This document shows positions 1 to 59,437 of a DNA stretch of 59,437 nucleotides, in pieces. The notes under the pieces are model-generated. The model saw only the letters and a program-made list of their open reading frames with translations, searched no databases and was not told where the DNA came from. The stretch is from Alkalicoccus daliensis (GTDB taxonomy: Bacteria; Bacillota; Bacilli; Bacillales; Salisediminibacteriaceae), in NCBI RefSeq assembly GCF_900103955.1, contig NZ_FNIL01000010.1:1-59437 (forward strand). Reading direction: 5' to 3'. A program made the translations under genes and the position numbers. The first letter of the stretch is position 1. Each line of letters begins with the position of its first letter.

Positions 1-286
<286 letters not shown>

Positions 287-364
287 AAAAAAGCGTATTG
301 TAAGGCACCGATTCCTTTACATATCCCGTTATCCAGTTTTGAGAGGGCAGTTTTATTATTTTAT

Positions 365-439
365 TCCACAGTAGCTCAGTGGTAGAGCTATCGGCTGTTA
401 ACCGATCGGTCGTAGGTTCGAATCCTACCTGTGGAGCCA
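365..439 (+). tRNA. tRNA-Asn (GTT)
   Basis: A 75-nt cloverleaf with acceptor TCCACAG paired to CTGTGGA, anticodon GTT and an encoded CCA end. It is the first tRNA of the array, as in the rrn-linked arrays of Bacillus, but it follows 23S directly instead of 5S. Confidence 0.97.
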
Positions 440-442
440 TCT

Positions 443-535
443 GGAGAGCTGTCCGAGTGGCCGAAGGAGCACGATTGGAAATCGTGTAGGCGGTTTTAAC
501 CCGTCTCGAGGGTTCGAATCCCTCGCTCTCCGCCA
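443..535 (+). tRNA. tRNA-Ser (GGA)
   Basis: A 93-nt class II tRNA with a long variable arm, acceptor GGAGAGC/GCTCTCC, anticodon GGA and encoded CCA. It lies 3 bases after tRNA-Asn. Confidence 0.97.
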
Positions 536-539
536 GAAT

Positions 540-614
540 GGCCCGTTGGTCAAGTGGTTAAGACACCGCCCTTTCACGGCGGTAACACGGGTTCGAATCC
601 CGTACGGGTCACCA
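540..614 (+). tRNA. tRNA-Glu (TTC)
   Basis: A 75-nt tRNA with acceptor GGCCCGT, anticodon TTC in the CCCTTTCACGG arm and encoded CCA. Confidence 0.97.
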
Positions 615-750
615 TTACTTAATTTTCACAGTAGTTGATATTCACCCGAGTTTTCAAACATGATCTTCAGGCAAGAAGGTCGAGAAAACAAAGGAAAAGA
701 CGTTTGAGCGTACTTCGGTGCGTGAGAAAAGGAAACGAGTGCAGTTGACG

Positions 751-772
751 AAGAGATTCGCAGCTTATTGCA
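751..772 (+). repeat. Spacer repeat copy 1 inside the tRNA array
   Basis: The tRNA-Glu/tRNA-Val gap (615-779) is unusually long for this array. Near its 3' end it carries a ~21-base sequence around ATTCGCAGCTTATTG, which recurs before tRNA-Tyr at 1198-1220. The rest of the gap holds no ORF or tRNA that I recognise. Confidence 0.6.
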
Positions 773-779
773 TTAAGAT

Positions 780-855
780 GGAGGATTAGCTCAGTTGGGA
801 GAGCATCTGCCTTACAAGCAGGGGGTCGGCGGTTCGAGCCCGTCATCCTCCACCA
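780..855 (+). tRNA. tRNA-Val (TAC)
   Basis: A 76-nt tRNA with acceptor GGAGGAT/ATCCTCC, anticodon TAC and encoded CCA. A 165-base spacer separates it from tRNA-Glu. Confidence 0.97.
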
Positions 856-867
856 TTTTAATAATAC

Positions 868-944
<77 letters not shown>

Positions 945-955
945 ATTTACATATT

Positions 956-1031
<76 letters not shown>

Positions 1032-1041
1032 TTGTTACCTT

Positions 1042-1117
<76 letters not shown>

Positions 1118-1197
1118 TTTCTTACTTGACCAGTTTTAAGCCTTTTGATAATATTAAGCTTATCTTTTCTGAGATTAAGTTTGAAATGGCAGCCTGC

Positions 1198-1220
1198 AAA
1201 GAAATTCGCAGCTTATTTGC
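1198..1220 (+). repeat. Spacer repeat copy 2 inside the tRNA array
   Basis: This sits in the 113-base gap between tRNA-Thr and tRNA-Tyr. It repeats the ATTCGCAGCTTATT block found before tRNA-Val at 751-772. Both gaps lie where the array departs from tight packing, so they may mark the joints of a recombined array. Confidence 0.6.
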
Positions 1221-1230
1221 AAGAAAACGT

Positions 1231-1315
1231 GGAGGGGTAGCGAAGTTGGCCAAACGCGGCGGACTGTAAATCCGCTCCTTCGGGTTCGGCAGTTCGAATC
1301 TGTCCCCCTCCACCA
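1231..1315 (+). tRNA. tRNA-Tyr (GTA)
   Basis: An 85-nt class II tRNA with acceptor GGAGGGG/CCCCTCC, anticodon GTA and encoded CCA. Confidence 0.97.
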
Positions 1316-1332
1316 TTTTACTACTCCTGCAT

Positions 1333-1409
1333 GGCGGTTGTGGCGAAGTGGTTAACGCACCGGATTGTGATTCCGGCATTCGTGGGTTCGATTCCCATCA
1401 GCCGCCCCA
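1333..1409 (+). tRNA. tRNA-His (GTG)
   Basis: A 77-nt tRNA with anticodon GTG. The encoded extra G at position -1 faces C73, the histidine identity pair. The CCA is encoded. A tRNA-Trp, which precedes His in B. subtilis trnD, is absent. Confidence 0.96.
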
Positions 1410-1428
1410 TAAAATTAAAAACAAAGAT

Positions 1429-1503
1429 AGGGCTATAGCCAAGCGGTAAGGCATCGGATTTTGATTCCGTGACTCGCAGGTTCGAATCCTGCTAGCCCTG
1501 CCA
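1429..1503 (+). tRNA. tRNA-Gln (TTG)
   Basis: A 75-nt tRNA with acceptor AGGGCTA/TAGCCCT, anticodon TTG and encoded CCA. Confidence 0.96.
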
Positions 1504-1517
1504 TTTTTATATATTAA

Positions 1518-1592
1518 GCGGGAATAGCTCAGTGGTAGAGCACCACCTTGCCAAGGTGGGGGTCGCGGGTTCGAATCCCGTTTCCCGCTCCA
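1518..1592 (+). tRNA. tRNA-Gly (GCC)
   Basis: A 75-nt tRNA with acceptor GCGGGAA/TTCCCGC, anticodon GCC and encoded CCA. Confidence 0.97.
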
Positions 1593-1601
1593 TTTTTATA
1601 A

Positions 1602-1675
<74 letters not shown>

Positions 1676-1714
1676 TAAATTAATTTTATATTGTACATAA
1701 CTCCTAAGTTACCT

Positions 1715-1803
1715 GCCGGGGTGGTGGAATTGGCAGACACACAGGACTTAAAATCCTGCGGTAATTAATTACCGTGCCGGTTCAAGTCCGGCCCTCGGCA
1801 CCA
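1715..1803 (+). tRNA. tRNA-Leu (TAA)
   Basis: An 89-nt class II tRNA with acceptor GCCGGGG, anticodon TAA, a long variable arm and an ACCA end (discriminator A). Confidence 0.97.
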
Positions 1804-1821
1804 AAATTCAATTACATATTT

Positions 1822-1907
1822 GCCGGAGTGGTGGAATGGCAGACACGTTGGACTCAAAATCCAATGCCTTCACGGGCGTGCGGGTTCAAGTCCCGCCTCC
1901 GGTACCA
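1822..1907 (+). tRNA. tRNA-Leu (CAA)
   Basis: An 86-nt class II tRNA with acceptor GCCGGAG, anticodon CAA and an ACCA end. It is the last tRNA of the array, and a rho-independent terminator follows. Confidence 0.96.
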
Positions 1908-1922
1908 TATATATTAATTTCT

Positions 1923-1953
1923 CTATCCTGTTAATCAATAGGGTAGTTTTTTT
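1923..1953 (+). terminator. Terminator of the rRNA/tRNA transcript
   Basis: A six-pair stem CTATCC/GGGTAG (one G-T pair) with a 12-base loop is followed by seven T's. It lies 16 bases after the last tRNA. Confidence 0.75.
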
Positions 1954-2067
1954 ATGGTTTCTGACAGCAGAAATGAACGAACTATTACTTATAAAAAGCT
2001 TTTGTCTAAAATCTGAAATGATAAGATAAAATAATGATTTTCAAGCAAAATGTTTCTCCAGGAGAAA

Positions 2068-2096
2068 TTGACATACTTCATATGAAGTAGTAGACT
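2068..2096 (+). promoter_or_regulatory. Putative queG operon promoter with a palindrome in the spacer
   Basis: A -35 box TTGACA at 2068-2073 is followed by a 17-base spacer and a weak -10 TAGACT at 2091-2096. The spacer contains the perfect 16-base palindrome TACTTCATATGAAGTA (2074-2089). A dyad exactly between the two hexamers is typical of an operator. The rest of 1954-2204 shows nothing else I can name. Confidence 0.5.
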
Positions 2097-2204
2097 TCAT
2101 TCAGACTTGTAATACCAGGAACTAAGAAATTTGTAACTTTCAGCAGTGTATGGCGTCTTAATTTATGACTGAAGCTGCTTTTTGTGTAAAAGTGAGGGAT
2201 CGGA

Positions 2205-3356
2205 ATGAATGCCGATATTAAAAATAAAATAATTAAGTACAGTAAAGAAATTGGTATCGATAAGATTGGATTTGCTTCCGCTGATCCATTTGTTACGATG
2301 AAGGAAAGATTACGCGTACAGCAGGAAAACGGGTTCCAATCCGGCTTTGAAAAAGGTACATTGGAAGAACGGACTAAGCCGGATCTGCTGCTTCCTCAAG
2401 CAAAGACAGTAATTTCTATCGCCTTGGCGTATCCTTCTAAAATGAAAAATGCTCCCCGGTCTGTAAAAGGGGATAGAAGGGGAATATTCTGCCGTGCTTC
2501 CTGGGGGGAGGATTACCATCACGTACTGCGCCGAAAGCTGAATCTTCTCGAGGAATTCATTACAAATATGTATCCTGAAGAAAGATGCAGATCTATGGTT
2601 GATACCGGTGAACTCTCAGATCGGGCTGCAGCAGAAAGAGCAGGAATTGGGTGGAGCGGAAAGAACTGCGCAGTGATTACTCCAGAATTTGGCTCTTATG
2701 TATATCTCGGAGAAATGATTACTACGCTCTCTATGGAAGAGGATACGCCTATAGAAGATCAATGCGGCACCTGTAATAAATGTGTAGATGCCTGTCCTAC
2801 CGGTGCTTTAGTGCAGGGAGGACAACTCGACGCTACAAAGTGTATCGCTTTCTTGACACAGACGAAAACAATGCTTCCAGAGAGGTATCGAAAAAAACTC
2901 GGGAACCGTCTTTACGGATGTGACACCTGCCAGACAGTGTGTCCTGAAAATAAAGGAATAGATGAACATAGACATCCTGAGATGGAACCTGACCCTGAGA
3001 TAGTGAAGCCAAGCCTGGAACCATTGTTAACGATATCCAATAAAGAATTCAAAAATAAATACGGAAAAATCTCAGGCTCCTGGCGCGGGAAAAAACCAAT
3101 TCAGCGAAACGCTTTAATAGCTTTGGCCGTATTTAAAGAAGAAACATCGCTGCCGTCTATTATAAAAGTAATGAATGAGGATCCGAGGCCTGTGATGCGG
3201 GGCACAGCGGTATGGGCATTGAAAGAAATCGCACCTACTGCAGAAACAAAGCATTTGTTACAATCCTTTAAGACGAAGGAAGAAGCACCGGAAGTACTGG
3301 AAGAAGTAGAAAAAGCGTTAGCCGATCTTTCATCTCAAGGAGGGATGTACGTATGA
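2205..3356 (+). CDS. queG: Epoxyqueuosine reductase QueG
   Basis: Catalyses the last step of queuosine synthesis, reducing epoxyqueuosine to queuosine in tRNA using cobalamin and two [4Fe-4S] clusters. The 383-aa protein has the DUF1730 N-terminal domain with the MVDTGELSDR motif (likely catalytic Asp133). A ferredoxin-like part follows with Cys187, 190, 193 and 197 (CGTCNKCVDACP) and Cys239, 242 and 246 (CDTCQTVCP). HEAT-like repeats extend from about residue 290. ogt overlaps its end by 4 bases, so the two are [15 protein letters not shown] coupled. The nearest RBS-like sequence is GTGAGGGATCGG just before the ATG. Confidence 0.95.
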   Translation: MNADIKNKIIKYSKEIGIDKIGFASADPFVTMKERLRVQQENGFQSGFEKGTLEERTKPDLLLPQAKTVISIALAYPSKMKNAPRSVKGDRRGIFCRASWGEDYHHVLRRKLNLLEEFITNMYPEERCRSMVDTGELSDRAAAERAGIGWSGKNCAVITPEFGSYVYLGEMITTLSMEEDTPIEDQCGTCNKCVDACPTGALVQGGQLDATKCIAFLTQTKTMLPERYRKKLGNRLYGCDTCQTVCPENKGIDEHRHPEMEPDPEIVKPSLEPLLTISNKEFKNKYGKISGSWRGKKPIQRNALIALAVFKEETSLPSIIKVMNEDPRPVMRGTAVWALKEIAPTAETKHLLQSFKTKEEAPEVLEEVEKALADLSSQGGMYV

Positions 3357-3877
3357 CGAACATATATTATACGGAGTTATCCTCGCCAATTGGTCCGCTT
3401 ACCATGGCGAGTACAGAAAAAGGTATCTGCAACATTACATTTGGATCTTCTGAGAAAATGCTGGATACGCTGAAGCGGGCCTGGAAAAAACATGAACCTG
3501 GAAGCAAATTTATTTATGATGAAAATGGCGGCTGGCTGACACAGGGAAGAAATGAGTTAAATGAGTTTTTTCATTCCGGCAGAAGGAATTTTGAAACAGC
3601 ACTTGATCTTCGAGGGACGCTCTTTCAAAAATTAGTATGGAGACAGCTGCAGCAAATTCCTTATGGAGAGACAAGGTCTTATAAAGATGTGGCGGCAGCA
3701 ATTGGGCTCCCTAAATCAGTCAGGGCAGTTGGCGGAGCAAATAACCGCAATCCTATTCCTATCATTATTCCCTGCCATAGAGTAATTGGAAGTAATGGTG
3801 CACTTGTAGGCTATGGGGGAGGAATGAATAAAAAAGAAATTTTATTAGAAATTGAAGGAGCTCTGCATAAACTATAA
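3353..3877 (+). CDS. ogt: Methylated-DNA--protein-cysteine methyltransferase
   Basis: A suicide repair enzyme that moves the methyl group from O6-methylguanine (and O4-methylthymine) in DNA to its own cysteine. The 174-aa protein has the complete C-terminal DNA-binding and active-site domain. The nucleophile is Cys141 in IPCHRVIGSNG, preceded by the RAVGGANNRNP recognition helix region. Its ATG overlaps the queG stop (ATGA), which shows an operon. It is the DNA-repair Ogt type; no AdaA domain is attached. Confidence 0.94.
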   Translation: MTNIYYTELSSPIGPLTMASTEKGICNITFGSSEKMLDTLKRAWKKHEPGSKFIYDENGGWLTQGRNELNEFFHSGRRNFETALDLRGTLFQKLVWRQLQQIPYGETRSYKDVAAAIGLPKSVRAVGGANNRNPIPIIIPCHRVIGSNGALVGYGGGMNKKEILLEIEGALHKL

Positions 3878-3899
3878 ATGAAATAAGGAATCTGGTGAA

Positions 3900-4415
3900 A
3901 TGATGAAAAAACTGCTATTATTGATGCTGCTCCTTTTCCTAAGCGCTTGCCAGTCACCGGAAGCAGTTTTAACTGAAGCGGAACAGAATGTCCCGTTTCA
4001 GCTTCTTATGCCGCAGGAGCTTTCTAAGGAATGGAGTTTAAAAGAAGTAATTTATGAAGATGACTTAGTCGTTGCTGTCTACAAAAATGATCAGAATGGG
4101 ACGATTGAACTAATTCAGGATCCTAAAATACAAGGGTTAAATAAAGAAGTGCTGCGAGATTATCTGAAGCAGGGGGAATGGGGAGAGCAGGACATTCAGC
4201 TGTCTTCTCAGGACATGATGGTAATAAGGAATTATGTAGGAGAATGGACTGCGCTTGAAGAAGAAGAATGGAAAACGCAGTACACATTTGTAAGGCAGTT
4301 TGATTTATTCACAGAACCTTTAGATGGTCTCCCTTATTATCAGGTAATTGGGGTGGAAGTGCCGGCTGAGGAAATAATTAAATTTGTAAAATCCCTAGAT
4401 AGATTGCACAGTTAA
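3900..4415 (+). CDS. Small lipoprotein of unknown function
   Basis: A 171-aa protein with a type II signal peptide: a Lys-Lys start, a leucine-rich core and the lipobox LSAC with Cys17. It should be lipid-anchored on the outer face of the membrane. The mature part is acidic and shows no domain I recognise. Two adjacent ATGs (3900 and 3903) are possible starts; GGTG sits just upstream and fits the second slightly better. It lies between ogt and trmL on the same strand with short gaps, so it is probably co-transcribed. Confidence 0.8.
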   Translation: MMKKLLLLMLLLFLSACQSPEAVLTEAEQNVPFQLLMPQELSKEWSLKEVIYEDDLVVAVYKNDQNGTIELIQDPKIQGLNKEVLRDYLKQGEWGEQDIQLSSQDMMVIRNYVGEWTALEEEEWKTQYTFVRQFDLFTEPLDGLPYYQVIGVEVPAEEIIKFVKSLDRLHS

Positions 4416-4437
4416 AAAACAAACAGAGGTGTACACA

Positions 4438-4926
4438 GTGGCTATACATGTTGTTCTTCATGAACCGGAAATACCAGCAAATACAGGAAATATTGCCAGA
4501 ACATGTGCGGGAACCAATTCAGCACTTCATTTAATTCATCCGCTTGGATTTTCGACGGACGACCGGATGCTGAAACGTGCGGGATGCGATTACTGGCCAA
4601 ATGTTAAAGTGGAGCATCACGATTCTATAGAGGAATTGATTGCGGCTTATCCTGAAGGGGAGTTCTATTATATTGAAACGATAGGCAAAACATTTTATTC
4701 AGAAGTAGATTACTCTGACCTGGAGAAGGATTACTTTTTTGTGTTTGGCAAAGAAACAAAAGGGCTCCCTGCGGAACTTACAGAAGCGAATGCAGAAAGA
4801 TGTTTGTTAATTCCTCAAACGAATCTTGTACGATCGCTGAATTTATCAAATACGGCTGCCATTCTGGTATATGAAGCCATGAGACAGCAGAATTATACAA
4901 GTATTCATACCCATGTGAGCAATTAA
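4438..4926 (+). CDS. trmL: tRNA (cytidine/uridine-34 2'-O)-methyltransferase TrmL
   Basis: A SPOUT-class methyltransferase (CspR of B. subtilis) that 2'-O-methylates the wobble base of tRNA-Leu isoacceptors using S-adenosylmethionine. The 162-aa product has the family motifs NTGNIARTC near the N-terminus, FGKETKGLP, and the knotted C-terminus with VRSLNLSNTAAILVYEA. I chose the GTG at 4438: AGAGGTG ends 6 bases before it, and the protein then aligns with the start of CspR. The GTG at 4429 would overlap the ribosome-binding site. It ends the queG transcript at a strong hairpin. Confidence 0.94.
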   Translation: MAIHVVLHEPEIPANTGNIARTCAGTNSALHLIHPLGFSTDDRMLKRAGCDYWPNVKVEHHDSIEELIAAYPEGEFYYIETIGKTFYSEVDYSDLEKDYFFVFGKETKGLPAELTEANAERCLLIPQTNLVRSLNLSNTAAILVYEAMRQQNYTSIHTHVSN

Positions 4927-4944
4927 ATCAGTGTGAAATAAATA

Positions 4945-4979
4945 AGGGGGAATCTCAAATAAATGATGAGATTCCCCCT
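4945..4979. terminator. Strong hairpin between trmL and the small minus-strand gene
   Basis: A 13-bp perfect stem AGGGGGAATCTCA/TGAGATTCCCCCT with a 9-base loop. It has no long T tract on the plus strand. Placed between convergent genes, it probably terminates or insulates both transcripts. Confidence 0.7.
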
Positions 4980-4993
4980 GCAGCTTTTAGAAA

Positions 4994-5083
4994 TTAGTTA
5001 CTGTCAGACTTTGTGTTGTAACCGCCGGTCCAGATTGACGCTAAAAAGACAACACATACTGCAAGTATCAGTAATAGATTCAC
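4994..5083 (-). CDS. 29-aa single-pass membrane peptide
   Basis: This is a short gene read on the minus strand from a GTG. A near-perfect AAGGAGG lies about 9 bases upstream. The product begins MNLLLILAVCVVFLASIWTG, one hydrophobic helix, and ends in a short polar tail with NTKSDSN. The strong ribosome-binding site and the hairpin just after the stop argue for a real gene. I do not recognise the family. It could be a membrane-protein modulator of the kind common in Bacillus, but that is a guess. Confidence 0.7.
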   Translation of the reverse strand: MNLLLILAVCVVFLASIWTGGYNTKSDSN

Positions 5084-5228
5084 AAACTCCGCCTCCTTAT
5101 TTTCTCTCTACATTAAAATATACCATGTTTAATTAAAGAAAAAAAGTACAGATACTATTATGAGTGGTGAAATAATTCAGCAGAGAGTTATAATAAGGAA
5201 GTAATGATAATTAGGAGGAGGCACAAAT

Positions 5229-5534
5229 ATGTATGTAGTAATGAACCAGCTTCATGTTCCTGCAGAAGGAAGAGACAACGTGGCAGGGCGCTTTGCTAAC
5301 AGTGCAGAGAAAATGCGGGAAGTAGAAGGCTGTCTAGATTTTATGTTTCTTCAGCCTGCAGAAGATGAAAATTATCCTGTCGTTTTAACAAAATGGGAGA
5401 GTAAAGAAGCCTACCATAACTGGATTCATAGTGATGCTTTCAAGAAGGCGCATCAGCCTAGAAAAGAAAATTTGGACAGCAGTCCGACACAGAGCAACAA
5501 GATATTCGAATACGAAGTACCGCACCACTTATAA
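5229..5534 (+). CDS. Heme-degrading monooxygenase, IsdG/HmoA type
   Basis: A 101-aa ferredoxin-fold (ABM domain) enzyme expected to open the heme ring and release iron in the cytoplasm. The IsdG catalytic triad is present: Asn6, Trp65 (NWIHSD) and His75 (KKAH). The C-terminus SNKIFEYEVPHH also matches the IsdG family end. An AGGAGGAGG box precedes the ATG. A -10-like TATAAT is at 5189-5194, and a Fur-type half site TGATAAT follows at 5205-5211, so iron control is possible but not shown. It stands alone between terminators. Confidence 0.85.
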   Translation: MYVVMNQLHVPAEGRDNVAGRFANSAEKMREVEGCLDFMFLQPAEDENYPVVLTKWESKEAYHNWIHSDAFKKAHQPRKENLDSSPTQSNKIFEYEVPHHL

Positions 5535-5552
5535 AAATGAATGCTGATAAGA

Positions 5553-5583
5553 AGTGCCCCTTTACTAAGGGGCTGCTTTTTTA
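5553..5583 (+). terminator. Terminator after the heme monooxygenase
   Basis: Stem GCCCCTT/AAGGGGC followed by CTGCTTTTTT, 20 bases after the stop codon. The remaining DNA up to 5794 shows no gene. Confidence 0.85.
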
Positions 5584-5794
5584 TGAATCCTTCGAATATT
5601 ACCAGCATATGCTGCTGATGCAACAAGAATGGCTGCCGTTTAGATAAGCCTATGGCTGAACGCATGTTAATGAGGACCTGCATTCGCTAAAATTTCACAT
5701 GAATAAGAGATGCAATACAGTTCATATTAAACAGGAATCTTTTACCGTCATTTTATTAAGAAAAGCTATACATAGAGATTAGGAGAAAGAGCTT

Positions 5795-6352
5795 ATGAGA
5801 AATGCTTATCTTACCAGCCATTTTCCATTGATTTCAATTGTTTTATTCAGTTTATCATTTGGAATTTATACAGAAAGAATTATCAGTGCCTATCTGCAGG
5901 AAATCGGAATCTATAGTGGAATGACTGAATTTTTCTCAGAGCAGGGAATTGTATTCGCTTTAGTTTTTGTCGCCTGGCTGATATATTTTATGATTTTTGC
6001 AGCAATGAAGCTGATAGCAGATACTATTAATGAATTGTCGCTGCTTTTTTTCTCTAAAGAGGAAGAAGGGGTCGATATTAGAGTTATTAGAGGCGGCTCC
6101 TGGATTTTTTTAGTAACAGGTATATTATCTTTAATAGCTGTGATAGATATTAGAGCACTCGCTGGTATTTTTCTGCTGGCATGCTTTATATATTTTATCT
6201 TTTTCGTTTACCGCGTAAGTGCTTCTATGAGCCCTATGGGATTAATAGGTCTGATTATGTTTCATATGATCATCTGGATTTCTTTTTTCATTGCCGTAGG
6301 GTACCTCCTGCTTCGATTGTACATGAGTGTTTTATCCAGTCTTCCTTTGTAA
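5795..6352 (+). CDS. YufK-like membrane protein (DUF5366)
   Basis: A 185-aa protein with about five hydrophobic segments. The N-terminal YLTSHFPLISIVLFS and the block FAAMKLIADTINELSLLFFSKE resemble my memory of the B. subtilis YufK family, which has no established function. AGGAGAAAGAGC precedes the ATG at 5795. It is monocistronic: a long AT-rich gap lies before it, and a bidirectional terminator is shared with pbpD after it. The family assignment is from recall. Confidence 0.7.
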   Translation: MRNAYLTSHFPLISIVLFSLSFGIYTERIISAYLQEIGIYSGMTEFFSEQGIVFALVFVAWLIYFMIFAAMKLIADTINELSLLFFSKEEEGVDIRVIRGGSWIFLVTGILSLIAVIDIRALAGIFLLACFIYFIFFVYRVSASMSPMGLIGLIMFHMIIWISFFIAVGYLLLRLYMSVLSSLPL

Positions 6353-6399
6353 TCCTGGCATTATTAGAAAGCAAAAAATATCTGGAAGATTTACTATAG

Positions 6400-6445
6400 A
6401 ATAATGCCTCCTTCCCTGTATAAGAGGAAAGAGGCATTATTTTTT
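6400..6445. terminator. Bidirectional terminator between the YufK-like gene and pbpD
   Basis: An 11-bp stem AATAATGCCTC/GAGGCATTATT, flanked by a T tract on the plus strand and A's on the other side. It serves the two convergent genes. Confidence 0.9.
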
Positions 6446-6456
6446 GTTAGAGGATT

Positions 6457-8325
6457 TTATTCCAGTGTACGCATGATATCTCTCCACAAATTCGTATGGC
6501 TGTTATTTCTGCTTTGTTCCTGAATACTTTCCGGCTGATCTTTTCCAAGCCAGACACCTGCTGTATAATTACTGTTTGCTCCTACAAACCACAGGTCATT
6601 ATAATCGTTCGTAGTACCTGTTTTTCCGCCGAGGTAGCCGGACGTATTATAATAGGCCCCTTTACCAGTACCATTCGTTACAACCTGGCGCATCATACCA
6701 CGTATTTCCGCTGAAGTTTCTTCGCTGTATACTTTCTTCCCCGGTATATTCCACTCATACAGAATTTCTCCCTCTAATGATTCAACAGACCGAATCGCCC
6801 GTGGAGAAGTATAGTAACCATTATTCGAGAAAACAGTATATGCCTGGGTAAGTTCGTTGACACTTACTCCGCGGGAAAGTCCTCCAAGCGCAGCTGGAAG
6901 CTTACGGTCCTCGGCAGTAATTCTGGAAAAATTAAATTTATTCAAGTATGAAAAACCGGTATCAATTCCTATTTTATGAAGAAGTCTTACAGCTGCTGTA
7001 TTATAAGAATTCTTCAATGCCTCTTCCAGCGTAACTACGCCGTAAACAGCACCACCTGAATTGCGTGGAACATAGCCGTCATAGGAGAAGGTGCCTGCAT
7101 CAATTAAAGAAGCAGGATCTTCGAGAGGATTTTCATTTAAATAAGGAGCGTAAGAGAGTAAAGGTTTTAAAGCGGACCCCGGCTGACGAAAGCTTTGATA
7201 TCCTCTGTGAAAATCGAATTTGTTATAATTGGTTCCACCTGTAATTGCAACGATTTCCGCTTGGTGATGATCAATAATACTTGCAGCAGCTTCGATGGAG
7301 GAGCCTGAAAATCTATCGTTAATAATACTTGTCACTTCTTCCTGCACAGTTGGGTCCAGCGCTGTATTTATTGTTATTCCGGAACCAAGTACACTCTTCA
7401 CTTTTTCATCAAGCTCTTCCTCCAGTACAATTCGGGTTTCTTCATCAGCAGACGCAAGGCGCTCTGAATATCCTTCTGAGGAAGAAATAAGTTCCTTCAA
7501 TTCTGCATTTACATATGTTACATAATCAGGATATTTGTCTATTCGGGTATTCAAGTTCATTTCAATGGGTGCTGCCGCTGCTTCGTTGAATTCCTCTTCT
7601 GTAAGATAATTATTTTCAAGCATCCTCTTCAGCATATATTCCTGCCGTTCTGCAGTAGCTTCAGGATTCTCAAGAGGATCATACCGGGAGGGACTATTTG
7701 GAATTGCGCCGATATAAGCGATTTCAGCAAGAGATAGTTCTTCAGAAGACTTATTAAAATAAAATTGACTTGCTGATTCAAAACCGTACACTCCATTGGC
7801 AAAGTAAATTGAATTAATATATAACTCCAGAATTTCCTCTTTTGTTTTTTCACGCTCCAGCTGATAAGCATAGAGGAGCTCTGAAATTTTTCTTTCATAT
7901 GTCTGTTCATGGGAGAGGTATAGGTTTCTAGCTACCTGCTGTGTGATGGTACTGCCGCCCTGATCTATCGTCTGTGCCTGCAGATTCACGAGCAGCGCTC
8001 TTGCTATTCCGTTGATATCAAAACCTTCGTGCTGATAAAAATAACGGTCTTCCACTGCTAAAAACATATTAATAACTTCTTGGGGAATACTATAGTAATC
8101 AAGATACACCCGGTTTTCTTCTGAATAAATATCTGAAACTATATTCCTGTCCCGATCGAGAATCTGGCTGTTCGTTGAGATCCGCAGATCATCAAACTGT
8201 ATGTTTTCATCCAGGACTTCATGAAGCGTCTGCGCAGAAGATAGTTCTTCCGTAAGCTGTGCAGAAACTGCTAGAGAAAACGTAAGAAAAAACGCAGTGA
8301 TTAAAAATCCCATAAGAGCTCGCAA
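6457..8325 (-). CDS. pbpD: Class A penicillin-binding protein (PBP4/PbpD type)
   Basis: A bifunctional peptidoglycan synthase anchored by an N-terminal membrane segment (residues 5-22). The GT51 glycosyltransferase domain (about 70-235) carries the catalytic-Glu motif VEDRYFYQHEGFD (Glu92), GGSTITQQVARNLYLS and RKISELLYAYQLE. The transpeptidase domain has SALK (Ser384, Lys387), SYN (Ser440) and KTGTT (Lys568). At 622 aa with no C-terminal extension it matches B. subtilis PBP4 (624 aa) closely from memory. It is transcribed alone, divergently from signal peptidase. Confidence 0.9.
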   Translation of the reverse strand: MRALMGFLITAFFLTFSLAVSAQLTEELSSAQTLHEVLDENIQFDDLRISTNSQILDRDRNIVSDIYSEENRVYLDYYSIPQEVINMFLAVEDRYFYQHEGFDINGIARALLVNLQAQTIDQGGSTITQQVARNLYLSHEQTYERKISELLYAYQLEREKTKEEILELYINSIYFANGVYGFESASQFYFNKSSEELSLAEIAYIGAIPNSPSRYDPLENPEATAERQEYMLKRMLENNYLTEEEFNEAAAAPIEMNLNTRIDKYPDYVTYVNAELKELISSSEGYSERLASADEETRIVLEEELDEKVKSVLGSGITINTALDPTVQEEVTSIINDRFSGSSIEAAASIIDHHQAEIVAITGGTNYNKFDFHRGYQSFRQPGSALKPLLSYAPYLNENPLEDPASLIDAGTFSYDGYVPRNSGGAVYGVVTLEEALKNSYNTAAVRLLHKIGIDTGFSYLNKFNFSRITAEDRKLPAALGGLSRGVSVNELTQAYTVFSNNGYYTSPRAIRSVESLEGEILYEWNIPGKKVYSEETSAEIRGMMRQVVTNGTGKGAYYNTSGYLGGKTGTTNDYNDLWFVGANSNYTAGVWLGKDQPESIQEQSRNNSHTNLWRDIMRTLE

Positions 8326-8505
8326 AGGCTGAACCTGCTTTCTTGTTAAAGATACTATCCTATATTTTACCCTGCGGAGGAAGGAATAGAAAGAAAAAGT
8401 AGTAATTTTGCCATGTACATAATATTACCTGTTTAAATACTGGGAGAAAGGGCTATTTAATAACTATGATACATTGAAATAGCTAGTAAGCTGGAGGAGA
8501 TGAAA

Positions 8506-9093
8506 ATGCAATCTAAAAGGAAAGTAAAAGATATGTACCGGAAGCCGGTATGGCTTCGGATTGCCTGGGGTACAATGCAGGCTGTTCTCATAGTAGCAGT
8601 CTTCTCCTTTGTAGTAAGAGAGTTTATGTTTACGAATTATGTGGTGTATGGACAGTCAATGATGCCTACCATTAGAGATGGAGAAAGAATCATTGTTAAT
8701 AAAATAGGTTATGAACTAATGGAACCCGACAGGTTTGATTTAATTATTTTTCATGCAGATGAAGACTCTGATTATATAAAAAGAATTATTGGTTTACCCG
8801 GAGATGAATTAAGATATGAGTCCGACACCCTCTACGTAAATGGAGAAGCGGTAGAAGAAGATTTTTTGGAAGAGTCAAAAGGAAGTAATGGATCAGAAGT
8901 TTTTACTGATGATTTCACTCTGGAAGATTTAACAGATGAGCAGACGGTTCCAGAAGATCATGTGTTTGTATTAGGGGACAACCGGCAGAACAGTATTGAC
9001 AGCAGGCAGATTGGATACGTCCCCGCCGAGGAAATTGTAGGACGAGTAAATATGACTTTCTGGCCGCCACAGAATATACGGTTTGTCCATTAA
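8506..9093 (+). CDS. Signal peptidase I (SipS/SipT-like)
   Basis: A membrane protease that removes signal peptides from exported proteins. The 195-aa protein has one N-terminal transmembrane helix (about 20-40). The catalytic Ser51 is in VVYGQSMMPT and Lys92 in YIKRIIGLPGD, and the conserved boxes VFVLGDNRQNSIDSRQIG and VGRVNMTFWPP follow. I chose ATG 8506 because GGAGG is 8 bases upstream; the ATG at 8500 is too close. B. subtilis has several paralogues, so the exact orthologue is uncertain. Confidence 0.94.
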   Translation: MQSKRKVKDMYRKPVWLRIAWGTMQAVLIVAVFSFVVREFMFTNYVVYGQSMMPTIRDGERIIVNKIGYELMEPDRFDLIIFHADEDSDYIKRIIGLPGDELRYESDTLYVNGEAVEEDFLEESKGSNGSEVFTDDFTLEDLTDEQTVPEDHVFVLGDNRQNSIDSRQIGYVPAEEIVGRVNMTFWPPQNIRFVH

Positions 9094-9204
9094 GTAATTT
9101 GAAGAAAGTAATAATTCCTTTTTGGAATGCGATGCGGTTTTAAATAAAGCTGCCAGTAAGGATAGTAATTCATAATTGAATAAATCTTTACTTAACAAAC
9201 TGAA

Positions 9205-9241
9205 AAGCTCCTGTACACGATCAGGAGCTTATTTCTTTTTT
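9205..9241 (+). terminator. Terminator downstream of signal peptidase
   Basis: Stem AAGCTCCTG/CAGGAGCTT followed by ATTTCTTTTTT. It lies 112 bases after the sip stop. Confidence 0.85.
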
Positions 9242-9249
9242 AATAGCTA

Positions 9250-9457
9250 CCTTGAAAATAAAAGTTTTGCTAAAAAGAAGTAATCATACTGCTTCACTTT
9301 CGGCGAGGTTTGCCCAAGGGCTTGTTCTCGACTAATTTTGGCGGAAAGACCGTCCGCCAAAATTAGTCGAGAACTGCGCTTATCCTTTGGGTGTCCTCTC
9401 CTTCGTTACACAGCAGTATTAATTTTCATACTTCATGGTGCAAAAATTTTGCATGAG
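9250..9457 (+). repeat. Dispersed hairpin repeat A, copy 1 (long form)
   Basis: Left edge CCTTGAAAATAAAAGTTTTG and right edge GGTGCAAAAATTTTGCATG also bound the copies at 11631-11760 and 24979-25095 (both inverted). The core is one large dyad: outer arms ATACTGC/GCAGTAT, then CCCAAGGGCTTG against ATCCTTTGGG. Inside is a perfect 21-bp inverted repeat starting TTCTCGACTAATTTTGG (9332-9352 with 9360-9380). CTTCGTTA near the right arm is shared by the copies. I see no ORF with a start site. Confidence 0.75.
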
Positions 9458-9464
9458 TGTCTCT

Positions 9465-9672
9465 GTTAATGCTAATTTGAAAAGAGAAAACTTCGCTGCA
9501 ACCCGGCCTGCCGTGGACGAGCTCCTCCGCTTCCTCGCTTCGCTGTGGGTTCTTCCCAGCTCTTTCTTCCCTTGGCTAAACAAAAGAAAGAGAGTGTTTC
9601 TGTTACAAGTTTTTCTATCAACAAAACGTAGACAAAGCGGTATAGACGCTTGCGGGAAAGCAAGAGCAGAAG
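9465..9672 (+). repeat. Dispersed repeat C, copy 1
   Basis: About 200 bases, beginning near GCTAATTTGAAAAGAGAAAA, are roughly 75-80 % identical by eye to the reverse complement of 15675-15885. Shared blocks include AACTTCGCTGCAAC, GCCGTGGACGAGCTCCTCC, TTCCTCGCTTCGCTGTGGG and TTTTCTATCAACAAAA. A one-base length difference early in the block shifts any reading frame between the copies, so I treat it as non-coding. It directly abuts repeat A. Confidence 0.75.
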
Positions 9673-9758
9673 ATCCGCCGCCGGCGAATTTCCGGCGGTT
9701 AGCTGAAGCTTTGGCCGTGGCAAGCGATTGTAGGTGGAAGAATCGTCCTCCCATAAAT

Positions 9759-9802
9759 AAAAGCAGCTCTCCCCAATGAAATTTGGCGAGAGCTGCTTTT
9801 TT
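9759..9802 (-). terminator. Terminator of the BCCT transporter gene
   Basis: A 13-bp stem AAAAGCAGCTCTC/GAGAGCTGCTTTT with a T-rich flank on both strands. It lies about 65 bases beyond the stop of the minus-strand transporter gene. Confidence 0.88.
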
Positions 9803-9867
9803 ATAGAGGGGGTTTTGTCCCAGCCTCTTTCCATTACTGAAGAATAAAGCTCCAGTACCTATAAAAA

Positions 9868-11376
9868 TTATGAGCGTTTCTTTTCTCTCTCCGCATCCAA
9901 AGCTGCTTTTTCTATACGTAATGATTTAATTAATGACCAAGTCATTAAGATCATTATAATTGAGAAAGGAAGAGCAGCCACGATCATCGCATTTTCGAGT
10001 CCCTCTAAGCCTCCAGTGAAAAGAAGGATAGAAGCAGTTGCTGAAAGCATCAGCCCCCAGATTAACTTTACAGTTTTAGGAGGAGTTAAAGAACCATTTG
10101 TCGTCTGCATCCCAAGAATAAACGTTCCTGAGTCAGCAGAAGTAATAAAGAAAGTAGCAATTAAAGTAATTGCTATTACAGACATAAATGCTCCCATTGG
10201 ATAATTATCAAGTACTCCAAAGAGTGCTTCTTCTGTAGCTAATTCAGAAATTGCTGCAATTCCATTCTGTTCAAGGAAGATAGCTGAACCGCCAAAGATG
10301 GAAAACCAAAGGAATCCAACGATGGAAGGTACAAGTAAAACTCCCAGAACAAATTCGCGAAGAGTTCTTCCTTTGGATACCCTGGCAATAAAGGACCCTA
10401 CGAAAGGTGCCCAAGAGATCCACCAGGCCCAGTAGAAGATAGTCCAGCCATCAATCCAGGCTCTCTGCTCTTCTTCAAAAGGTGCAATTCTAAAACTCAT
10501 ACTCGGTAGTTGCTGAATATAAGTACCAATCGTGTTCGTAAAAAGGTTTAAATTGAACAGAGTTGGACCAAAAACAAACATAAATGCAAACAAAGTTACT
10601 GCCAAAATTAAGTTAACATTGGATAAAATCTTTATTCCTCTGTTAAGACCTGTATAAGCTGAAATTAAAAATAATACCGTAACTACTAGGATAATAATAA
10701 ACTGAACCGTAAAATTATTTCCGACACCTAAGAGAAAGTCAAGGCCGCCATTAATCTGCACAGCACCGAATCCCAGCGTACTTGCAACACCTACAACAGT
10801 AGCAGTTACAGCAATGATATCAACTGCATGCCCGACAGGTCCGCGTGAGTATTTTCCCAGAACAGGACCTAGTGTACCACTGATAAGTCCTGGAGCATCT
10901 TTTCTAAACTTAAAGTAAGCTAATGCCATTGCGACTACGGCATAAATTCCCCATGCATGTACTCCCCAATGGAAGAACGAAAAACGCATTGCCTCCATAA
11001 TTGCTTCACTGGATCCAGTTTCTGCTGTTGGTGCATTTGTCATAAAGTGTGCTATTGGCTCTGCTGCACCCCAGAATACAAGCCCGATCCCCATTCCAGC
11101 TGAAAAAAGCATGGCGAACCAGGTTAAATAAGTATATTCCGGTTTGTCATCAGGCTTACCTAACTTGATTTTTCCAAAAGGACTAACAACAATAAATCCA
11201 CATACCAATACAAAACCAGTGACCACCAGTAAGTAATACCACCCTAATGTATCAGCAATAAATCCTCTTAATTCTCCGCTGTAAAATTCAAATGTGGAAG
11301 GGGCAATAATTCCAAATAAAACGAAGAACAATAATATACCAAGTGCTACCCAAAATACAATTGTAAGTTTCTTCAT
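9868..11376 (-). CDS. opuD: BCCT-family betaine/choline transporter (OpuD-like)
   Basis: A sodium-coupled importer of glycine betaine-type compatible solutes with 12 predicted membrane segments. The family signature MGIGLVFWGAAEPIAHF and the tryptophan-rich segment WTIFYWAWWISWAPFVGSF are present. Transmembrane segment 8 is typical of OpuD/BetL. I chose ATG 11376 (502 aa): GAGGAGAGG lies 8 bases upstream, while the GTG at 11385 almost touches it. Upstream are a sigma-B-like promoter and a long palindrome. The substrate is inferred from the family; choline or ectoine are alternatives. Confidence 0.9.
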   Translation of the reverse strand: MKKLTIVFWVALGILLFFVLFGIIAPSTFEFYSGELRGFIADTLGWYYLLVVTGFVLVCGFIVVSPFGKIKLGKPDDKPEYTYLTWFAMLFSAGMGIGLVFWGAAEPIAHFMTNAPTAETGSSEAIMEAMRFSFFHWGVHAWGIYAVVAMALAYFKFRKDAPGLISGTLGPVLGKYSRGPVGHAVDIIAVTATVVGVASTLGFGAVQINGGLDFLLGVGNNFTVQFIIILVVTVLFLISAYTGLNRGIKILSNVNLILAVTLFAFMFVFGPTLFNLNLFTNTIGTYIQQLPSMSFRIAPFEEEQRAWIDGWTIFYWAWWISWAPFVGSFIARVSKGRTLREFVLGVLLVPSIVGFLWFSIFGGSAIFLEQNGIAAISELATEEALFGVLDNYPMGAFMSVIAITLIATFFITSADSGTFILGMQTTNGSLTPPKTVKLIWGLMLSATASILLFTGGLEGLENAMIVAALPFSIIMILMTWSLIKSLRIEKAALDAEREKKRS

Positions 11377-11404
11377 CGTGTTCACCTCTCCTCATTTATT
11401 ATAT

Positions 11405-11429
11405 ATACCCTAACCCCTTAAGTGGAAAC
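11405..11429 (-). promoter_or_regulatory. Sigma-B-like promoter for the BCCT gene
   Basis: Read on the minus strand: GTTTCC, 13 bases, GGGTAT. The sigma-B consensus is GTTTAA-N12-15-GGGTAT, so the -10 is perfect and the -35 has four of six. It lies 29 bases upstream of the chosen start. General-stress control of a compatible-solute carrier would make sense. Confidence 0.45.
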
Positions 11430-11465
11430 AACACAGTGTTTATACAAGGGCTCATCTAAACAATC

Positions 11466-11494
11466 AACTATTAACTATACTATAGTTAATTGTT
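11466..11494. promoter_or_regulatory. Operator-like palindrome upstream of the BCCT gene
   Basis: A perfect dyad ATTAACTATA-C-TATAGTTAAT (11470-11490). It extends to AAC...GTT at 11466-11494 with one mismatched position. It is centred about 104 bases upstream of the start codon. It resembles binding sites of dimeric winged-helix repressors, such as MarR/GbsR types, but the factor is unknown. Confidence 0.55.
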
Positions 11495-11630
11495 TGTTTG
11501 CAACATAAGCAGTTATAATCATACTTCTGCTCAGCAAACAGTAACCTAATATACTATATATAGAAATTTTCGGTAACTTTGCTCATAAAATAATGGAACT
11601 GATGTTGTTAAATGAACATTACTTTGCATC

Positions 11631-11760
11631 CATGCAAAATTTTGCACTATAAGAAAATAAACACTGCTGCGTAACGAAGGAGCACAAGCCCTTGGATAAG
11701 CCTATCTGGAAGTGCAGCAGCGTTATGGTTTTTATAAAACAAAACTTTTATTTTCAAGGC
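11631..11760 (-). repeat. Dispersed hairpin repeat A, copy 2 (inverted)
   Basis: The edges (AAAATTTTGCAC on the left, CTTTTATTTTCAAGG on the right) are the complement of copy 1. The outer arms here are AACACTGCTGC/GCAGCAGCGTT. GTAACGAAGGAG and ACAAGCCCTTGG are the complements of the boxes in copy 1, but the 21-bp inner stem is missing. Confidence 0.7.
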
Positions 11761-11964
11761 AGGTAAAATATAAAAAGTTGTGTTGATCCGGGCTCCGAAT
11801 CTCATTATATATAAGTTAACCTTTCCATGCAGTTTTTTAGACATTTTTTATACTGGAAATAAAAGTATTTTTTGATATTCAGGATCTAAAATTTATATTT
11901 AATGAGTACATAACCTGAGGCAATTTCATAATACAAAATCAGATAATTTAAAACGAACAATAGA

Positions 11965-12090
11965 GGACCCCTTCGTTATAGACGGATGCTTTCCCGGGGG
12001 CTTGTCTTCAACTGAATAGGACGATAAAAAACCTTCGTCTTATTGGATCTTCAGACTGCGCTGATCCTTCGGGAGTCACCGTCTGTCACT
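11965..12090 (+). repeat. Dispersed hairpin repeat B, copy 1
   Basis: It shares with repeat A the layout CCTTCGTTA, GGGCTTGT, inner stem, ACTGCGCT, ATCCTTCGGG. The outer arms are AGACGG/CCGTCT and the inner stem is GAATAGGACGA against TCGTCTTATT. The flanks differ from repeat A, so it is a related but separate subfamily. No ORF of note is present. Confidence 0.65.
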
Positions 12091-12302
12091 CCGGAATACT
12101 TGTTAAAAACGAATATTAAATGTTTAATATCAATGAACGTTCTTCAATTCTCCTTGAAAATGTAATTATGAAATTGGCTCAATCTATTAAATCATTGTAA
12201 ATAATTTAAATTAACGAGGCCCGTTTTTAAAAGGGATTGTCTTCAATTAAATAATTCTAAAAAAATATAATAATATCAAAAATATCTCTTCATCATTTTT
12301 GT

Positions 12303-12440
12303 TTCCATGGGTACACTTTCCGGGCGGACTGATCTCAGCTCATTTCCGCCCCATGGCTCGTCGGGAGGAATGGATCTTTGGTTCGGTCTTACCTGCCCTA
12401 GAGCCGTCCCATTTCCAAGCCGGCTGTAGAAAAAGTATTT
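12303..12440. repeat. GC-rich intergenic dyad (repeat-like)
   Basis: A GC-rich island in AT-rich DNA with nested inverted arms CCATGGG/CCCATGG and GGGCGGA/TCCGCCC (about 12305-12357), then further GC-rich sequence. It resembles the GC-rich intergenic repeats common in Bacillaceae genomes. There is no second copy in this window. Between the repeats, 11386-12584 holds no gene I can support. Confidence 0.4.
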
Positions 12441-12584
12441 TTTAAATTAGAAAGATCATTTATTTCATTCTCTCTATCCCTGTTAACTACACTTTGCAAT
12501 ATAGGACTTAATAATTCGAAATTAGCTTTAAATATCCCCTCCTTTTTCTTGTTATGCGGGTACTTGGAAGCAGGAGGAGATAAT

Positions 12585-13265
12585 ATGAAAATTCTTGATC
12601 AACGAGGAAAGCTAGTTCAGCAAAGTAATGCACGGTATAAAGATGGAGGACAGCCGAACAGAATCACTATTCACCACAGTGCGGGCAATACAGGAAGTGC
12701 AGATACTTTTGCACATTATCATACGCAGCACCTGGGATGGCCGGGTATTGGTTACCATTATGTGATAAACAGAAACGGAGATATAGAACGCTGCTGGAAT
12801 GATACGGTCGTTTCTTATCATACCAAAGGAAGTAATACGGGAAATATCGGAATTTGTCTAGTGGGGAACGGGAGTTTTACAACGGAGCAGATGAAGCAGT
12901 TAATTACCTTAATACAGTCTTTGCAGAAAAGATGGGGGATTCAAACCTCTAATGTGAAAGGACACCGGGAATGGAAAGGCCAGCAGACGGAATGTCCAGG
13001 GTTTGAAGTTTCCAGAGTACGGGGACTGCTGCCTGTACGTAAACTGTTGAGAAAGGGAAGCAAAGGGGAAGAGGTCCTGGAGCTGCAAAACAGGTTGTTA
13101 AGCAGAGGAATTCCTTTACCCGTTTTCGGGGCGGATGGAATTTACGGAAGTGAAACTGAAAAAGCAGTTCGTGAGTATCAAAAACAATATAATTTAACAG
13201 CTGATGGTGTTACTGGAGCGGAAACTTGGGGAAGCTTATTACGAACTGAATACCTTACTACATGA
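12585..13265 (+). CDS. N-acetylmuramoyl-L-alanine amidase with peptidoglycan-binding domain
   Basis: Cleaves the amide bond between MurNAc and L-Ala. The 226-aa protein has an Amidase_2 (PGRP/T7-lysozyme) domain at about 20-140 with zinc ligands His30 (ITIHH), His127 (KGHREW) and Cys137 (TECPG). A PG_binding_1 domain follows at about 148-215. ATG 12585 has an AGGAGGAG box; the upstream ATG at 12552-12554 does not. There is no signal peptide, as in prophage endolysins and XlyA/CwlA-type enzymes. No phage genes surround it. Confidence 0.88.
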   Translation: MKILDQRGKLVQQSNARYKDGGQPNRITIHHSAGNTGSADTFAHYHTQHLGWPGIGYHYVINRNGDIERCWNDTVVSYHTKGSNTGNIGICLVGNGSFTTEQMKQLITLIQSLQKRWGIQTSNVKGHREWKGQQTECPGFEVSRVRGLLPVRKLLRKGSKGEEVLELQNRLLSRGIPLPVFGADGIYGSETEKAVREYQKQYNLTADGVTGAETWGSLLRTEYLTT

Positions 13266-13359
13266 ATTCCAATATCTAATTTTTAGATGATAGTAAATAA
13301 GCTCTTTAATTTTAACTATATTAATTCAGGTTTACTTCATTCTGGAGGTTAAATAAAGA

Positions 13360-13550
13360 ATGCCGAGCCATTGGAAAGAATCTTCAGACTGGCCTCCATT
13401 TCTGCCGCCGCAGAAATCAGCCGAGAGGAAACGGAGCGAATCGAAGATTTAGGGTGGGAAAGTCAGCGGAGAGAATTACCTCCGCAGGTGGAAGCTAGGG
13501 AGCGTATGCTTTTTACAGAAATTATTCTTTCCCAACATTATAAAAAATAA
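13360..13550 (+). pseudogene. Possible small frameshifted gene
   Basis: A TGGAGG box precedes ATG 13360, which opens a 30-codon frame starting MPSHWKESSDWPPFLPPQ and stopping at 13452. An overlapping +2 frame runs from a TTG at 13371 to a TAA at 13550 (59 aa) and looks more protein-like at its end (LPPQVEARERMLFTEIILSQ). It stops right at the following terminator. Together they look like one short gene broken by a frameshift. It could equally be non-coding. Confidence 0.3.
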
Positions 13551-13582
13551 AGCTGCCGGAAGCCCGGCAGCTTTATTTTTTA
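13549..13582. terminator. Bidirectional terminator
   Basis: An 11-bp stem AAAGCTGCCGG/CCGGCAGCTTT with a 4-base loop and a T-rich tail. It overlaps the stop codon of the minus-strand gene that ends at 13573. Confidence 0.85.
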
Positions 13583-13806
13583 TTTTTTGTAAAGGAAATG
13601 CAAAAGTCGATAAATCGGTAAATGCCAAACAACAAAATAACTGAGAGCAGTGCGCCGGCCATGTAGCCTGCAGTAAAGTTACGGCGGAGAAACCATTCTT
13701 CGTTCATACCAACGATAATTCCGATGATTACCGAAATGATTAGAAGAGAAGCCATAATAATATATTCAATTCTTTGTTCTCTGCTTAATTCCTTAAGTGC
13801 AGTCAT
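13573..13806 (-). CDS. 77-aa membrane protein of unknown function
   Basis: Two hydrophobic segments (about 15-33 and 48-72) are separated by a charged loop with NEEWFLRRN. The protein ends in lysines, so the C-terminus is probably cytoplasmic. AGGAGG lies 8 bases before the ATG, which supports the gene. I do not recognise the family. Confidence 0.7.
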   Translation of the reverse strand: MTALKELSREQRIEYIIMASLLIISVIIGIIVGMNEEWFLRRNFTAGYMAGALLSVILLFGIYRFIDFCISFTKNKK

Positions 13807-13885
13807 ATGAATAGCCTCCTGAAATCATTTTACAGATATCATTTAGTATAAAACGAAAATCACTGCACTGCAATATCAGTTAAAT

Positions 13886-14530
13886 TTAAATTGTTTTCAA
13901 AGCTTCTCCTATAGGAACATCCCCGCCAATTAACTCAAACGTTTTATTGTAAGTGTTCTCCAGCGTTAAGCAATTGGAAGCCACAGCTGCTACATCCTCC
14001 CGAGGAATAGACCCATCATAGCTGTCAAGCTTTTCTTTCACTGTAATAGTACCGCGCGCAGCATCATTTGATAATGGTCCGGGACGGAGGATTGTATATT
14101 TTAAAGAGCTTTGCTGCAGTTTTTCATCTGCTGCAAGCTTGGCTTTAAGATAATGCTGAATATCTTCAGAAGCAGTCTCTGCTTCATCTGCCATCATCGA
14201 ACTGATCATTATAAAACGGTCAAGCCCTGCTTTTTCAGCTTCTTCTACAGTTTGAATAGCTCCGTTTCTGTCGATAACTTCTGTTTGTTCTTTTCCAGTG
14301 TGCCCGCCTGAACCTGCGGTGAATACTACTGCATCCATCCCGTGAAAGGCATGAGAAAAGTCTTTTTCCAAATCACCGATCACGATATCTTCAGCGCCCA
14401 GTTCACGCATATTTGCTTTTTGTTCTTCTTTTCTTATCATTGCCCTTACTTCATGCTTTGTACTTAAACTAAGCATTCGAACAAGATGGCTGCCTATTTT
14501 TCCATTCGCTCCTACTACTAAAACCTTCAT
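13886..14530 (-). CDS. yhfK: NAD(P)H-binding SDR-like protein (YhfK type)
   Basis: An atypical short-chain dehydrogenase/NmrA-fold protein of 214 aa with an N-terminal Rossmann motif (VLVVGANGKIGSHLV). The order MIRKEEQKANM, DAVVFTAGSGG, RFIMISS and TILRPGPLSN closely matches B. subtilis YhfK as I remember it. The substrate is unknown. I chose ATG 14530, with AAGGAGG upstream, over the longer frame from 14572. It is divergent from the DUF1028 gene. Confidence 0.85.
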   Translation of the reverse strand: MKVLVVGANGKIGSHLVRMLSLSTKHEVRAMIRKEEQKANMRELGAEDIVIGDLEKDFSHAFHGMDAVVFTAGSGGHTGKEQTEVIDRNGAIQTVEEAEKAGLDRFIMISSMMADEAETASEDIQHYLKAKLAADEKLQQSSLKYTILRPGPLSNDAARGTITVKEKLDSYDGSIPREDVAAVASNCLTLENTYNKTFELIGGDVPIGEALKTI

Positions 14531-14653
14531 TAAATATTCCTCCTTCTGCTTACTTAAGGATAAAATTCCCATGATTCCTTTTATATAAACATTTCTGAAT
14601 TGACGGAATATAATTAGGAAGCTTAAGATAGCATTAAAAGGAGTGATCTACAT

Positions 14654-15526
14654 ATGAAAAAAATGCAGCCAAAAGTTGCTACATACTCTTTAATTGGGTT
14701 CGATCCTGAAACAAATGAGACAGGAATTGTGGTGCAGTCAAAATTTTTAGGTGTAGGAGCAGTGGTGCCATGGGCAAAAGCTGGAGTTGGAGCAGTAGCC
14801 ACACAATCTTTCGCTAATACCTCTTTCGGTCCGCAAGGTCTGGACATGCTGGAAAAAGGTATGCATCCTGAAGAAGTAAAAAATCACCTCATTGCAGAAG
14901 ATCACGAAAAGGAATTACGGCAATTTGCAATTATGAATGCGAATGGAGAGACTGCAGTATTTACTGGGACTGAATGCTATGACTGGGCAGGAGATCGTAT
15001 GGGGAAATTTTGTTCTGCACAGGGAAATATTCTTCTGAACAAAGAAACAGTAGATGCACTGGTGGAAACTTTTGAAAATTCTTCAGGTCCTTTAGCAGAA
15101 CGGCTTCTGTCAGCATTGGAAGAAGCAGAAAAGGCAGGAGGGGATGCTCGAGGAAAACAATCTGCTGCGCTGTTTATTGTTCAGGAAAAAGGAGGATATG
15201 GAGGTTATAATGATCGTAAATATGATCTGAGAGTGGATGATCATAAAGAACCTATTAAAGAATTAAAAAGGCTGTATGAGCTTCATCAACTTTATTTTTC
15301 AAAGCCGGAACCTGGAGATCTCCTTGTAATTGAAAAAGAAGTTTTAAAAGAAATTGAAGTAAATTTAATCAGCGAAGGACTTTTAGATCAGCATTATAAT
15401 GCTTACAATGTAGATGTAAAAGAAGCTTTAAAAAATTATTTTTTGAGGGAGAATTTCGAAGAGCGCTGGCAGGAGGAAGATAAAATCGATCCGGCAGTAC
15501 TTACATATATGAGAGCAGGCCAATAA
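14654..15526 (+). CDS. DUF1028-family protein
   Basis: A 290-aa protein whose first ~210 residues are the DUF1028 (Ntn-hydrolase-like) domain, including GVGAVATQSFANTSFGP and AGGDARGKQSAALFIV. The last ~80 residues form a charged extension seen in longer family members. The biochemical function is not established; a role in amide or peptide hydrolysis is inferred from the fold. The start is at 14654, after AAGGAG. No partner gene is obvious: yhfK is divergent and a repeat follows. Confidence 0.85.
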   Translation: MKKMQPKVATYSLIGFDPETNETGIVVQSKFLGVGAVVPWAKAGVGAVATQSFANTSFGPQGLDMLEKGMHPEEVKNHLIAEDHEKELRQFAIMNANGETAVFTGTECYDWAGDRMGKFCSAQGNILLNKETVDALVETFENSSGPLAERLLSALEEAEKAGGDARGKQSAALFIVQEKGGYGGYNDRKYDLRVDDHKEPIKELKRLYELHQLYFSKPEPGDLLVIEKEVLKEIEVNLISEGLLDQHYNAYNVDVKEALKNYFLRENFEERWQEEDKIDPAVLTYMRAGQ

Positions 15527-15674
15527 GAATCCGGAGGAAGAGCTTCTATCAGCTATCCCCTGGAAATTAGCAAAGGTCTGCACAGCCAATCCAAGAAAAA
15601 CACAGACCCTCTTTCTTGGTTTCAAGAGCCCGGCTGGCTTCCCACTGCTGTTTGGGTTCATCTACAGTGCGATC

Positions 15675-15885
15675 TTTACGCTTACTTTTTCCGCAGGCCT
15701 CTACACCGCCTTGTCTTCATTTTGTTGATAGAAAAGCTTGTAATAAAACAATCTTTTCAATTGTTTCGCCAAGGTAAGAACGAGCGGGAAGATCCCACAG
15801 CGAAGCGAGGAAGGGGAGGAGCTCGTCCACGGCAGGTCAGTTGCAGCGAAGTTTTCTCTTACCAATAATGAGCATTAGCAGAGCT
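15675..15885 (-). repeat. Dispersed repeat C, copy 2 (inverted)
   Basis: The reverse complement of this segment matches 9465-9672 over about 200 bases, with the conserved blocks listed there. The adjoining DNA at 15585-15640 is a dyad (CCAAGAAA/TTTCTTGG within AGCC/GGCT arms) not seen at copy 1. No gene is supported in 15527-15919. Confidence 0.75.
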
Positions 15886-15919
15886 ATAAAATAGAAAACG
15901 TTTTAAAGGATGTCATAGT

Positions 15920-17020
15920 ATGTGGTTAAATGACGTTATTATATGGATATTAGTAGGTTTTCTCATTATAGGCATCCTGGATAAAATAATTGGAAACAGA
16001 AAAGGCTATGGAGATGCTTTTGATGAAGGTTTTCGTACGATGGGCCCTCTTGGCTTTGTAATGATCGGTATGATATCTATTGCTCCAGTACTTGCTGAAA
16101 TTTTAAGGCCGGTACTTATACCAATATTTACTTTTTTAGGTGCAGACCCCGGCATGTTTCCAGGAATGATATTAGCGATTGATATGGGAGGATATCCTCT
16201 GGCACTGGAACTCGCAGATTCAGAAGATGCAGCCATGTTTTCTGGTATAATTTTAGCTACGATGCTCGGTCCCACCTTTGTATTCACTGTTCCAGTTGCA
16301 TTGGGTCTGTTACATAAAGACCAGTATTCTTTATTAGCAAGAGGAATTATGTTTGGATTAATTCCGGTTCCTGCAGGGGCCCTTCTTGCAGGGTTAATTG
16401 CGGGCATGCCATTACTTTTTCTACTGCAGCAGCTGCTTCCCGTCATTTTATTTGTAGGTGTTCTTATCGCAGGACTGACTTGGATTCAACCGGTGATGGT
16501 TTCACTATTTATCATCTGCGGAAAAGGGATTATGACTTTTATTAGTGTGATTATGGGAATTGTAGCTGTGCAGGAATTAACAAACGTAACTATTATTTCA
16601 GGACTGACTCCATTCGAGGAATCTATGCAGGTAGTTGGTTTAATTGTCCTTGCACTGGCAGGAGCCTTTCCACTGGTACATTTTATGAAATCTGTAATTG
16701 TTCCTTTATGTAAAGGATTAATTGATAAAAGCCCGATAGCTGGAGACGCCTGGGTAGGATTTGTTACTCAGCTCGCTCACAGTATACCGATGTTTAAGAA
16801 ACTGCATTTAATGGACGAGAAAAGCAAGCTGATGAATGTAGCTTTTTCAGTAAGCGGCGCTTTTTTATTAGGAGGTCATCTTGGTTTTACAGCAGCTGTG
16901 GAGCCGGAGATGACAATTGCTATGCTGGTGGGAAAAGCAAGTGCGGGGATAATGGCAGTATTAATTGTATATTGGAAAGTGTCTTCTTCACCAGATTCCA
17001 CTGAACAACCCCGCTTCTAG
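15920..17020 (+). CDS. eutH: EutH-family ethanolamine transporter
   Basis: A 366-aa polytopic membrane protein (about ten segments) of the EutH family, thought to move ethanolamine across the membrane. Family features include the N-terminal DEGFRTMGPLGFVMIG, AIDMGGYPLA, LGPTFVFTVPVALG and the C-terminal GGHLGFTAAVEPEM. AAAGGATG precedes the ATG. No other eut genes are nearby, so it may serve as a scavenging importer. An AAAACGTTTT palindrome at about 15896-15905 resembles half of a cre site. Its stop codon overlaps that of the opposing regulator. Confidence 0.9.
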   Translation: MWLNDVIIWILVGFLIIGILDKIIGNRKGYGDAFDEGFRTMGPLGFVMIGMISIAPVLAEILRPVLIPIFTFLGADPGMFPGMILAIDMGGYPLALELADSEDAAMFSGIILATMLGPTFVFTVPVALGLLHKDQYSLLARGIMFGLIPVPAGALLAGLIAGMPLLFLLQQLLPVILFVGVLIAGLTWIQPVMVSLFIICGKGIMTFISVIMGIVAVQELTNVTIISGLTPFEESMQVVGLIVLALAGAFPLVHFMKSVIVPLCKGLIDKSPIAGDAWVGFVTQLAHSIPMFKKLHLMDEKSKLMNVAFSVSGAFLLGGHLGFTAAVEPEMTIAMLVGKASAGIMAVLIVYWKVSSSPDSTEQPRF

Positions 17021-17040
17021 AAGGAAGCGGGGTTGTATTT
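17007..17040. terminator. Shared terminator overlapping two stop codons
   Basis: A 10-bp stem AACCCCGCTT/AAGCGGGGTT with an 8-base loop. The loop contains CTAG, which forms the stop codon of eutH (TAG, plus) and of the response regulator (TAG, minus). A T-rich tail follows on the plus strand. Confidence 0.88.
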
Positions 17041-17388
17041 TTGCAGTAATGGGAGGATGTTCTGTTCGCTCGCTGGTTTTCGAAGGTAGGCATCTGCACC
17101 AAGATGAAGCGCTCTGCGCAGATGAGACTGTTGAGAGCAGGAAGAGGTCATAATAATCCGGGAATTTTTTTTGTAAGAAACTAATTCTTTCAGCGTGGAG
17201 ATTCCATCCTGTTTTGGCATGATAATATCCATGAAAACAAGATCAGGCTCATAATCCAGAAACATTTGTACAGCTTCAATGCCATTGCCAGCCTCATAAA
17301 CTTTCTGAATTCCTGCTTCATTTAAAATCATTTTCAACTGTTCTCTGAAGATTGCAGAATCATCGCAAATCAGTGTACTAGCTGTCAT
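17017..17388 (-). CDS. CheY-like single-domain response regulator
   Basis: A 123-aa receiver domain without an output domain. The acidic pair Asp9/Asp10, phospho-acceptor Asp54 (VFMDIIMPKQDG), Thr81 and Lys104 (LRKP) are all present, so it should be phosphorylated. ATG 17388 has GCGGAGG upstream; the longer frame to 17496 is not supported. It has no neighbouring histidine kinase. It could act in chemotaxis-like signalling with the CheX at 24.3 kb, but that link is speculative. Confidence 0.88.
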   Translation of the reverse strand: MTASTLICDDSAIFREQLKMILNEAGIQKVYEAGNGIEAVQMFLDYEPDLVFMDIIMPKQDGISTLKELVSYKKNSRIIMTSSCSQQSHLRRALHLGADAYLRKPASEQNILPLLQKYNPASF

Positions 17389-17751
17389 ATTAAACAATAC
17401 CTCCGCATTTAATTTATTTACCAAAATTAAAAAGTGCTTGAATGAGGATAATAGTAGTACTGAGCTCCAGTAATTGAAATAAAAACTTAAGAACATATCA
17501 GCTTTTGATAATCGTGGGGGTCAATAGTAAACTGACTTTTAATTTATCTATTCTATCATTAATTATTCGTTTATACACAGATTTTTTAGAAAACTTCATA
17601 AATTCTTCGGAGCCAATTTCAAATTGCTTTCCAAATAAAATATATGAAAAATTTTAACTTAAATAAGTTACTTCTTTTCATACGAAATTGAAAAATTGTT
17701 TAAAAAGTATTTATTATTTTTTTAAAAGGTGATATATTGAATTTATGTTAT

Positions 17752-17765
17752 AGAAAACGCTCTCA
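17752..17765 (+). promoter_or_regulatory. cre-like site 1 upstream of nupN
   Basis: AGAAAACGCTCTCA differs from the CcpA consensus TGNAANCGNTNNCA only in the first base. It lies about 180 bases upstream of nupN. Confidence 0.5.
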
Positions 17766-17822
17766 TTAAATAACTGCGCCTTTTTTAAAGGTCAGACATC
17801 AAACAAGTAAATTTTTATTTTT

Positions 17823-17836
17823 TGGAAGCGTTTTTA
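17823..17836 (+). promoter_or_regulatory. cre-like site 2 upstream of nupN
   Basis: TGGAAGCGTTTTTA matches the cre consensus except for the second-last base. It lies just upstream of the likely -10 (CATAAT, 17863-17868). Two such sites suggest carbon-catabolite control of the nucleoside transporter. Confidence 0.5.
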
Positions 17837-17876
17837 AGATTATCTTTTTCAAATTTATATGGCATAATGGGAACAG

Positions 17877-17912
17877 AGTTTTTATCTCCTGAAAATACAG
17901 GAGATAAAAACT
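17877..17912 (+). promoter_or_regulatory. Leader hairpin of nupN
   Basis: A perfect 15-bp inverted repeat AGTTTTTATCTCCTG / CAGGAGATAAAAACT with a 6-base loop, between the likely -10 and the AAGGGGG ribosome-binding site. There is no T tract after it, so it is not a simple terminator. It could stabilise the mRNA or be a protein- or RNA-binding site. Otherwise 17389-17944 is AT-rich and gene-free. Confidence 0.6.
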
Positions 17913-17944
17913 AAAAATATAAATTTTCAAGGGGGAAGTACTTA

Positions 17945-19162
17945 ATGAAAAAAAGTAAAAAAGTATTATTGTCTTCTATTCTGGCAACGGGAGTATTATT
18001 AGCAGCATGTGGGGAGAACAACGAAGAAAACGATACAACACCTGTTAATAATAACGCTGGTAATAATGCGGAGAATACAGAAGTAAATGACAATGCTGAA
18101 AATAATAACGCTGCAGACGACGCAGCCGAAAACGATGCAGCAAATGAAGAGAACAATAATGAAGGCGGGGAAGCATCCGGGGACGGCTCAGACTTCTCAT
18201 CTAAAATGGTTACAGATGTTGGTGGAGTAGATGACCGTTCATTCAACGAATCAGCATGGGCTGGTTTAACTCAGTTTGGTGAAGACTATCCGGAAGCTGA
18301 AGTTGATTATGTTCAGTCCGGAGATGCAGCAGACTATCTTCCGAACTTGCAGCAGCTTGCACGTGAAGGTACAGATATCACTTTCGCTATCGGATTTTTA
18401 ATGGCTGACGATGTGCGTACAGTAGCTGAACAAAATCCTGATCAGAACTTTGCTATTATCGATGAAGTAGTAACTGATGAAGATGGAAATCCACTTGATA
18501 ACCTAGCAAGTGTAACTTTTGCTGAGCATGAAGGTTCTTTCCTTGTAGGTGTTATTGCAGCACTCCACTCTGAAAATAACGAAGTTGGCTTTATCGGTGG
18601 TGTGGAAAGCCCGCTGATTAAAAAATTCGAAAATGGATTTAAAGCAGGCGTAAGCTATGTAGATTCTGATATTGAGATCGCAGTGCAGTATGCACAGGAC
18701 TTCAACGATGCATCCACTGGTCAAAACATTGCTGACACTATGTACTCCAACGGAGCAGATATCATTTATCATGCTGCCGGAGGAACTGGTAATGGATTAT
18801 TCACTGAAGCAATTGACCGCAATGAAGGTGGCGAAACTGTCTGGGCTATCGGTGTAGACCAGGATCAGGCGCTTACAGAAGGTGACTGGTCAGATGGAAA
18901 TGTAATTCTTTCTTCTATGGTTAAACGTGTAGACCAGGCAGTATACACTGTTTCTGAAGATACAATGAACGGTAATTTCCCAGCTGGCGAGACGTTGGAA
19001 TTCGCTCTGGAAGATGACGGTGTAGGTATCGCAGAAACTCAGGATAATGTTTCTGATGAAGCTCTTGATGCTGTGGAAGAGTATGAGCAGATGATCATTG
19101 ATGGAGAAATTGAAGTACCGCAGACTGACGATGAATACGAAGAGTTTCTTGGTTCTCTCTAA
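17945..19162 (+). CDS. nupN: Nucleoside ABC transporter substrate-binding lipoprotein (BMP family)
   Basis: Captures nucleosides outside the cell for the NupOPQ transporter. The 405-aa precursor has a type II signal peptide with lipobox LAAC (Cys22). A very acidic Asn/Ala/Glu linker follows (residues about 24-80), then the BMP domain (MVTDVGGVDDRSFNESAW, FIGGVESPLIKKFENGF, IIYHAAGGTGNGLF). The linker is much longer and more acidic than in B. subtilis, which fits a salt-exposed surface. The spacing and gene order nupN-O-P-Q support the assignment. Confidence 0.9.
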   Translation: MKKSKKVLLSSILATGVLLAACGENNEENDTTPVNNNAGNNAENTEVNDNAENNNAADDAAENDAANEENNNEGGEASGDGSDFSSKMVTDVGGVDDRSFNESAWAGLTQFGEDYPEAEVDYVQSGDAADYLPNLQQLAREGTDITFAIGFLMADDVRTVAEQNPDQNFAIIDEVVTDEDGNPLDNLASVTFAEHEGSFLVGVIAALHSENNEVGFIGGVESPLIKKFENGFKAGVSYVDSDIEIAVQYAQDFNDASTGQNIADTMYSNGADIIYHAAGGTGNGLFTEAIDRNEGGETVWAIGVDQDQALTEGDWSDGNVILSSMVKRVDQAVYTVSEDTMNGNFPAGETLEFALEDDGVGIAETQDNVSDEALDAVEEYEQMIIDGEIEVPQTDDEYEEFLGSL

Positions 19163-19188
19163 GGAATAATATTTCCAGAGATAAAATG

Positions 19189-19222
19189 ACAAAGGCTAGT
19201 CTAGCACTAGCCTTTGTTTTTA
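19189..19222 (+). terminator. Attenuating terminator between nupN and nupO
   Basis: An 11-bp stem ACAAAGGCTAG/CTAGCCTTTGT followed by TTTT. It lies 27 bases after the nupN stop. Such a hairpin would let the binding protein be made in excess over the transporter parts. Confidence 0.85.
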
Positions 19223-19343
19223 CCTGATTTAGGATTAATCCGACTTATTATTTCAAAAAACGACAAATTATACAGGTAATTGTCTCTAGTTAAATTTTAG
19301 GGAAACTAAAAATCTCTTATGAAGCCGATAGGAGTTGTTAATC

Positions 19344-20873
19344 GTGGAATACGTTATTGAGATGAATAACATACGCAAGGAATTTCCCGGTATCGTTGCC
19401 AACGACAATATTACGCTGCAGGTCAAACAAGGCGAAATTCATGCGTTATTAGGGGAGAACGGGGCAGGTAAATCAACACTAATGAACGTCTTGTTCGGCT
19501 TGTATCAACCGGAGCGTGGAGAAATTAAAGTGCGTGGGGAAAAAGTTAATATTACAGATCCTAATGTTGCAAACGACCTTGGAATAGGAATGGTGCATCA
19601 GCATTTTATGCTGGTTCAGAACTTTTCAGTTACGGAAAACATAATTTTGGGCAGTGAACCTACCAGCCGGGGAAGTATCAATCTTCGTAAAGCAGAAAAG
19701 GATGTGCAGGAGATATCTGACCGGTACGGTTTAAGAGTAGATCCCCGGGCTAAAATAGAAGATATTTCTGTAGGAATGCAGCAGCGGGCTGAAATTTTAA
19801 AAACTTTATACCGCGGTGCAGATATACTTATTTTTGATGAGCCGACCGGTGCTCTTACGCCTCCTGAAATTAAAGAACTTATTCAGATCATGCATAATTT
19901 AATAAAAGAAGGAAAATCTATTATATTAATTACGCACAAATTAAAAGAAATATTAGAAGTCTGTGACCGTTGTACCGTTATTCGACGCGGTGTAGGCATT
20001 GGTACTGTAGATGTAGCTGATTCTACTGAAAACAGCCTTGCGGAAATGATGGTAGGGCGTGAGGTAAGCTTTAAGGTTGAGAAGACGCCGGCCTCCCCTA
20101 AGGAAACAGTTCTTTCTGTAAAAAATCTTGTCGTGGAAGATTCACGTAAAGTAAGTGTTGTGAACAATCTTAACCTTGATGTAAGAGAAGGAGAAATTGT
20201 TGGAATAGCAGGGGTGGACGGAAACGGCCAGACAGAGCTGGTAGAAGCTCTTACAGGTCTCCGCAAGATTAAGAGCGGAAGCATTAATATTACGGGCAAA
20301 GATACAACAAAGTTTAAACCCCGGAAAATTACTGAAGTAGGGGTAGGACATATTCCACAGGATCGTCATAAGCATGGGCTTGTGCTTGATTTTACGATTG
20401 GGGAAAACATGGTCTTGCAGACTTATTATCAAAAGCCTTATACAAAGACGGGAATTCTTAATTACCAGTCCATGTACGAAAAGGCAAAAGTATTAATTGA
20501 AGAATTTGATGTAAGAACCCCAAGTGAAAAAACGCCGGCTAGAGCTTTGTCAGGTGGAAATCAGCAGAAAGCAATTATTGCAAGGGAAGTAGATCGTTCG
20601 CCTGCTCTATTAATTGCTGCACAGCCTACAAGAGGACTTGATGTAGGTGCAATCGAATTTATTCATAAAAAACTGATTGAAGAGCGGGATAAAGGACGGG
20701 CGATTCTGCTTGTGTCTCTTGAGCTGGAAGAGGTCCTTAACGTCAGTGACCGCATTGCGGTAATTTATGAAGGTGAAATTGTTTCTGTAGTTGAAGCTGA
20801 TAAAACAAATGAACAGGAGCTGGGGCTTCTTATGGCAGGCAGTGTAAAGGAAGCAGGTGAGACAACCTCATGA
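19344..20873 (+). CDS. nupO: Nucleoside ABC transporter ATP-binding protein
   Basis: Energises nucleoside import. The 509-aa protein has two ABC domains in tandem, as in sugar and nucleoside transporters. The first has Walker A GENGAGKST and signature SVGMQQRAEILKTL, followed by FDEPTGALTP. The second has a degenerate P-loop GVDGNGQTELVE, signature LSGGNQQKAIIARE and AAQPTRGLD in place of a canonical Walker B. I chose GTG 19344 because AGGAG is 9 bases upstream; the TTG at 19335 has none. nupP overlaps its end by 4 bases. Confidence 0.92.
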   Translation: MEYVIEMNNIRKEFPGIVANDNITLQVKQGEIHALLGENGAGKSTLMNVLFGLYQPERGEIKVRGEKVNITDPNVANDLGIGMVHQHFMLVQNFSVTENIILGSEPTSRGSINLRKAEKDVQEISDRYGLRVDPRAKIEDISVGMQQRAEILKTLYRGADILIFDEPTGALTPPEIKELIQIMHNLIKEGKSIILITHKLKEILEVCDRCTVIRRGVGIGTVDVADSTENSLAEMMVGREVSFKVEKTPASPKETVLSVKNLVVEDSRKVSVVNNLNLDVREGEIVGIAGVDGNGQTELVEALTGLRKIKSGSINITGKDTTKFKPRKITEVGVGHIPQDRHKHGLVLDFTIGENMVLQTYYQKPYTKTGILNYQSMYEKAKVLIEEFDVRTPSEKTPARALSGGNQQKAIIAREVDRSPALLIAAQPTRGLDVGAIEFIHKKLIEERDKGRAILLVSLELEEVLNVSDRIAVIYEGEIVSVVEADKTNEQELGLLMAGSVKEAGETTS

Positions 20874-21931
20874 TGTCTATGTTAAAAGGAAGAGCATTCG
20901 GAATAACCATTCCAATTATCGCAATTTTATTTGGTTTTCTTGCCGGAGCTGTAATTATGCTTTTCAGCGGAAATAATCCAATTACCGGATATACTGCTCT
21001 TGTAAATGGAATTGTAGGGGATACTTATCAATTCGGGGAAACATTGCAGCGCATGACTCCCCTGATTTTTTCCGGGATTGCAGTAGCTTTTGCATTTCGG
21101 ACCGGCCTCCTGAACATTGGGGTCGAAGGACAGCTGATTGTCGGCTGGTTTACGTCGGTGTATGTCGGTCTGGCAATTGATCCTCCGATGATTATTCACC
21201 TCCCGCTTGCTATTCTGGCAGGTGCTGTAGCAGGGGCTCTGTGGGGATTTGTTCCAGGGCTGCTTAAAGCACGTTTCCAGGTTCATGAAGTTATCGTAAC
21301 TATTATGATGAACTATATTGCAATGCATGTAACGAATTCTTTAATTCGTACGTACTTACTGGATTCCGGACAAAGAACTGGGTTTATTAACAGCTCTGCT
21401 TCTCTGGAATCGGAGTTTCTATCCGAGTTGACTCAATTTTCGAGACTTCACTGGGGTTTCCTGATTGCAGCTGCAGCTTGTGTATTGATGTGGTTCATTC
21501 TTTGGAAAACGAAGAAAGGCTTTGAACTGCGTTCTGTAGGCTTTAATAAAAATGCATCTTTATATGCAGGAATGAACGTAGATCAAAATATTGTTTTATC
21601 AATGTCTGTATCCGGTGCTTTTGCCGGAATTGGTGGTGCAATGGTTGGTCTTGGAACATACGGATATGCAAATATATTACCGACATTTACAAACATCGGT
21701 TTTGATGGAATTGCAGTAGCTTTACTTGGAGCAAGTTCCTCTATAGGAATTTTTCTTGCTGCCTTCTTGTTCGGTGGATTACAGCAGGGTGCAAACATGA
21801 TGCAGTCTCAAGCTGGAGTTGCTCCCGAATTAGTAGAGATTATTATTGCACTAATCATTCTTTTCGTTGCTTCCAGTTATATAATTCGTTGGGCACTCGA
21901 CCGCCTTCAAAGCAGGAAGGAGGAGAAATAA
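20870..21931 (+). CDS. nupP: Nucleoside ABC transporter permease 1
   Basis: One of two membrane subunits of the nucleoside importer. The 353-aa BPD_transp_2 family protein has about ten hydrophobic segments. The segment FRTGLLNIGVEGQLIVG is conserved, as is the cytoplasmic coupling region LRSVGFNKNASLYAGMN. It overlaps nupO by 4 bases, and nupQ starts immediately after its stop, so all three are [15 protein letters not shown] coupled. Confidence 0.9.
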   Translation: MMSMLKGRAFGITIPIIAILFGFLAGAVIMLFSGNNPITGYTALVNGIVGDTYQFGETLQRMTPLIFSGIAVAFAFRTGLLNIGVEGQLIVGWFTSVYVGLAIDPPMIIHLPLAILAGAVAGALWGFVPGLLKARFQVHEVIVTIMMNYIAMHVTNSLIRTYLLDSGQRTGFINSSASLESEFLSELTQFSRLHWGFLIAAAACVLMWFILWKTKKGFELRSVGFNKNASLYAGMNVDQNIVLSMSVSGAFAGIGGAMVGLGTYGYANILPTFTNIGFDGIAVALLGASSSIGIFLAAFLFGGLQQGANMMQSQAGVAPELVEIIIALIILFVASSYIIRWALDRLQSRKEEK

Positions 21932-22897
21932 ATGGATGTAGTATTACAGATATTGTATATTATTGTTCCAGCAGCCTTAATTGCTGCGACTCCTCTAATG
22001 CTTACTGCAATGGGAGGATTATTCAGTGAACGTTCAGGTGTAGTAAATATCGGTCTAGAAGGACTCATGGTAATGGGGGCTTTTGGAGGTATTATTGGTA
22101 CACTTATGTTTGAAGCACTTGGTATGGGGGCACTCTCTCCCTGGCTGGGAATAGGATTCGCTGTCATTATTGGAGCAATCTTTTCTTTAATTCATGCAGT
22201 AGCGTCAATTTCTTTTCGAGCTGATCAGATTGTAAGCGGGGTAGCGATAAACTTTCTTGCAGTCGGGCTGACAGTTTTCATTGTAAGAGAAATTTATGAT
22301 GCAGGCCAAACAGCTACAATTGGAACGAGAATATTAAGATCGAATATTCCATTCTTGTCTGATATACCAGTAATAGGCCCAATGCTATTTTCCAGAGTTT
22401 ACTTAACTACGTATATTGCTCTGATCATCATTGCTGTTGTCTGGTATGTAGTATTTAAGACACCTTTCGGACTTAGATTGCGAGCGGTAGGGGAACATCC
22501 TATGGCTGCTGATACGATGGGTATTAAAGTACAGCGTATGCGTTACATTGGGGTAATGCTGAGTGGAGCTTTTGCAGGCGCAGGTGGTTCTGTGTATGCA
22601 GTTACGATTGCTGGTAACTTCTCTGCAGGTACGATAGTAGGACAAGGGTTTATGGCACTGGCTGCCTTAATCTTTGGTAAATGGACCCCGTTTGGAGCAA
22701 TGGGTGCGGCGATATTCTTTGGGTTTGCAATGGCCTTGAGTACTTCTGCACAGCAGCTTCCAGGTTTTCAAAATATTCCTCAGGTATGGTTCCTGATTCT
22801 GCCATACGTATTAACAATCCTTGCATTAGCCGGCTTTGTTGGAAAAGCAGAACCGCCTAAAGCACTTAACCAGCCTTATACTAAAGGCAGCCGTTAA
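21932..22897 (+). CDS. nupQ: Nucleoside ABC transporter permease 2
   Basis: Second membrane subunit of the nucleoside importer, 321 aa. The family segments ERSGVVNIGLEGLMVMGAF and LRAVGEHPMAADTMGIK mirror those of nupP. The ATG follows the nupP stop directly, and AGGAGGAG lies inside the nupP end. A strong terminator 8 bases after the stop closes the operon. Confidence 0.9.
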   Translation: MDVVLQILYIIVPAALIAATPLMLTAMGGLFSERSGVVNIGLEGLMVMGAFGGIIGTLMFEALGMGALSPWLGIGFAVIIGAIFSLIHAVASISFRADQIVSGVAINFLAVGLTVFIVREIYDAGQTATIGTRILRSNIPFLSDIPVIGPMLFSRVYLTTYIALIIIAVVWYVVFKTPFGLRLRAVGEHPMAADTMGIKVQRMRYIGVMLSGAFAGAGGSVYAVTIAGNFSAGTIVGQGFMALAALIFGKWTPFGAMGAAIFFGFAMALSTSAQQLPGFQNIPQVWFLILPYVLTILALAGFVGKAEPPKALNQPYTKGSR

Positions 22898-22904
22898 TTC
22901 ATAG

Positions 22905-22937
22905 AAAGCACCCTGCTTAAGAAGCAGGGTGCTTTTT
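22905..22937 (+). terminator. Terminator of the nupNOPQ operon
   Basis: A 14-bp perfect stem AAAGCACCCTGCTT/AAGCAGGGTGCTTT with a 3-base loop and a T tail. Confidence 0.93.
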
Positions 22938-22987
22938 CATAGTGTTTATAAAGTAAGAAATTTTGTATTTTTATAATTTTTCATGTA

Positions 22988-23122
22988 TAAGGTTCTCCAC
23001 CGCTTACCGGTGGAAGCTTGCCGACCGGTCTTCAGCTATTTCTCCTGCCCTTGGGCCAGAAGAAAGGATCTTCAGACTGCGCTTCAATCCCGCTGTCACC
23101 ACCGGACGCTATGGAGAATAGG
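22988..23122 (+). repeat. Dispersed hairpin repeat B, copy 2 (diverged)
   Basis: The outer arms TTCTCCACCGCTTACCGGTGG and the complement of CCACCGGACGCTATGGAGAA pair imperfectly. The inner blocks CTTCAGCT and GGATCTTCAGACTGCGCT match repeat B copy 1 at 11965-12090 and the ACTGCGCT box of repeat A. This supports one family with conserved boxes and variable stems. Confidence 0.6.
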
Positions 23123-23123
23123 T

Positions 23124-23499
23124 TTTTATAGAAAAAGCTGCGCTTGTACTGGAGACGCTCTATAAAATCTAATCCTCTTTTTTCTCAGCTGCAGTCGCAG
23201 AAGGTCGACTCCTGGAAGATTAAGAACGATTCTTATATCTTCCCAGGCGTTCTTACTGGGAAGATATAGTAAGCATGTGCGAAACCAGCCAATGATCTTG
23301 AAAGCACTGGAAAGAGCTCTTTGCTTTCCAGTGATTTGGCTGCGTGAAGCCATGCTCCTCTTTTAAGAAGGCAGGTTCGCGGAGAGAGTTCCCTTCGGAA
23401 AGCGACCCTTCGGAGACAAAAGCATAAAATCGTATACTTATACAAAAAAACTATTACAACAGCCTGAGAAAGCAACTGCTGAAAAGCAGTGTGCTTTTT
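23124..23499 (+). ncRNA. Structured intergenic region ending in a terminator (candidate ncRNA)
   Basis: There is no convincing ORF here, but three strong hairpins occur. TATATCTTCCCAG/CTGGGAAGATATA is at 23234-23268. CACTGGAAAG/CTTTCCAGTG (23305-23333) lies within outer CAGCCAA/TTGGCTG arms. A 12-bp stem AAAGCAACTGCT/AGCAGTGTGCTTT with a T tract is at 23469-23499 and looks like a rho-independent terminator on the plus strand. No upstream gene needs that terminator, because nupQ already has one. No promoter is evident, so transcription is unproven. Confidence 0.35.
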
Positions 23500-23633
23500 A
23501 TTGTTGAACTAGTACTTAAGATACTTAGAAAACTTGAAATTAATTATAAATTAAAAATAATCAACAAAAACCTTTACTTTTGTAACGTGTCCTTTATACT
23601 ATAATTAAGAAGTAATTAAAGGGGGAGCTAAAA

Positions 23634-24326
23634 ATGAATGAGATTCCTCCATTATACGATAAAGAAACAATATGTCTTATGTGCAGTGCGGAATTTGAAA
23701 CAAAAAGGCTGCGCAGCAGAGCAGTCAGGCTGTTGAAAACCTATAATGATTTTTACAAAGAATATAAAGACCCTGTACTAAATCCTGTTTTGTACGAAGT
23801 AAATGTATGCATTAAATGCGGGTTTGCTTACACAGATCAGTTTGAGCCTGTGAAAGCAGCAGAAGATAAAGAACTTTTTGCTGAAAAAGTTACTGCCAGA
23901 TGGAATCCGCAGAATTATAGTTTGAGCAGAACGTACAATCAGGCGGTAAAAACATTTAAGCTTGCAGTGATGGCAGGGAACATAACAAACCAGCCGGCAG
24001 TGGTAATGGCCGGCCTGAGTCTGAAACTCAGCTGGATTTACAGATTTCTGGGTACGATGGAAGAAGAAAAAAGGTTTAAACATCATGCTGCTGCCTATTA
24101 TGAAAGTTCTCTTCTAAATGGAGATTTTAAAGATAAGGGTATGTCAGAATTATCTTTACTGTATCTGCTTGGGGAGCTCAACAGGCAATTAAATCAATTT
24201 GTAAAAGCAGGACAGTTTTTTTCGGAAGTTTTGCAGCATGAGCAAAGGCATTTGGAACCCCAGCTGCTGGATAAGGCCCGGGAGCAGTGGTATGAAGCAA
24301 GAGAGGAAATGAAAAACACCAAGTGA
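23634..24326 (+). CDS. DUF2225 protein with two CxxC pairs
   Basis: A 230-aa cytoplasmic protein of the DUF2225 family. The N-terminal part has two cysteine pairs, CLMC (15-18) and CIKC (59-62), likely a metal site. The rest is helical with TPR-like periodicity. Its function is unknown. AAGGGGGAG precedes the ATG, and a plausible promoter (TTTACT, 16 bases, TATACT) lies just upstream. cheX starts 17 bases after its stop, so the two are probably co-expressed. Confidence 0.85.
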   Translation: MNEIPPLYDKETICLMCSAEFETKRLRSRAVRLLKTYNDFYKEYKDPVLNPVLYEVNVCIKCGFAYTDQFEPVKAAEDKELFAEKVTARWNPQNYSLSRTYNQAVKTFKLAVMAGNITNQPAVVMAGLSLKLSWIYRFLGTMEEEKRFKHHAAAYYESSLLNGDFKDKGMSELSLLYLLGELNRQLNQFVKAGQFFSEVLQHEQRHLEPQLLDKAREQWYEAREEMKNTK

Positions 24327-24343
24327 AGAGATGAGGAAATAAA

Positions 24344-24802
24344 ATGAACGCAGTACATATTAATGCGGTATGCAGAGCAGCTAAAACTATTTTAAACAGT
24401 CACCTTGGAGTAGAGGTTACTCCAAATAAGCCAACTGTAGGAAAGGATGCAGTTCCGTCAAACGATGTTTCAGTAGTTTTGGGAGTAAGTGGAGAACTGA
24501 CAGGGCAGATTATTTGTTCTGTAAATACTTCTACCGCCAAAAAAATTGTGGGTTCCATGATGGGCGGTGTGGAAGTGTCCCAGCTGGATGATTTGGGGTG
24601 GAGTGCTATTCAGGAATTCGGAAATTGGATCGCTGGATCTACAGCAACAGAACTTTCTAAAGAAGAATGCGTCATTGATGTTACACCCCCCGTTGTGAAT
24701 GAAGGATCTTCCAGGTTCAGGACAAGCAAAACTTTTATTACTGTTCCGATGGACACAGGTATTGGAGAATTATCAGTACATATCTCCTTATCTGAAATGT
24801 GA
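24344..24802 (+). CDS. cheX: CheX-like chemotaxis phosphatase
   Basis: A 152-aa protein of the CheC/CheX/FliY phosphatase family, which dephosphorylates CheY~P. The signature helix AIQEFGNWIAGSTATELS carries the ExxN active-site pair Glu91 and Asn94. Only one such helix is present, as in CheX rather than CheC. The gene is not in a chemotaxis operon; it follows the DUF2225 gene. The orphan CheY-like protein at 17.0-17.4 kb is a conceivable substrate. Confidence 0.85.
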   Translation: MNAVHINAVCRAAKTILNSHLGVEVTPNKPTVGKDAVPSNDVSVVLGVSGELTGQIICSVNTSTAKKIVGSMMGGVEVSQLDDLGWSAIQEFGNWIAGSTATELSKEECVIDVTPPVVNEGSSRFRTSKTFITVPMDTGIGELSVHISLSEM

Positions 24803-24812
24803 AATTATTAAG

Positions 24813-24866
24813 TATAAAAAGCGTATCTTTTCGTTTGTAGTATATGACGGATAGGTACGCTTTTAT
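24813..24866 (+). terminator. Terminator of the DUF2225-cheX operon
   Basis: Stem ATAAAAAGCGTA/TACGCTTTTAT, an imperfect extended hairpin with a T-rich end. It starts 11 bases after the cheX stop. Confidence 0.7.
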
Positions 24867-24978
24867 ATTGTGCTCCAAAAATATAATCTGCGGATAGGAT
24901 AAGACTCTGGAGCTACTCGACAGGCTAGCAGCGGAAGCCATTCCTGCCACCTAACAAAACCAGGCTTTAACATAGTCT

Positions 24979-25095
24979 CATGTAAAATTTTTGCACCATG
25001 AGGTATGAAAATTAATAATACTGTGTAACGAAGGAGAGGACGCACCCGCACAGTATGATTACTTCTTTTTAACAAACCTTTTATTTTCAAAGCAG
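24979..25095 (-). repeat. Dispersed hairpin repeat A, copy 3 (inverted, compact)
   Basis: The reverse complement matches copy 1 at both edges (TGAAAATAAAAGGTTTG and TGGTGCAAAAATTTTACATG) and in AGTAATCATACTG and GTCCTCTCCTTCGTTACACAGTAT. It lacks the ~90 internal bases with the GGGCTTGT/ACTGCGCT boxes. Copy 1 thus looks like copy 3 with a second hairpin inserted. The rest of 24867-25342 contains no gene I can support. Confidence 0.72.
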
Positions 25096-25342
25096 CCTTT
25101 AATAAAGCGATCGAATTTCACCGAGAAATTCCTGTTAAAAAAACTGCACCTTGCAGGAGGAAAGAATCACACCTGATGACGATGTATTCACTTGGGAAAT
25201 TGCCTGAAGATGCGTTAATGCATTGTATTCTGATTATTATCTAGAAATCATTTCCATGTATCGTGTACAGAGTTCTTATTAGGAGCAGATTACAGATTGT
25301 GCTAAAATATACAGGGTGAATTGAATCAAGGAGTGAGTTATA

Positions 25343-26878
25343 TTGTCATCATTAGATATGTCAAAGTTTGAAAAGAAAATAATAGTTCGTAATATACGAT
25401 TTGAAGATATAGACAGCATCATTGAACTCTCTAAAATTAGTTTTCCTAATATGGATCCCTGGACAAGGCAGCACTTGATAAGCCATTTGGAAGTCTTTCC
25501 GGAAGGGCAGTTCTGTGTAGAGCTTGACGGCGAAGTAATTGGATCATGTTCCAGTCTGCTGATAAATTTTGATGAGTATGACGATCAGCATACCTGGGAT
25601 GAAGTAACAGATGAAGGTTATATTACAAATCATGATCCTGAAGGGTATAATCTCTATGGAATTGAGGTTGCAGTTCATCCGGATTATCGGCGAATGAAAA
25701 TCGGCAGGCGTCTATATGAAGCAAGGAAAGAACTTGCAAGGGAATTAAATCTGAAATCGATCATTATTGGCGGGCGTATCCCGAATTTCAGAAAATATTC
25801 TTCAGAAATGTCACCGCGGCAGTATGTTGAAGAAGTAATGCACCATAATGTATTTGATCCGGTACTCACATTTCAGGTAATGAATGGCTTTACCCTAAAA
25901 CGAATTAATAGAAATTATCTGGATGATGACTGGGCTTCTATGAGATATGCGACATTAATGGAGTGGAATAATGTAGATTACCGCCCGACTACAAAAAGAC
26001 ATTTTAAAACAGCCTTTCCGGTAAGAATCTGCGCAATTCAGTATATGATGAAAAAAATAGATTCTTTTGATGAATTTGCCCAACAATGTGAATACTATGC
26101 AGATGTAGGAGCAAGCTATAATTCAGATTTTGTAGTTTTTCCTGAAATATTCACTACGCAGCTGCTGTCCTTTATAGATGAGAAAAGTCCAAGCCGGGCA
26201 ATAAGAAGACTGACAGATTTCACAGAAGACTACATCAATTTATTTACAGATCTTGCCATTAAATATAATATTAATATTATTGGAGGTTCGCATTTCGTAG
26301 AAGAAGAAGGCGATATTTATAATATTGCTTATCTTTTCAGAAGAGATGGGACGATTGAAAAGCAGTACAAGATACACATTACACCAAATGAAAGAAAGTT
26401 CTGGGGAATCCAGGGCGGAGATAAAGTAGAAGTGTTTGATACAGACTGCGGCAAGATTGCCATTCAAATCTGTTATGATATCGAATTTCCGGAACTTGGC
26501 CGGATTGCTACTGAAAAGGGAGCAAATATTATTTTCAGTCCTTTCTGTACAGACGACCGCCAGGGCTATTTAAGAGTAAGGTACTGTTCTCAGGCGAGAG
26601 CTGTGGAAAATCAGATATATACTGTTATTACCGGTACAGTAGGAAACCTTACTCATGTTGAAAATATGGATATTCAATATGCACAGTCCGGCATTTTCAC
26701 CCCATCAGATTTTGCTTTTGCGAGAGATGGGATTGTAGGAGAATGTCATCCGAATATTGAAACAGTTGTAGTAGGGGAAGTCGATCTGGAGCTCCTGCGC
26801 CGTACCCGCAAATCTGGAAATGTAACACAGTGGAAAGACCGCCGAAAAGATTTATATTCTGTTGATTATAAGCTGTAA
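25343..26878 (+). CDS. yhcX: GNAT acetyltransferase / carbon-nitrogen hydrolase fusion (YhcX)
   Basis: A 511-aa two-domain protein. Residues about 13-200 form a GNAT acetyltransferase with the acetyl-CoA motif YRRMKIGRRLYEAR. Residues about 225-505 form a nitrilase-superfamily amidohydrolase with the triad Glu (FPEIF), Lys (NERKFW) and Cys (IQICYDIEFPE). It matches B. subtilis YhcX almost throughout. The substrates are unknown. [11 protein letters not shown] starts at a TTG 9 bases after AAGGAG. It is monocistronic with its own terminator. Confidence 0.93.
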   Translation: MSSLDMSKFEKKIIVRNIRFEDIDSIIELSKISFPNMDPWTRQHLISHLEVFPEGQFCVELDGEVIGSCSSLLINFDEYDDQHTWDEVTDEGYITNHDPEGYNLYGIEVAVHPDYRRMKIGRRLYEARKELARELNLKSIIIGGRIPNFRKYSSEMSPRQYVEEVMHHNVFDPVLTFQVMNGFTLKRINRNYLDDDWASMRYATLMEWNNVDYRPTTKRHFKTAFPVRICAIQYMMKKIDSFDEFAQQCEYYADVGASYNSDFVVFPEIFTTQLLSFIDEKSPSRAIRRLTDFTEDYINLFTDLAIKYNINIIGGSHFVEEEGDIYNIAYLFRRDGTIEKQYKIHITPNERKFWGIQGGDKVEVFDTDCGKIAIQICYDIEFPELGRIATEKGANIIFSPFCTDDRQGYLRVRYCSQARAVENQIYTVITGTVGNLTHVENMDIQYAQSGIFTPSDFAFARDGIVGECHPNIETVVVGEVDLELLRRTRKSGNVTQWKDRRKDLYSVDYKL

Positions 26879-26897
26879 CTTTTTTTTAACAGAGAAA

Positions 26898-26937
26898 GAT
26901 GTATCAGGAAAACAAACATTCCTGATACATCCTTTTT
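26898..26937 (+). terminator. Terminator of yhcX
   Basis: A 12-bp stem GATGTATCAGGA/TCCTGATACATC followed by CTTTTTT. Confidence 0.92.
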
Positions 26938-27115
26938 TGATATACTGAATGTAAGCTTTTATTCGCAGGAATTCTCTTGCGAGTATTTCTTTATAATCTT
27001 GCTTTTTGCTCTTGCAGAGATTTTGTTCTAAGGTAAGAGTGCATAAAATGTCCAAAACCTTTTCACTTTTTTGCAGTAAATGATTACACATAAAAACATT
27101 ACAGGAGTGGTTTAA

Positions 27116-28126
27116 TTGAAAAAACTTACGGAGATACAAGGCCGGGATGTAGTAGAATATACGCTTACAAATAAGGCAGGAATGAAAGTAACAGCGCTTA
27201 ACTTTGGAGCAGTAATCACGGGCATGCACGTACCTGATGGAGAAGGGAATTTACACAATACTGTTCTTGCTTATGATAATCCGGAAAATTATGCTGATAA
27301 CAGCGTATTTTTTGGTGCAGCTGTAGGAAGGACTTCAGGCAGAACAAAGGATGCGCAGTTTGAACTTGATGGAAGTGTATATGAACTGGCTCCAAATGAT
27401 GGAAGTAATAACCTTCATGGGGGAAAATCTGGATTTACACACCGTTTTTTTGAGGTCGAGCAGACCGAGAACAAATTAAAGTTTTCTTATGACAGTCCCG
27501 ATGGAGAAGAGGGCTTTCCTGGAAATGTAGCACTCACCATCACTTATTCGCTCACAGAAAGAAATGAATTACATATTGATTATGCAGCAACAACGGACAA
27601 AGCTACTCCGTTAAATTTAACGAATCATTCTTATTTTAATTTAGGCGACGGAGACATTACTGATCACACCTTGCAGCTGAGCAGTGATTATTTTTATGAA
27701 CTTGATGAAGAGTCGATTCCTGTAAAAAAGCAATCTGCGGACAATAATCCAGTATTTGACTTTAGAGAACCGAAAAAAATTAAAGAGGCACTGTACGCTG
27801 AAGATCCTCAAATAGCAATCGTCCAGGGGGGCATCGATCATCCATTTGAATTAAACAGCGGACTGCCGGCAGCGATATTAAAAAATGAGCAAAATGATAT
27901 AACACTTACAATTGAGACAGACAATTCTGCAATTGTAGTTTATACCGGCAACATGCTTGGAGAAGAAATTCAGGCAAATGGAAGAAAACTGAGCCGGCAT
28001 AGTGCTGTTTGTCTGGAAACTCAGCATGTACCTGATGATATTCCAGGGATTATTTTACGGCCGGAAGAAAAATATGAAAAGCGAACAACCTACCGTTTTA
28101 CCAACACTGCAGGACTGTCTCAATAA
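27116..28126 (+). CDS. galM: Aldose 1-epimerase (mutarotase)
   Basis: Interconverts the alpha and beta anomers of aldoses such as galactose and glucose in the cytoplasm. The 336-aa protein has the family motifs VGRTSGR, the catalytic His in NLTNHSYFNLGD, GGIDHPFEL and the catalytic Glu in CLETQHVPDD. It starts at a TTG preceded by CAGGAGTGG. No gal operon is adjacent. It lies just upstream of the glycerol genes but is separated from them by a terminator. Confidence 0.93.
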   Translation: MKKLTEIQGRDVVEYTLTNKAGMKVTALNFGAVITGMHVPDGEGNLHNTVLAYDNPENYADNSVFFGAAVGRTSGRTKDAQFELDGSVYELAPNDGSNNLHGGKSGFTHRFFEVEQTENKLKFSYDSPDGEEGFPGNVALTITYSLTERNELHIDYAATTDKATPLNLTNHSYFNLGDGDITDHTLQLSSDYFYELDEESIPVKKQSADNNPVFDFREPKKIKEALYAEDPQIAIVQGGIDHPFELNSGLPAAILKNEQNDITLTIETDNSAIVVYTGNMLGEEIQANGRKLSRHSAVCLETQHVPDDIPGIILRPEEKYEKRTTYRFTNTAGLSQ

Positions 28127-28146
28127 TTCTGTGAAGTGAATCTTGA

Positions 28147-28180
28147 AGAAGCGGAAAGACTTTAGTCTTTGCGCTTTTTC
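28147..28180 (+). terminator. Terminator of galM
   Basis: Imperfect stem AAGCG-GAAAGACT / AGTCTTTGCGCTT followed by T's. It lies about 20 bases after the stop codon. Confidence 0.8.
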
Positions 28181-28216
28181 TCCCCTCTTTATAAATTCAT
28201 TTGAAAAGGAGAACCT

Positions 28217-28762
28217 ATGTTTAACAATACTACTATTCTGCCTGCAATCAGAGACTTAAAAGATATAGATAAAGCAATTAAAATGGACAGTGAATATATA
28301 GTTCTGCTTAACACTCATGTTGGACAGTTGAAAAGTTTAGTGAAAATGATTAAAAGTGAAAATAAGAAAGTGCTGCTTCATGCTGACCTTGTGCAGGGAC
28401 TGAAAAATGATGAATTTGCGGCACAGTTTCTTGCGCAGGATATTCGCCCGGATGGACTTATTTCAACACGGAGAAATGTATTGATGACTGCGAAAAAAGC
28501 AAACCTTATCACGATTCAACGATTATTTATCCTGGATTCATTGGCTTTACAGTCCAGTTATCAGATGTTAAAAACAATTCAGCCGGACTGCGTAGAAATT
28601 CTCCCGGGGGTAATTCCACATATTATTAAAGAAATTTATGAGGAAACAAAAATACCGATTATTGCAGGAGGGCTGATCCGTTCGCATGAAGAAGTTCAGT
28701 CGGCACTGGATGCAGGGGCTATCGCGATTACTACTTCCAACAGAGATCTTTGGAAAAAATAA
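28217..28762 (+). CDS. glpP: Glycerol-3-phosphate-responsive antiterminator
   Basis: An RNA-binding regulator that, with bound glycerol-3-phosphate, prevents termination in the leaders of glpFK and glpD. The 181-aa TIM-barrel-like protein has HADLVQGLKNDEFAAQFL, DGLISTRRN and the phosphate-binding end IIAGGLIRSHEEV. AAAAGGAG precedes the ATG. It stands immediately upstream of the glpF leader, the usual Bacillus order glpP-glpF-glpK-glpD. Confidence 0.94.
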   Translation: MFNNTTILPAIRDLKDIDKAIKMDSEYIVLLNTHVGQLKSLVKMIKSENKKVLLHADLVQGLKNDEFAAQFLAQDIRPDGLISTRRNVLMTAKKANLITIQRLFILDSLALQSSYQMLKTIQPDCVEILPGVIPHIIKEIYEETKIPIIAGGLIRSHEEVQSALDAGAIAITTSNRDLWKK

Positions 28763-28775
28763 TATAAATTATAGA

Positions 28776-28804
28776 TTGACAACGCTTTCATACTTTGGTT
28801 TAAT
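28776..28804 (+). promoter_or_regulatory. glpFK promoter with an overlapping cre site
   Basis: TTGACA (28776-28781), a 17-base spacer, then TTTAAT (28799-28804). The sequence TGACAACGCTTTCA (28777-28790) fits the cre consensus with one mismatch and overlaps the -35. CcpA would therefore block initiation when glucose is present. From memory, the B. subtilis glpFK promoter has a cre site in the same place. Confidence 0.75.
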
Positions 28805-28830
28805 ATTAATTAAGTTAATAACTTATTCAT

Positions 28831-28905
28831 GGAGACATTGGAGACCAATGAATATTTGCTCAGTCACTAGGCATTACTGGGTCAAATTTTCATTGGTCTT
28901 TTTTT
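28831..28905 (+). promoter_or_regulatory. GlpP-controlled leader terminator of glpFK
   Basis: An 11-bp stem AGACCAATGAA/TTCATTGGTCT (28842-28852 with 28889-28899) ends in eight T's before glpF: a classic conditional terminator. The motif GGAGA-CATT-GGAGA (28831-28844) overlaps its left arm. The same GGAGA-N4-GGAGA lies at the glpD leader, which suggests it is the element GlpP recognises. Confidence 0.85.
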
Positions 28906-28940
28906 GTATCCAAAAATTATGAAAGAGGAGGAGTATTAAC

Positions 28941-29786
28941 ATGTCGCCATTCTGGGGAGAACTAATTGGTACGATGATCTTGATCATTTTTGGTGCGGGG
29001 GTAGTTGCAGGTGTTGCTTTAAAAGATTCAAAAGCTTCTGCCGGGGGATGGATTGTTATTACAGCTGGCTGGGGTCTTGGAGTTGCGTTAGCTGTTTATG
29101 CGGTAGGGGATATCAGTGGAGCACACATTAATCCTGCTGTAACTGTCGGACTTGCTACAATTGGAGAGTTTGCCTGGGCATCCGTTCCGGGGTATATTGC
29201 AGCACAGATAATTGGAGCTATGATAGGGGCATCTTTGATATACTTTATGTATTCTGCCCATTTTAATGCTACAGAGGATCCAGGTCCCAAACTTGCAGTG
29301 TTTTCCACCAGTCCTGCTATCCGTCACACGCCTTCAAACTTCTTCAGCGAAACATTAGGCACATTTGTACTTGTACTGGGAATTTTATTTATCGGTGCGA
29401 ATGCTTTTACTGAAGGATTGAATCCGCTGATTGTAGGTCTGCTCATTGTAGCAATTGGTCTCTCTCTTGGAGGAACTACTGGTTATGCAATTAACCCTGC
29501 CAGAGACTTTGGCCCAAGATTAGTACATGCTTTAATGCCGATTAAAGGAAAAGGCTCCTCTGAATGGTGGTATGCATGGATTCCGATTGCAGGACCAATT
29601 TTAGGCGGGGGCTTGGGCGCACTTTTTTATGCAGCAGTTTTTGAAGGTGTTGTTCATAACCTGCTTTGGATATTCCTTGCGTTATTTGCAGCGACTCAGG
29701 TACTCACATTCTCTTTAGAAAAGAAACACATCAAGACGCATTCAGACAAACAGGTATTTCATAATCCGCAAGAGAAAAAAGCTTAA
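28941..29786 (+). CDS. glpF: Glycerol uptake facilitator
   Basis: An aquaglyceroporin that lets glycerol diffuse across the membrane. The 281-aa MIP-family protein has both half-helix signatures, NPA at residues 64-66 (AHINPAVTVG) and NPARD at 185-189. The Asp after the second NPA motif and the adjacent Arg are typical of glycerol rather than water channels. GAGGAGGAG precedes the ATG. glpK starts 15 bases after its stop. Confidence 0.95.
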   Translation: MSPFWGELIGTMILIIFGAGVVAGVALKDSKASAGGWIVITAGWGLGVALAVYAVGDISGAHINPAVTVGLATIGEFAWASVPGYIAAQIIGAMIGASLIYFMYSAHFNATEDPGPKLAVFSTSPAIRHTPSNFFSETLGTFVLVLGILFIGANAFTEGLNPLIVGLLIVAIGLSLGGTTGYAINPARDFGPRLVHALMPIKGKGSSEWWYAWIPIAGPILGGGLGALFYAAVFEGVVHNLLWIFLALFAATQVLTFSLEKKHIKTHSDKQVFHNPQEKKA

Positions 29787-31332
<1,546 letters not shown>

Positions 31333-31355
31333 GGTCTTAAATTAATAGAAGGTCT

Positions 31356-31422
31356 GGAGATTAAGGAGAGACCACAACGCTGAAGCTTTTTTATACTGCT
31401 TCCTTGTTGTGGTCTCTTTTTT
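31356..31422 (+). promoter_or_regulatory. GlpP-controlled leader terminator of glpD
   Basis: A 12-bp stem AGAGACCACAAC/GTTGTGGTCTCT (31367-31378 with 31406-31417) with an inner GAAGC/GCTTC hairpin and a T tract. GGAGA-TTAA-GGAGA (31356-31369) enters its left arm exactly as in the glpF leader. Confidence 0.85.
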
Positions 31423-31467
31423 AATATAAAAACAGACTTTTCTAAAATTCTGGAAAGGGTGTAAATC

Positions 31468-33129
31468 ATGGCGAAACCATTCTCAGCATTACAAAGAAAC
31501 ACCTATTTGAAAAAAATGAATCAAACAGAATTAGATGTGTTAGTAATCGGCGGAGGGATTACCGGAGCAGGAATCGCATTGGACGCAGCTTCCAGAGGGC
31601 TGAAAACTGGACTAGTGGAAATGCAGGACTTTGCAGCTGGTACTTCAAGCCGTTCTACGAAACTTGTACATGGCGGGCTGCGCTATCTTAAACAGTTTGA
31701 ATTTAATATTGTAAAAGAAACAGGGCGGGAACGCGCAATTGTTTATGAAAATGCACCGCATGTAACTAAGCCCGAATGGATGCTTCTTCCTATCGTAAAA
31801 GGAGGCACATATGGAAAACTTGCAAGTTCTGTAGGCCTGAAAGTGTACGATACGCTTGCTGGAGTAAGAAAACACGAACGAAGAAAAATGCTGAATAAAA
31901 ATGAAACGTTAGAAAAAGAGCCGCTGCTTAGAGAAGATAAATTAAAAGGCGGCGGCTATTACGTGGAGTATAAAACCGATGATGCAAGACTGACCCTGGA
32001 AACTTTAAAAGAAGCAGTACACCGAGGGGTTACTGCTGTTAACTATACAAAAGCTGAAACGCTGCTATATGAAAATGGGAAAGTCATTGGGGCAAGAGTA
32101 AAAGATCTGCGCACTGGAGAAACTTTCGATCTTAGAGCAAAACATGTAGTTAACGCTGCAGGGCCATGGGTGGATGATCTGCGTGAACAGGATAAGTCAA
32201 AGCAGGGAAAGTACCTGTACCTTACTAAAGGGGTGCACATTGTTATCGATCAGTCCCGCTTCCCGCTCAAGCAGGCAGTGTACTTTGATACTGATGATAA
32301 GCGGATGGTCTTTGCAATCCCGCGCGGCAGGAAAACGTATATCGGTACTACTGATACCCACTACAAAGATGATATCGCTTCTCCGAAAATGACAGAAGCT
32401 GACCTGGAATATTTAATTAAAGCAGCAAATTATACCTTTCCTTCTGTAAATATCAGCAGAGAAGATGTGGAATCCAGCTGGAGCGGACTGCGGCCGTTAA
32501 TACACGAAGAAGGAAAAAGCGCCTCAGAAATTTCCAGAAAAGATGAGACATTCATTTCTGATTCCGGCCTGATCTCCATCGCAGGCGGAAAACTCACTGG
32601 ATATCGAAAAATGGCGGAAAGAATTATTGATTATGTGTTAAAGCAGGAAGGGATAAAAGAAAAATGTAAGACTGATAAAATTAAATTGTCAGGCGGGGAT
32701 GTAGGTGGTTCCGATAAACTGGAATCTTTCATCAAAAAGGCCGTGGAAGAAGGAGTGCGTCTTGGTCTTCCTGTAGATGAAGCTGAAAGACTGGCAAATC
32801 TCTATGGATCAAATGTAACAAGAGTGTTTGAAATTTTGGAAGTACAGGGCGAAGAAGCGAAAAATTATGGACTGCCGGCCGGCGTATTTGCTTCACTCAT
32901 CTACGGAATTGAAGAAGAAATGGTGTTTTCACCTATTGACTTCTTTAACCGCAGAACAGCTGCTCTTTACTTTGATATGGCATCCGTCGAAAAATATAAA
33001 GAAGGTGTGCTGAAGTATATGGCTCTCCGTTTTAATTGGAATCAAGAAGAAATGACGAAGCATATATCTATTTTAGAAGAAGAAATCTATTACGCGAGAA
33101 ATCCAATCGTGACTAAAGAGAAAAACTGA
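31468..33129 (+). CDS. glpD: Aerobic glycerol-3-phosphate dehydrogenase
   Basis: A membrane-associated FAD enzyme that oxidises glycerol-3-phosphate to dihydroxyacetone phosphate and feeds electrons to menaquinone. The 553-aa protein has the FAD-binding VLVIGGGITGAGIALDAASRG, then SSRSTKLVHGGLRYL and the C-terminal DAO_C domain. AAAGGGTG precedes ATG 31468. It completes the glycerol pathway begun by glpF and glpK and follows its own GlpP leader. Confidence 0.95.
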   Translation: MAKPFSALQRNTYLKKMNQTELDVLVIGGGITGAGIALDAASRGLKTGLVEMQDFAAGTSSRSTKLVHGGLRYLKQFEFNIVKETGRERAIVYENAPHVTKPEWMLLPIVKGGTYGKLASSVGLKVYDTLAGVRKHERRKMLNKNETLEKEPLLREDKLKGGGYYVEYKTDDARLTLETLKEAVHRGVTAVNYTKAETLLYENGKVIGARVKDLRTGETFDLRAKHVVNAAGPWVDDLREQDKSKQGKYLYLTKGVHIVIDQSRFPLKQAVYFDTDDKRMVFAIPRGRKTYIGTTDTHYKDDIASPKMTEADLEYLIKAANYTFPSVNISREDVESSWSGLRPLIHEEGKSASEISRKDETFISDSGLISIAGGKLTGYRKMAERIIDYVLKQEGIKEKCKTDKIKLSGGDVGGSDKLESFIKKAVEEGVRLGLPVDEAERLANLYGSNVTRVFEILEVQGEEAKNYGLPAGVFASLIYGIEEEMVFSPIDFFNRRTAALYFDMASVEKYKEGVLKYMALRFNWNQEEMTKHISILEEEIYYARNPIVTKEKN

Positions 33130-33205
33130 CAATTTATCCTTTACTAGATGCTGAAAAATGCGTATAACTAAGTGTATAGGTATACACACGAAGGGAGAGT
33201 TATAC

Positions 33206-34939
33206 ATGGATTGGAAGCATCACTACGAAAGATGGGCTGCAAAAACAGATCTGGATTCTTCTTTAAAAGCAGAACTGAAAAGTTTAGAGGGAGATCACAA
33301 TTCTCTGGAAGACAGCTTTTATAAAACGTTGGAATTTGGAACCGGCGGTATGCGTGGGGAAATTGGAGCAGGTACGAATCGAATGAATGTTTACACGATC
33401 CGTAAAGCTGCTCAGGGACTGGCTGATTTTATTGCGGAAGCAGGAGAAGAAGCAAAAAGCAAAGGGGTCGTTATTGCTTTTGATAATCGCAGGATGTCAA
33501 AAGAATTTGCATTGGAAGCTGCCTGCACATTGGGAGCAAACGGTGTGAAAACGTATGTTTTTAAACAGCTGCGTCCTACACCGGAGCTCTCTTATGCCGT
33601 GAGAATGCTTGGAACTCATTCTGGAATAATGATTACGGCAAGTCATAACCCTCCGGAATATAACGGGTTTAAAGTGTATGGCGCTGATGGTGCACAGCTT
33701 GTACCGAGAGATGCAGACCGGTTAATTGCGATGGTAGACGCAGTGGCTGACGAACTGAGTGTGGAAACAGCCCCTGCTTCTTTTCTGGAAGAAAAAGGAT
33801 TGCTGGAATGGGTTTTAAAAGAAATTGATGAAGCATATGCAAAAGAACTTCAGTCAGTCGTCATCGACAGGGAACTCATTCGTAAGCACGGTGATGACTT
33901 ATCCATCGTATTCACACCGCTTCATGGGACCGCTACTGTGCCAATGGAACGCGGGCTTAAAGACGCAGGTTTTAATAATGTGCATACAGTCCCGGAGCAG
34001 AGAGAACCTGACACAGAATTTTCTACAGTCCGCTCTCCCAATCCTGAAGAAGCCGATGCATTTGAACTTGCAATGAAACTGGGAGAAGAAAAGAAGGCAG
34101 ATTTGTTAATTGCCACAGATCCTGATGCAGATAGAATTGGCCTTGTGGTAAGAGACGGAGCAGGAGATTTCACTGTATTATCTGGAAACCAGACAGGTGC
34201 CCTGCTGCTGGATTATCTGCTGACGAAGAAAAAAGAAAAAGGCAGTATTCCTGAAAATGGGGTTGTAATAAAAACTATTGTAACTTCAGAATTGGGTAGA
34301 GTAATTGCAGAATCATTTGGAGTTACTTCTCTGGACGTATTGACTGGTTTTAAATTTATAGGAGAAAAAATAGCTGAATATGAAACGTCAGCAGAGCACA
34401 CTTTTCTCTTTGGATATGAAGAGAGCTACGGTTATTTAATAGAGCCGTTTGCCCGAGATAAAGATGCGATTCAGCCCGGGCTGCTGGCAGCGGAAATGAC
34501 TGCTTATTATAAATCCCAAGGTATCACATTATATGAAGGGCTCTTAAAACTGTATGAAACTTACGGATATTATTATGAAGATCTAGCTTCTTTCACATTT
34601 AAAGGAAAAGAAGGGGCAGAAAAAATCCAGCGTATTATGAACGTTTTCAGAGATGATGTACTTCAAGGGAATCTGCCTGAAATTGTTGATTTTGTAGAAG
34701 ACTATCAGCGCTCTACAAGAACCTATATGGATGGAAAAGATGATGAAAAAATTGAACTTCCGAATTCCAATGTACTAAAAATCTTTCTGAAAGATGGCTC
34801 CTGGTACTGCTTACGGCCATCTGGAACAGAGCCAAAAATCAAATGCTACTTTGGAGTGAATGGAAAAACTTCTCAAGAAGCAGAGGAGAAGCTCTCAGAT
34901 GTTAAAAAAGATGTTTTACAAAAAATAGAGGCTATATAA
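33206..34939 (+). CDS. pgcA: Phospho-sugar mutase (alpha-phosphoglucomutase)
   Basis: Interconverts glucose-1-phosphate and glucose-6-phosphate, supplying UDP-glucose for glycolipid and teichoic acid synthesis. The 577-aa enzyme shows all four domain loops: TASHNPPEYNG with catalytic Ser146, the metal loop ATDPDADRIG, the sugar loop GYEESYGY, and the phosphate loop RPSGTEPK. I chose ATG 33206 with AAGGGAGAG upstream; the frame continues to 33158 without a ribosome site. A weak promoter (TTTACT-17-TATAAC) lies at 33140-33168. Confidence 0.92.
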   Translation: MDWKHHYERWAAKTDLDSSLKAELKSLEGDHNSLEDSFYKTLEFGTGGMRGEIGAGTNRMNVYTIRKAAQGLADFIAEAGEEAKSKGVVIAFDNRRMSKEFALEAACTLGANGVKTYVFKQLRPTPELSYAVRMLGTHSGIMITASHNPPEYNGFKVYGADGAQLVPRDADRLIAMVDAVADELSVETAPASFLEEKGLLEWVLKEIDEAYAKELQSVVIDRELIRKHGDDLSIVFTPLHGTATVPMERGLKDAGFNNVHTVPEQREPDTEFSTVRSPNPEEADAFELAMKLGEEKKADLLIATDPDADRIGLVVRDGAGDFTVLSGNQTGALLLDYLLTKKKEKGSIPENGVVIKTIVTSELGRVIAESFGVTSLDVLTGFKFIGEKIAEYETSAEHTFLFGYEESYGYLIEPFARDKDAIQPGLLAAEMTAYYKSQGITLYEGLLKLYETYGYYYEDLASFTFKGKEGAEKIQRIMNVFRDDVLQGNLPEIVDFVEDYQRSTRTYMDGKDDEKIELPNSNVLKIFLKDGSWYCLRPSGTEPKIKCYFGVNGKTSQEAEEKLSDVKKDVLQKIEAI

Positions 34940-34980
34940 AAAACACGCTGCCCGGCTTTTTAACGGGCAGCGTGTTTTTT
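34938..34980 (+). terminator. Terminator of pgcA
   Basis: A 17-bp stem AAAAAACACGCTGCCCG / CGGGCAGCGTGTTTTTT with a 9-base loop, starting at the stop codon. Confidence 0.95.
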
Positions 34981-35164
34981 GTTATCAAGTTTTAGAGAAC
35001 GAAAAGAAGTTACCGGAGAATGCAATAATATGCACGAAAGTTCATAGAGAATCTATCATTATTTCATTTATTATCCATTTTTTATACAATATATACAAGA
35101 CTTATGATAAAATAGTAAGAACAGCCAAACTTAGTCAAAGTGGTTTGGAAGGAGAGAAAAACCA

Positions 35165-35374
35165 ATGAAATGGAAGATGGAACTAACAGAACAAATGGAA
35201 AACAAACGCAGGCTAATGGTTTTTGCAGCCAATGAGTATGGCCTCACTTCTGTGGAAGCAGTTAAACACAGCCAGGAATTAGATCAATTAATGAATCTTT
35301 ACAGAATGATCTGCCAGAAAGGCATAGCAGGTCCATTTTTTCCTATATATAGAGAATCAGCCAGTTTAAGATAA
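35165..35374 (+). CDS. Spo0E-like aspartyl-phosphate phosphatase
   Basis: A 69-aa protein of the Spo0E family, which removes phosphate from Spo0A~P or related regulators and so delays sporulation. The central signature YGLTSVEAVKHSQELDQLMNLY contains the SQELD motif with the catalytic acidic residue. It is a helix-loop-helix and is short like YnzD/YisI. GGAAGGAGAG precedes the ATG. It is monocistronic, with a terminator 30 bases downstream. It is good evidence for a spore-forming host. Confidence 0.9.
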   Translation: MKWKMELTEQMENKRRLMVFAANEYGLTSVEAVKHSQELDQLMNLYRMICQKGIAGPFFPIYRESASLR

Positions 35375-35404
35375 TTGCTTTGTACGATTACGGAAAAGCA
35401 ATGT

Positions 35405-35431
35405 AAAAATCCTGCTGGCCAGGATTTTTCT
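35405..35431. terminator. Terminator between the Spo0E-like gene and the EamA gene
   Basis: A 10-bp stem AAAAATCCTG/CAGGATTTTT with a 5-base loop. The symmetric A/T flanks suit both convergent genes. Confidence 0.88.
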
Positions 35432-35469
35432 TAAAGAAATGAATTACTTTCAGCTGATGAAAAATCAAA

Positions 35470-36357
35470 TTATTTAGTTTTCGTTCTTTTAGTAGAAAGA
35501 TATACTCCTCCGAGCACAACAAGTCCTCCAAACAGCTGATGATAAGTAAATGTTTCTCCTAAAAGCGTTACCGCCAAAACTGTAGTAAAAACAGGAACTA
35601 AGTTGAAAAATACAGAAGCTTTTGAAGGCCCGATTTCTCCTACCCCTCTATACCATAGCAGCAGTGCTATTGCAGAAGGAAAAATGCCAATATAAAACAA
35701 ACCTCCAACTACTGCCCAGTTGTTTAACTCTGGAAATCCTAAGATACTGCTTTCGATAAGTGCAAAAGGAAGCATGATGACAGCTCCTAAAATCATCGTC
35801 ATCGTTAATCCTGCTACTGCGGGAAATTTATAGGTGTGCTGTTTAATAATGATAGAATATAATGCCCAGCAGATAATGCCGGCAAACATGATGATATCTC
35901 CAATGTTAAAAGCCAGGTTTGTTAACACCTCTATGGAACCTTCCGTAATTATCCAAAGAATGCCTAAAAAAGATATGACAATACCAAAGTTCTGTACTGG
36001 AAGAAGCCGTTCTCTTAAAAGTATAAAACCAAGGACTCCCGCTGCAGCAGGAGTCAGGGCATCCACAATAGCTGCATTAATCGTACTGGTAAATGAAACA
36101 GCAGCATATAAGGAAACGTTAAAAAGGATAATGCCGGTCACGGAGAGACCTACCAGGGGACGCCATTCCTGCTTCCATAAACTAGTATTGTCCAGAATGG
36201 TTTTCCAGCAGAGGGGGAGAAGCACAAGCGCTCCCATAAATGCTCGGAAAAAAGCTAAAGTCACAGGAGAAATTGTTCCTTCAAATGCTTTACCCGCGAT
36301 GAAATTTCCTGAAAAAAACAGCATTGCAATTGTGATAAACAAATACGAACGAAGCAC
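35470..36357 (-). CDS. EamA-family (DMT) transporter
   Basis: A 295-aa inner-membrane protein with ten hydrophobic segments in two EamA repeats; the second begins near FNIGDIIMFAGIICWALYS. Relatives export amino acids or metabolites, but the substrate cannot be told from sequence. It starts at a GTG (36355-36357, minus strand) with AGTGAGG upstream. It has no obvious partner; the neighbours are the Spo0E-like gene and the DUF1538 operon. Confidence 0.85.
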   Translation of the reverse strand: MLRSYLFITIAMLFFSGNFIAGKAFEGTISPVTLAFFRAFMGALVLLPLCWKTILDNTSLWKQEWRPLVGLSVTGIILFNVSLYAAVSFTSTINAAIVDALTPAAAGVLGFILLRERLLPVQNFGIVISFLGILWIITEGSIEVLTNLAFNIGDIIMFAGIICWALYSIIIKQHTYKFPAVAGLTMTMILGAVIMLPFALIESSILGFPELNNWAVVGGLFYIGIFPSAIALLLWYRGVGEIGPSKASVFFNLVPVFTTVLAVTLLGETFTYHQLFGGLVVLGGVYLSTKRTKTK

Positions 36358-36438
36358 AGTGCCTCACTTCCTTGTTAAGCATAATCATTAAAAAGAGGCT
36401 GATCCACTAAAACAATATGGAAGCCTCACTGATACAAA

Positions 36439-37152
36439 TTATTCATTTTCTTCTTTTAATTCTTCCATTAAATGATGAATCCCTACGGTTTCTTCCACTG
36501 GCAGAACGAAAGAAATTCCTCTGCCAGGTTCATTAATTCTCACATCTTCCTCGATTGCCTTAAGTACCTCTTTTGTCTGTGCCTTTTTGATAAGGGTCAG
36601 CACAACATCTTTTTCTGGTTCAATCTGGATTGAGAAAAGCTTCGCCTTTTCATGGATTCCGCTTCCGCGCCCGTTAATTACAGTTCCACCTTCGGCACCT
36701 CCCCGGCTGGAAGCATCAATTACTTTCCCTGAATTCCCTTTATCTACAATCGTAATAATTAAATCAAAACCTTTATGATGGATATCATCGGTCATTTCGT
36801 CCAGCTCCTCCTTTACATTTTCTTCGTATTCCATATGTGCAATTCCAATTGTTTTACGTATTTCGAGAATAAACCCTATCCCGTGACCCGGTTCATTCAG
36901 CTTAGCTTTATTAGTTATCTCTTCTACCACCTGAGGTAGGATGTCTTCCGGGATCAATGTAAGAATAACTTCTTTTTCATAAACAGTTTCCAGTCCAAAT
37001 ACTTTCTTTTTTTCATGAATTCCATATCCTTGGCCAAACAGGACAGTACCACCCTCAGAGCCAGCCTCTTTCGCAGCTTTAACAATTTTTTTTGCTTTTC
37101 CTTTCTTGACGATTGTAACGAGTAATTTGTGATCTTTTCGAAGTGAAGTCAT
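36439..37152 (-). CDS. Tandem PII-like regulatory protein of the DUF1538 operon
   Basis: A 237-aa protein made of two PII-like repeats (about 8-110 and 128-230). Each repeat follows the PII fold order: a beta strand (LLVTIVKKG, LIITIVDKG), a glycine-rich T-loop region (EGGTVLFGQGYGIHEK, EGGTVINGRGSGIHEK), and a second half ending in NEPGHGIGF or NEPGRGISF. The GlnB uridylylation tyrosine is absent. It overlaps the upstream DUF1538 gene by 4 bases. Likely role: a cytoplasmic sensor that gates the two membrane proteins. Confidence 0.82.
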   Translation of the reverse strand: MTSLRKDHKLLVTIVKKGKAKKIVKAAKEAGSEGGTVLFGQGYGIHEKKKVFGLETVYEKEVILTLIPEDILPQVVEEITNKAKLNEPGHGIGFILEIRKTIGIAHMEYEENVKEELDEMTDDIHHKGFDLIITIVDKGNSGKVIDASSRGGAEGGTVINGRGSGIHEKAKLFSIQIEPEKDVVLTLIKKAQTKEVLKAIEEDVRINEPGRGISFVLPVEETVGIHHLMEELKEENE

Positions 37153-37880
37153 GTATTCGACCTCTCCTTTGCTTTAAATAATAAACCTAGAATTAGAACT
37201 GCAAGGATTGGAGTTAAGGCTACTAAAGCAATCATACCAAACCCGTCAAGAAGAGGATCTCTTCCTTCTGTTACTTCAGCGACTCCTACGGCAATAGCCA
37301 TGATAAAGGTGACTGTCATAGGGCCTGTAGCTACACCACCAGCATCAAATGCGATAGAAATAAATCTGTCGCTGGATAGAAATACAAGAATAAATGCTAA
37401 AATATATCCTGGTAAAATAAGATACCAGAGAGGAAAACCGACCACGATCCTTACCATGGAAAGTCCTATAGCCAAACCAACACCTAAAGACAAGGTAATT
37501 AACATTACGTTTTTGGAGATAGAGCCGGCAGTTACTTTCTCCACTTCGTAATTAAGTATTCTGATCGCAGGCTCAGCGAATGTGGCTACGAGTCCGAATA
37601 AAAAACCGAGAGCAGGTAAGAGGATTAACGTATTATCCCGTGCACCGAGTATTTCTCCAATAGCTTCTCCAGCCGGGAAAAAGCCGACTTCCACTCCCTG
37701 GAGAAATAATACAAGCCCCGCAAAAGTAAAAATCAGTCCAATAACAATATCTTTAATGCGTTTTAGCTCCAGTTTCAGAAAGAAAAACTGAAACACGAGA
37801 AAAAATATCAATAATGGCACTATTGCAAGTGTAACTTCGTATATAACATGATCGATCCCTTCAAATAATGCCATAATCAT
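37149..37880 (-). CDS. DUF1538 membrane protein, second subunit
   Basis: A 243-aa protein with about seven hydrophobic segments. The family motifs FAEPAIRIL, FDAGGVATGPMTV and DGFGMIALVALTPILAVLILG are clear. DUF1538 pairs have been described as a two-component Na+(Li+,K+)/H+ antiporter, UmpAB, in Halomonas; that comes from memory and is the basis for the functional guess. It overlaps both neighbours by 4 bases, so the three genes form one coupled operon. Confidence 0.85.
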   Translation of the reverse strand: MIMALFEGIDHVIYEVTLAIVPLLIFFLVFQFFFLKLELKRIKDIVIGLIFTFAGLVLFLQGVEVGFFPAGEAIGEILGARDNTLILLPALGFLFGLVATFAEPAIRILNYEVEKVTAGSISKNVMLITLSLGVGLAIGLSMVRIVVGFPLWYLILPGYILAFILVFLSSDRFISIAFDAGGVATGPMTVTFIMAIAVGVAEVTEGRDPLLDGFGMIALVALTPILAVLILGLLFKAKERSNT

Positions 37881-38569
37881 CCGTAAATCACTCCCAACAC
37901 CATTACTGCCAGAATCGGCCCAATAGAAGCAAGAGCCACAAGGCCAAATCCATCACTTGTCGATGATTTTCCTCTTAATACTGAAGCGACACCGACCCCG
38001 AGGGCTAAGATGAATGGCACAGTCATAGGACCGGTTGTTACACCGCCGGCATCAAAGGAAATAGGGATAAAGGTAGCGGGAGTAAAGAGTGCGAGCAGTC
38101 CGACCACACCGTATCCGCCGAGCAAAAGGTATTTAAGAGGTATATTAAATACTGTTCTCGCCATCGCCAGCATTACAAAGAATCCTACACCAAGCGCTAC
38201 AGAATAGACAAGAGTTAAATTTGCAATCTCTCCACCTGATACATCGTCCACCTGTGAAGAAAGGACTCTTACATCCGGCTCTGCAATAGTTACCACGATC
38301 CCAAGCACAAATCCTGTCCCAAGTATCAGCCAAATTTTGTTTGTTTTTGGCAGGGTGGAACCTATTAAGTCACCAATAGGCAAAAGACCAATATGTACCC
38401 CGACTAAAAAAAGGAATAAACCGAGGCCAACCATAACAACTCCGGCTACAAAGCGGAAAAACAAATCAGGGGGAAGGCCGATGAGGGTATATTGTAAAAT
38501 TATAATTACAGCTGCTAAAGGCAATATGGCCATTACAACTTCTTTAAACTGTGTCCAGACTTCTCTCAT
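37877..38569 (-). CDS. DUF1538 membrane protein, first subunit
   Basis: A 230-aa paralogue of the next gene with the same motifs: IAEPDVRVL, FDAGGVTTGPMTVPF and DGFGLVALASIGPILAVMVLG. The repeated AEP and AGGV-TGPMTV segments in both subunits suggest a pseudo-symmetric heterodimer with a shared ion path. I chose ATG 38569 (MREVW) with GAGGAG 8 bases upstream; the GTG at 38578 would touch it. It is the first gene of the operon. Upstream, a GAGGT-T-ACCTC dyad lies at about 38613-38623. Confidence 0.85.
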   Translation of the reverse strand: MREVWTQFKEVVMAILPLAAVIIILQYTLIGLPPDLFFRFVAGVVMVGLGLFLFLVGVHIGLLPIGDLIGSTLPKTNKIWLILGTGFVLGIVVTIAEPDVRVLSSQVDDVSGGEIANLTLVYSVALGVGFFVMLAMARTVFNIPLKYLLLGGYGVVGLLALFTPATFIPISFDAGGVTTGPMTVPFILALGVGVASVLRGKSSTSDGFGLVALASIGPILAVMVLGVIYG

Positions 38570-38749
38570 CAACTTCACTCCTCGTATTACTTTAATTAAA
38601 CATGGACAAAATGGAGAGGTTACCTCCGTAAGAATTGAATATTATCCTTAATTTTACGTTAATTAAAATATCAATGCGAATAATTTGAATTTGTGGTAAT
38701 ATTCTGACTAATCGTTTATAATATAAGAAAAGTGAAGGAGTGACCTCCT

Positions 38750-38905
38750 ATGTCAATCATATTTATCTGCAAAGATTGCAAAGGAACGGGTCGAGTGGCG
38801 CAGAAGCTGTGGGTGGTGTCAAGAAACAGCACATGTAGAGCATGTGATGGAAAAGGAAAAAGAAAATATGTGAATATATCACGACCTCAGCCTGCCTCAA
38901 AATAG
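38750..38905 (+). CDS. 51-aa cysteine-rich (CxxCxGxG) protein
   Basis: GAAGGAG precedes ATG 38750, and a TATAAT lies at about 38717. The product has two CxxCxGxG motifs, CKDCKGTGR and CRACDGKGKR, separated by 17 residues. This is the layout of a DnaJ-type zinc-binding pair. The positively charged C-terminal half suggests RNA or protein contact. It resembles small YuiA-type proteins of Bacillus in outline, but I cannot confirm the family. Confidence 0.75.
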   Translation: MSIIFICKDCKGTGRVAQKLWVVSRNSTCRACDGKGKRKYVNISRPQPASK

Positions 38906-39101
38906 AGAGTAGGTTTCTTTTTTGTTACCGAAAATTGAAAAAACTTTCAAATAATAGGGTCTGGAAGATTTTGTCCCGGTATTTTAATATAGTTTTTACT
39001 ATCTCTGCTGGAAATCAGGAAAAATATCAGGTGCATAGGAGGGAAGGACTGGAAACTTATCATCTGATAGGGATAAACAAACTAGAACTCAACAATTACA
39101 A

Positions 39102-39130
39102 AAAAAACCCTCCCGAAGGAGAGTGTTTTT
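39102..39130 (-). terminator. Terminator of prfC
   Basis: Stem AAACCCTCC / GGAGAGTGTTT around a CGAA loop, next to the minus-strand prfC stop. A run of T's follows on the minus strand. The DNA from 38906 to here contains no other feature. Confidence 0.8.
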
Positions 39131-39132
39131 GA

Positions 39133-40674
39133 TTACTCTAAAATATCCCATCCTGTAGCAAGTTCTACATCCGGGTTTTTATCCTGGAACCACCGCAGCG
39201 AGAATTCATTCTCAAATAGCAGGACAGGACGTTTCTGCTGATCGAGTACAAGCATTTTACGGCTGTCAGTCATACTTTCATCCACGTGTCCTTTTGTGAC
39301 CCAGCGGGCAAGTTCATGGCTCATGTGTGCAAATTCTATATCCACATTATACTCATTTTTCATCCGGTATTCGAATACCTGGAACTGCAGTTCACCAACT
39401 GCACCGATAATATAATCCTCAAAATAAGGAGTTTTATAAAGCTGAATTGTACCTTCCTGCACGAGCTGCTGCATTCCCTTATGGTACTGCTTATGTTTTA
39501 AAGCATTTTTTGCAGTGACCTTTGCAAATTTTTCCGGAGGGAATTGAGGCATTTCTTCATATTGAATCAGCTTCTGACCAGTACATAATGTATCTCCGAC
39601 CTGGAAATTTCCTGAATCATATAATCCTACTATATCACCTGGCATCGCAGTCTCCACAGTTTCTCTGTCTGAAGCAAAAAAGGAATGGGATTGATTTAAT
39701 TTCATTTTTTTCCCCGTCCGGGAATGTTTTACTTCCATGCCACGATCAAAAGATCCGGAGCATACTCTTAAAAAAGCGATTCGGTCGCGGTGGTTCGGAT
39801 TCATATTAGCCTGAATCTTAAAAACAAATCCGCTGAAATCATTTGATTCCGGAGAAACAAACTCTCCAGAAGCTTTACGAGGCTGGGGAGGGGCAGCAAG
39901 GTCTACGAATTGATCTAAAAATGACTGCACTCCAAAGTTTGCCAGAGCGGATCCAAAAAAGACTGGAGTCATCTGGCCATTCTTAACTTTTTCCGCAGAA
40001 AATTCATTTCCAGCTTCCTCCAGAAGCATCGTATCTTCTTCCAGTGCATCTTTTTCATAATCTTCGAGCATGTGAGCTTCCTTTAAAGGCACAACTTTAC
40101 GCTCATGATCTTCATTAAATATTTCCACCGTATCATCAGGAATACTGTAAATACCTTTTAAACGTTTTCCCATGCCAATCGGCCAGTTCATCGGGTAAGT
40201 TTCCATATCAAGAGTTTCTTCAATTTCTTCTAATAAGTCTAAAGGTTCTTTACCTTCACGATCGAGTTTATTAATAAACGTCAGGATTGGAATACCGCGC
40301 ATACGGCATACTTTAAAGAGCTTTAATGTTTGTGCTTCAATTCCTTTAACACAGTCTATTACCATCACTGCAGTATCAACTGCGGTAAGTGTCCGGTAAG
40401 TATCTTCACTGAAATCCTGGTGCCCTGGTGTATCGAGGATGTTAATCTGCGTATCGTCGTAATTCAGCTGCATTACACTGGAAGTAACAGATATACCTCG
40501 TTGTTTTTCAATATCCATCCAATCCGAAGTTGCATATTTTCCGGATTTTTTTCCTTTCACCGTTCCTGCGCTGCGGATTCCGCCGCCTAATAAAAGAACT
40601 TTTTCTGTAAGTGTCGTTTTACCAGCATCCGGGTGTGAAATGATTGCAAATGTCTTTCTTGGTTTTTCCTGCAT
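39133..40674 (-). CDS. prfC: Peptide chain release factor 3
   Basis: A GTPase that recycles RF1/RF2 from the ribosome after termination. The 513-aa protein has the [13 protein letters not shown] GTPase motifs [12 protein letters not shown] (G1), RGISVTSSV (G2), DTPGHQDF (G3) and NKLD (G4), and then the RF3 C-terminal domain. B. subtilis lacks RF3, so its presence separates this organism from that species. It is monocistronic, with its own terminator on the minus strand. Confidence 0.95.
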
Positions 40675-40947
40675 ACTGCATAACCCTTTCTATTTATAAG
40701 ATCCGTACATAAGTTCCAACAGGTAATTATACCTCATAAAAGACTTTTTCGCACGGAAATATTGCGAATATATAATATTTGATGAGATCAGCTGAAAATA
40801 TGAGTGCCTCTCACTAGTCCAGAGTGAAGTATTCAATATCATTTATAGTGGTTCACTTGGTATAGAGGAGAGAAGAGATAAATATCAATGAAGGAAAAAA
40901 TATATTCTTATAAAAAGTCTCCAATTCGCACAAAAAAATTATGCGCA

Positions 40948-40986
40948 AAAACACCTGCAAATCTTTTTAGGAATCTGCAGGTGTTT
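40948..40986 (-). terminator. Terminator of the ilv-leu operon
   Basis: Stem AAAACACCTGCA/TGCAGGTGTTT with a 16-base loop and T's on the minus strand. It lies 3 bases past the leuD stop. I see no gene in 40675-40988. Confidence 0.85.
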
Positions 40987-40988
40987 GT

Positions 40989-41573
40989 TTATGAGCGCTG
41001 CTGCTCAAACTGGGTAATCTTATCTTCATGGGTGAGAGTCACGGAAATTTCGTCCCAGCCATTCAGCAGCATTTCACGCATATAGGAAGTGATTTCGAAG
41101 GAGGCTTCAAATCCTTCGTTGTCGTAAACTCGCTGTGCTTCCAGGTCGGCGGTCAGCCGGTAACCTGGAGTTTCTGCTTTTTTCATTAGCTGCTGGACTT
41201 CTGTTTCTTTTAGTCGAATGGGAAGAATCCCATTTTTAGAGCAGTTACTGTAGAAAATATCAGCAAAGCTGGGTGCGATAATTACAAGAAATCCATAATC
41301 CTGCAGCGCCCAGGGGGCATGCTCCCTGGAAGAGCCACAACCGAAGTTTTCTCCCGCAACCATAATGGTAGCACCCTGATAACGATCTTCATTTAATGAA
41401 AAATCTACTCTTGGCTGCTCATTTTCATCAAAGCGCCAATTATAAAATAAGAACTGCCCAAAGCCTTGTCGTTCAATTCTTTTTAAAAACTGCTTCGGTA
41501 TAATTTGATCTGTATCTATATTAGAACGGTTTAACGGGTAAACCAGTCCTTCATGCTGGCGTATAGGTATCAT
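40989..41573 (-). CDS. leuD: 3-isopropylmalate dehydratase small subunit
   Basis: Forms the isopropylmalate isomerase with LeuC, converting 2-isopropylmalate to 3-isopropylmalate. The 194-aa protein has the swivelling domain with the family motif ENFGCGSSREHAPWAL and the N-terminal NRSNIDTDQIIPKQFL. AAGGAG precedes the ATG. It is the last gene of the operon, directly before the terminator. Confidence 0.96.
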   Translation of the reverse strand: MIPIRQHEGLVYPLNRSNIDTDQIIPKQFLKRIERQGFGQFLFYNWRFDENEQPRVDFSLNEDRYQGATIMVAGENFGCGSSREHAPWALQDYGFLVIIAPSFADIFYSNCSKNGILPIRLKETEVQQLMKKAETPGYRLTADLEAQRVYDNEGFEASFEITSYMREMLLNGWDEISVTLTHEDKITQFEQQRS

Positions 41574-41594
41574 TTTTAAAACTCCTTTCTACAT

Positions 41595-43010
41595 TTATAC
41601 CGCACTTGTAAAAAAGCTGCGGACATCTACAAAGTGTCCTTCCACAGCAGCAGCAGCAGCCATTTCCGGAGCTACAAGGTGTGTACGGGCACCATTTCCT
41701 TGTCGGCCTTCAAAATTACGGTTAGAGGTGGAAGCGCATCTTTCTCCAGGAGGAACAATATCATCGTTCATTGCAAGACACATGCTGCATCCCGCATCTC
41801 TCCATTCAAAACCAGCCGCGGTAAAAATTTTATCCAGTCCTTTTTCTTCAGCAGCACTTTTTACGGACTGGGAGCCGGGAACAACCATTGCCCGGACACC
41901 TTCATGTACGGTTTTACCTTCAATTATTTTTGCTGCCCGCTCCAGATCACTCAGGCGGGAGTTTGTACATGAACCGATAAATACATGCTGAATAGGTACC
42001 GAAGAAATTGGCTGATTTGCTTCTAAGCCCATATATTCCAGGGCACGTTCTATTTCTTCTCTTTCTGCTCCCGTTTTAGCAGAGTCAGGGGATGGGACGT
42101 TACCACTTACAGGCAGACACATACCAGGATTAATCCCCCAGGTAACCTGAGGTTCAACTTCAGAAGCATCGATTTCTACAGCAGCATCATAAACAGCGTC
42201 AGGATCTGTAGCAAGAGCCTTCCACGAAGCTGCTGCTTTCTCAAATTCTTCCCCCTGCGGTGCGTGTCTTCTGCCGCGGATATATTCGATTGTCGTATCA
42301 TCCGGACTGATAAGACCAGCTCTTGCTCCAGCCTCAATGGACATATTGCATATAGTCATTCTTTCTTCCATAGAAAGCCCGCGAATGGCTTCTCCTGTAT
42401 ACTCAAGAACATGACCGGTGCCGAATCGGACCCCAAACTTACCAATAATAGCTAAAATTAAGTCCTTTGCGGTTATAGAGGGGGCTAGGGTACCGTTTAC
42501 CTTCACATTCATTGTTTTAGGTTTTGCCTGCCATATAGACTGTGTAGCAAGCACATGTTCCACTTCACTTGTACCGATGCCAAAGGCAAGTGCTCCAAAA
42601 GCACCGTGTGTAGAAGTATGGCTGTCACCGCAGACGATTGTTTTGCCCGGCTGTGTAAGCCCAAGTTCCGGACCGATGACGTGCACGATTCCCTGATCCG
42701 GATGATGAATATCCGTTAAAGGAATATTAAATTCCTGGCAGTTTTCATATAAAGTTTCCATCTGCTTCCGGGAAACTGGATCGCTGATAAAATGCCTGGC
42801 AATAGTCGGCACGTTATGATCCATCGTAGCAAAAGTTCTTTCCGGGCTGCGTACCGTCCGTCCTTTCATACGAAGCCCTTCAAATGCCTGGGGAGAAGTA
42901 ACTTCATGGACGAGGTGCAGATCAATATATAACAAGTCCGGCTTGTTTTCTTCCTGATGCACAATGTGTTTGTTCCATATTTTTTCTACAATAGTTTGCG
43001 GGTCACCCAT
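41595..43010 (-). CDS. leuC: 3-isopropylmalate dehydratase large subunit
   Basis: The [4Fe-4S] aconitase-like subunit of isopropylmalate isomerase, 471 aa. Cluster ligands are in [12 protein letters not shown] and [32 protein letters not shown] and [14 protein letters not shown] are also present. A 21-base gap separates it from leuD. Confidence 0.96.
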
Positions 43011-43028
43011 GATTAAAACCTCCTAATT

Positions 43029-44135
43029 TTACACGTAGCAGCTCATGATACTGCTGGTAGTAGTATCAGTTTTTAATAAGTCGATAACAACCTCTGTCAT
43101 TTTTTCCGTATTTACTTCATGTCCATCCTGAATATCTAAGTCTGGCGTATGGAAGCCAAGATCCAAAGCCTGCTTCACCGCAGATTCAATTCTCTGAGCT
43201 TCTACATCCATTGAGAAAGAATGGCGCAGCATCATAGCTGCGGATAAAATTGTAGCAAGCGGGTTTGCTTTTCCCTGGCCGGCAATATCCGGGGCAGATC
43301 CGTGTACGGGTTCATATAAACCAAATGCTTTTTCATTTAAACTTGCTGAAGGAAGCATTCCAAGAGAACCGGTTAAAACAGAAGCTTCGTCGGATAGAAT
43401 ATCTCCAAACATATTTTCTGTAACAATCACATCAAATTGTGTTGGAGAAGTAATCAGCTTCATTGCCGCAGCATCTACGAGCATATGTTCTGTAACGACT
43501 TCCGGATATTCCTGCTTTATTTCTTCTACGACTTCACGCCACATTTTACTTGATTCTAATACATTTGCTTTATCTACAGAAGTTACGTGTTTATTTCGCA
43601 CCATGGCAGCTTCAAATGCCCGGCGTACAATTCTTTCGATTTCTGATCTCTCATACGCAAGTGTATCTACTACTGACTGGCCGTTATTGCGGCGTTCGCT
43701 CGGTGTTCCGAAATACAGGCCGCCGGTCAGTTCACGGACAATTAGAAGATCACTGTCTTCGACAACTTCTCGCTTCAGGGGAGAAGCGTGCAGTAAATTA
43801 GAAAAGCCTCGAACAGGACGAAGGTTTGCAAACAGGTTCAATTCCTTTCTGATTCCCAGCAGTCCTTTCTCTGGTCGGAGGTGGGAAGGATTATTATCCC
43901 ATTTTGGTCCTCCAACTGCTCCCAAAAGTACGGCATCCGCATTTTTACAGGCTTCTGTTGTATCCTGTGGAAGGGGCGTGCCGTGATTGTCGATAGCGAT
44001 TCCACCAATGTCCTTGGATTCAAAAGTAAAAGTATGGTCAAATTCTTCAGCAACTGCAGCTAAAACAGTTTTTGCCGCCGATGTTACTTCTGTTCCGATC
44101 CCATCTCCGGGTAGTAGTACAATATGCTTTTTCAT
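43029..44135 (-). CDS. leuB: 3-isopropylmalate dehydrogenase
   Basis: Oxidises and decarboxylates 3-isopropylmalate to 2-oxoisocaproate with NAD+. The 368-aa protein has the family start LLPGDGIGTEV, then GAVGGPKWD, the active-site RELTGGLYFG and the C-terminal GSAPDIAGQGKANP. AGGAGGATC precedes the ATG. The last ~12 residues (serine/threonine-rich, ending CYV) extend past the usual end. Confidence 0.96.
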   Translation of the reverse strand: MKKHIVLLPGDGIGTEVTSAAKTVLAAVAEEFDHTFTFESKDIGGIAIDNHGTPLPQDTTEACKNADAVLLGAVGGPKWDNNPSHLRPEKGLLGIRKELNLFANLRPVRGFSNLLHASPLKREVVEDSDLLIVRELTGGLYFGTPSERRNNGQSVVDTLAYERSEIERIVRRAFEAAMVRNKHVTSVDKANVLESSKMWREVVEEIKQEYPEVVTEHMLVDAAAMKLITSPTQFDVIVTENMFGDILSDEASVLTGSLGMLPSASLNEKAFGLYEPVHGSAPDIAGQGKANPLATILSAAMMLRHSFSMDVEAQRIESAVKQALDLGFHTPDLDIQDGHEVNTEKMTEVVIDLLKTDTTTSSIMSCYV

Positions 44136-44185
44136 GAGAGATCCTCCTCAAATTTTTTAAATCAGCGGCAGGGAGGAGGCAAGCC

Positions 44186-46769
<2,584 letters not shown>

Positions 46770-46785
46770 TTAATTAGTTTTTGGT

Positions 46786-47307
46786 TTACTTGAGTAATGA
46801 ATACTGCGTGAGTTCTGCAGCCTGAGGCTGCTGTCCTCTGGAAAAAGCAGTCAGACCTGTTCTGGCAATATCCTTAATACCATAGGGCCTGAGCAGCTCA
46901 ATCAGAGCTTCAATCTTTTCGGACTTGCCTGTCACTTGAACAGATAGACTATCTTTGCTGACATCGATGACAGCAGCCCGGAATGGTTCTATAATGCCTT
47001 GGACTTCATTTCTGACAGAAGCATTGCTGACTATTTTAATGAGAGCTAATTCTCTTGCTACAATTGCTTTATCTGAAAGATCTGTAATCTTCAGGACATC
47101 AATTTGTTTGTGAAGCTGTTTTGTTAACTGTTCCAATTTGCGGTGATCTTCCACATCCACCACAAAAGTCATTTTTGAAATGCCTTCTTTCTCTGTTCTT
47201 CCTACAGAAATACTTTCAATATTAAATTGGCGTTTCTGCATTAATCCTGTAATACGATTCAGCACTCCACTTCTGTTTTGTACTACGAGAGTGATTATTC
47301 TTTTCAT
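46786..47307 (-). CDS. ilvN: Acetolactate synthase small subunit
   Basis: Regulatory subunit that stimulates IlvB and confers feedback inhibition by valine or leucine. The 173-aa protein has an N-terminal ACT domain ([23 protein letters not shown]) and a C-terminal ALS_ss_C domain. It overlaps the ilvB stop by 4 bases, which favours equimolar synthesis. Confidence 0.95.
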
Positions 47308-49031
47308 TTTGGCTTCACTCCTACCATATCATTGATTCCTCTGCCTGGCGGCACCATAGGGAAGACGTTCTCCTGCTGAATTACTCTGGCATCGACCAGT
47401 ACAGGTTCGTCGCTGCTCATTAGTTCGCCGATTTGATTTTCAAAATCAGCTTTCGATTCAATTTTTACCCCTTTGATACTGTAAGCTTCTGCAAGTTTTA
47501 CAAAATCGGGCTGGCAGGCAACAAGCGACTCTGAATAACGCTCTTCATAAAACTCTTCCTGCCACTGGCGCACCATGCCAAGTGCCTGATTGTTTAAAAT
47601 AACAATTTTCACCGGGAGATTTCGTTCCTGAAGGACAGATAGTTCCTGCAGTGTCATTTGGAAACCGCCGTCACCCACAAGCGCAATAACTCTTTCTTCG
47701 GGTTTAGCAAGCTGACAGCCGATCGCAGCAGGGAAGCCGAAACCCATTGTTCCAAGTCCTCCGGAAGTAACCCATCTGTCAGGCTTGCGGAACTGAAAAT
47801 ACTGCGCTGCCCACATTTGATGCTGTCCTACGTCAGTCGTTACAATTGGATCACCTTTTGTAACATCATGGATTGTTTTAATTGCCCACTGTGCTACCAT
47901 TTCTTCCTTCGGACTGTTGAACCAGAGCGGATAAGCCTGCTTATTATAGTGAAGCTCTTCCAGCCAGGCGGAATGATCCTGCGGACCTTCCTTCATCTGT
48001 CGTTTCCATTCTTTCAATGCAGCTCCTGCATCAGACACGATTGGGATATGCGTATGCACATTCTTTCCGATTTCTGCTGGATCGATGTCGATATGAGCGA
48101 CAACTGCATTTTTTGCAAAGTGTTCCAGGTTTCCTGTCAATCTGTCATCAAAGCGGGCGCCTACGTTGATAAGAAGGTCACAGTCGGTGATAGCCATATT
48201 GGAAGTGTAGGTTCCGTGCATGCCCGCCATTCCGAGAAACAGTTCGTGATCTCCAGGAAATGCTCCAAGTCCAAGCAGGGTAGAGGTAACTGGAATCTTA
48301 AACTCTTCCACAATTTCAAGCAGTGTTTCAGAACCTGCACCGTGAAGCACTCCTGCTCCTGTAAGGATAAGCGGCTTTTTCGCCTGCTTTACAGCCTCGG
48401 AAAGTTTCTTGATCTGCAGCGGGTTAGGATTAAAAGTCGGCTGATAACCCGGCAGATGGAAAGGCGACTGATCTGTTTCAAAGCAAGGATTTGCTGAAAT
48501 ATCTTTTGGTATATCAACAACAACCGGCCCTGGACGGCCTGTAGAAGCAATATGGAAAGCTTCTTTAATGATTTTTGGTATTTCATAAGCGGACTGAATT
48601 TGATAATTATGCTTGGTTATCGGCGTTGTGATTCCCATAATATCTGCTTCCTGGAATGCGTCTGTACCAGTAACTGTCGTAGCAACCTGCCCTGTCAGTA
48701 CTACAAGAGGAAGGGAGTCCATCATTGCGTCAGCGATGCCGGTAACAAGGTTAGTTGCACCGGGTCCGGATGTTGCAAGAACTACCCCGGCTTTTCGGCG
48801 AACTCTTGCGTAGCCTTCAGCAGCATGAATGGCTCCTTGTTCATGTCTTGTTAAGATATGCTGGAATTCAGCATCTGAACGGTACAATGCGTCGTAGATC
48901 GGCAGCACTGCGCCTCCTGGATAACCAAAGATTGTATCTACCTGCTGTTCTACCAATGATTCTATTAAAATATCTGCACCGGTTTTCGTAACTGGCTGAG
49001 ACTTTGTTTTCGTTTCTGCTTGAAGTTTCAT
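47304..49031 (-). CDS. ilvB: Acetolactate synthase large subunit
   Basis: A thiamine-diphosphate enzyme making acetolactate from pyruvate (or acetohydroxybutyrate with 2-oxobutyrate). The 575-aa protein has the catalytic-Glu region [15 protein letters not shown] and the TPP motif starting [12 protein letters not shown] and ending near ILNNQ. It also has the FAD-binding middle domain. AGGAGGG precedes the ATG. It is the first gene after the T-box leader. Confidence 0.96.
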
Positions 49032-49059
49032 AATCTAAATCCCTCCTAAGATTTTAGAA

Positions 49060-49365
49060 CAATAAAAAAGACTTTTCTCCCCACACGTGCATACGTCTAA
49101 ATAGACATAGCGACGAAGCGGGGAGAAAAGCCTTTCTTTTCACGGTACCACCCGGATTCACAATACCCTCGCGGATATTGACTTATGAAGCTGTATAAAC
49201 GGCTTCTTTTGATAACAGGTGACTAGAGCACCTGGCTTTACCTACTGCTGAATTCAGTAAAGCACTCAAGGACGATGTCGGATTAAGTTGATATTCCGGG
49301 CTTCCACCATCCCCGGCTCTCTGTGATATCAGTACCTTAAACCTTTATTCCTATCATCGATTTCA
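49060..49365 (-). promoter_or_regulatory. Leucine T-box leader of ilvBNC-leuABCD
   Basis: Read on the minus strand, Stem I is closed by CGATG/CATCG. It contains the GAGAGCC and GATGGTGGAAG elements of T-boxes. The specifier loop AACTTAATCC offers CUU (49288-49286), a leucine codon; the overlapping UUA is also leucine. The T-box sequence GGGTGGTACC is at 49153-49144; its UGGU pairs with ACCA, the 3' end of both tRNA-Leu genes here. The terminator stem ACTTTTCTCCCC/GGGGAGAAAAG with a T tract (minus strand) is at 49064-49131. Uncharged tRNA-Leu should allow read-through. Confidence 0.93.
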
Positions 49366-49375
49366 ATATTTAGTT

Positions 49376-50278
49376 TTAAACTGCACTTACTTTATGAGAA
49401 GGATAACACTGCACTCCATCTGTCTGTACAACATTTCTATACTCTGCTAATAAATGATTTGTTACGCTGCCTGGTGTTCCATCTGCAATAGTACGGCCGT
49501 CTACATCTACTACAGCAATAACTTCAACTGCTGTACCGGTCAGGAAAACTTCATCTGCCGTATAAACATCATGGCGGGTAAAAGGTGCTTCACTTATAGA
49601 ATAACCATGCTGGTGAGCTAAATCAATAATTGCATTTCTCGTAATTCCTTCCAACGCTCCGAGGTAAACGGGCGGCGTTAGAATTTTTCCGTTTTTTACT
49701 ATGAAAATATTATCAGCTGAACCTTCTGTGACATAGCCTTGATCATTCAGCATTAATGCTTCATCCACACCTGCCTGATTTGCTTCCAGCTTGACTAAAA
49801 TATTATTTAAATAATTCAGGGACTTTACCTGTGGACTTAAAACATCCGGGCGGTTTCGGCGGCTGGCAACAGAGCCCATCCGCAGACCCCGCTGATAAAG
49901 TTCTTTAGGGAAGAGAGCTAATTCTTCGGCTATCACAATGACATTCGGGCGGGAACAGCTGGCCGGATCCAGTCCGAGGTTTCCAGGACCTCTGGAGACA
50001 ACGACTCTAATATAAGCAGTCTCAAGTTCATTTTTACGGATTGTCTCGACAATAATCTGTTCCATCTCCTCCTTAGTGTATGGAATAGCAAGCATTATTG
50101 ACTGTGCTGATTCATACAGCCTGTTTAAATGCTCTGTAAGTTTGAAGATGTTGCCACTATATGCTCTGATGCCTTCGAAAACACCGTCGCCATATAAAAA
50201 TCCGTGGTCAAAAACAGATACCATTGCTTGTTCTTTTCGAACAAACTTACTGTCAAGATAGATCCACTGACTGCTCAT
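49376..50278 (-). CDS. ilvE: Branched-chain amino acid aminotransferase
   Basis: A PLP enzyme that makes the final transamination to Leu, Ile and Val. The 300-aa class IV aminotransferase is of the compact (E. coli-like) type. It has FDHGFLYGDGVFEGIRAY, the PLP lysine in SPQVKSLNYLNN, VTEGSADNIFIV and EVFLTGTAVEV. It ends about 10 bases before the T-box leader, so it is transcribed ahead of the attenuator and can be expressed when the rest is shut off. AAGGAG precedes the ATG. Confidence 0.95.
   Translation of the reverse strand: MSSQWIYLDSKFVRKEQAMVSVFDHGFLYGDGVFEGIRAYSGNIFKLTEHLNRLYESAQSIMLAIPYTKEEMEQIIVETIRKNELETAYIRVVVSRGPGNLGLDPASCSRPNVIVIAEELALFPKELYQRGLRMGSVASRRNRPDVLSPQVKSLNYLNNILVKLEANQAGVDEALMLNDQGYVTEGSADNIFIVKNGKILTPPVYLGALEGITRNAIIDLAHQHGYSISEAPFTRHDVYTADEVFLTGTAVEVIAVVDVDGRTIADGTPGSVTNHLLAEYRNVVQTDGVQCYPSHKVSAV
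49403..49431 (-). promoter_or_regulatory. Possible internal promoter before the T-box
   Basis: On the minus strand TTGTAC (49431-49426), 17 bases, then TGTTAT (49408-49403), inside the 3' end of ilvE. It would start an RNA about 30 bases before Stem I. Read-through from ilvE is the alternative. Confidence 0.35.
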
Positions 50279-50345
50279 AACTGTCCGCTCCTTTCTAATG
50301 AAGATTCAACTTGAACCGTTGCGATAAAAGTTGATGTTGAGCCTT

Positions 50346-50374
50346 ATCTTACTCTCCTTAGATAGCATCGTCAA
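50346..50374 (-). promoter_or_regulatory. ilvE promoter
   Basis: On the minus strand TTGACG (50374-50369), a 17-base spacer, then TAAGAT (50351-50346). It lies 68 bases upstream of the ilvE start. A CodY-like sequence abuts the -35. Confidence 0.6.
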
Positions 50375-50378
50375 CAGC

Positions 50379-50393
50379 TATTTGTTAAAAATT
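50379..50393. promoter_or_regulatory. CodY-like box upstream of ilvE
   Basis: TATTTGTTAAAAATT matches the CodY consensus AATTTTCWGAAAATT at 11 of 15 positions. It lies 4 bases upstream of the ilvE -35. CodY represses branched-chain amino acid genes in Bacillus, so the location is sensible although the match is modest. Confidence 0.35.
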
Positions 50394-50485
50394 CTAACAT
50401 TTCAAAACAATCTAACTAAAAGAAATCGCTTACACTGCTGGGGCGCAAGTAATATATATAAAATTCAGACTATTTGTAAATATTT

Positions 50486-50499
50486 ATAAAGCGCTTTCA
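50486..50499. promoter_or_regulatory. cre-like site in the ilvE/TVP38 intergenic region
   Basis: ATAAAGCGCTTTCA agrees with the palindromic cre consensus except at its first two bases. It sits about 110 bases upstream of the ilvE promoter and 160 bases before the divergent gene. CcpA activates ilv-leu in B. subtilis, so it may act on ilvE. No gene lies in 50279-50661. Confidence 0.4.
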
Positions 50500-50661
50500 A
50501 TTAGTTCGTTACTCGCTTTTTTCAAATCTGTTTTTACTTATACTTCCTTTCGTCTCAAGTTTTTTAATGTTGAAAAATAGCTGGTGTTTCTCTTTTTGTA
50601 AGCTGAATCACTTATCAGATTTTTAAAAACAGGTAGAATAAAAATAAGGAGGGGAGAGGCT

Positions 50662-51339
50662 GTGAGCTTTTCGAAACAAACGATTATAAAAATATTACCA
50701 ATATTATGTGTGGTTCTCCTTCTATTATGGGTAAATTATAAATATATAGATCTCAGTGCAGAGGAAATAAGAAATTTTATAAACGCAGCGGGCTGGTTTT
50801 CTCCTGTACTATACATTGTTATATATGCGCTAAGGCCATTTATATTATTCCCCGCGTCTATATTATCGTTAGCAGGAGGTCTTTTATTTGGAGCGCTCCT
50901 CGGTACCTTGCTTATTATTACAGGGGCAACGTTTGGAGCTGTTCTGTCTTTCCTCGCTGCTCAAAAGCTGGGCAAAAATTTATCCGGCAAAGAATGGAGC
51001 GGGCGCGGAAAAAATCTTCAGCAGCAGCTCGAAATGAATGGTTTTGTTTATGTTTTATTCATTAGACTGATCCCGGTTTTTAATTTTGACATGGTGAGCT
51101 ATCTTGCAGGCATTTCAAGAATTAAATTAAAACCATTCTTTTTTGGAACACTGTTTGGAATTATACCTGGGGCATCTGCATATAGTTTTCTCGGCGCAGG
51201 GTTGGTTGAAGGAGATGGGAATCTTCTTTTTATTTCAGCGGTGCTCTTCGTACTGATAAGCATTCTGCCATATCTATTCAAAAATAAAATATTAAATAAA
51301 ACAGTTAGTAAAAGAAGGGGTCTGAAACGAGATGAATAA
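50662..51339 (+). CDS. TVP38/TMEM64-family membrane protein
   Basis: A 225-aa polytopic protein of the DedA/VTT superfamily with the characteristic RPFILFPASILSLAGGLLFG and GATFGAVLSFLAAQKLG segments and a re-entrant motif near IRLIPVFNFDMVSYLAG. Relatives are implicated in lipid scrambling or membrane homeostasis. It starts at a GTG with AGGAGGGGAG upstream. Its end overlaps the flavin reductase by 8 bases; this pairing recurs in bacteria and suggests a shared task. Confidence 0.85.
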   Translation: MSFSKQTIIKILPILCVVLLLLWVNYKYIDLSAEEIRNFINAAGWFSPVLYIVIYALRPFILFPASILSLAGGLLFGALLGTLLIITGATFGAVLSFLAAQKLGKNLSGKEWSGRGKNLQQQLEMNGFVYVLFIRLIPVFNFDMVSYLAGISRIKLKPFFFGTLFGIIPGASAYSFLGAGLVEGDGNLLFISAVLFVLISILPYLFKNKILNKTVSKRRGLKRDE

Positions 51340-52753
51340 TTATGACGTGATTGTAATCGGCGGAGGTTCCGGCGGACTGACAGTGGCTGCAGGAGCTGCT
51401 CAATTTGGAGCGAAAGTAGCACTAATTGAACAAAAAAGCGGATTAGGTGGAGACTGTCTGCATTATGGCTGTGTTCCTTCCAAAGCATTAATAGCTGCTG
51501 CAAAAGAAATTCATGAAGTAAGAAAGAACGGCATGAAACATGGTTTAGAAGTAAAAGGAGTGACTGACTGGTCGGTAATAAGAAATCAAATTCAATCTGC
51601 AGTTGATACTATTCAGGAACATGACAGTACCAGTCGTTTTCAAAATTTAGGAGTTGATGTTCATCATGCAAGAGCAGTGTTTCTGGATGAACATCATTTA
51701 AGACTTTCCAGCGGAAAAACAATTAAAGGCAAGCGAATAGTAATTGCTACCGGCTCAAGTCCTGTTATTCCACCGATCGAGAATATAGAGCAAGTGAAAG
51801 TTATCACTAACGAGTCACTATTTTATATGGAGCATCTGCCAGAACGAATAGTAATGGTCGGCGGTGGAGCGATCGGAATGGAAATGGCGCAGGCACTTTC
51901 CAGGCTTGGTTCGGAAATTACAGTAGTTGATCATTCCGACATGTTATTTAAAAAAGAAGATAAGGAAATAGCTGAAAAGATGCAGAAGGAAATGGAAAAA
52001 GAATTAACGATACATTTAGGTGCACGGGTAAATAAATTAGAAAACAATCAAGGGGAGATAACTGCTGTTATAGAAGGCGAACAGGAAAAGCGGGTAGGTA
52101 TTGATGCTTTATTTCTTGCAGTGGGAAGAAAGCCTAATACTGAAAAACTGCAGCTGGACCGCGCCGGTGTGGAATTGGACGAAGAGGGAGCGGTAGTGGT
52201 AAATGACAGGCTGCAGTCTTCTGTATCTCATATTTATGCCATTGGTGACGTGAATGGGCAGTTTCCTTTTACCCATGGAGCTGGAGAGGAAGGGAAAATT
52301 GCAGTTTCAAATGCGGTTTTTGGACTAAAGAGAAAAATGAATTATGAAAACCTTCCCTGGGCGTTTTACACGCAGCCGGAAATTTTTCATCTTGGCATCA
52401 CGGAGGAAGAGGCGAAAACAAAGCTTGGTGAGGACTACACGGTGATTAGAGCCAGTAAAGCTGACCGAATGATTGCAGAACAGGATGACACCTCATTTGT
52501 GAAAGTTATTCTTGATAAAAAGGGTTTTATACTGGGTGCGCACGGGATAGGCGCGAATGCCTCCGACTGGATGCAGATATTAGTAATGATGAAAACCAAT
52601 GGCCAGAAAATCCGTGAGCTCTCTTCCATTGTGCATCCTTATCCGGCACGCACCGAAATCGTGAAGCAGCTTGCCGATCAATACTGGAGGAAAAAACTGT
52701 TCGAGAGTAATATTACGAAGCTTACGAGCAAATATATTAGTGTGTTTCGTTAA
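51332..52753 (+). CDS. FAD-dependent pyridine nucleotide-disulfide oxidoreductase
   Basis: A 473-aa flavoprotein of the dihydrolipoamide dehydrogenase/mercuric reductase class. The FAD motif VIGGGSGGLTVAAGAA and redox pair CLHYGC (GGDCLHYGCVPSKAL) are at the N-terminus. The NAD(P)H motif VGGGAIGMEMAQAL and the C-terminal dimerisation domain with the active His in SSIVHPYPARTE follow. There is no N-terminal metal-binding domain and no paired C-terminal cysteines, so mercury reduction is unlikely. Coupling to TVP38 suggests membrane-linked redox work. Confidence 0.87.
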   Translation: MNNYDVIVIGGGSGGLTVAAGAAQFGAKVALIEQKSGLGGDCLHYGCVPSKALIAAAKEIHEVRKNGMKHGLEVKGVTDWSVIRNQIQSAVDTIQEHDSTSRFQNLGVDVHHARAVFLDEHHLRLSSGKTIKGKRIVIATGSSPVIPPIENIEQVKVITNESLFYMEHLPERIVMVGGGAIGMEMAQALSRLGSEITVVDHSDMLFKKEDKEIAEKMQKEMEKELTIHLGARVNKLENNQGEITAVIEGEQEKRVGIDALFLAVGRKPNTEKLQLDRAGVELDEEGAVVVNDRLQSSVSHIYAIGDVNGQFPFTHGAGEEGKIAVSNAVFGLKRKMNYENLPWAFYTQPEIFHLGITEEEAKTKLGEDYTVIRASKADRMIAEQDDTSFVKVILDKKGFILGAHGIGANASDWMQILVMMKTNGQKIRELSSIVHPYPARTEIVKQLADQYWRKKLFESNITKLTSKYISVFR

Positions 52754-52754
52754 T

Positions 52755-52795
52755 AAAAACATGCTGTCACTTTTTAACTGACAGCATGTTTTTTA
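52755..52795. terminator. Bidirectional terminator between the flavin reductase and pgeF
   Basis: A 15-bp stem AAAAACATGCTGTCA / TGACAGCATGTTTTT with a 9-base loop. It overlaps the pgeF stop codon. Confidence 0.93.
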
Positions 52796-53602
52796 TTTTT
52801 GTCCTATAAAACTGATCATCCGGCCAGTTTTTCCCTGATCACGGCGGTGCGAAAAAAACAATTCTTCTTCACAGCTTGTACAGTAATCAGATACGAGGAT
52901 ATTTTCCGGCGGGACACCTTCATTAATAAGCAGATGCAGATTTGCTTCTTTCAGTTGAAGCGCATATTGATTTGGAGATAATTCTTCATAAGGTTTATGG
53001 TTGGGAAGAACCTCTTCCAAGGCTGTAATTACTTTCTCATCAACTACGTAACAGCATTTATCAATAGAAGGTCCAATCGCAGCGAACACAGTGCCAGGGT
53101 GTACACCCTCCATTTCCTCCCATAGTTTTACCATCTTGCCGCTGATATTTTTAACTGTACCCTGCCATCCAGCATGAGCGACGCCAATTAAGCCCTTTTC
53201 TTCATTCAGAAAATAAATAGGCACACAATCAGCAAAAGCCAGCGTTAGAAGCAGATTTTTTTCTTTCGTATAAAATCCATCTGTGCGTTTAATGGTGTCT
53301 TCAAAGGAACGTGCACCGCTTCCAGCAAGAGGGGCTGTAACTTTCACAATTTGATCTTCATGCGTCTGCTCAGCAGCGACCCAGGAAGAAAGTGGAAATC
53401 CGAGTTGTTCTGCAAGCTCTTCACGATTAGCAATTACAGCGTCCGGACTGTCGTTTACATGAAGTCCCATGTTATTTGAATGAAACGGAGGTTCGCTGGT
53501 ACCTCCCGTCCGAGTAGTAAACCCAGCGCGCAGACCTGGAATATGATTTTCCCAGCGCTGAAGCAAAAGTTGATTTTTATTTAAAGAAAATGGCTCAGTC
53601 AT
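52793..53602 (-). CDS. pgeF: Peptidoglycan editing factor PgeF
   Basis: A copper/zinc purine nucleoside phosphorylase/laccase-family protein (YlmD/YfiH) that guards muropeptide composition in E. coli. The 269-aa protein has the metal ligands His81 (EQTHED), Cys126 (FADCVP) and His143 (AHAGWQGTV). Bacillus usually carries ylmD with the ylm cell-division cluster; that context is absent here, so this may be a paralogue. AAAGGAG precedes the ATG. Confidence 0.88.
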   Translation of the reverse strand: MTEPFSLNKNQLLLQRWENHIPGLRAGFTTRTGGTSEPPFHSNNMGLHVNDSPDAVIANREELAEQLGFPLSSWVAAEQTHEDQIVKVTAPLAGSGARSFEDTIKRTDGFYTKEKNLLLTLAFADCVPIYFLNEEKGLIGVAHAGWQGTVKNISGKMVKLWEEMEGVHPGTVFAAIGPSIDKCCYVVDEKVITALEEVLPNHKPYEELSPNQYALQLKEANLHLLINEGVPPENILVSDYCTSCEEELFFSHRRDQGKTGRMISFIGQK

Positions 53603-53628
53603 AGCAGCGATTACTCCTTTAACAGAAA

Positions 53629-53835
53629 TTAAATATCTTTATTTTGCTTTTGTTCATGTTCTTCTTTTGTCTCATACATTTCGTAAATTTCAGGTTCTTC
53701 TCTGGCAGCTTTCTTTTTGTTTGCCTTTTTAAAGCGGTGTACGCTGAAGGAAGCAGCTATAAAAACAAGGGTCATTGCCAAATATGCATATCCCATGCCA
53801 GGATCATCAGAATCAGGAATAGTAAACAAATCCAT
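53629..53835 (-). CDS. Small single-pass membrane protein of unknown function
   Basis: A 68-aa protein beginning MDLFTIPDSDDPGMGYAYLA. A single membrane helix (about 12-34) is followed by a highly charged tail of lysines then glutamates. AAGGGTG lies about 10 bases upstream of ATG 53835; the frame extends 4 codons further without a better site. It lies upstream of pgeF on the same strand with a 26-base gap, so the two may be co-transcribed. I do not recognise the family. Confidence 0.65.
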   Translation of the reverse strand: MDLFTIPDSDDPGMGYAYLAMTLVFIAASFSVHRFKKANKKKAAREEPEIYEMYETKEEHEQKQNKDI

Positions 53836-53912
53836 AAGATATAACACCCTTTCTTTAATATGCCTTACAGCTACAGTATAACAATATAGTAACGTTCACC
53901 GCTAATATTAGC

Positions 53913-55163
53913 TTACAATGTTTGTTTTACTGGTTTTGGCGAGAAAAAACATGCGAGAACCCCTAAAACAGGAAAGAGGAGCGAAATTAGCAGGATCTCC
54001 TCATAGCCCCCAAAGTAATCAAAGGCAATACCAAAAGGGAGTGGACCAAATGCAGATCCAGCAACCATAACCGTGCTTGCAATACTTTTAATACTTCCTA
54101 TATGTGCTCTCCCAAAATAATCGGGAAAAATAACTGAAATACAGATTTTCTCCAGCCCTCCTGTAAACCCCCAGATAAGCCCAAATATTACGGCAAGAGT
54201 AAAAGAGTTTGTAAAATACAAAATGGTGATAAAAATAAATTGGCCTGCAAATACAAGCGCAAACATATAGTTCACTTTAAATTTCTCAAGCAGAAATCCA
54301 GCAAGGAGTGTGATAGGAAACCCGACAACTGCCATTAAACTTAAAATGAAAGCTGCCGTACCAATCCCGAGACCGGATGTTGATGCGATGGACACTAAGT
54401 GAAAGGTAAGTCCTGTATTAATCATTGAAGGAATTCCAACACATAGAAGGAGAAGCCAGAATTGGCGTGTGCTTTTTGCTTCCTTTAAAGTCCAGGAAAT
54501 ATCTTCTTTATGTACTTCATTGCTTTCAATTTTTTTGTTATTACCAGCATCGTCCGGCAGAAGCCCAATATCTTCCGGTTTATTTCTCATAAAAAAATAA
54601 ACAAGCGGCACAAAAATAACCAATATGCTTATACCTAATATGCGCCAGGTTGTTTCCCACCCATATTCAGTAATTAACCAGGCATTTAACGGGGGAAATA
54701 ATGTAGAACTTGCAAAGCCTCCGAGCATCATAAAGCTGAAGGCGCGCCCACGCTGTTTTATAAACCATTGAGGAATTAAAGTATTCGGCAGAAGGGTCAT
54801 TGAACCCTGGCCGAGAAGACGAATCAGAAAAAAACCTACAAACAACATCCAGGGACTTATTACATAACTGTTCCAAATGCAGGCTCCAGCAAGCAAAATA
54901 CTTACAAGCAGCGACATATTACGTTGTCCGAATCTGTCTATACCTGTGCCGATGATAAAAAGCAGAAAACCGGCAGCTAATGTAGCGCCAGAGTATATAC
55001 CGGAAACAAGAGAACGCTCCCATCCGAAATCAGATATATACTGATCTATAAATACAGAGTTTGAATATGTCTGACCGGGACCGGAGAAAAAAAGACTTAA
55101 AGCTCCGATTGCTACAATATACCATCCGTAAAAAATACCTCCGCTTTTTGTATGGTTTTTCAT
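53913..55163 (-). CDS. MFS transporter (oxalate/formate antiporter-like)
   Basis: A 416-aa protein with 12 hydrophobic segments and the major-facilitator motif IDRFGQRN between segments 2 and 3. The N-terminal FYGWYIVAIGALSLFFSGPGQTYSNSVF resembles the OxlT/monocarboxylate MFS branch. A charged central loop (residues about 200-225) divides the two halves. The substrate is unknown, probably an organic anion. AAAGGAAGTG precedes the ATG. Confidence 0.85.
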   Translation of the reverse strand: MKNHTKSGGIFYGWYIVAIGALSLFFSGPGQTYSNSVFIDQYISDFGWERSLVSGIYSGATLAAGFLLFIIGTGIDRFGQRNMSLLVSILLAGACIWNSYVISPWMLFVGFFLIRLLGQGSMTLLPNTLIPQWFIKQRGRAFSFMMLGGFASSTLFPPLNAWLITEYGWETTWRILGISILVIFVPLVYFFMRNKPEDIGLLPDDAGNNKKIESNEVHKEDISWTLKEAKSTRQFWLLLLCVGIPSMINTGLTFHLVSIASTSGLGIGTAAFILSLMAVVGFPITLLAGFLLEKFKVNYMFALVFAGQFIFITILYFTNSFTLAVIFGLIWGFTGGLEKICISVIFPDYFGRAHIGSIKSIASTVMVAGSAFGPLPFGIAFDYFGGYEEILLISLLFPVLGVLACFFSPKPVKQTL

Positions 55164-55305
55164 TCCCAGTCACTTCCTTTTTGTATAAATACGACAATAT
55201 CTATTGTAGCAGAATTTAGAAATACGAAAGAGTATAAAATTGATTTTAAGTTAGTAAAGTAGTTAGGATAGAGATAGACAGTATTAAATGGAAGGAGGGT
55301 TTTAG

Positions 55306-55623
55306 ATGAATCTGATAGCATCCCATCCTTATTATAAGGTGGAAAGGGAAGTAAGCAGTATTGATCAACGAAATGTAGAATATGAACGTATGCTTTACCT
55401 TTACGAAGATAGGCTTGTTACGCATAGAAGAGAGTTTCCTACAGAAATTATTTTTGATATGTCCCATAGAGAAATGAGCGGGGAAGACTCACTGCTGTAT
55501 GTACATTCAAGCAGAGGAGTATATTCTTATCCCGTGAAGGAAGATCCTGCAGAATTTATTCAAGCTTTTAAAAAACTGGAAAAGAGGATATTAGAGAAAG
55601 AAGCCCGAAAATATGATAAGTAA
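55306..55623 (+). CDS. Conserved-looking hypothetical protein
   Basis: A 105-aa cytoplasmic protein preceded by GGAAGGAGGG. The alternating pattern in YERMLYLYEDRLVTHRREFP, IIFDMSHREM and LLYVHSSRGVYSYPVKEDP suggests a small beta-rich, PH-like fold, ending in a charged helix. It lies 24 bases upstream of the aldo/keto reductase on the same strand and is probably co-transcribed with it. I do not recognise the family. Confidence 0.75.
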   Translation: MNLIASHPYYKVEREVSSIDQRNVEYERMLYLYEDRLVTHRREFPTEIIFDMSHREMSGEDSLLYVHSSRGVYSYPVKEDPAEFIQAFKKLEKRILEKEARKYDK

Positions 55624-55647
55624 ATAAATTTTGAGGAGTGACATTCA

Positions 55648-56631
55648 ATGAAGTATAGAGATTTAGGTAAAACAGGATTCAAGGTAAGCGAACTTAGTTT
55701 TGGAACGTGGGCAATTGGAGGGGCATGGGGAAGTACGAACGATACAGAAGCTCTAAAAGGGCTGGAATATGCAATGAGCCAGGGAGTAAACTTTTTTGAC
55801 ACAGCAGATGTTTACGGAGATGGCCATGCAGAAGAACTGCTGGCAAAAGCCACCAAGGGGAAAGAGCAGGAAATTCACGTGGCGAGTAAATTTTGCCGGG
55901 CCGGGGATATTCATGATCCTGAAACATATTCCGAAGGAAAAGTAAGAGAATTTCTGGAGGCTTCCCTTCGCCGGCTCGGCAGGGAGCAGATGGATCTCTA
56001 TCAAATCCATTGTCCTCCTAAAGAGATAATTAAAAATGGTGATGTATTTGAAGTACTCGATAAGCTACAGCAGGAAGGAAAGATACGCAACTACGGAGTA
56101 AGTGTAGAGACAGCAGAGGAAGGACTGCTGGCAATGGAAAATAAAAATGTCAGCACTCTCCAGGTAATTTTTAATATTTTTCGTCAGAAACCTGCCCGGG
56201 AATTATTTTCTGCTGCGCAGGAAAAAGAAGTAGGTATTTTGGCAAGAGTTCCTTTAGCCAGCGGATTATTAACTGGGAAATTCAAAGAAAACCATATTTT
56301 TGAAGAAGATGATCACCGCAGGTTTAACGCAGATGGCCAGGCATTTAATGTCGGAGAAACATTTGCAGGTCTTCCATTCAATACTGGCGTAACTTTAAGC
56401 AGAGAATTAGAGTGGATTACTGAGGGAAGAGGAAACATGGCAAGAGCAGCGTTGAAGTGGATTTTAGAGCATGAAGCTGTCAGTGCAGTCATCCCTGGAT
56501 TTAAGAGAGAAGAGCAAGTGCAGGATCTTTTGCAGACGCAGGAGGCAAAGGAATTTAGTAAAGAAGAAATGGAAAAGCTGAAGAGTTTTTACGACAATCA
56601 GGTGCATGATAACATCAGAGGACCATACTAA
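55648..56631 (+). CDS. Aldo/keto reductase
   Basis: A 327-aa (beta/alpha)8 NADPH-dependent oxidoreductase. The catalytic tetrad is complete: Asp51 and Tyr56 (FFDTADVYG), Lys81 (VASKF) and His121 (YQIHCPP). The C-terminal AVIPGFKREEQVQD is the cofactor-phosphate site. It resembles the IolS/YccK-type AKR11 group of Bacillus. The physiological substrate is unknown. GAGGAGTG precedes the ATG. Confidence 0.9.
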   Translation: MKYRDLGKTGFKVSELSFGTWAIGGAWGSTNDTEALKGLEYAMSQGVNFFDTADVYGDGHAEELLAKATKGKEQEIHVASKFCRAGDIHDPETYSEGKVREFLEASLRRLGREQMDLYQIHCPPKEIIKNGDVFEVLDKLQQEGKIRNYGVSVETAEEGLLAMENKNVSTLQVIFNIFRQKPARELFSAAQEKEVGILARVPLASGLLTGKFKENHIFEEDDHRRFNADGQAFNVGETFAGLPFNTGVTLSRELEWITEGRGNMARAALKWILEHEAVSAVIPGFKREEQVQDLLQTQEAKEFSKEEMEKLKSFYDNQVHDNIRGPY

Positions 56632-56643
56632 AATTAATTTTTA

Positions 56644-56690
56644 AAAAAGCAGCGCTCCTTCTTCTATTTGAAAGGAGCGCTGCCATTTTA
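56644..56690. terminator. Bidirectional terminator after the aldo/keto reductase
   Basis: A 12-bp stem GCAGCGCTCCTT/AAGGAGCGCTGC flanked by A's and T's, between convergent genes. Confidence 0.9.
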
Positions 56691-56728
56691 AGATGCAGTC
56701 AAAGAACTGCGCTTTGTATCTCTATCTT

Positions 56729-58426
56729 TTATTCTCTCTCTAATTTGCTCAGTTCCTCCTGCACAAATTCCATCAGGTCTTTAATCATTTCTTCTGAAAA
56801 ATCAAATTGAATTCCTGCAGTTTTATAAACCTCCGACAGAGGAACGGAAGAACCGAGTTTTAACGCTTCCGTATAATTTTTCAAAGTTTTTTCAGGATTC
56901 TTCAGGTAGTTTTTATATATCTGCAGTGCCCCTAGCTGTGCAATCACATATTCAATAAAGTAAAAAGGCACTTCAAAAATATGAAGAATTCTCAGCCATG
57001 AACGTTCCTGCCAGCTCTCAAATCCTTCCCAGTTAACAACAGAAGAATCAAAACTCTGCTGTAACTCTGCAAATTTTGCAAGACGTTCTGCAGCACTGTG
57101 AGTGGGATTTTCGTACATCCAATGTTGAAATTGATCAATTATTATACCAAGCGGCAGAAAATCCACGATTCCTCTTAATTGATCGCGCTTTGCCTGAACC
57201 AGTGCATTTTTATCGGGGTAAAAATGGTCCCATTGATCCATCGTTAATAACTCCATCGTCATACTTGCTAATTCTGCAGATTCCATAGGTGTATTTTTGT
57301 AAGCAGCAATTTTAAAGTGCTGCGTAAAGTCATTGTGTATGCAGTGTCCCATTTCATGGAGAAGTGTAATCATATCATCATGAGTCTGCGAAGCGTTCAT
57401 AAAAATAAATGAGAGGCCGGAAACAGGGAGATAAGTGCAGAACCCTCCAGGGGCTTTACCTTTTCGGGCAGTCAGGTCCAGCATTCCTTTCTTATCCATC
57501 GTATCCAGCAGCTCTGCAAATCGCTTGTCCAGATTATTAAAAATGATCGCTGATTTATCTACTAATTCATTTCTTGATTGGAAAGGCTGCAATGATTTAT
57601 TATCTGGCGGCGTGCCTCTTCGGTCCCACGGCATATACTCTTCTACCTGAAGTTCTTTTTTGTGAAGTTTCTGGATACTTTCTTTCAGTGGCGTTACGTG
57701 CTTTTTCACAGCTTGTGCGAGCGTATAGCAGTCCCCGGGCGTATAGTCAAAGCGTTCGTACTCTTTGAACATATAATCACGGTAATTTTCCAGTCCTGCG
57801 TTTTTTGCTTTTTCATTCCGTAATAAGATCAACTCAGACATGATCTGTTGAAGATCCTCTGACTTTTCTTCAAAAGCTGTGAACATTTTTTTCATTGCAG
57901 ATTCCCGAAGGTGGCGGTCTTCAGACTCCAAATAAGGTGATAACTCACTTAATGACATTTCTGTACCGTCCCAATCTGCAGTTAAGCTCCCGGTAATTTC
58001 AAAATATGCTGTTGTCAGTTTATCTTCTTCAATTTCCAATTGGACATTTTCTTCTCTGAATAATTCTTGTGCATTTCTTTTACTTTTAATCAGAAGACCG
58101 TATTCTTTTTTATCTAATTCATTAATGAAAGGGGAAGACAAAAATTTATTATCGAGCTTGGCAGTGTAATTTTTACGCAGTGGCTCTATACGCTGCTGAT
58201 CATATTCAAATTGTTCTTTAGCTTTCTCAGATTCACTGAAACATTGAAAATCAATATAATGCCCCGAAAGCCCTTCTTCAATTTCCTCCTGTACTTTGGA
58301 GTATTTTACGAGCCAATCTTCTAAATGAGCAGCTGAAGCAATATTTTCGTTTAATAATTCCTCGTATAAAGCTTTTACTTCATTCATGTCATTGAAATTA
58401 ACTGTTTCCTTATAAAAAGTAGACAT
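56729..58426 (-). CDS. M3-family oligoendopeptidase (PepF-like)
   Basis: A 565-aa zinc metallopeptidase that cleaves short peptides in the cytoplasm. The active site HEMGH (His357, Glu358, His361) is followed by a conserved Glu-containing helix (MESAELASMTMELL), and a C-terminal YVIAQLGALQIYKNYL segment is present. It has the M3 layout of a helical N-terminal cap and catalytic C-terminal half. AAGGAGG precedes the ATG. It is monocistronic. Confidence 0.92.
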   Translation of the reverse strand: MSTFYKETVNFNDMNEVKALYEELLNENIASAAHLEDWLVKYSKVQEEIEEGLSGHYIDFQCFSESEKAKEQFEYDQQRIEPLRKNYTAKLDNKFLSSPFINELDKKEYGLLIKSKRNAQELFREENVQLEIEEDKLTTAYFEITGSLTADWDGTEMSLSELSPYLESEDRHLRESAMKKMFTAFEEKSEDLQQIMSELILLRNEKAKNAGLENYRDYMFKEYERFDYTPGDCYTLAQAVKKHVTPLKESIQKLHKKELQVEEYMPWDRRGTPPDNKSLQPFQSRNELVDKSAIIFNNLDKRFAELLDTMDKKGMLDLTARKGKAPGGFCTYLPVSGLSFIFMNASQTHDDMITLLHEMGHCIHNDFTQHFKIAAYKNTPMESAELASMTMELLTMDQWDHFYPDKNALVQAKRDQLRGIVDFLPLGIIIDQFQHWMYENPTHSAAERLAKFAELQQSFDSSVVNWEGFESWQERSWLRILHIFEVPFYFIEYVIAQLGALQIYKNYLKNPEKTLKNYTEALKLGSSVPLSEVYKTAGIQFDFSEEMIKDLMEFVQEELSKLERE

Positions 58427-58990
58427 ATGTATCCTCCTTAAGAATTGTAAAATAAATAATTGAATGGCAAGGTTTTCTTAATTCTTACCAGTAGAAATAT
58501 GTAATTCCAGCAAACGAATCAATATTTTAGATAGACGCTTTATTATAGGACGCTTCTTCAACTTTCCTGACAATAAACTCCCATAATGCCGGGTTCTGAA
58601 TAACGATTTGGCATAGATATAGTTTTCATTATTTATGCTTCAGGGAGTTCTTCTGCATCAATATTTTATTAGAAAAAAATTTCATTTGATGCTCTATCAT
58701 AAACATGTATCTATCATATAGATTACTTTTTTCTTCTCAAACATTTATAGACTTATATTTAAGGTGATGCAAAAGCTCGGAAGACTGTATGACGAAATTG
58801 ATCCTTTTAAAAAAATCATAAACAGTAACGTAAGGATAGTCTTAAATCTTATACAGCGTATTGATTTTTTAAGTTAATTGAAAGTGACCTATCTACATCA
58901 TAAATGGGATTTGAAAAAAAGTCTAAATAAAAAAGGAGAAAAATGGAAAAAGAACCTGAGCATAAGCCCAGGTTCTTGATATAGTCATTA
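58427..58990. other. Gene-poor AT-rich interval
   Basis: No gene is well supported in these 564 bases. A 36-codon frame at about 58768-58878 (plus, starting MQKLGRLYDEIDPFKK) has only a too-close AAGG. A minus-strand frame without a start (ending EFIVRKVEEASYNKASI, stop near 58531) looks protein-like. Both could be remnants of lost genes. The promoter of the minus-strand M3 peptidase should lie at the left end. Confidence 0.4.
58946..58977 (-). terminator. Terminator of the 3D-domain protein gene
   Basis: A 9-bp stem AAGAACCTG/CAGGTTCTT, followed by a T run on the minus strand. It lies 14 bases past the stop. Confidence 0.85.
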
Positions 58991-59437
58991 TTAAGGTGTA
59001 TCAATAATTGTTACATTTACATTTTGACGGCCAAAGTTTACTGCATCGCCACGTTCAGGCATAAATAGGTCGATTTTGTTACCCTGGATAGCTCCGCCTG
59101 TATCACCAGCGATAGCTTGGCCATAACCTTCAACGTGTACAGTTGAACCTAGTGGAATTACATTAGGGTCTACTGCTACTACTAGCTGGTTAGGGTTTGC
59201 ACGAAGGTCAATACCTGTCGCTGTAACTCCGGAACAACCAACACAATATGCAGTGTATGCAGTTGCTTCCATGTTAATTGTTTCGCCTTCTACTTCATTA
59301 GAAGAAGTTTGTGCTTGAACTGGCTCTGCTTCTTCTTCTTCGACAACTTCTTCAGTAGTTTCTTCTTCTACCGGCTCCGCTGCTTCTTCTTCAACAACTT
59401 CTTCAGTAGTTTCTTCTTCTACCGGCTCCGCTGCTTC
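58991..59437 (-). CDS. 3D-domain cell-wall protein, C-terminal part (truncated by window edge)
   Basis: The reading frame is open to the last base of the window, so the N-terminus is outside. The visible 148 residues begin with a Glu-rich linker holding two near-identical 17-residue repeats (EAAEPVEEETTEEVVEE). The 3D domain follows with TAYTAYCVGCSG, AVDPNVIPLGS and AGDTGGAIQGNKIDLF, whose aspartates form the active site. Such proteins are exported lytic-transglycosylase-like enzymes. The ATG at 59272 is internal and not the start. The two cysteines in CVGC may form a disulfide. Confidence 0.88.
   Translation of the reverse strand, partial: EAAEPVEEETTEEVVEEEAAEPVEEETTEEVVEEEEAEPVQAQTSSNEVEGETINMEATAYTAYCVGCSGVTATGIDLRANPNQLVVAVDPNVIPLGSTVHVEGYGQAIAGDTGGAIQGNKIDLFMPERGDAVNFGRQNVNVTIIDTP

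Follow-up and report, generated by a model that had tools for sequence, protein, structure and literature searches.

The closest described relative of the locus reported here is UmpAB of Halomonas zhaodongensis, a pair of DUF1538 proteins for which the available text describes Na+(Li+,K+)/H+ antiport, already mentioned in the earlier note on this DNA, and, by co-immunoprecipitation, a heterodimer (PMC5484666). Likenesses to the present locus are the overlapping DUF1538 gene pair, the seven predicted helices of each protein and the hydrophilic C-terminus of UmpB, which is also found on protein B below. In GlnK-AmtB and SbtB-SbtA a PII-fold protein controls a transporter, as is proposed here, and glnK adjoins amtB just as the PII gene adjoins the DUF1538 genes; the transporters of those systems are, however, trimeric and of other families (PMC10710835, PMC10117731, in the parts available). 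The PII proteins also differ from GlnK and SbtB, those of the window type having a shortened T-loop, mostly replaced K90, R101 and R103 residues, and often being doubled. PII-NG with CzcABC resembles the present case in that a non-canonical PII is encoded beside a proton/cation antiporter (PMC7726332, available text, which cites Sant'Anna 2009). CzcABC itself is an unrelated efflux pump, which we take to be of the RND type. Finally, DUF606, EmrE, CrcB and YdgE/YdgF are families of dual or opposite topology, and DUF606 occurs in lone, paired and fused forms, as does DUF1538 (PMC3962082, available text).

The window is the whole stretch of 59,437 nucleotides of Alkalicoccus daliensis (contig NZ_FNIL01000010.1) that was analysed. 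Its minus strand carries an operon (38569-36439) in which two genes for DUF1538 (UmpA/UmpB-like) proteins are followed by one for a tandem PII, with the following features:

37877..38569, minus strand: DUF1538 protein A (UmpA position), 230 aa with ATG start; predicted N-in/C-out
37877-38578, minus strand: ORF of protein A with the alternative GTG start
37149..37880, minus strand: DUF1538 protein B (UmpB position), 243 aa; basic tail at the C-terminus; predicted N-out/C-in
36439..37152, minus strand: double PII-like protein, 237 aa, identified by P-II match and predicted fold
36841..37128, minus strand: N-terminal PII domain (Pfam P-II match)
36478..36762, minus strand: C-terminal PII domain (Pfam P-II match)

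The description in the earlier note of three genes with 4-base overlaps agrees with the ORF reading of the window, in which both junctions read ATGA; GAGGAG lies 8 bases 5' of the ATG start of protein A. Both membrane proteins match the Pfam model DUF1538 (PF07556) at E 5.7e-76 (A) and 2.1e-75 (B), with bit scores of 253.1 and 254.9 against a curated cut-off of 22.6. They share 40% identity over 233 positions (E 7e-50) and the motifs AEP and FDAGGV(T/A)TGPMT, and are thus paralogous, as had been claimed. The third protein matches P-II (PF00543) above the cut-off in two stretches (E 1.3e-14), and its halves are 44% identical over 102 positions (E 8e-31), which bears out its reading as two PII-like repeats. 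A genome search returned no DUF1538 match beyond the operon pair. A terminator-like hairpin (39124-39107) is situated between the operon and the upstream gene (39133-40674), and promoter-like sites were not enriched (7 versus 7.3 in shuffled sequences). At gathering score, Rfam returned only rRNA and tRNA matches in the window, whose positions 1-1904 hold the 3' end of a 23S rRNA gene followed by 14 tRNA genes. No shared control element was suggested by the six Rfam matches in 34 of 80 named loci. In Enterococcus dispar the opposite strand carries a fluoride riboswitch (L213:522-594) roughly 2.7 kb upstream of that species' DUF1538 pair, which is probably an unrelated element.

Against the equivalog models for UmpA and UmpB (NF041627, NF041628), with cut-offs of 490-500 bits, the window proteins score 122-134 bits, and for this reason exchange of the UmpAB type, Na+(Li+,K+) for H+, can be assigned to the window pair by analogy with only moderate confidence. 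Acidic residues within the helices are conserved, the E or D of AEP and the D of FDAGG being present in at least 99% of sequences (120 A, 120 B and 16 lone proteins), a pattern in keeping with cation or proton coupling. Among the best matches are Evansella, Texcoconibacillus, Alkalihalobacterium, Virgibacillus and Planococcus, which are salt- or alkali-tolerant. Both observations speak against another substrate, for example an anion such as bicarbonate, with the PII protein signalling the state of carbon or energy supply in the manner of SbtB for SbtA. Such a role would be compatible with the distance to the UmpA/B cut-offs, with the breadth of the carriers (rumen and gut MAGs, Enterococcus and methanogens, besides salt-lovers) and with the presence of the same PII subfamily beside a CitMHS/ArsB-type permease (see below); the sole assay found is that of one Halomonas pair. 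On balance we regard a different substrate as rather unlikely, and cation/proton exchange is retained as the preferred reading.

The opposite topology predicted for A and B is the strongest new result and was absent from the earlier note. In a first K+R count over alternate loops, which were laid out after the column table had been viewed, the bias of A was positive in 117/117 sequences and that of B negative in 115/117 and zero in two. For a second count, loops 1-5 were taken from the helix gaps of a structural model, while the termini and loop 6 were set by motif. This gave a positive bias in 117/117 A sequences (mean +4.3) and a negative one in 117/117 B sequences (mean -7.0), each set comprising 120 loci with 117 distinct sequences that are related, so that the counts are not independent trials. 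In fused proteins, the second count was positive for 68 of 69 first halves and negative for all 69 second halves. The alternating 4+4 partition of loops and termini separates A from B best of the 35 possible. For the window pair itself the bias is +8 for A (+7 with the ATG start) and -7 for B. Given this opposite bias of homologous proteins it is very probable, to judge from their sequences, that A and B take opposite orientations in the membrane and form an antiparallel heterodimer.

The model used was that of a fused relative from a Treponema MAG (L211) and not of the window proteins (mean pLDDT 86.6). It reads as seven helices in each half, with breaks in two of these at AEP and FDxGG; the number derives from this one model, with the long broken helices taken as single crossings. 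Since seven is an odd number, the two halves would be inverted, and the fused forms would represent the A/B pair within one chain. A parallel arrangement of A and B, with the charge bias arising from lipid or partner contacts, say, is conceivable in that the predicted topology is a sequence inference. It is hard to reconcile with inverted halves in the fused form, or with an A-B charge difference whose sign agrees with prediction in every one of the eight loops and termini, and we consider it very improbable. The fused-pair model had no confident fold match in the PDB, which does not by itself show a new fold, and a sequence search at E up to 5 found no solved DUF1538 structure.

Besides pairs and fusions there are lone DUF1538 genes, and 13 of the 15 genomes carrying one have a single DUF1538 match. 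The 15 lone proteins, a set from which L189 was excluded as its partner is cut off, show a bias of -3 to +2 (mean -0.6); being nearly unbiased as dual-topology proteins are, they look like dual-topology proteins. In a tree of 158 sampled sequences, B proteins group with fused second halves (support 1.0), A proteins with fused first halves (support 0.90; this group includes L189, an A-type protein) and the 15 lone proteins form a third group (support 0.995). A route from dual topology through an opposite pair to fusion has been discussed for other families, in which dual-topology candidates have near-zero and paired proteins strong charge bias, as in DUF1538 (PMC3962082, available text). The tree and the charge pattern fit this route. 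A difference is that the families in Table 1 of that paper have 3-4 helices, and one 5-6, whereas the DUF1538 unit reads as seven and comes with PII (PMC3962082).

Among 398 genomes of the phylum, DUF1538 is found in 139 and the PII subfamily (a match to the double-PII profile at E 1e-10) also in 139, with both in 137, leaving two genomes with DUF1538 only and two with the PII subfamily only (Fisher p ~1e-102, a value that ignores shared ancestry). One of the DUF1538-only genomes, G056, has a copy with six in-frame stops (G056:C1:2161174-2161630), and in the other, G304, a fused gene reaches the contig end. G056 also lacks a PII-subfamily match at E 1e-10, and the regulator may have been lost there along with the transporter. 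Of the two genomes with PII only (G367 and G049), G367 was the one opened. PII lies in the same cluster as DUF1538 in 129 of the 133 genomes with a fetched locus, a set that omits G027, G056, G107, G254, G282 and G291 (fragments, one with stops) and in which a genome with several loci, the further ones fetched in part, was scored positive if at least one fetched DUF1538 cluster has PII. Three of the other four loci are cut by contig ends, and the fourth (G218) has no adjacent PII, its double PII being on a different contig.

A similar picture was obtained with named loci, 75 of 80 of which carry PII; they span Bacillota, Balneolaceae, a Desulfovibrio, Treponema and methanogens. Two of the five misses are at contig ends. 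The intact ones are from two Sutcliffiella and Metabacillus lacus, each of which has one P-II match elsewhere in the genome (103-105 bits). DUF1538 was found in all 7 other genomes of the same genus as the window, in 23 of 27 other genomes of the same family and in 3 of 25 genomes searched from other families of the order; PII is present at 19 of 20 loci taken from this search of relatives, the exception being L271 (G509). A tblastn search of plasmids returned nine records with DUF1538, and the three loci examined, which include two from Alphaproteobacteria, all adjoin a gene annotated as P-II family nitrogen regulator. The link between PII and DUF1538 is thus near-obligate. Nevertheless, DUF1538 pairs without adjacent PII exist, so the transporter can work without it, and Halomonas UmpAB did so in E. 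coli (PMC5484666, available text). The cloned 4.2-kb fragment carried ORF1-4, with umpB as ORF4 and nothing named beyond in the available text, so that it may have stopped short of a PII gene; the words 'PII', 'topology', 'antiparallel' and 'inverted' are absent from that text (PMC5484666). Among the literature matches listed, none reports DUF1538 paired with PII or an inverted topology, subscription papers being mostly uncovered by the search, and the matches listed for PotN held nothing on PII.

PII occurs at DUF1538 loci as a single gene, as two genes, as a fused double gene or fused to the C-terminus of the transporter. Counted per genome, with D for DUF1538 and P for PII, the arrangements are DD-PP (47), D-D-P (28), D-D-PP (17), D-P (15) and D-D-P-P (9), with fewer of others. 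The window has D-D-PP, with the fused double PII noted earlier; this is one variant among several and not peculiar to the window, DD-PP and D-D-P being commoner. In 116 of 130 cases at most 20 bases separate the last DUF1538 gene from the first PII gene, although gene starts were set by the longest frames and overlaps are therefore overstated. In two genomes DUF1538, DUF1538 and PII form a single protein (618 and 626 aa, 67% identical), and a separate double PII gene adjoins each of these fusion genes. The PII part of the fusions was recognised by the subfamily profile (E 4e-22 to 9e-22) and was not reported by the Pfam P-II model at E 0.01. Fusion residues 212-615, which correspond to the second DUF1538 and PII, have an 85% identical counterpart in one frame in a third genome. 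Co-occurrence, adjacency and these natural fusions agree with the earlier proposal, framed before any genome survey, of a PII dedicated to the DUF1538 transporter: a functional link of the two is well supported.

The PII fold, likewise expected from the letters alone, was recovered by structure prediction. In its model (mean pLDDT 80.7) the window protein shows the PII strand-helix order twice, and the structure matches are dominated by solved PII-superfamily proteins. One match, 9p1x, was considered as a PII-transporter complex and rejected, both matched chains being annotated as PII; chain pairs of this kind are presumably nitrogenase regulators. For a residue comparison with E. coli GlnK, 356 domains were used (113 N-terminal, 113 C-terminal and 130 single; duplicates were retained and some loci overlap). 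Relative to GlnK the T-loop is missing six positions and has one residue inserted. EGGTV, earlier taken for the T-loop, aligns to GlnK positions 26-30 ahead of it, and the T-loop corresponds to the GxGIHEKxKxF stretch. The missing uridylylation tyrosine is corroborated: the Y51 column is F in both window domains and mostly F or L across the 356, unlike the uridylylation site of canonical GlnB/GlnK. The canonical residues K90 and R101 are replaced by I in 79-87% and by G in 73-92% of domains, respectively, and R103 is variable. Q39 is often H in C-terminal and single domains, while K58 and T29 are mostly retained. A conserved stretch reads RGTGIHExxK...IEPEKE...KPGxGIAF, and in fused forms the N-terminal PII domain has diverged more than the C-terminal one. 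We take K90, R101 and R103 to be nucleotide-phosphate contacts, and the lost residues together to be contacts for nucleotide and 2-oxoglutarate. With the canonical residues mostly replaced, the domain is a PII by fold for which classical sensing of ATP/2-oxoglutarate is improbable. The replacement of K90, R101, R103 and Q39 also weakens ligand guesses based on classical PII.

P-II matches in the genome itself are the two operon domains and one of 25.2 bits on another contig. A match of canonical GlnB/GlnK strength was not found there, the same search being positive in 13 of 14 control genomes. The third PII-like protein (116 aa, P-II 25.8 bits as a protein, G000:C14:321189-321461, L144:5172-5522) is unlinked, with no DUF1538 adjoining; by eye its gene is flanked by gat and ligA-like genes, and a neighbouring histidine-kinase gene has a 5TM-LYT domain. 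Elsewhere, a single PII-subfamily gene directly precedes a CitMHS/ArsB/MamN-like permease of 442-445 aa (L291:4158-6092, L292:2828-4705, L293:3994-5858). This was seen at 3 of 5 fetched PII loci, with gaps of ~120-220 bases; one of the three belongs to a genome that lacks DUF1538. Its occurrence beside such permeases suggests that the PII subfamily could serve to plug ion carriers of different kinds.

Operon position, co-occurrence and gene fusion all link a dedicated, non-canonical PII to the DUF1538 transporter. We therefore consider it likely, on these grounds and by analogy with the known PII-transporter pairs, which work in this way, that the operon encodes a Na+(K+)/H+ antiporter with antiparallel subunits, together with a PII of its own that gates it from the cytosolic side. 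The heterodimer of A and B would exchange Na+(Li+,K+) for H+, and PII would dock on its cytosolic face near the basic C-terminal tail of B. Binding of a small ligand would move the short T-loop, and transport would be blocked or released as in GlnK-AmtB or SbtB-SbtA. Where PII is doubled, its two domains may match the two transporter halves. PII might instead be a sensor that the transporter, acting as a receptor, sequesters and releases, relaying ion or energy status to other targets. GlnK both plugs its transporter and is recruited by it (PMC10710835, available text), and the unlinked third PII-like protein, in a genome without a P-II match of canonical strength, would allow for several targets. 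Fusion to the transporter favours a local role, however, and no further gene is a frequent neighbour of the cassette: the most common cluster of adjoining genes, judged by eye to encode an ABC-F-like ATPase, was present in 14 of 160 loci, a count that omits L006-L064 because of short flanks. We judge the relay unlikely, and direct gating by PII remains preferred.

Looking more widely, DUF1538 may be a family in which the stages of one route coexist, from a lone dual-topology protein of seven helices, through an opposite-topology pair, to a fused inverted repeat of 14 helices, possibly with a hitherto unsolved fold. At each stage it would nearly always have as companion and controller a PII branch of its own, which would have dropped classical ATP/2-oxoglutarate sensing and serve as a plug for more than one type of ion carrier. 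This broader picture could equally well prove right or wrong. If true, it would supply a regulator and an architecture for a widespread membrane family filed in Pfam as of unknown function, the antiporter would join the short list of PII-controlled transporters, and the family would permit direct comparison of lone, paired and fused inverted forms.
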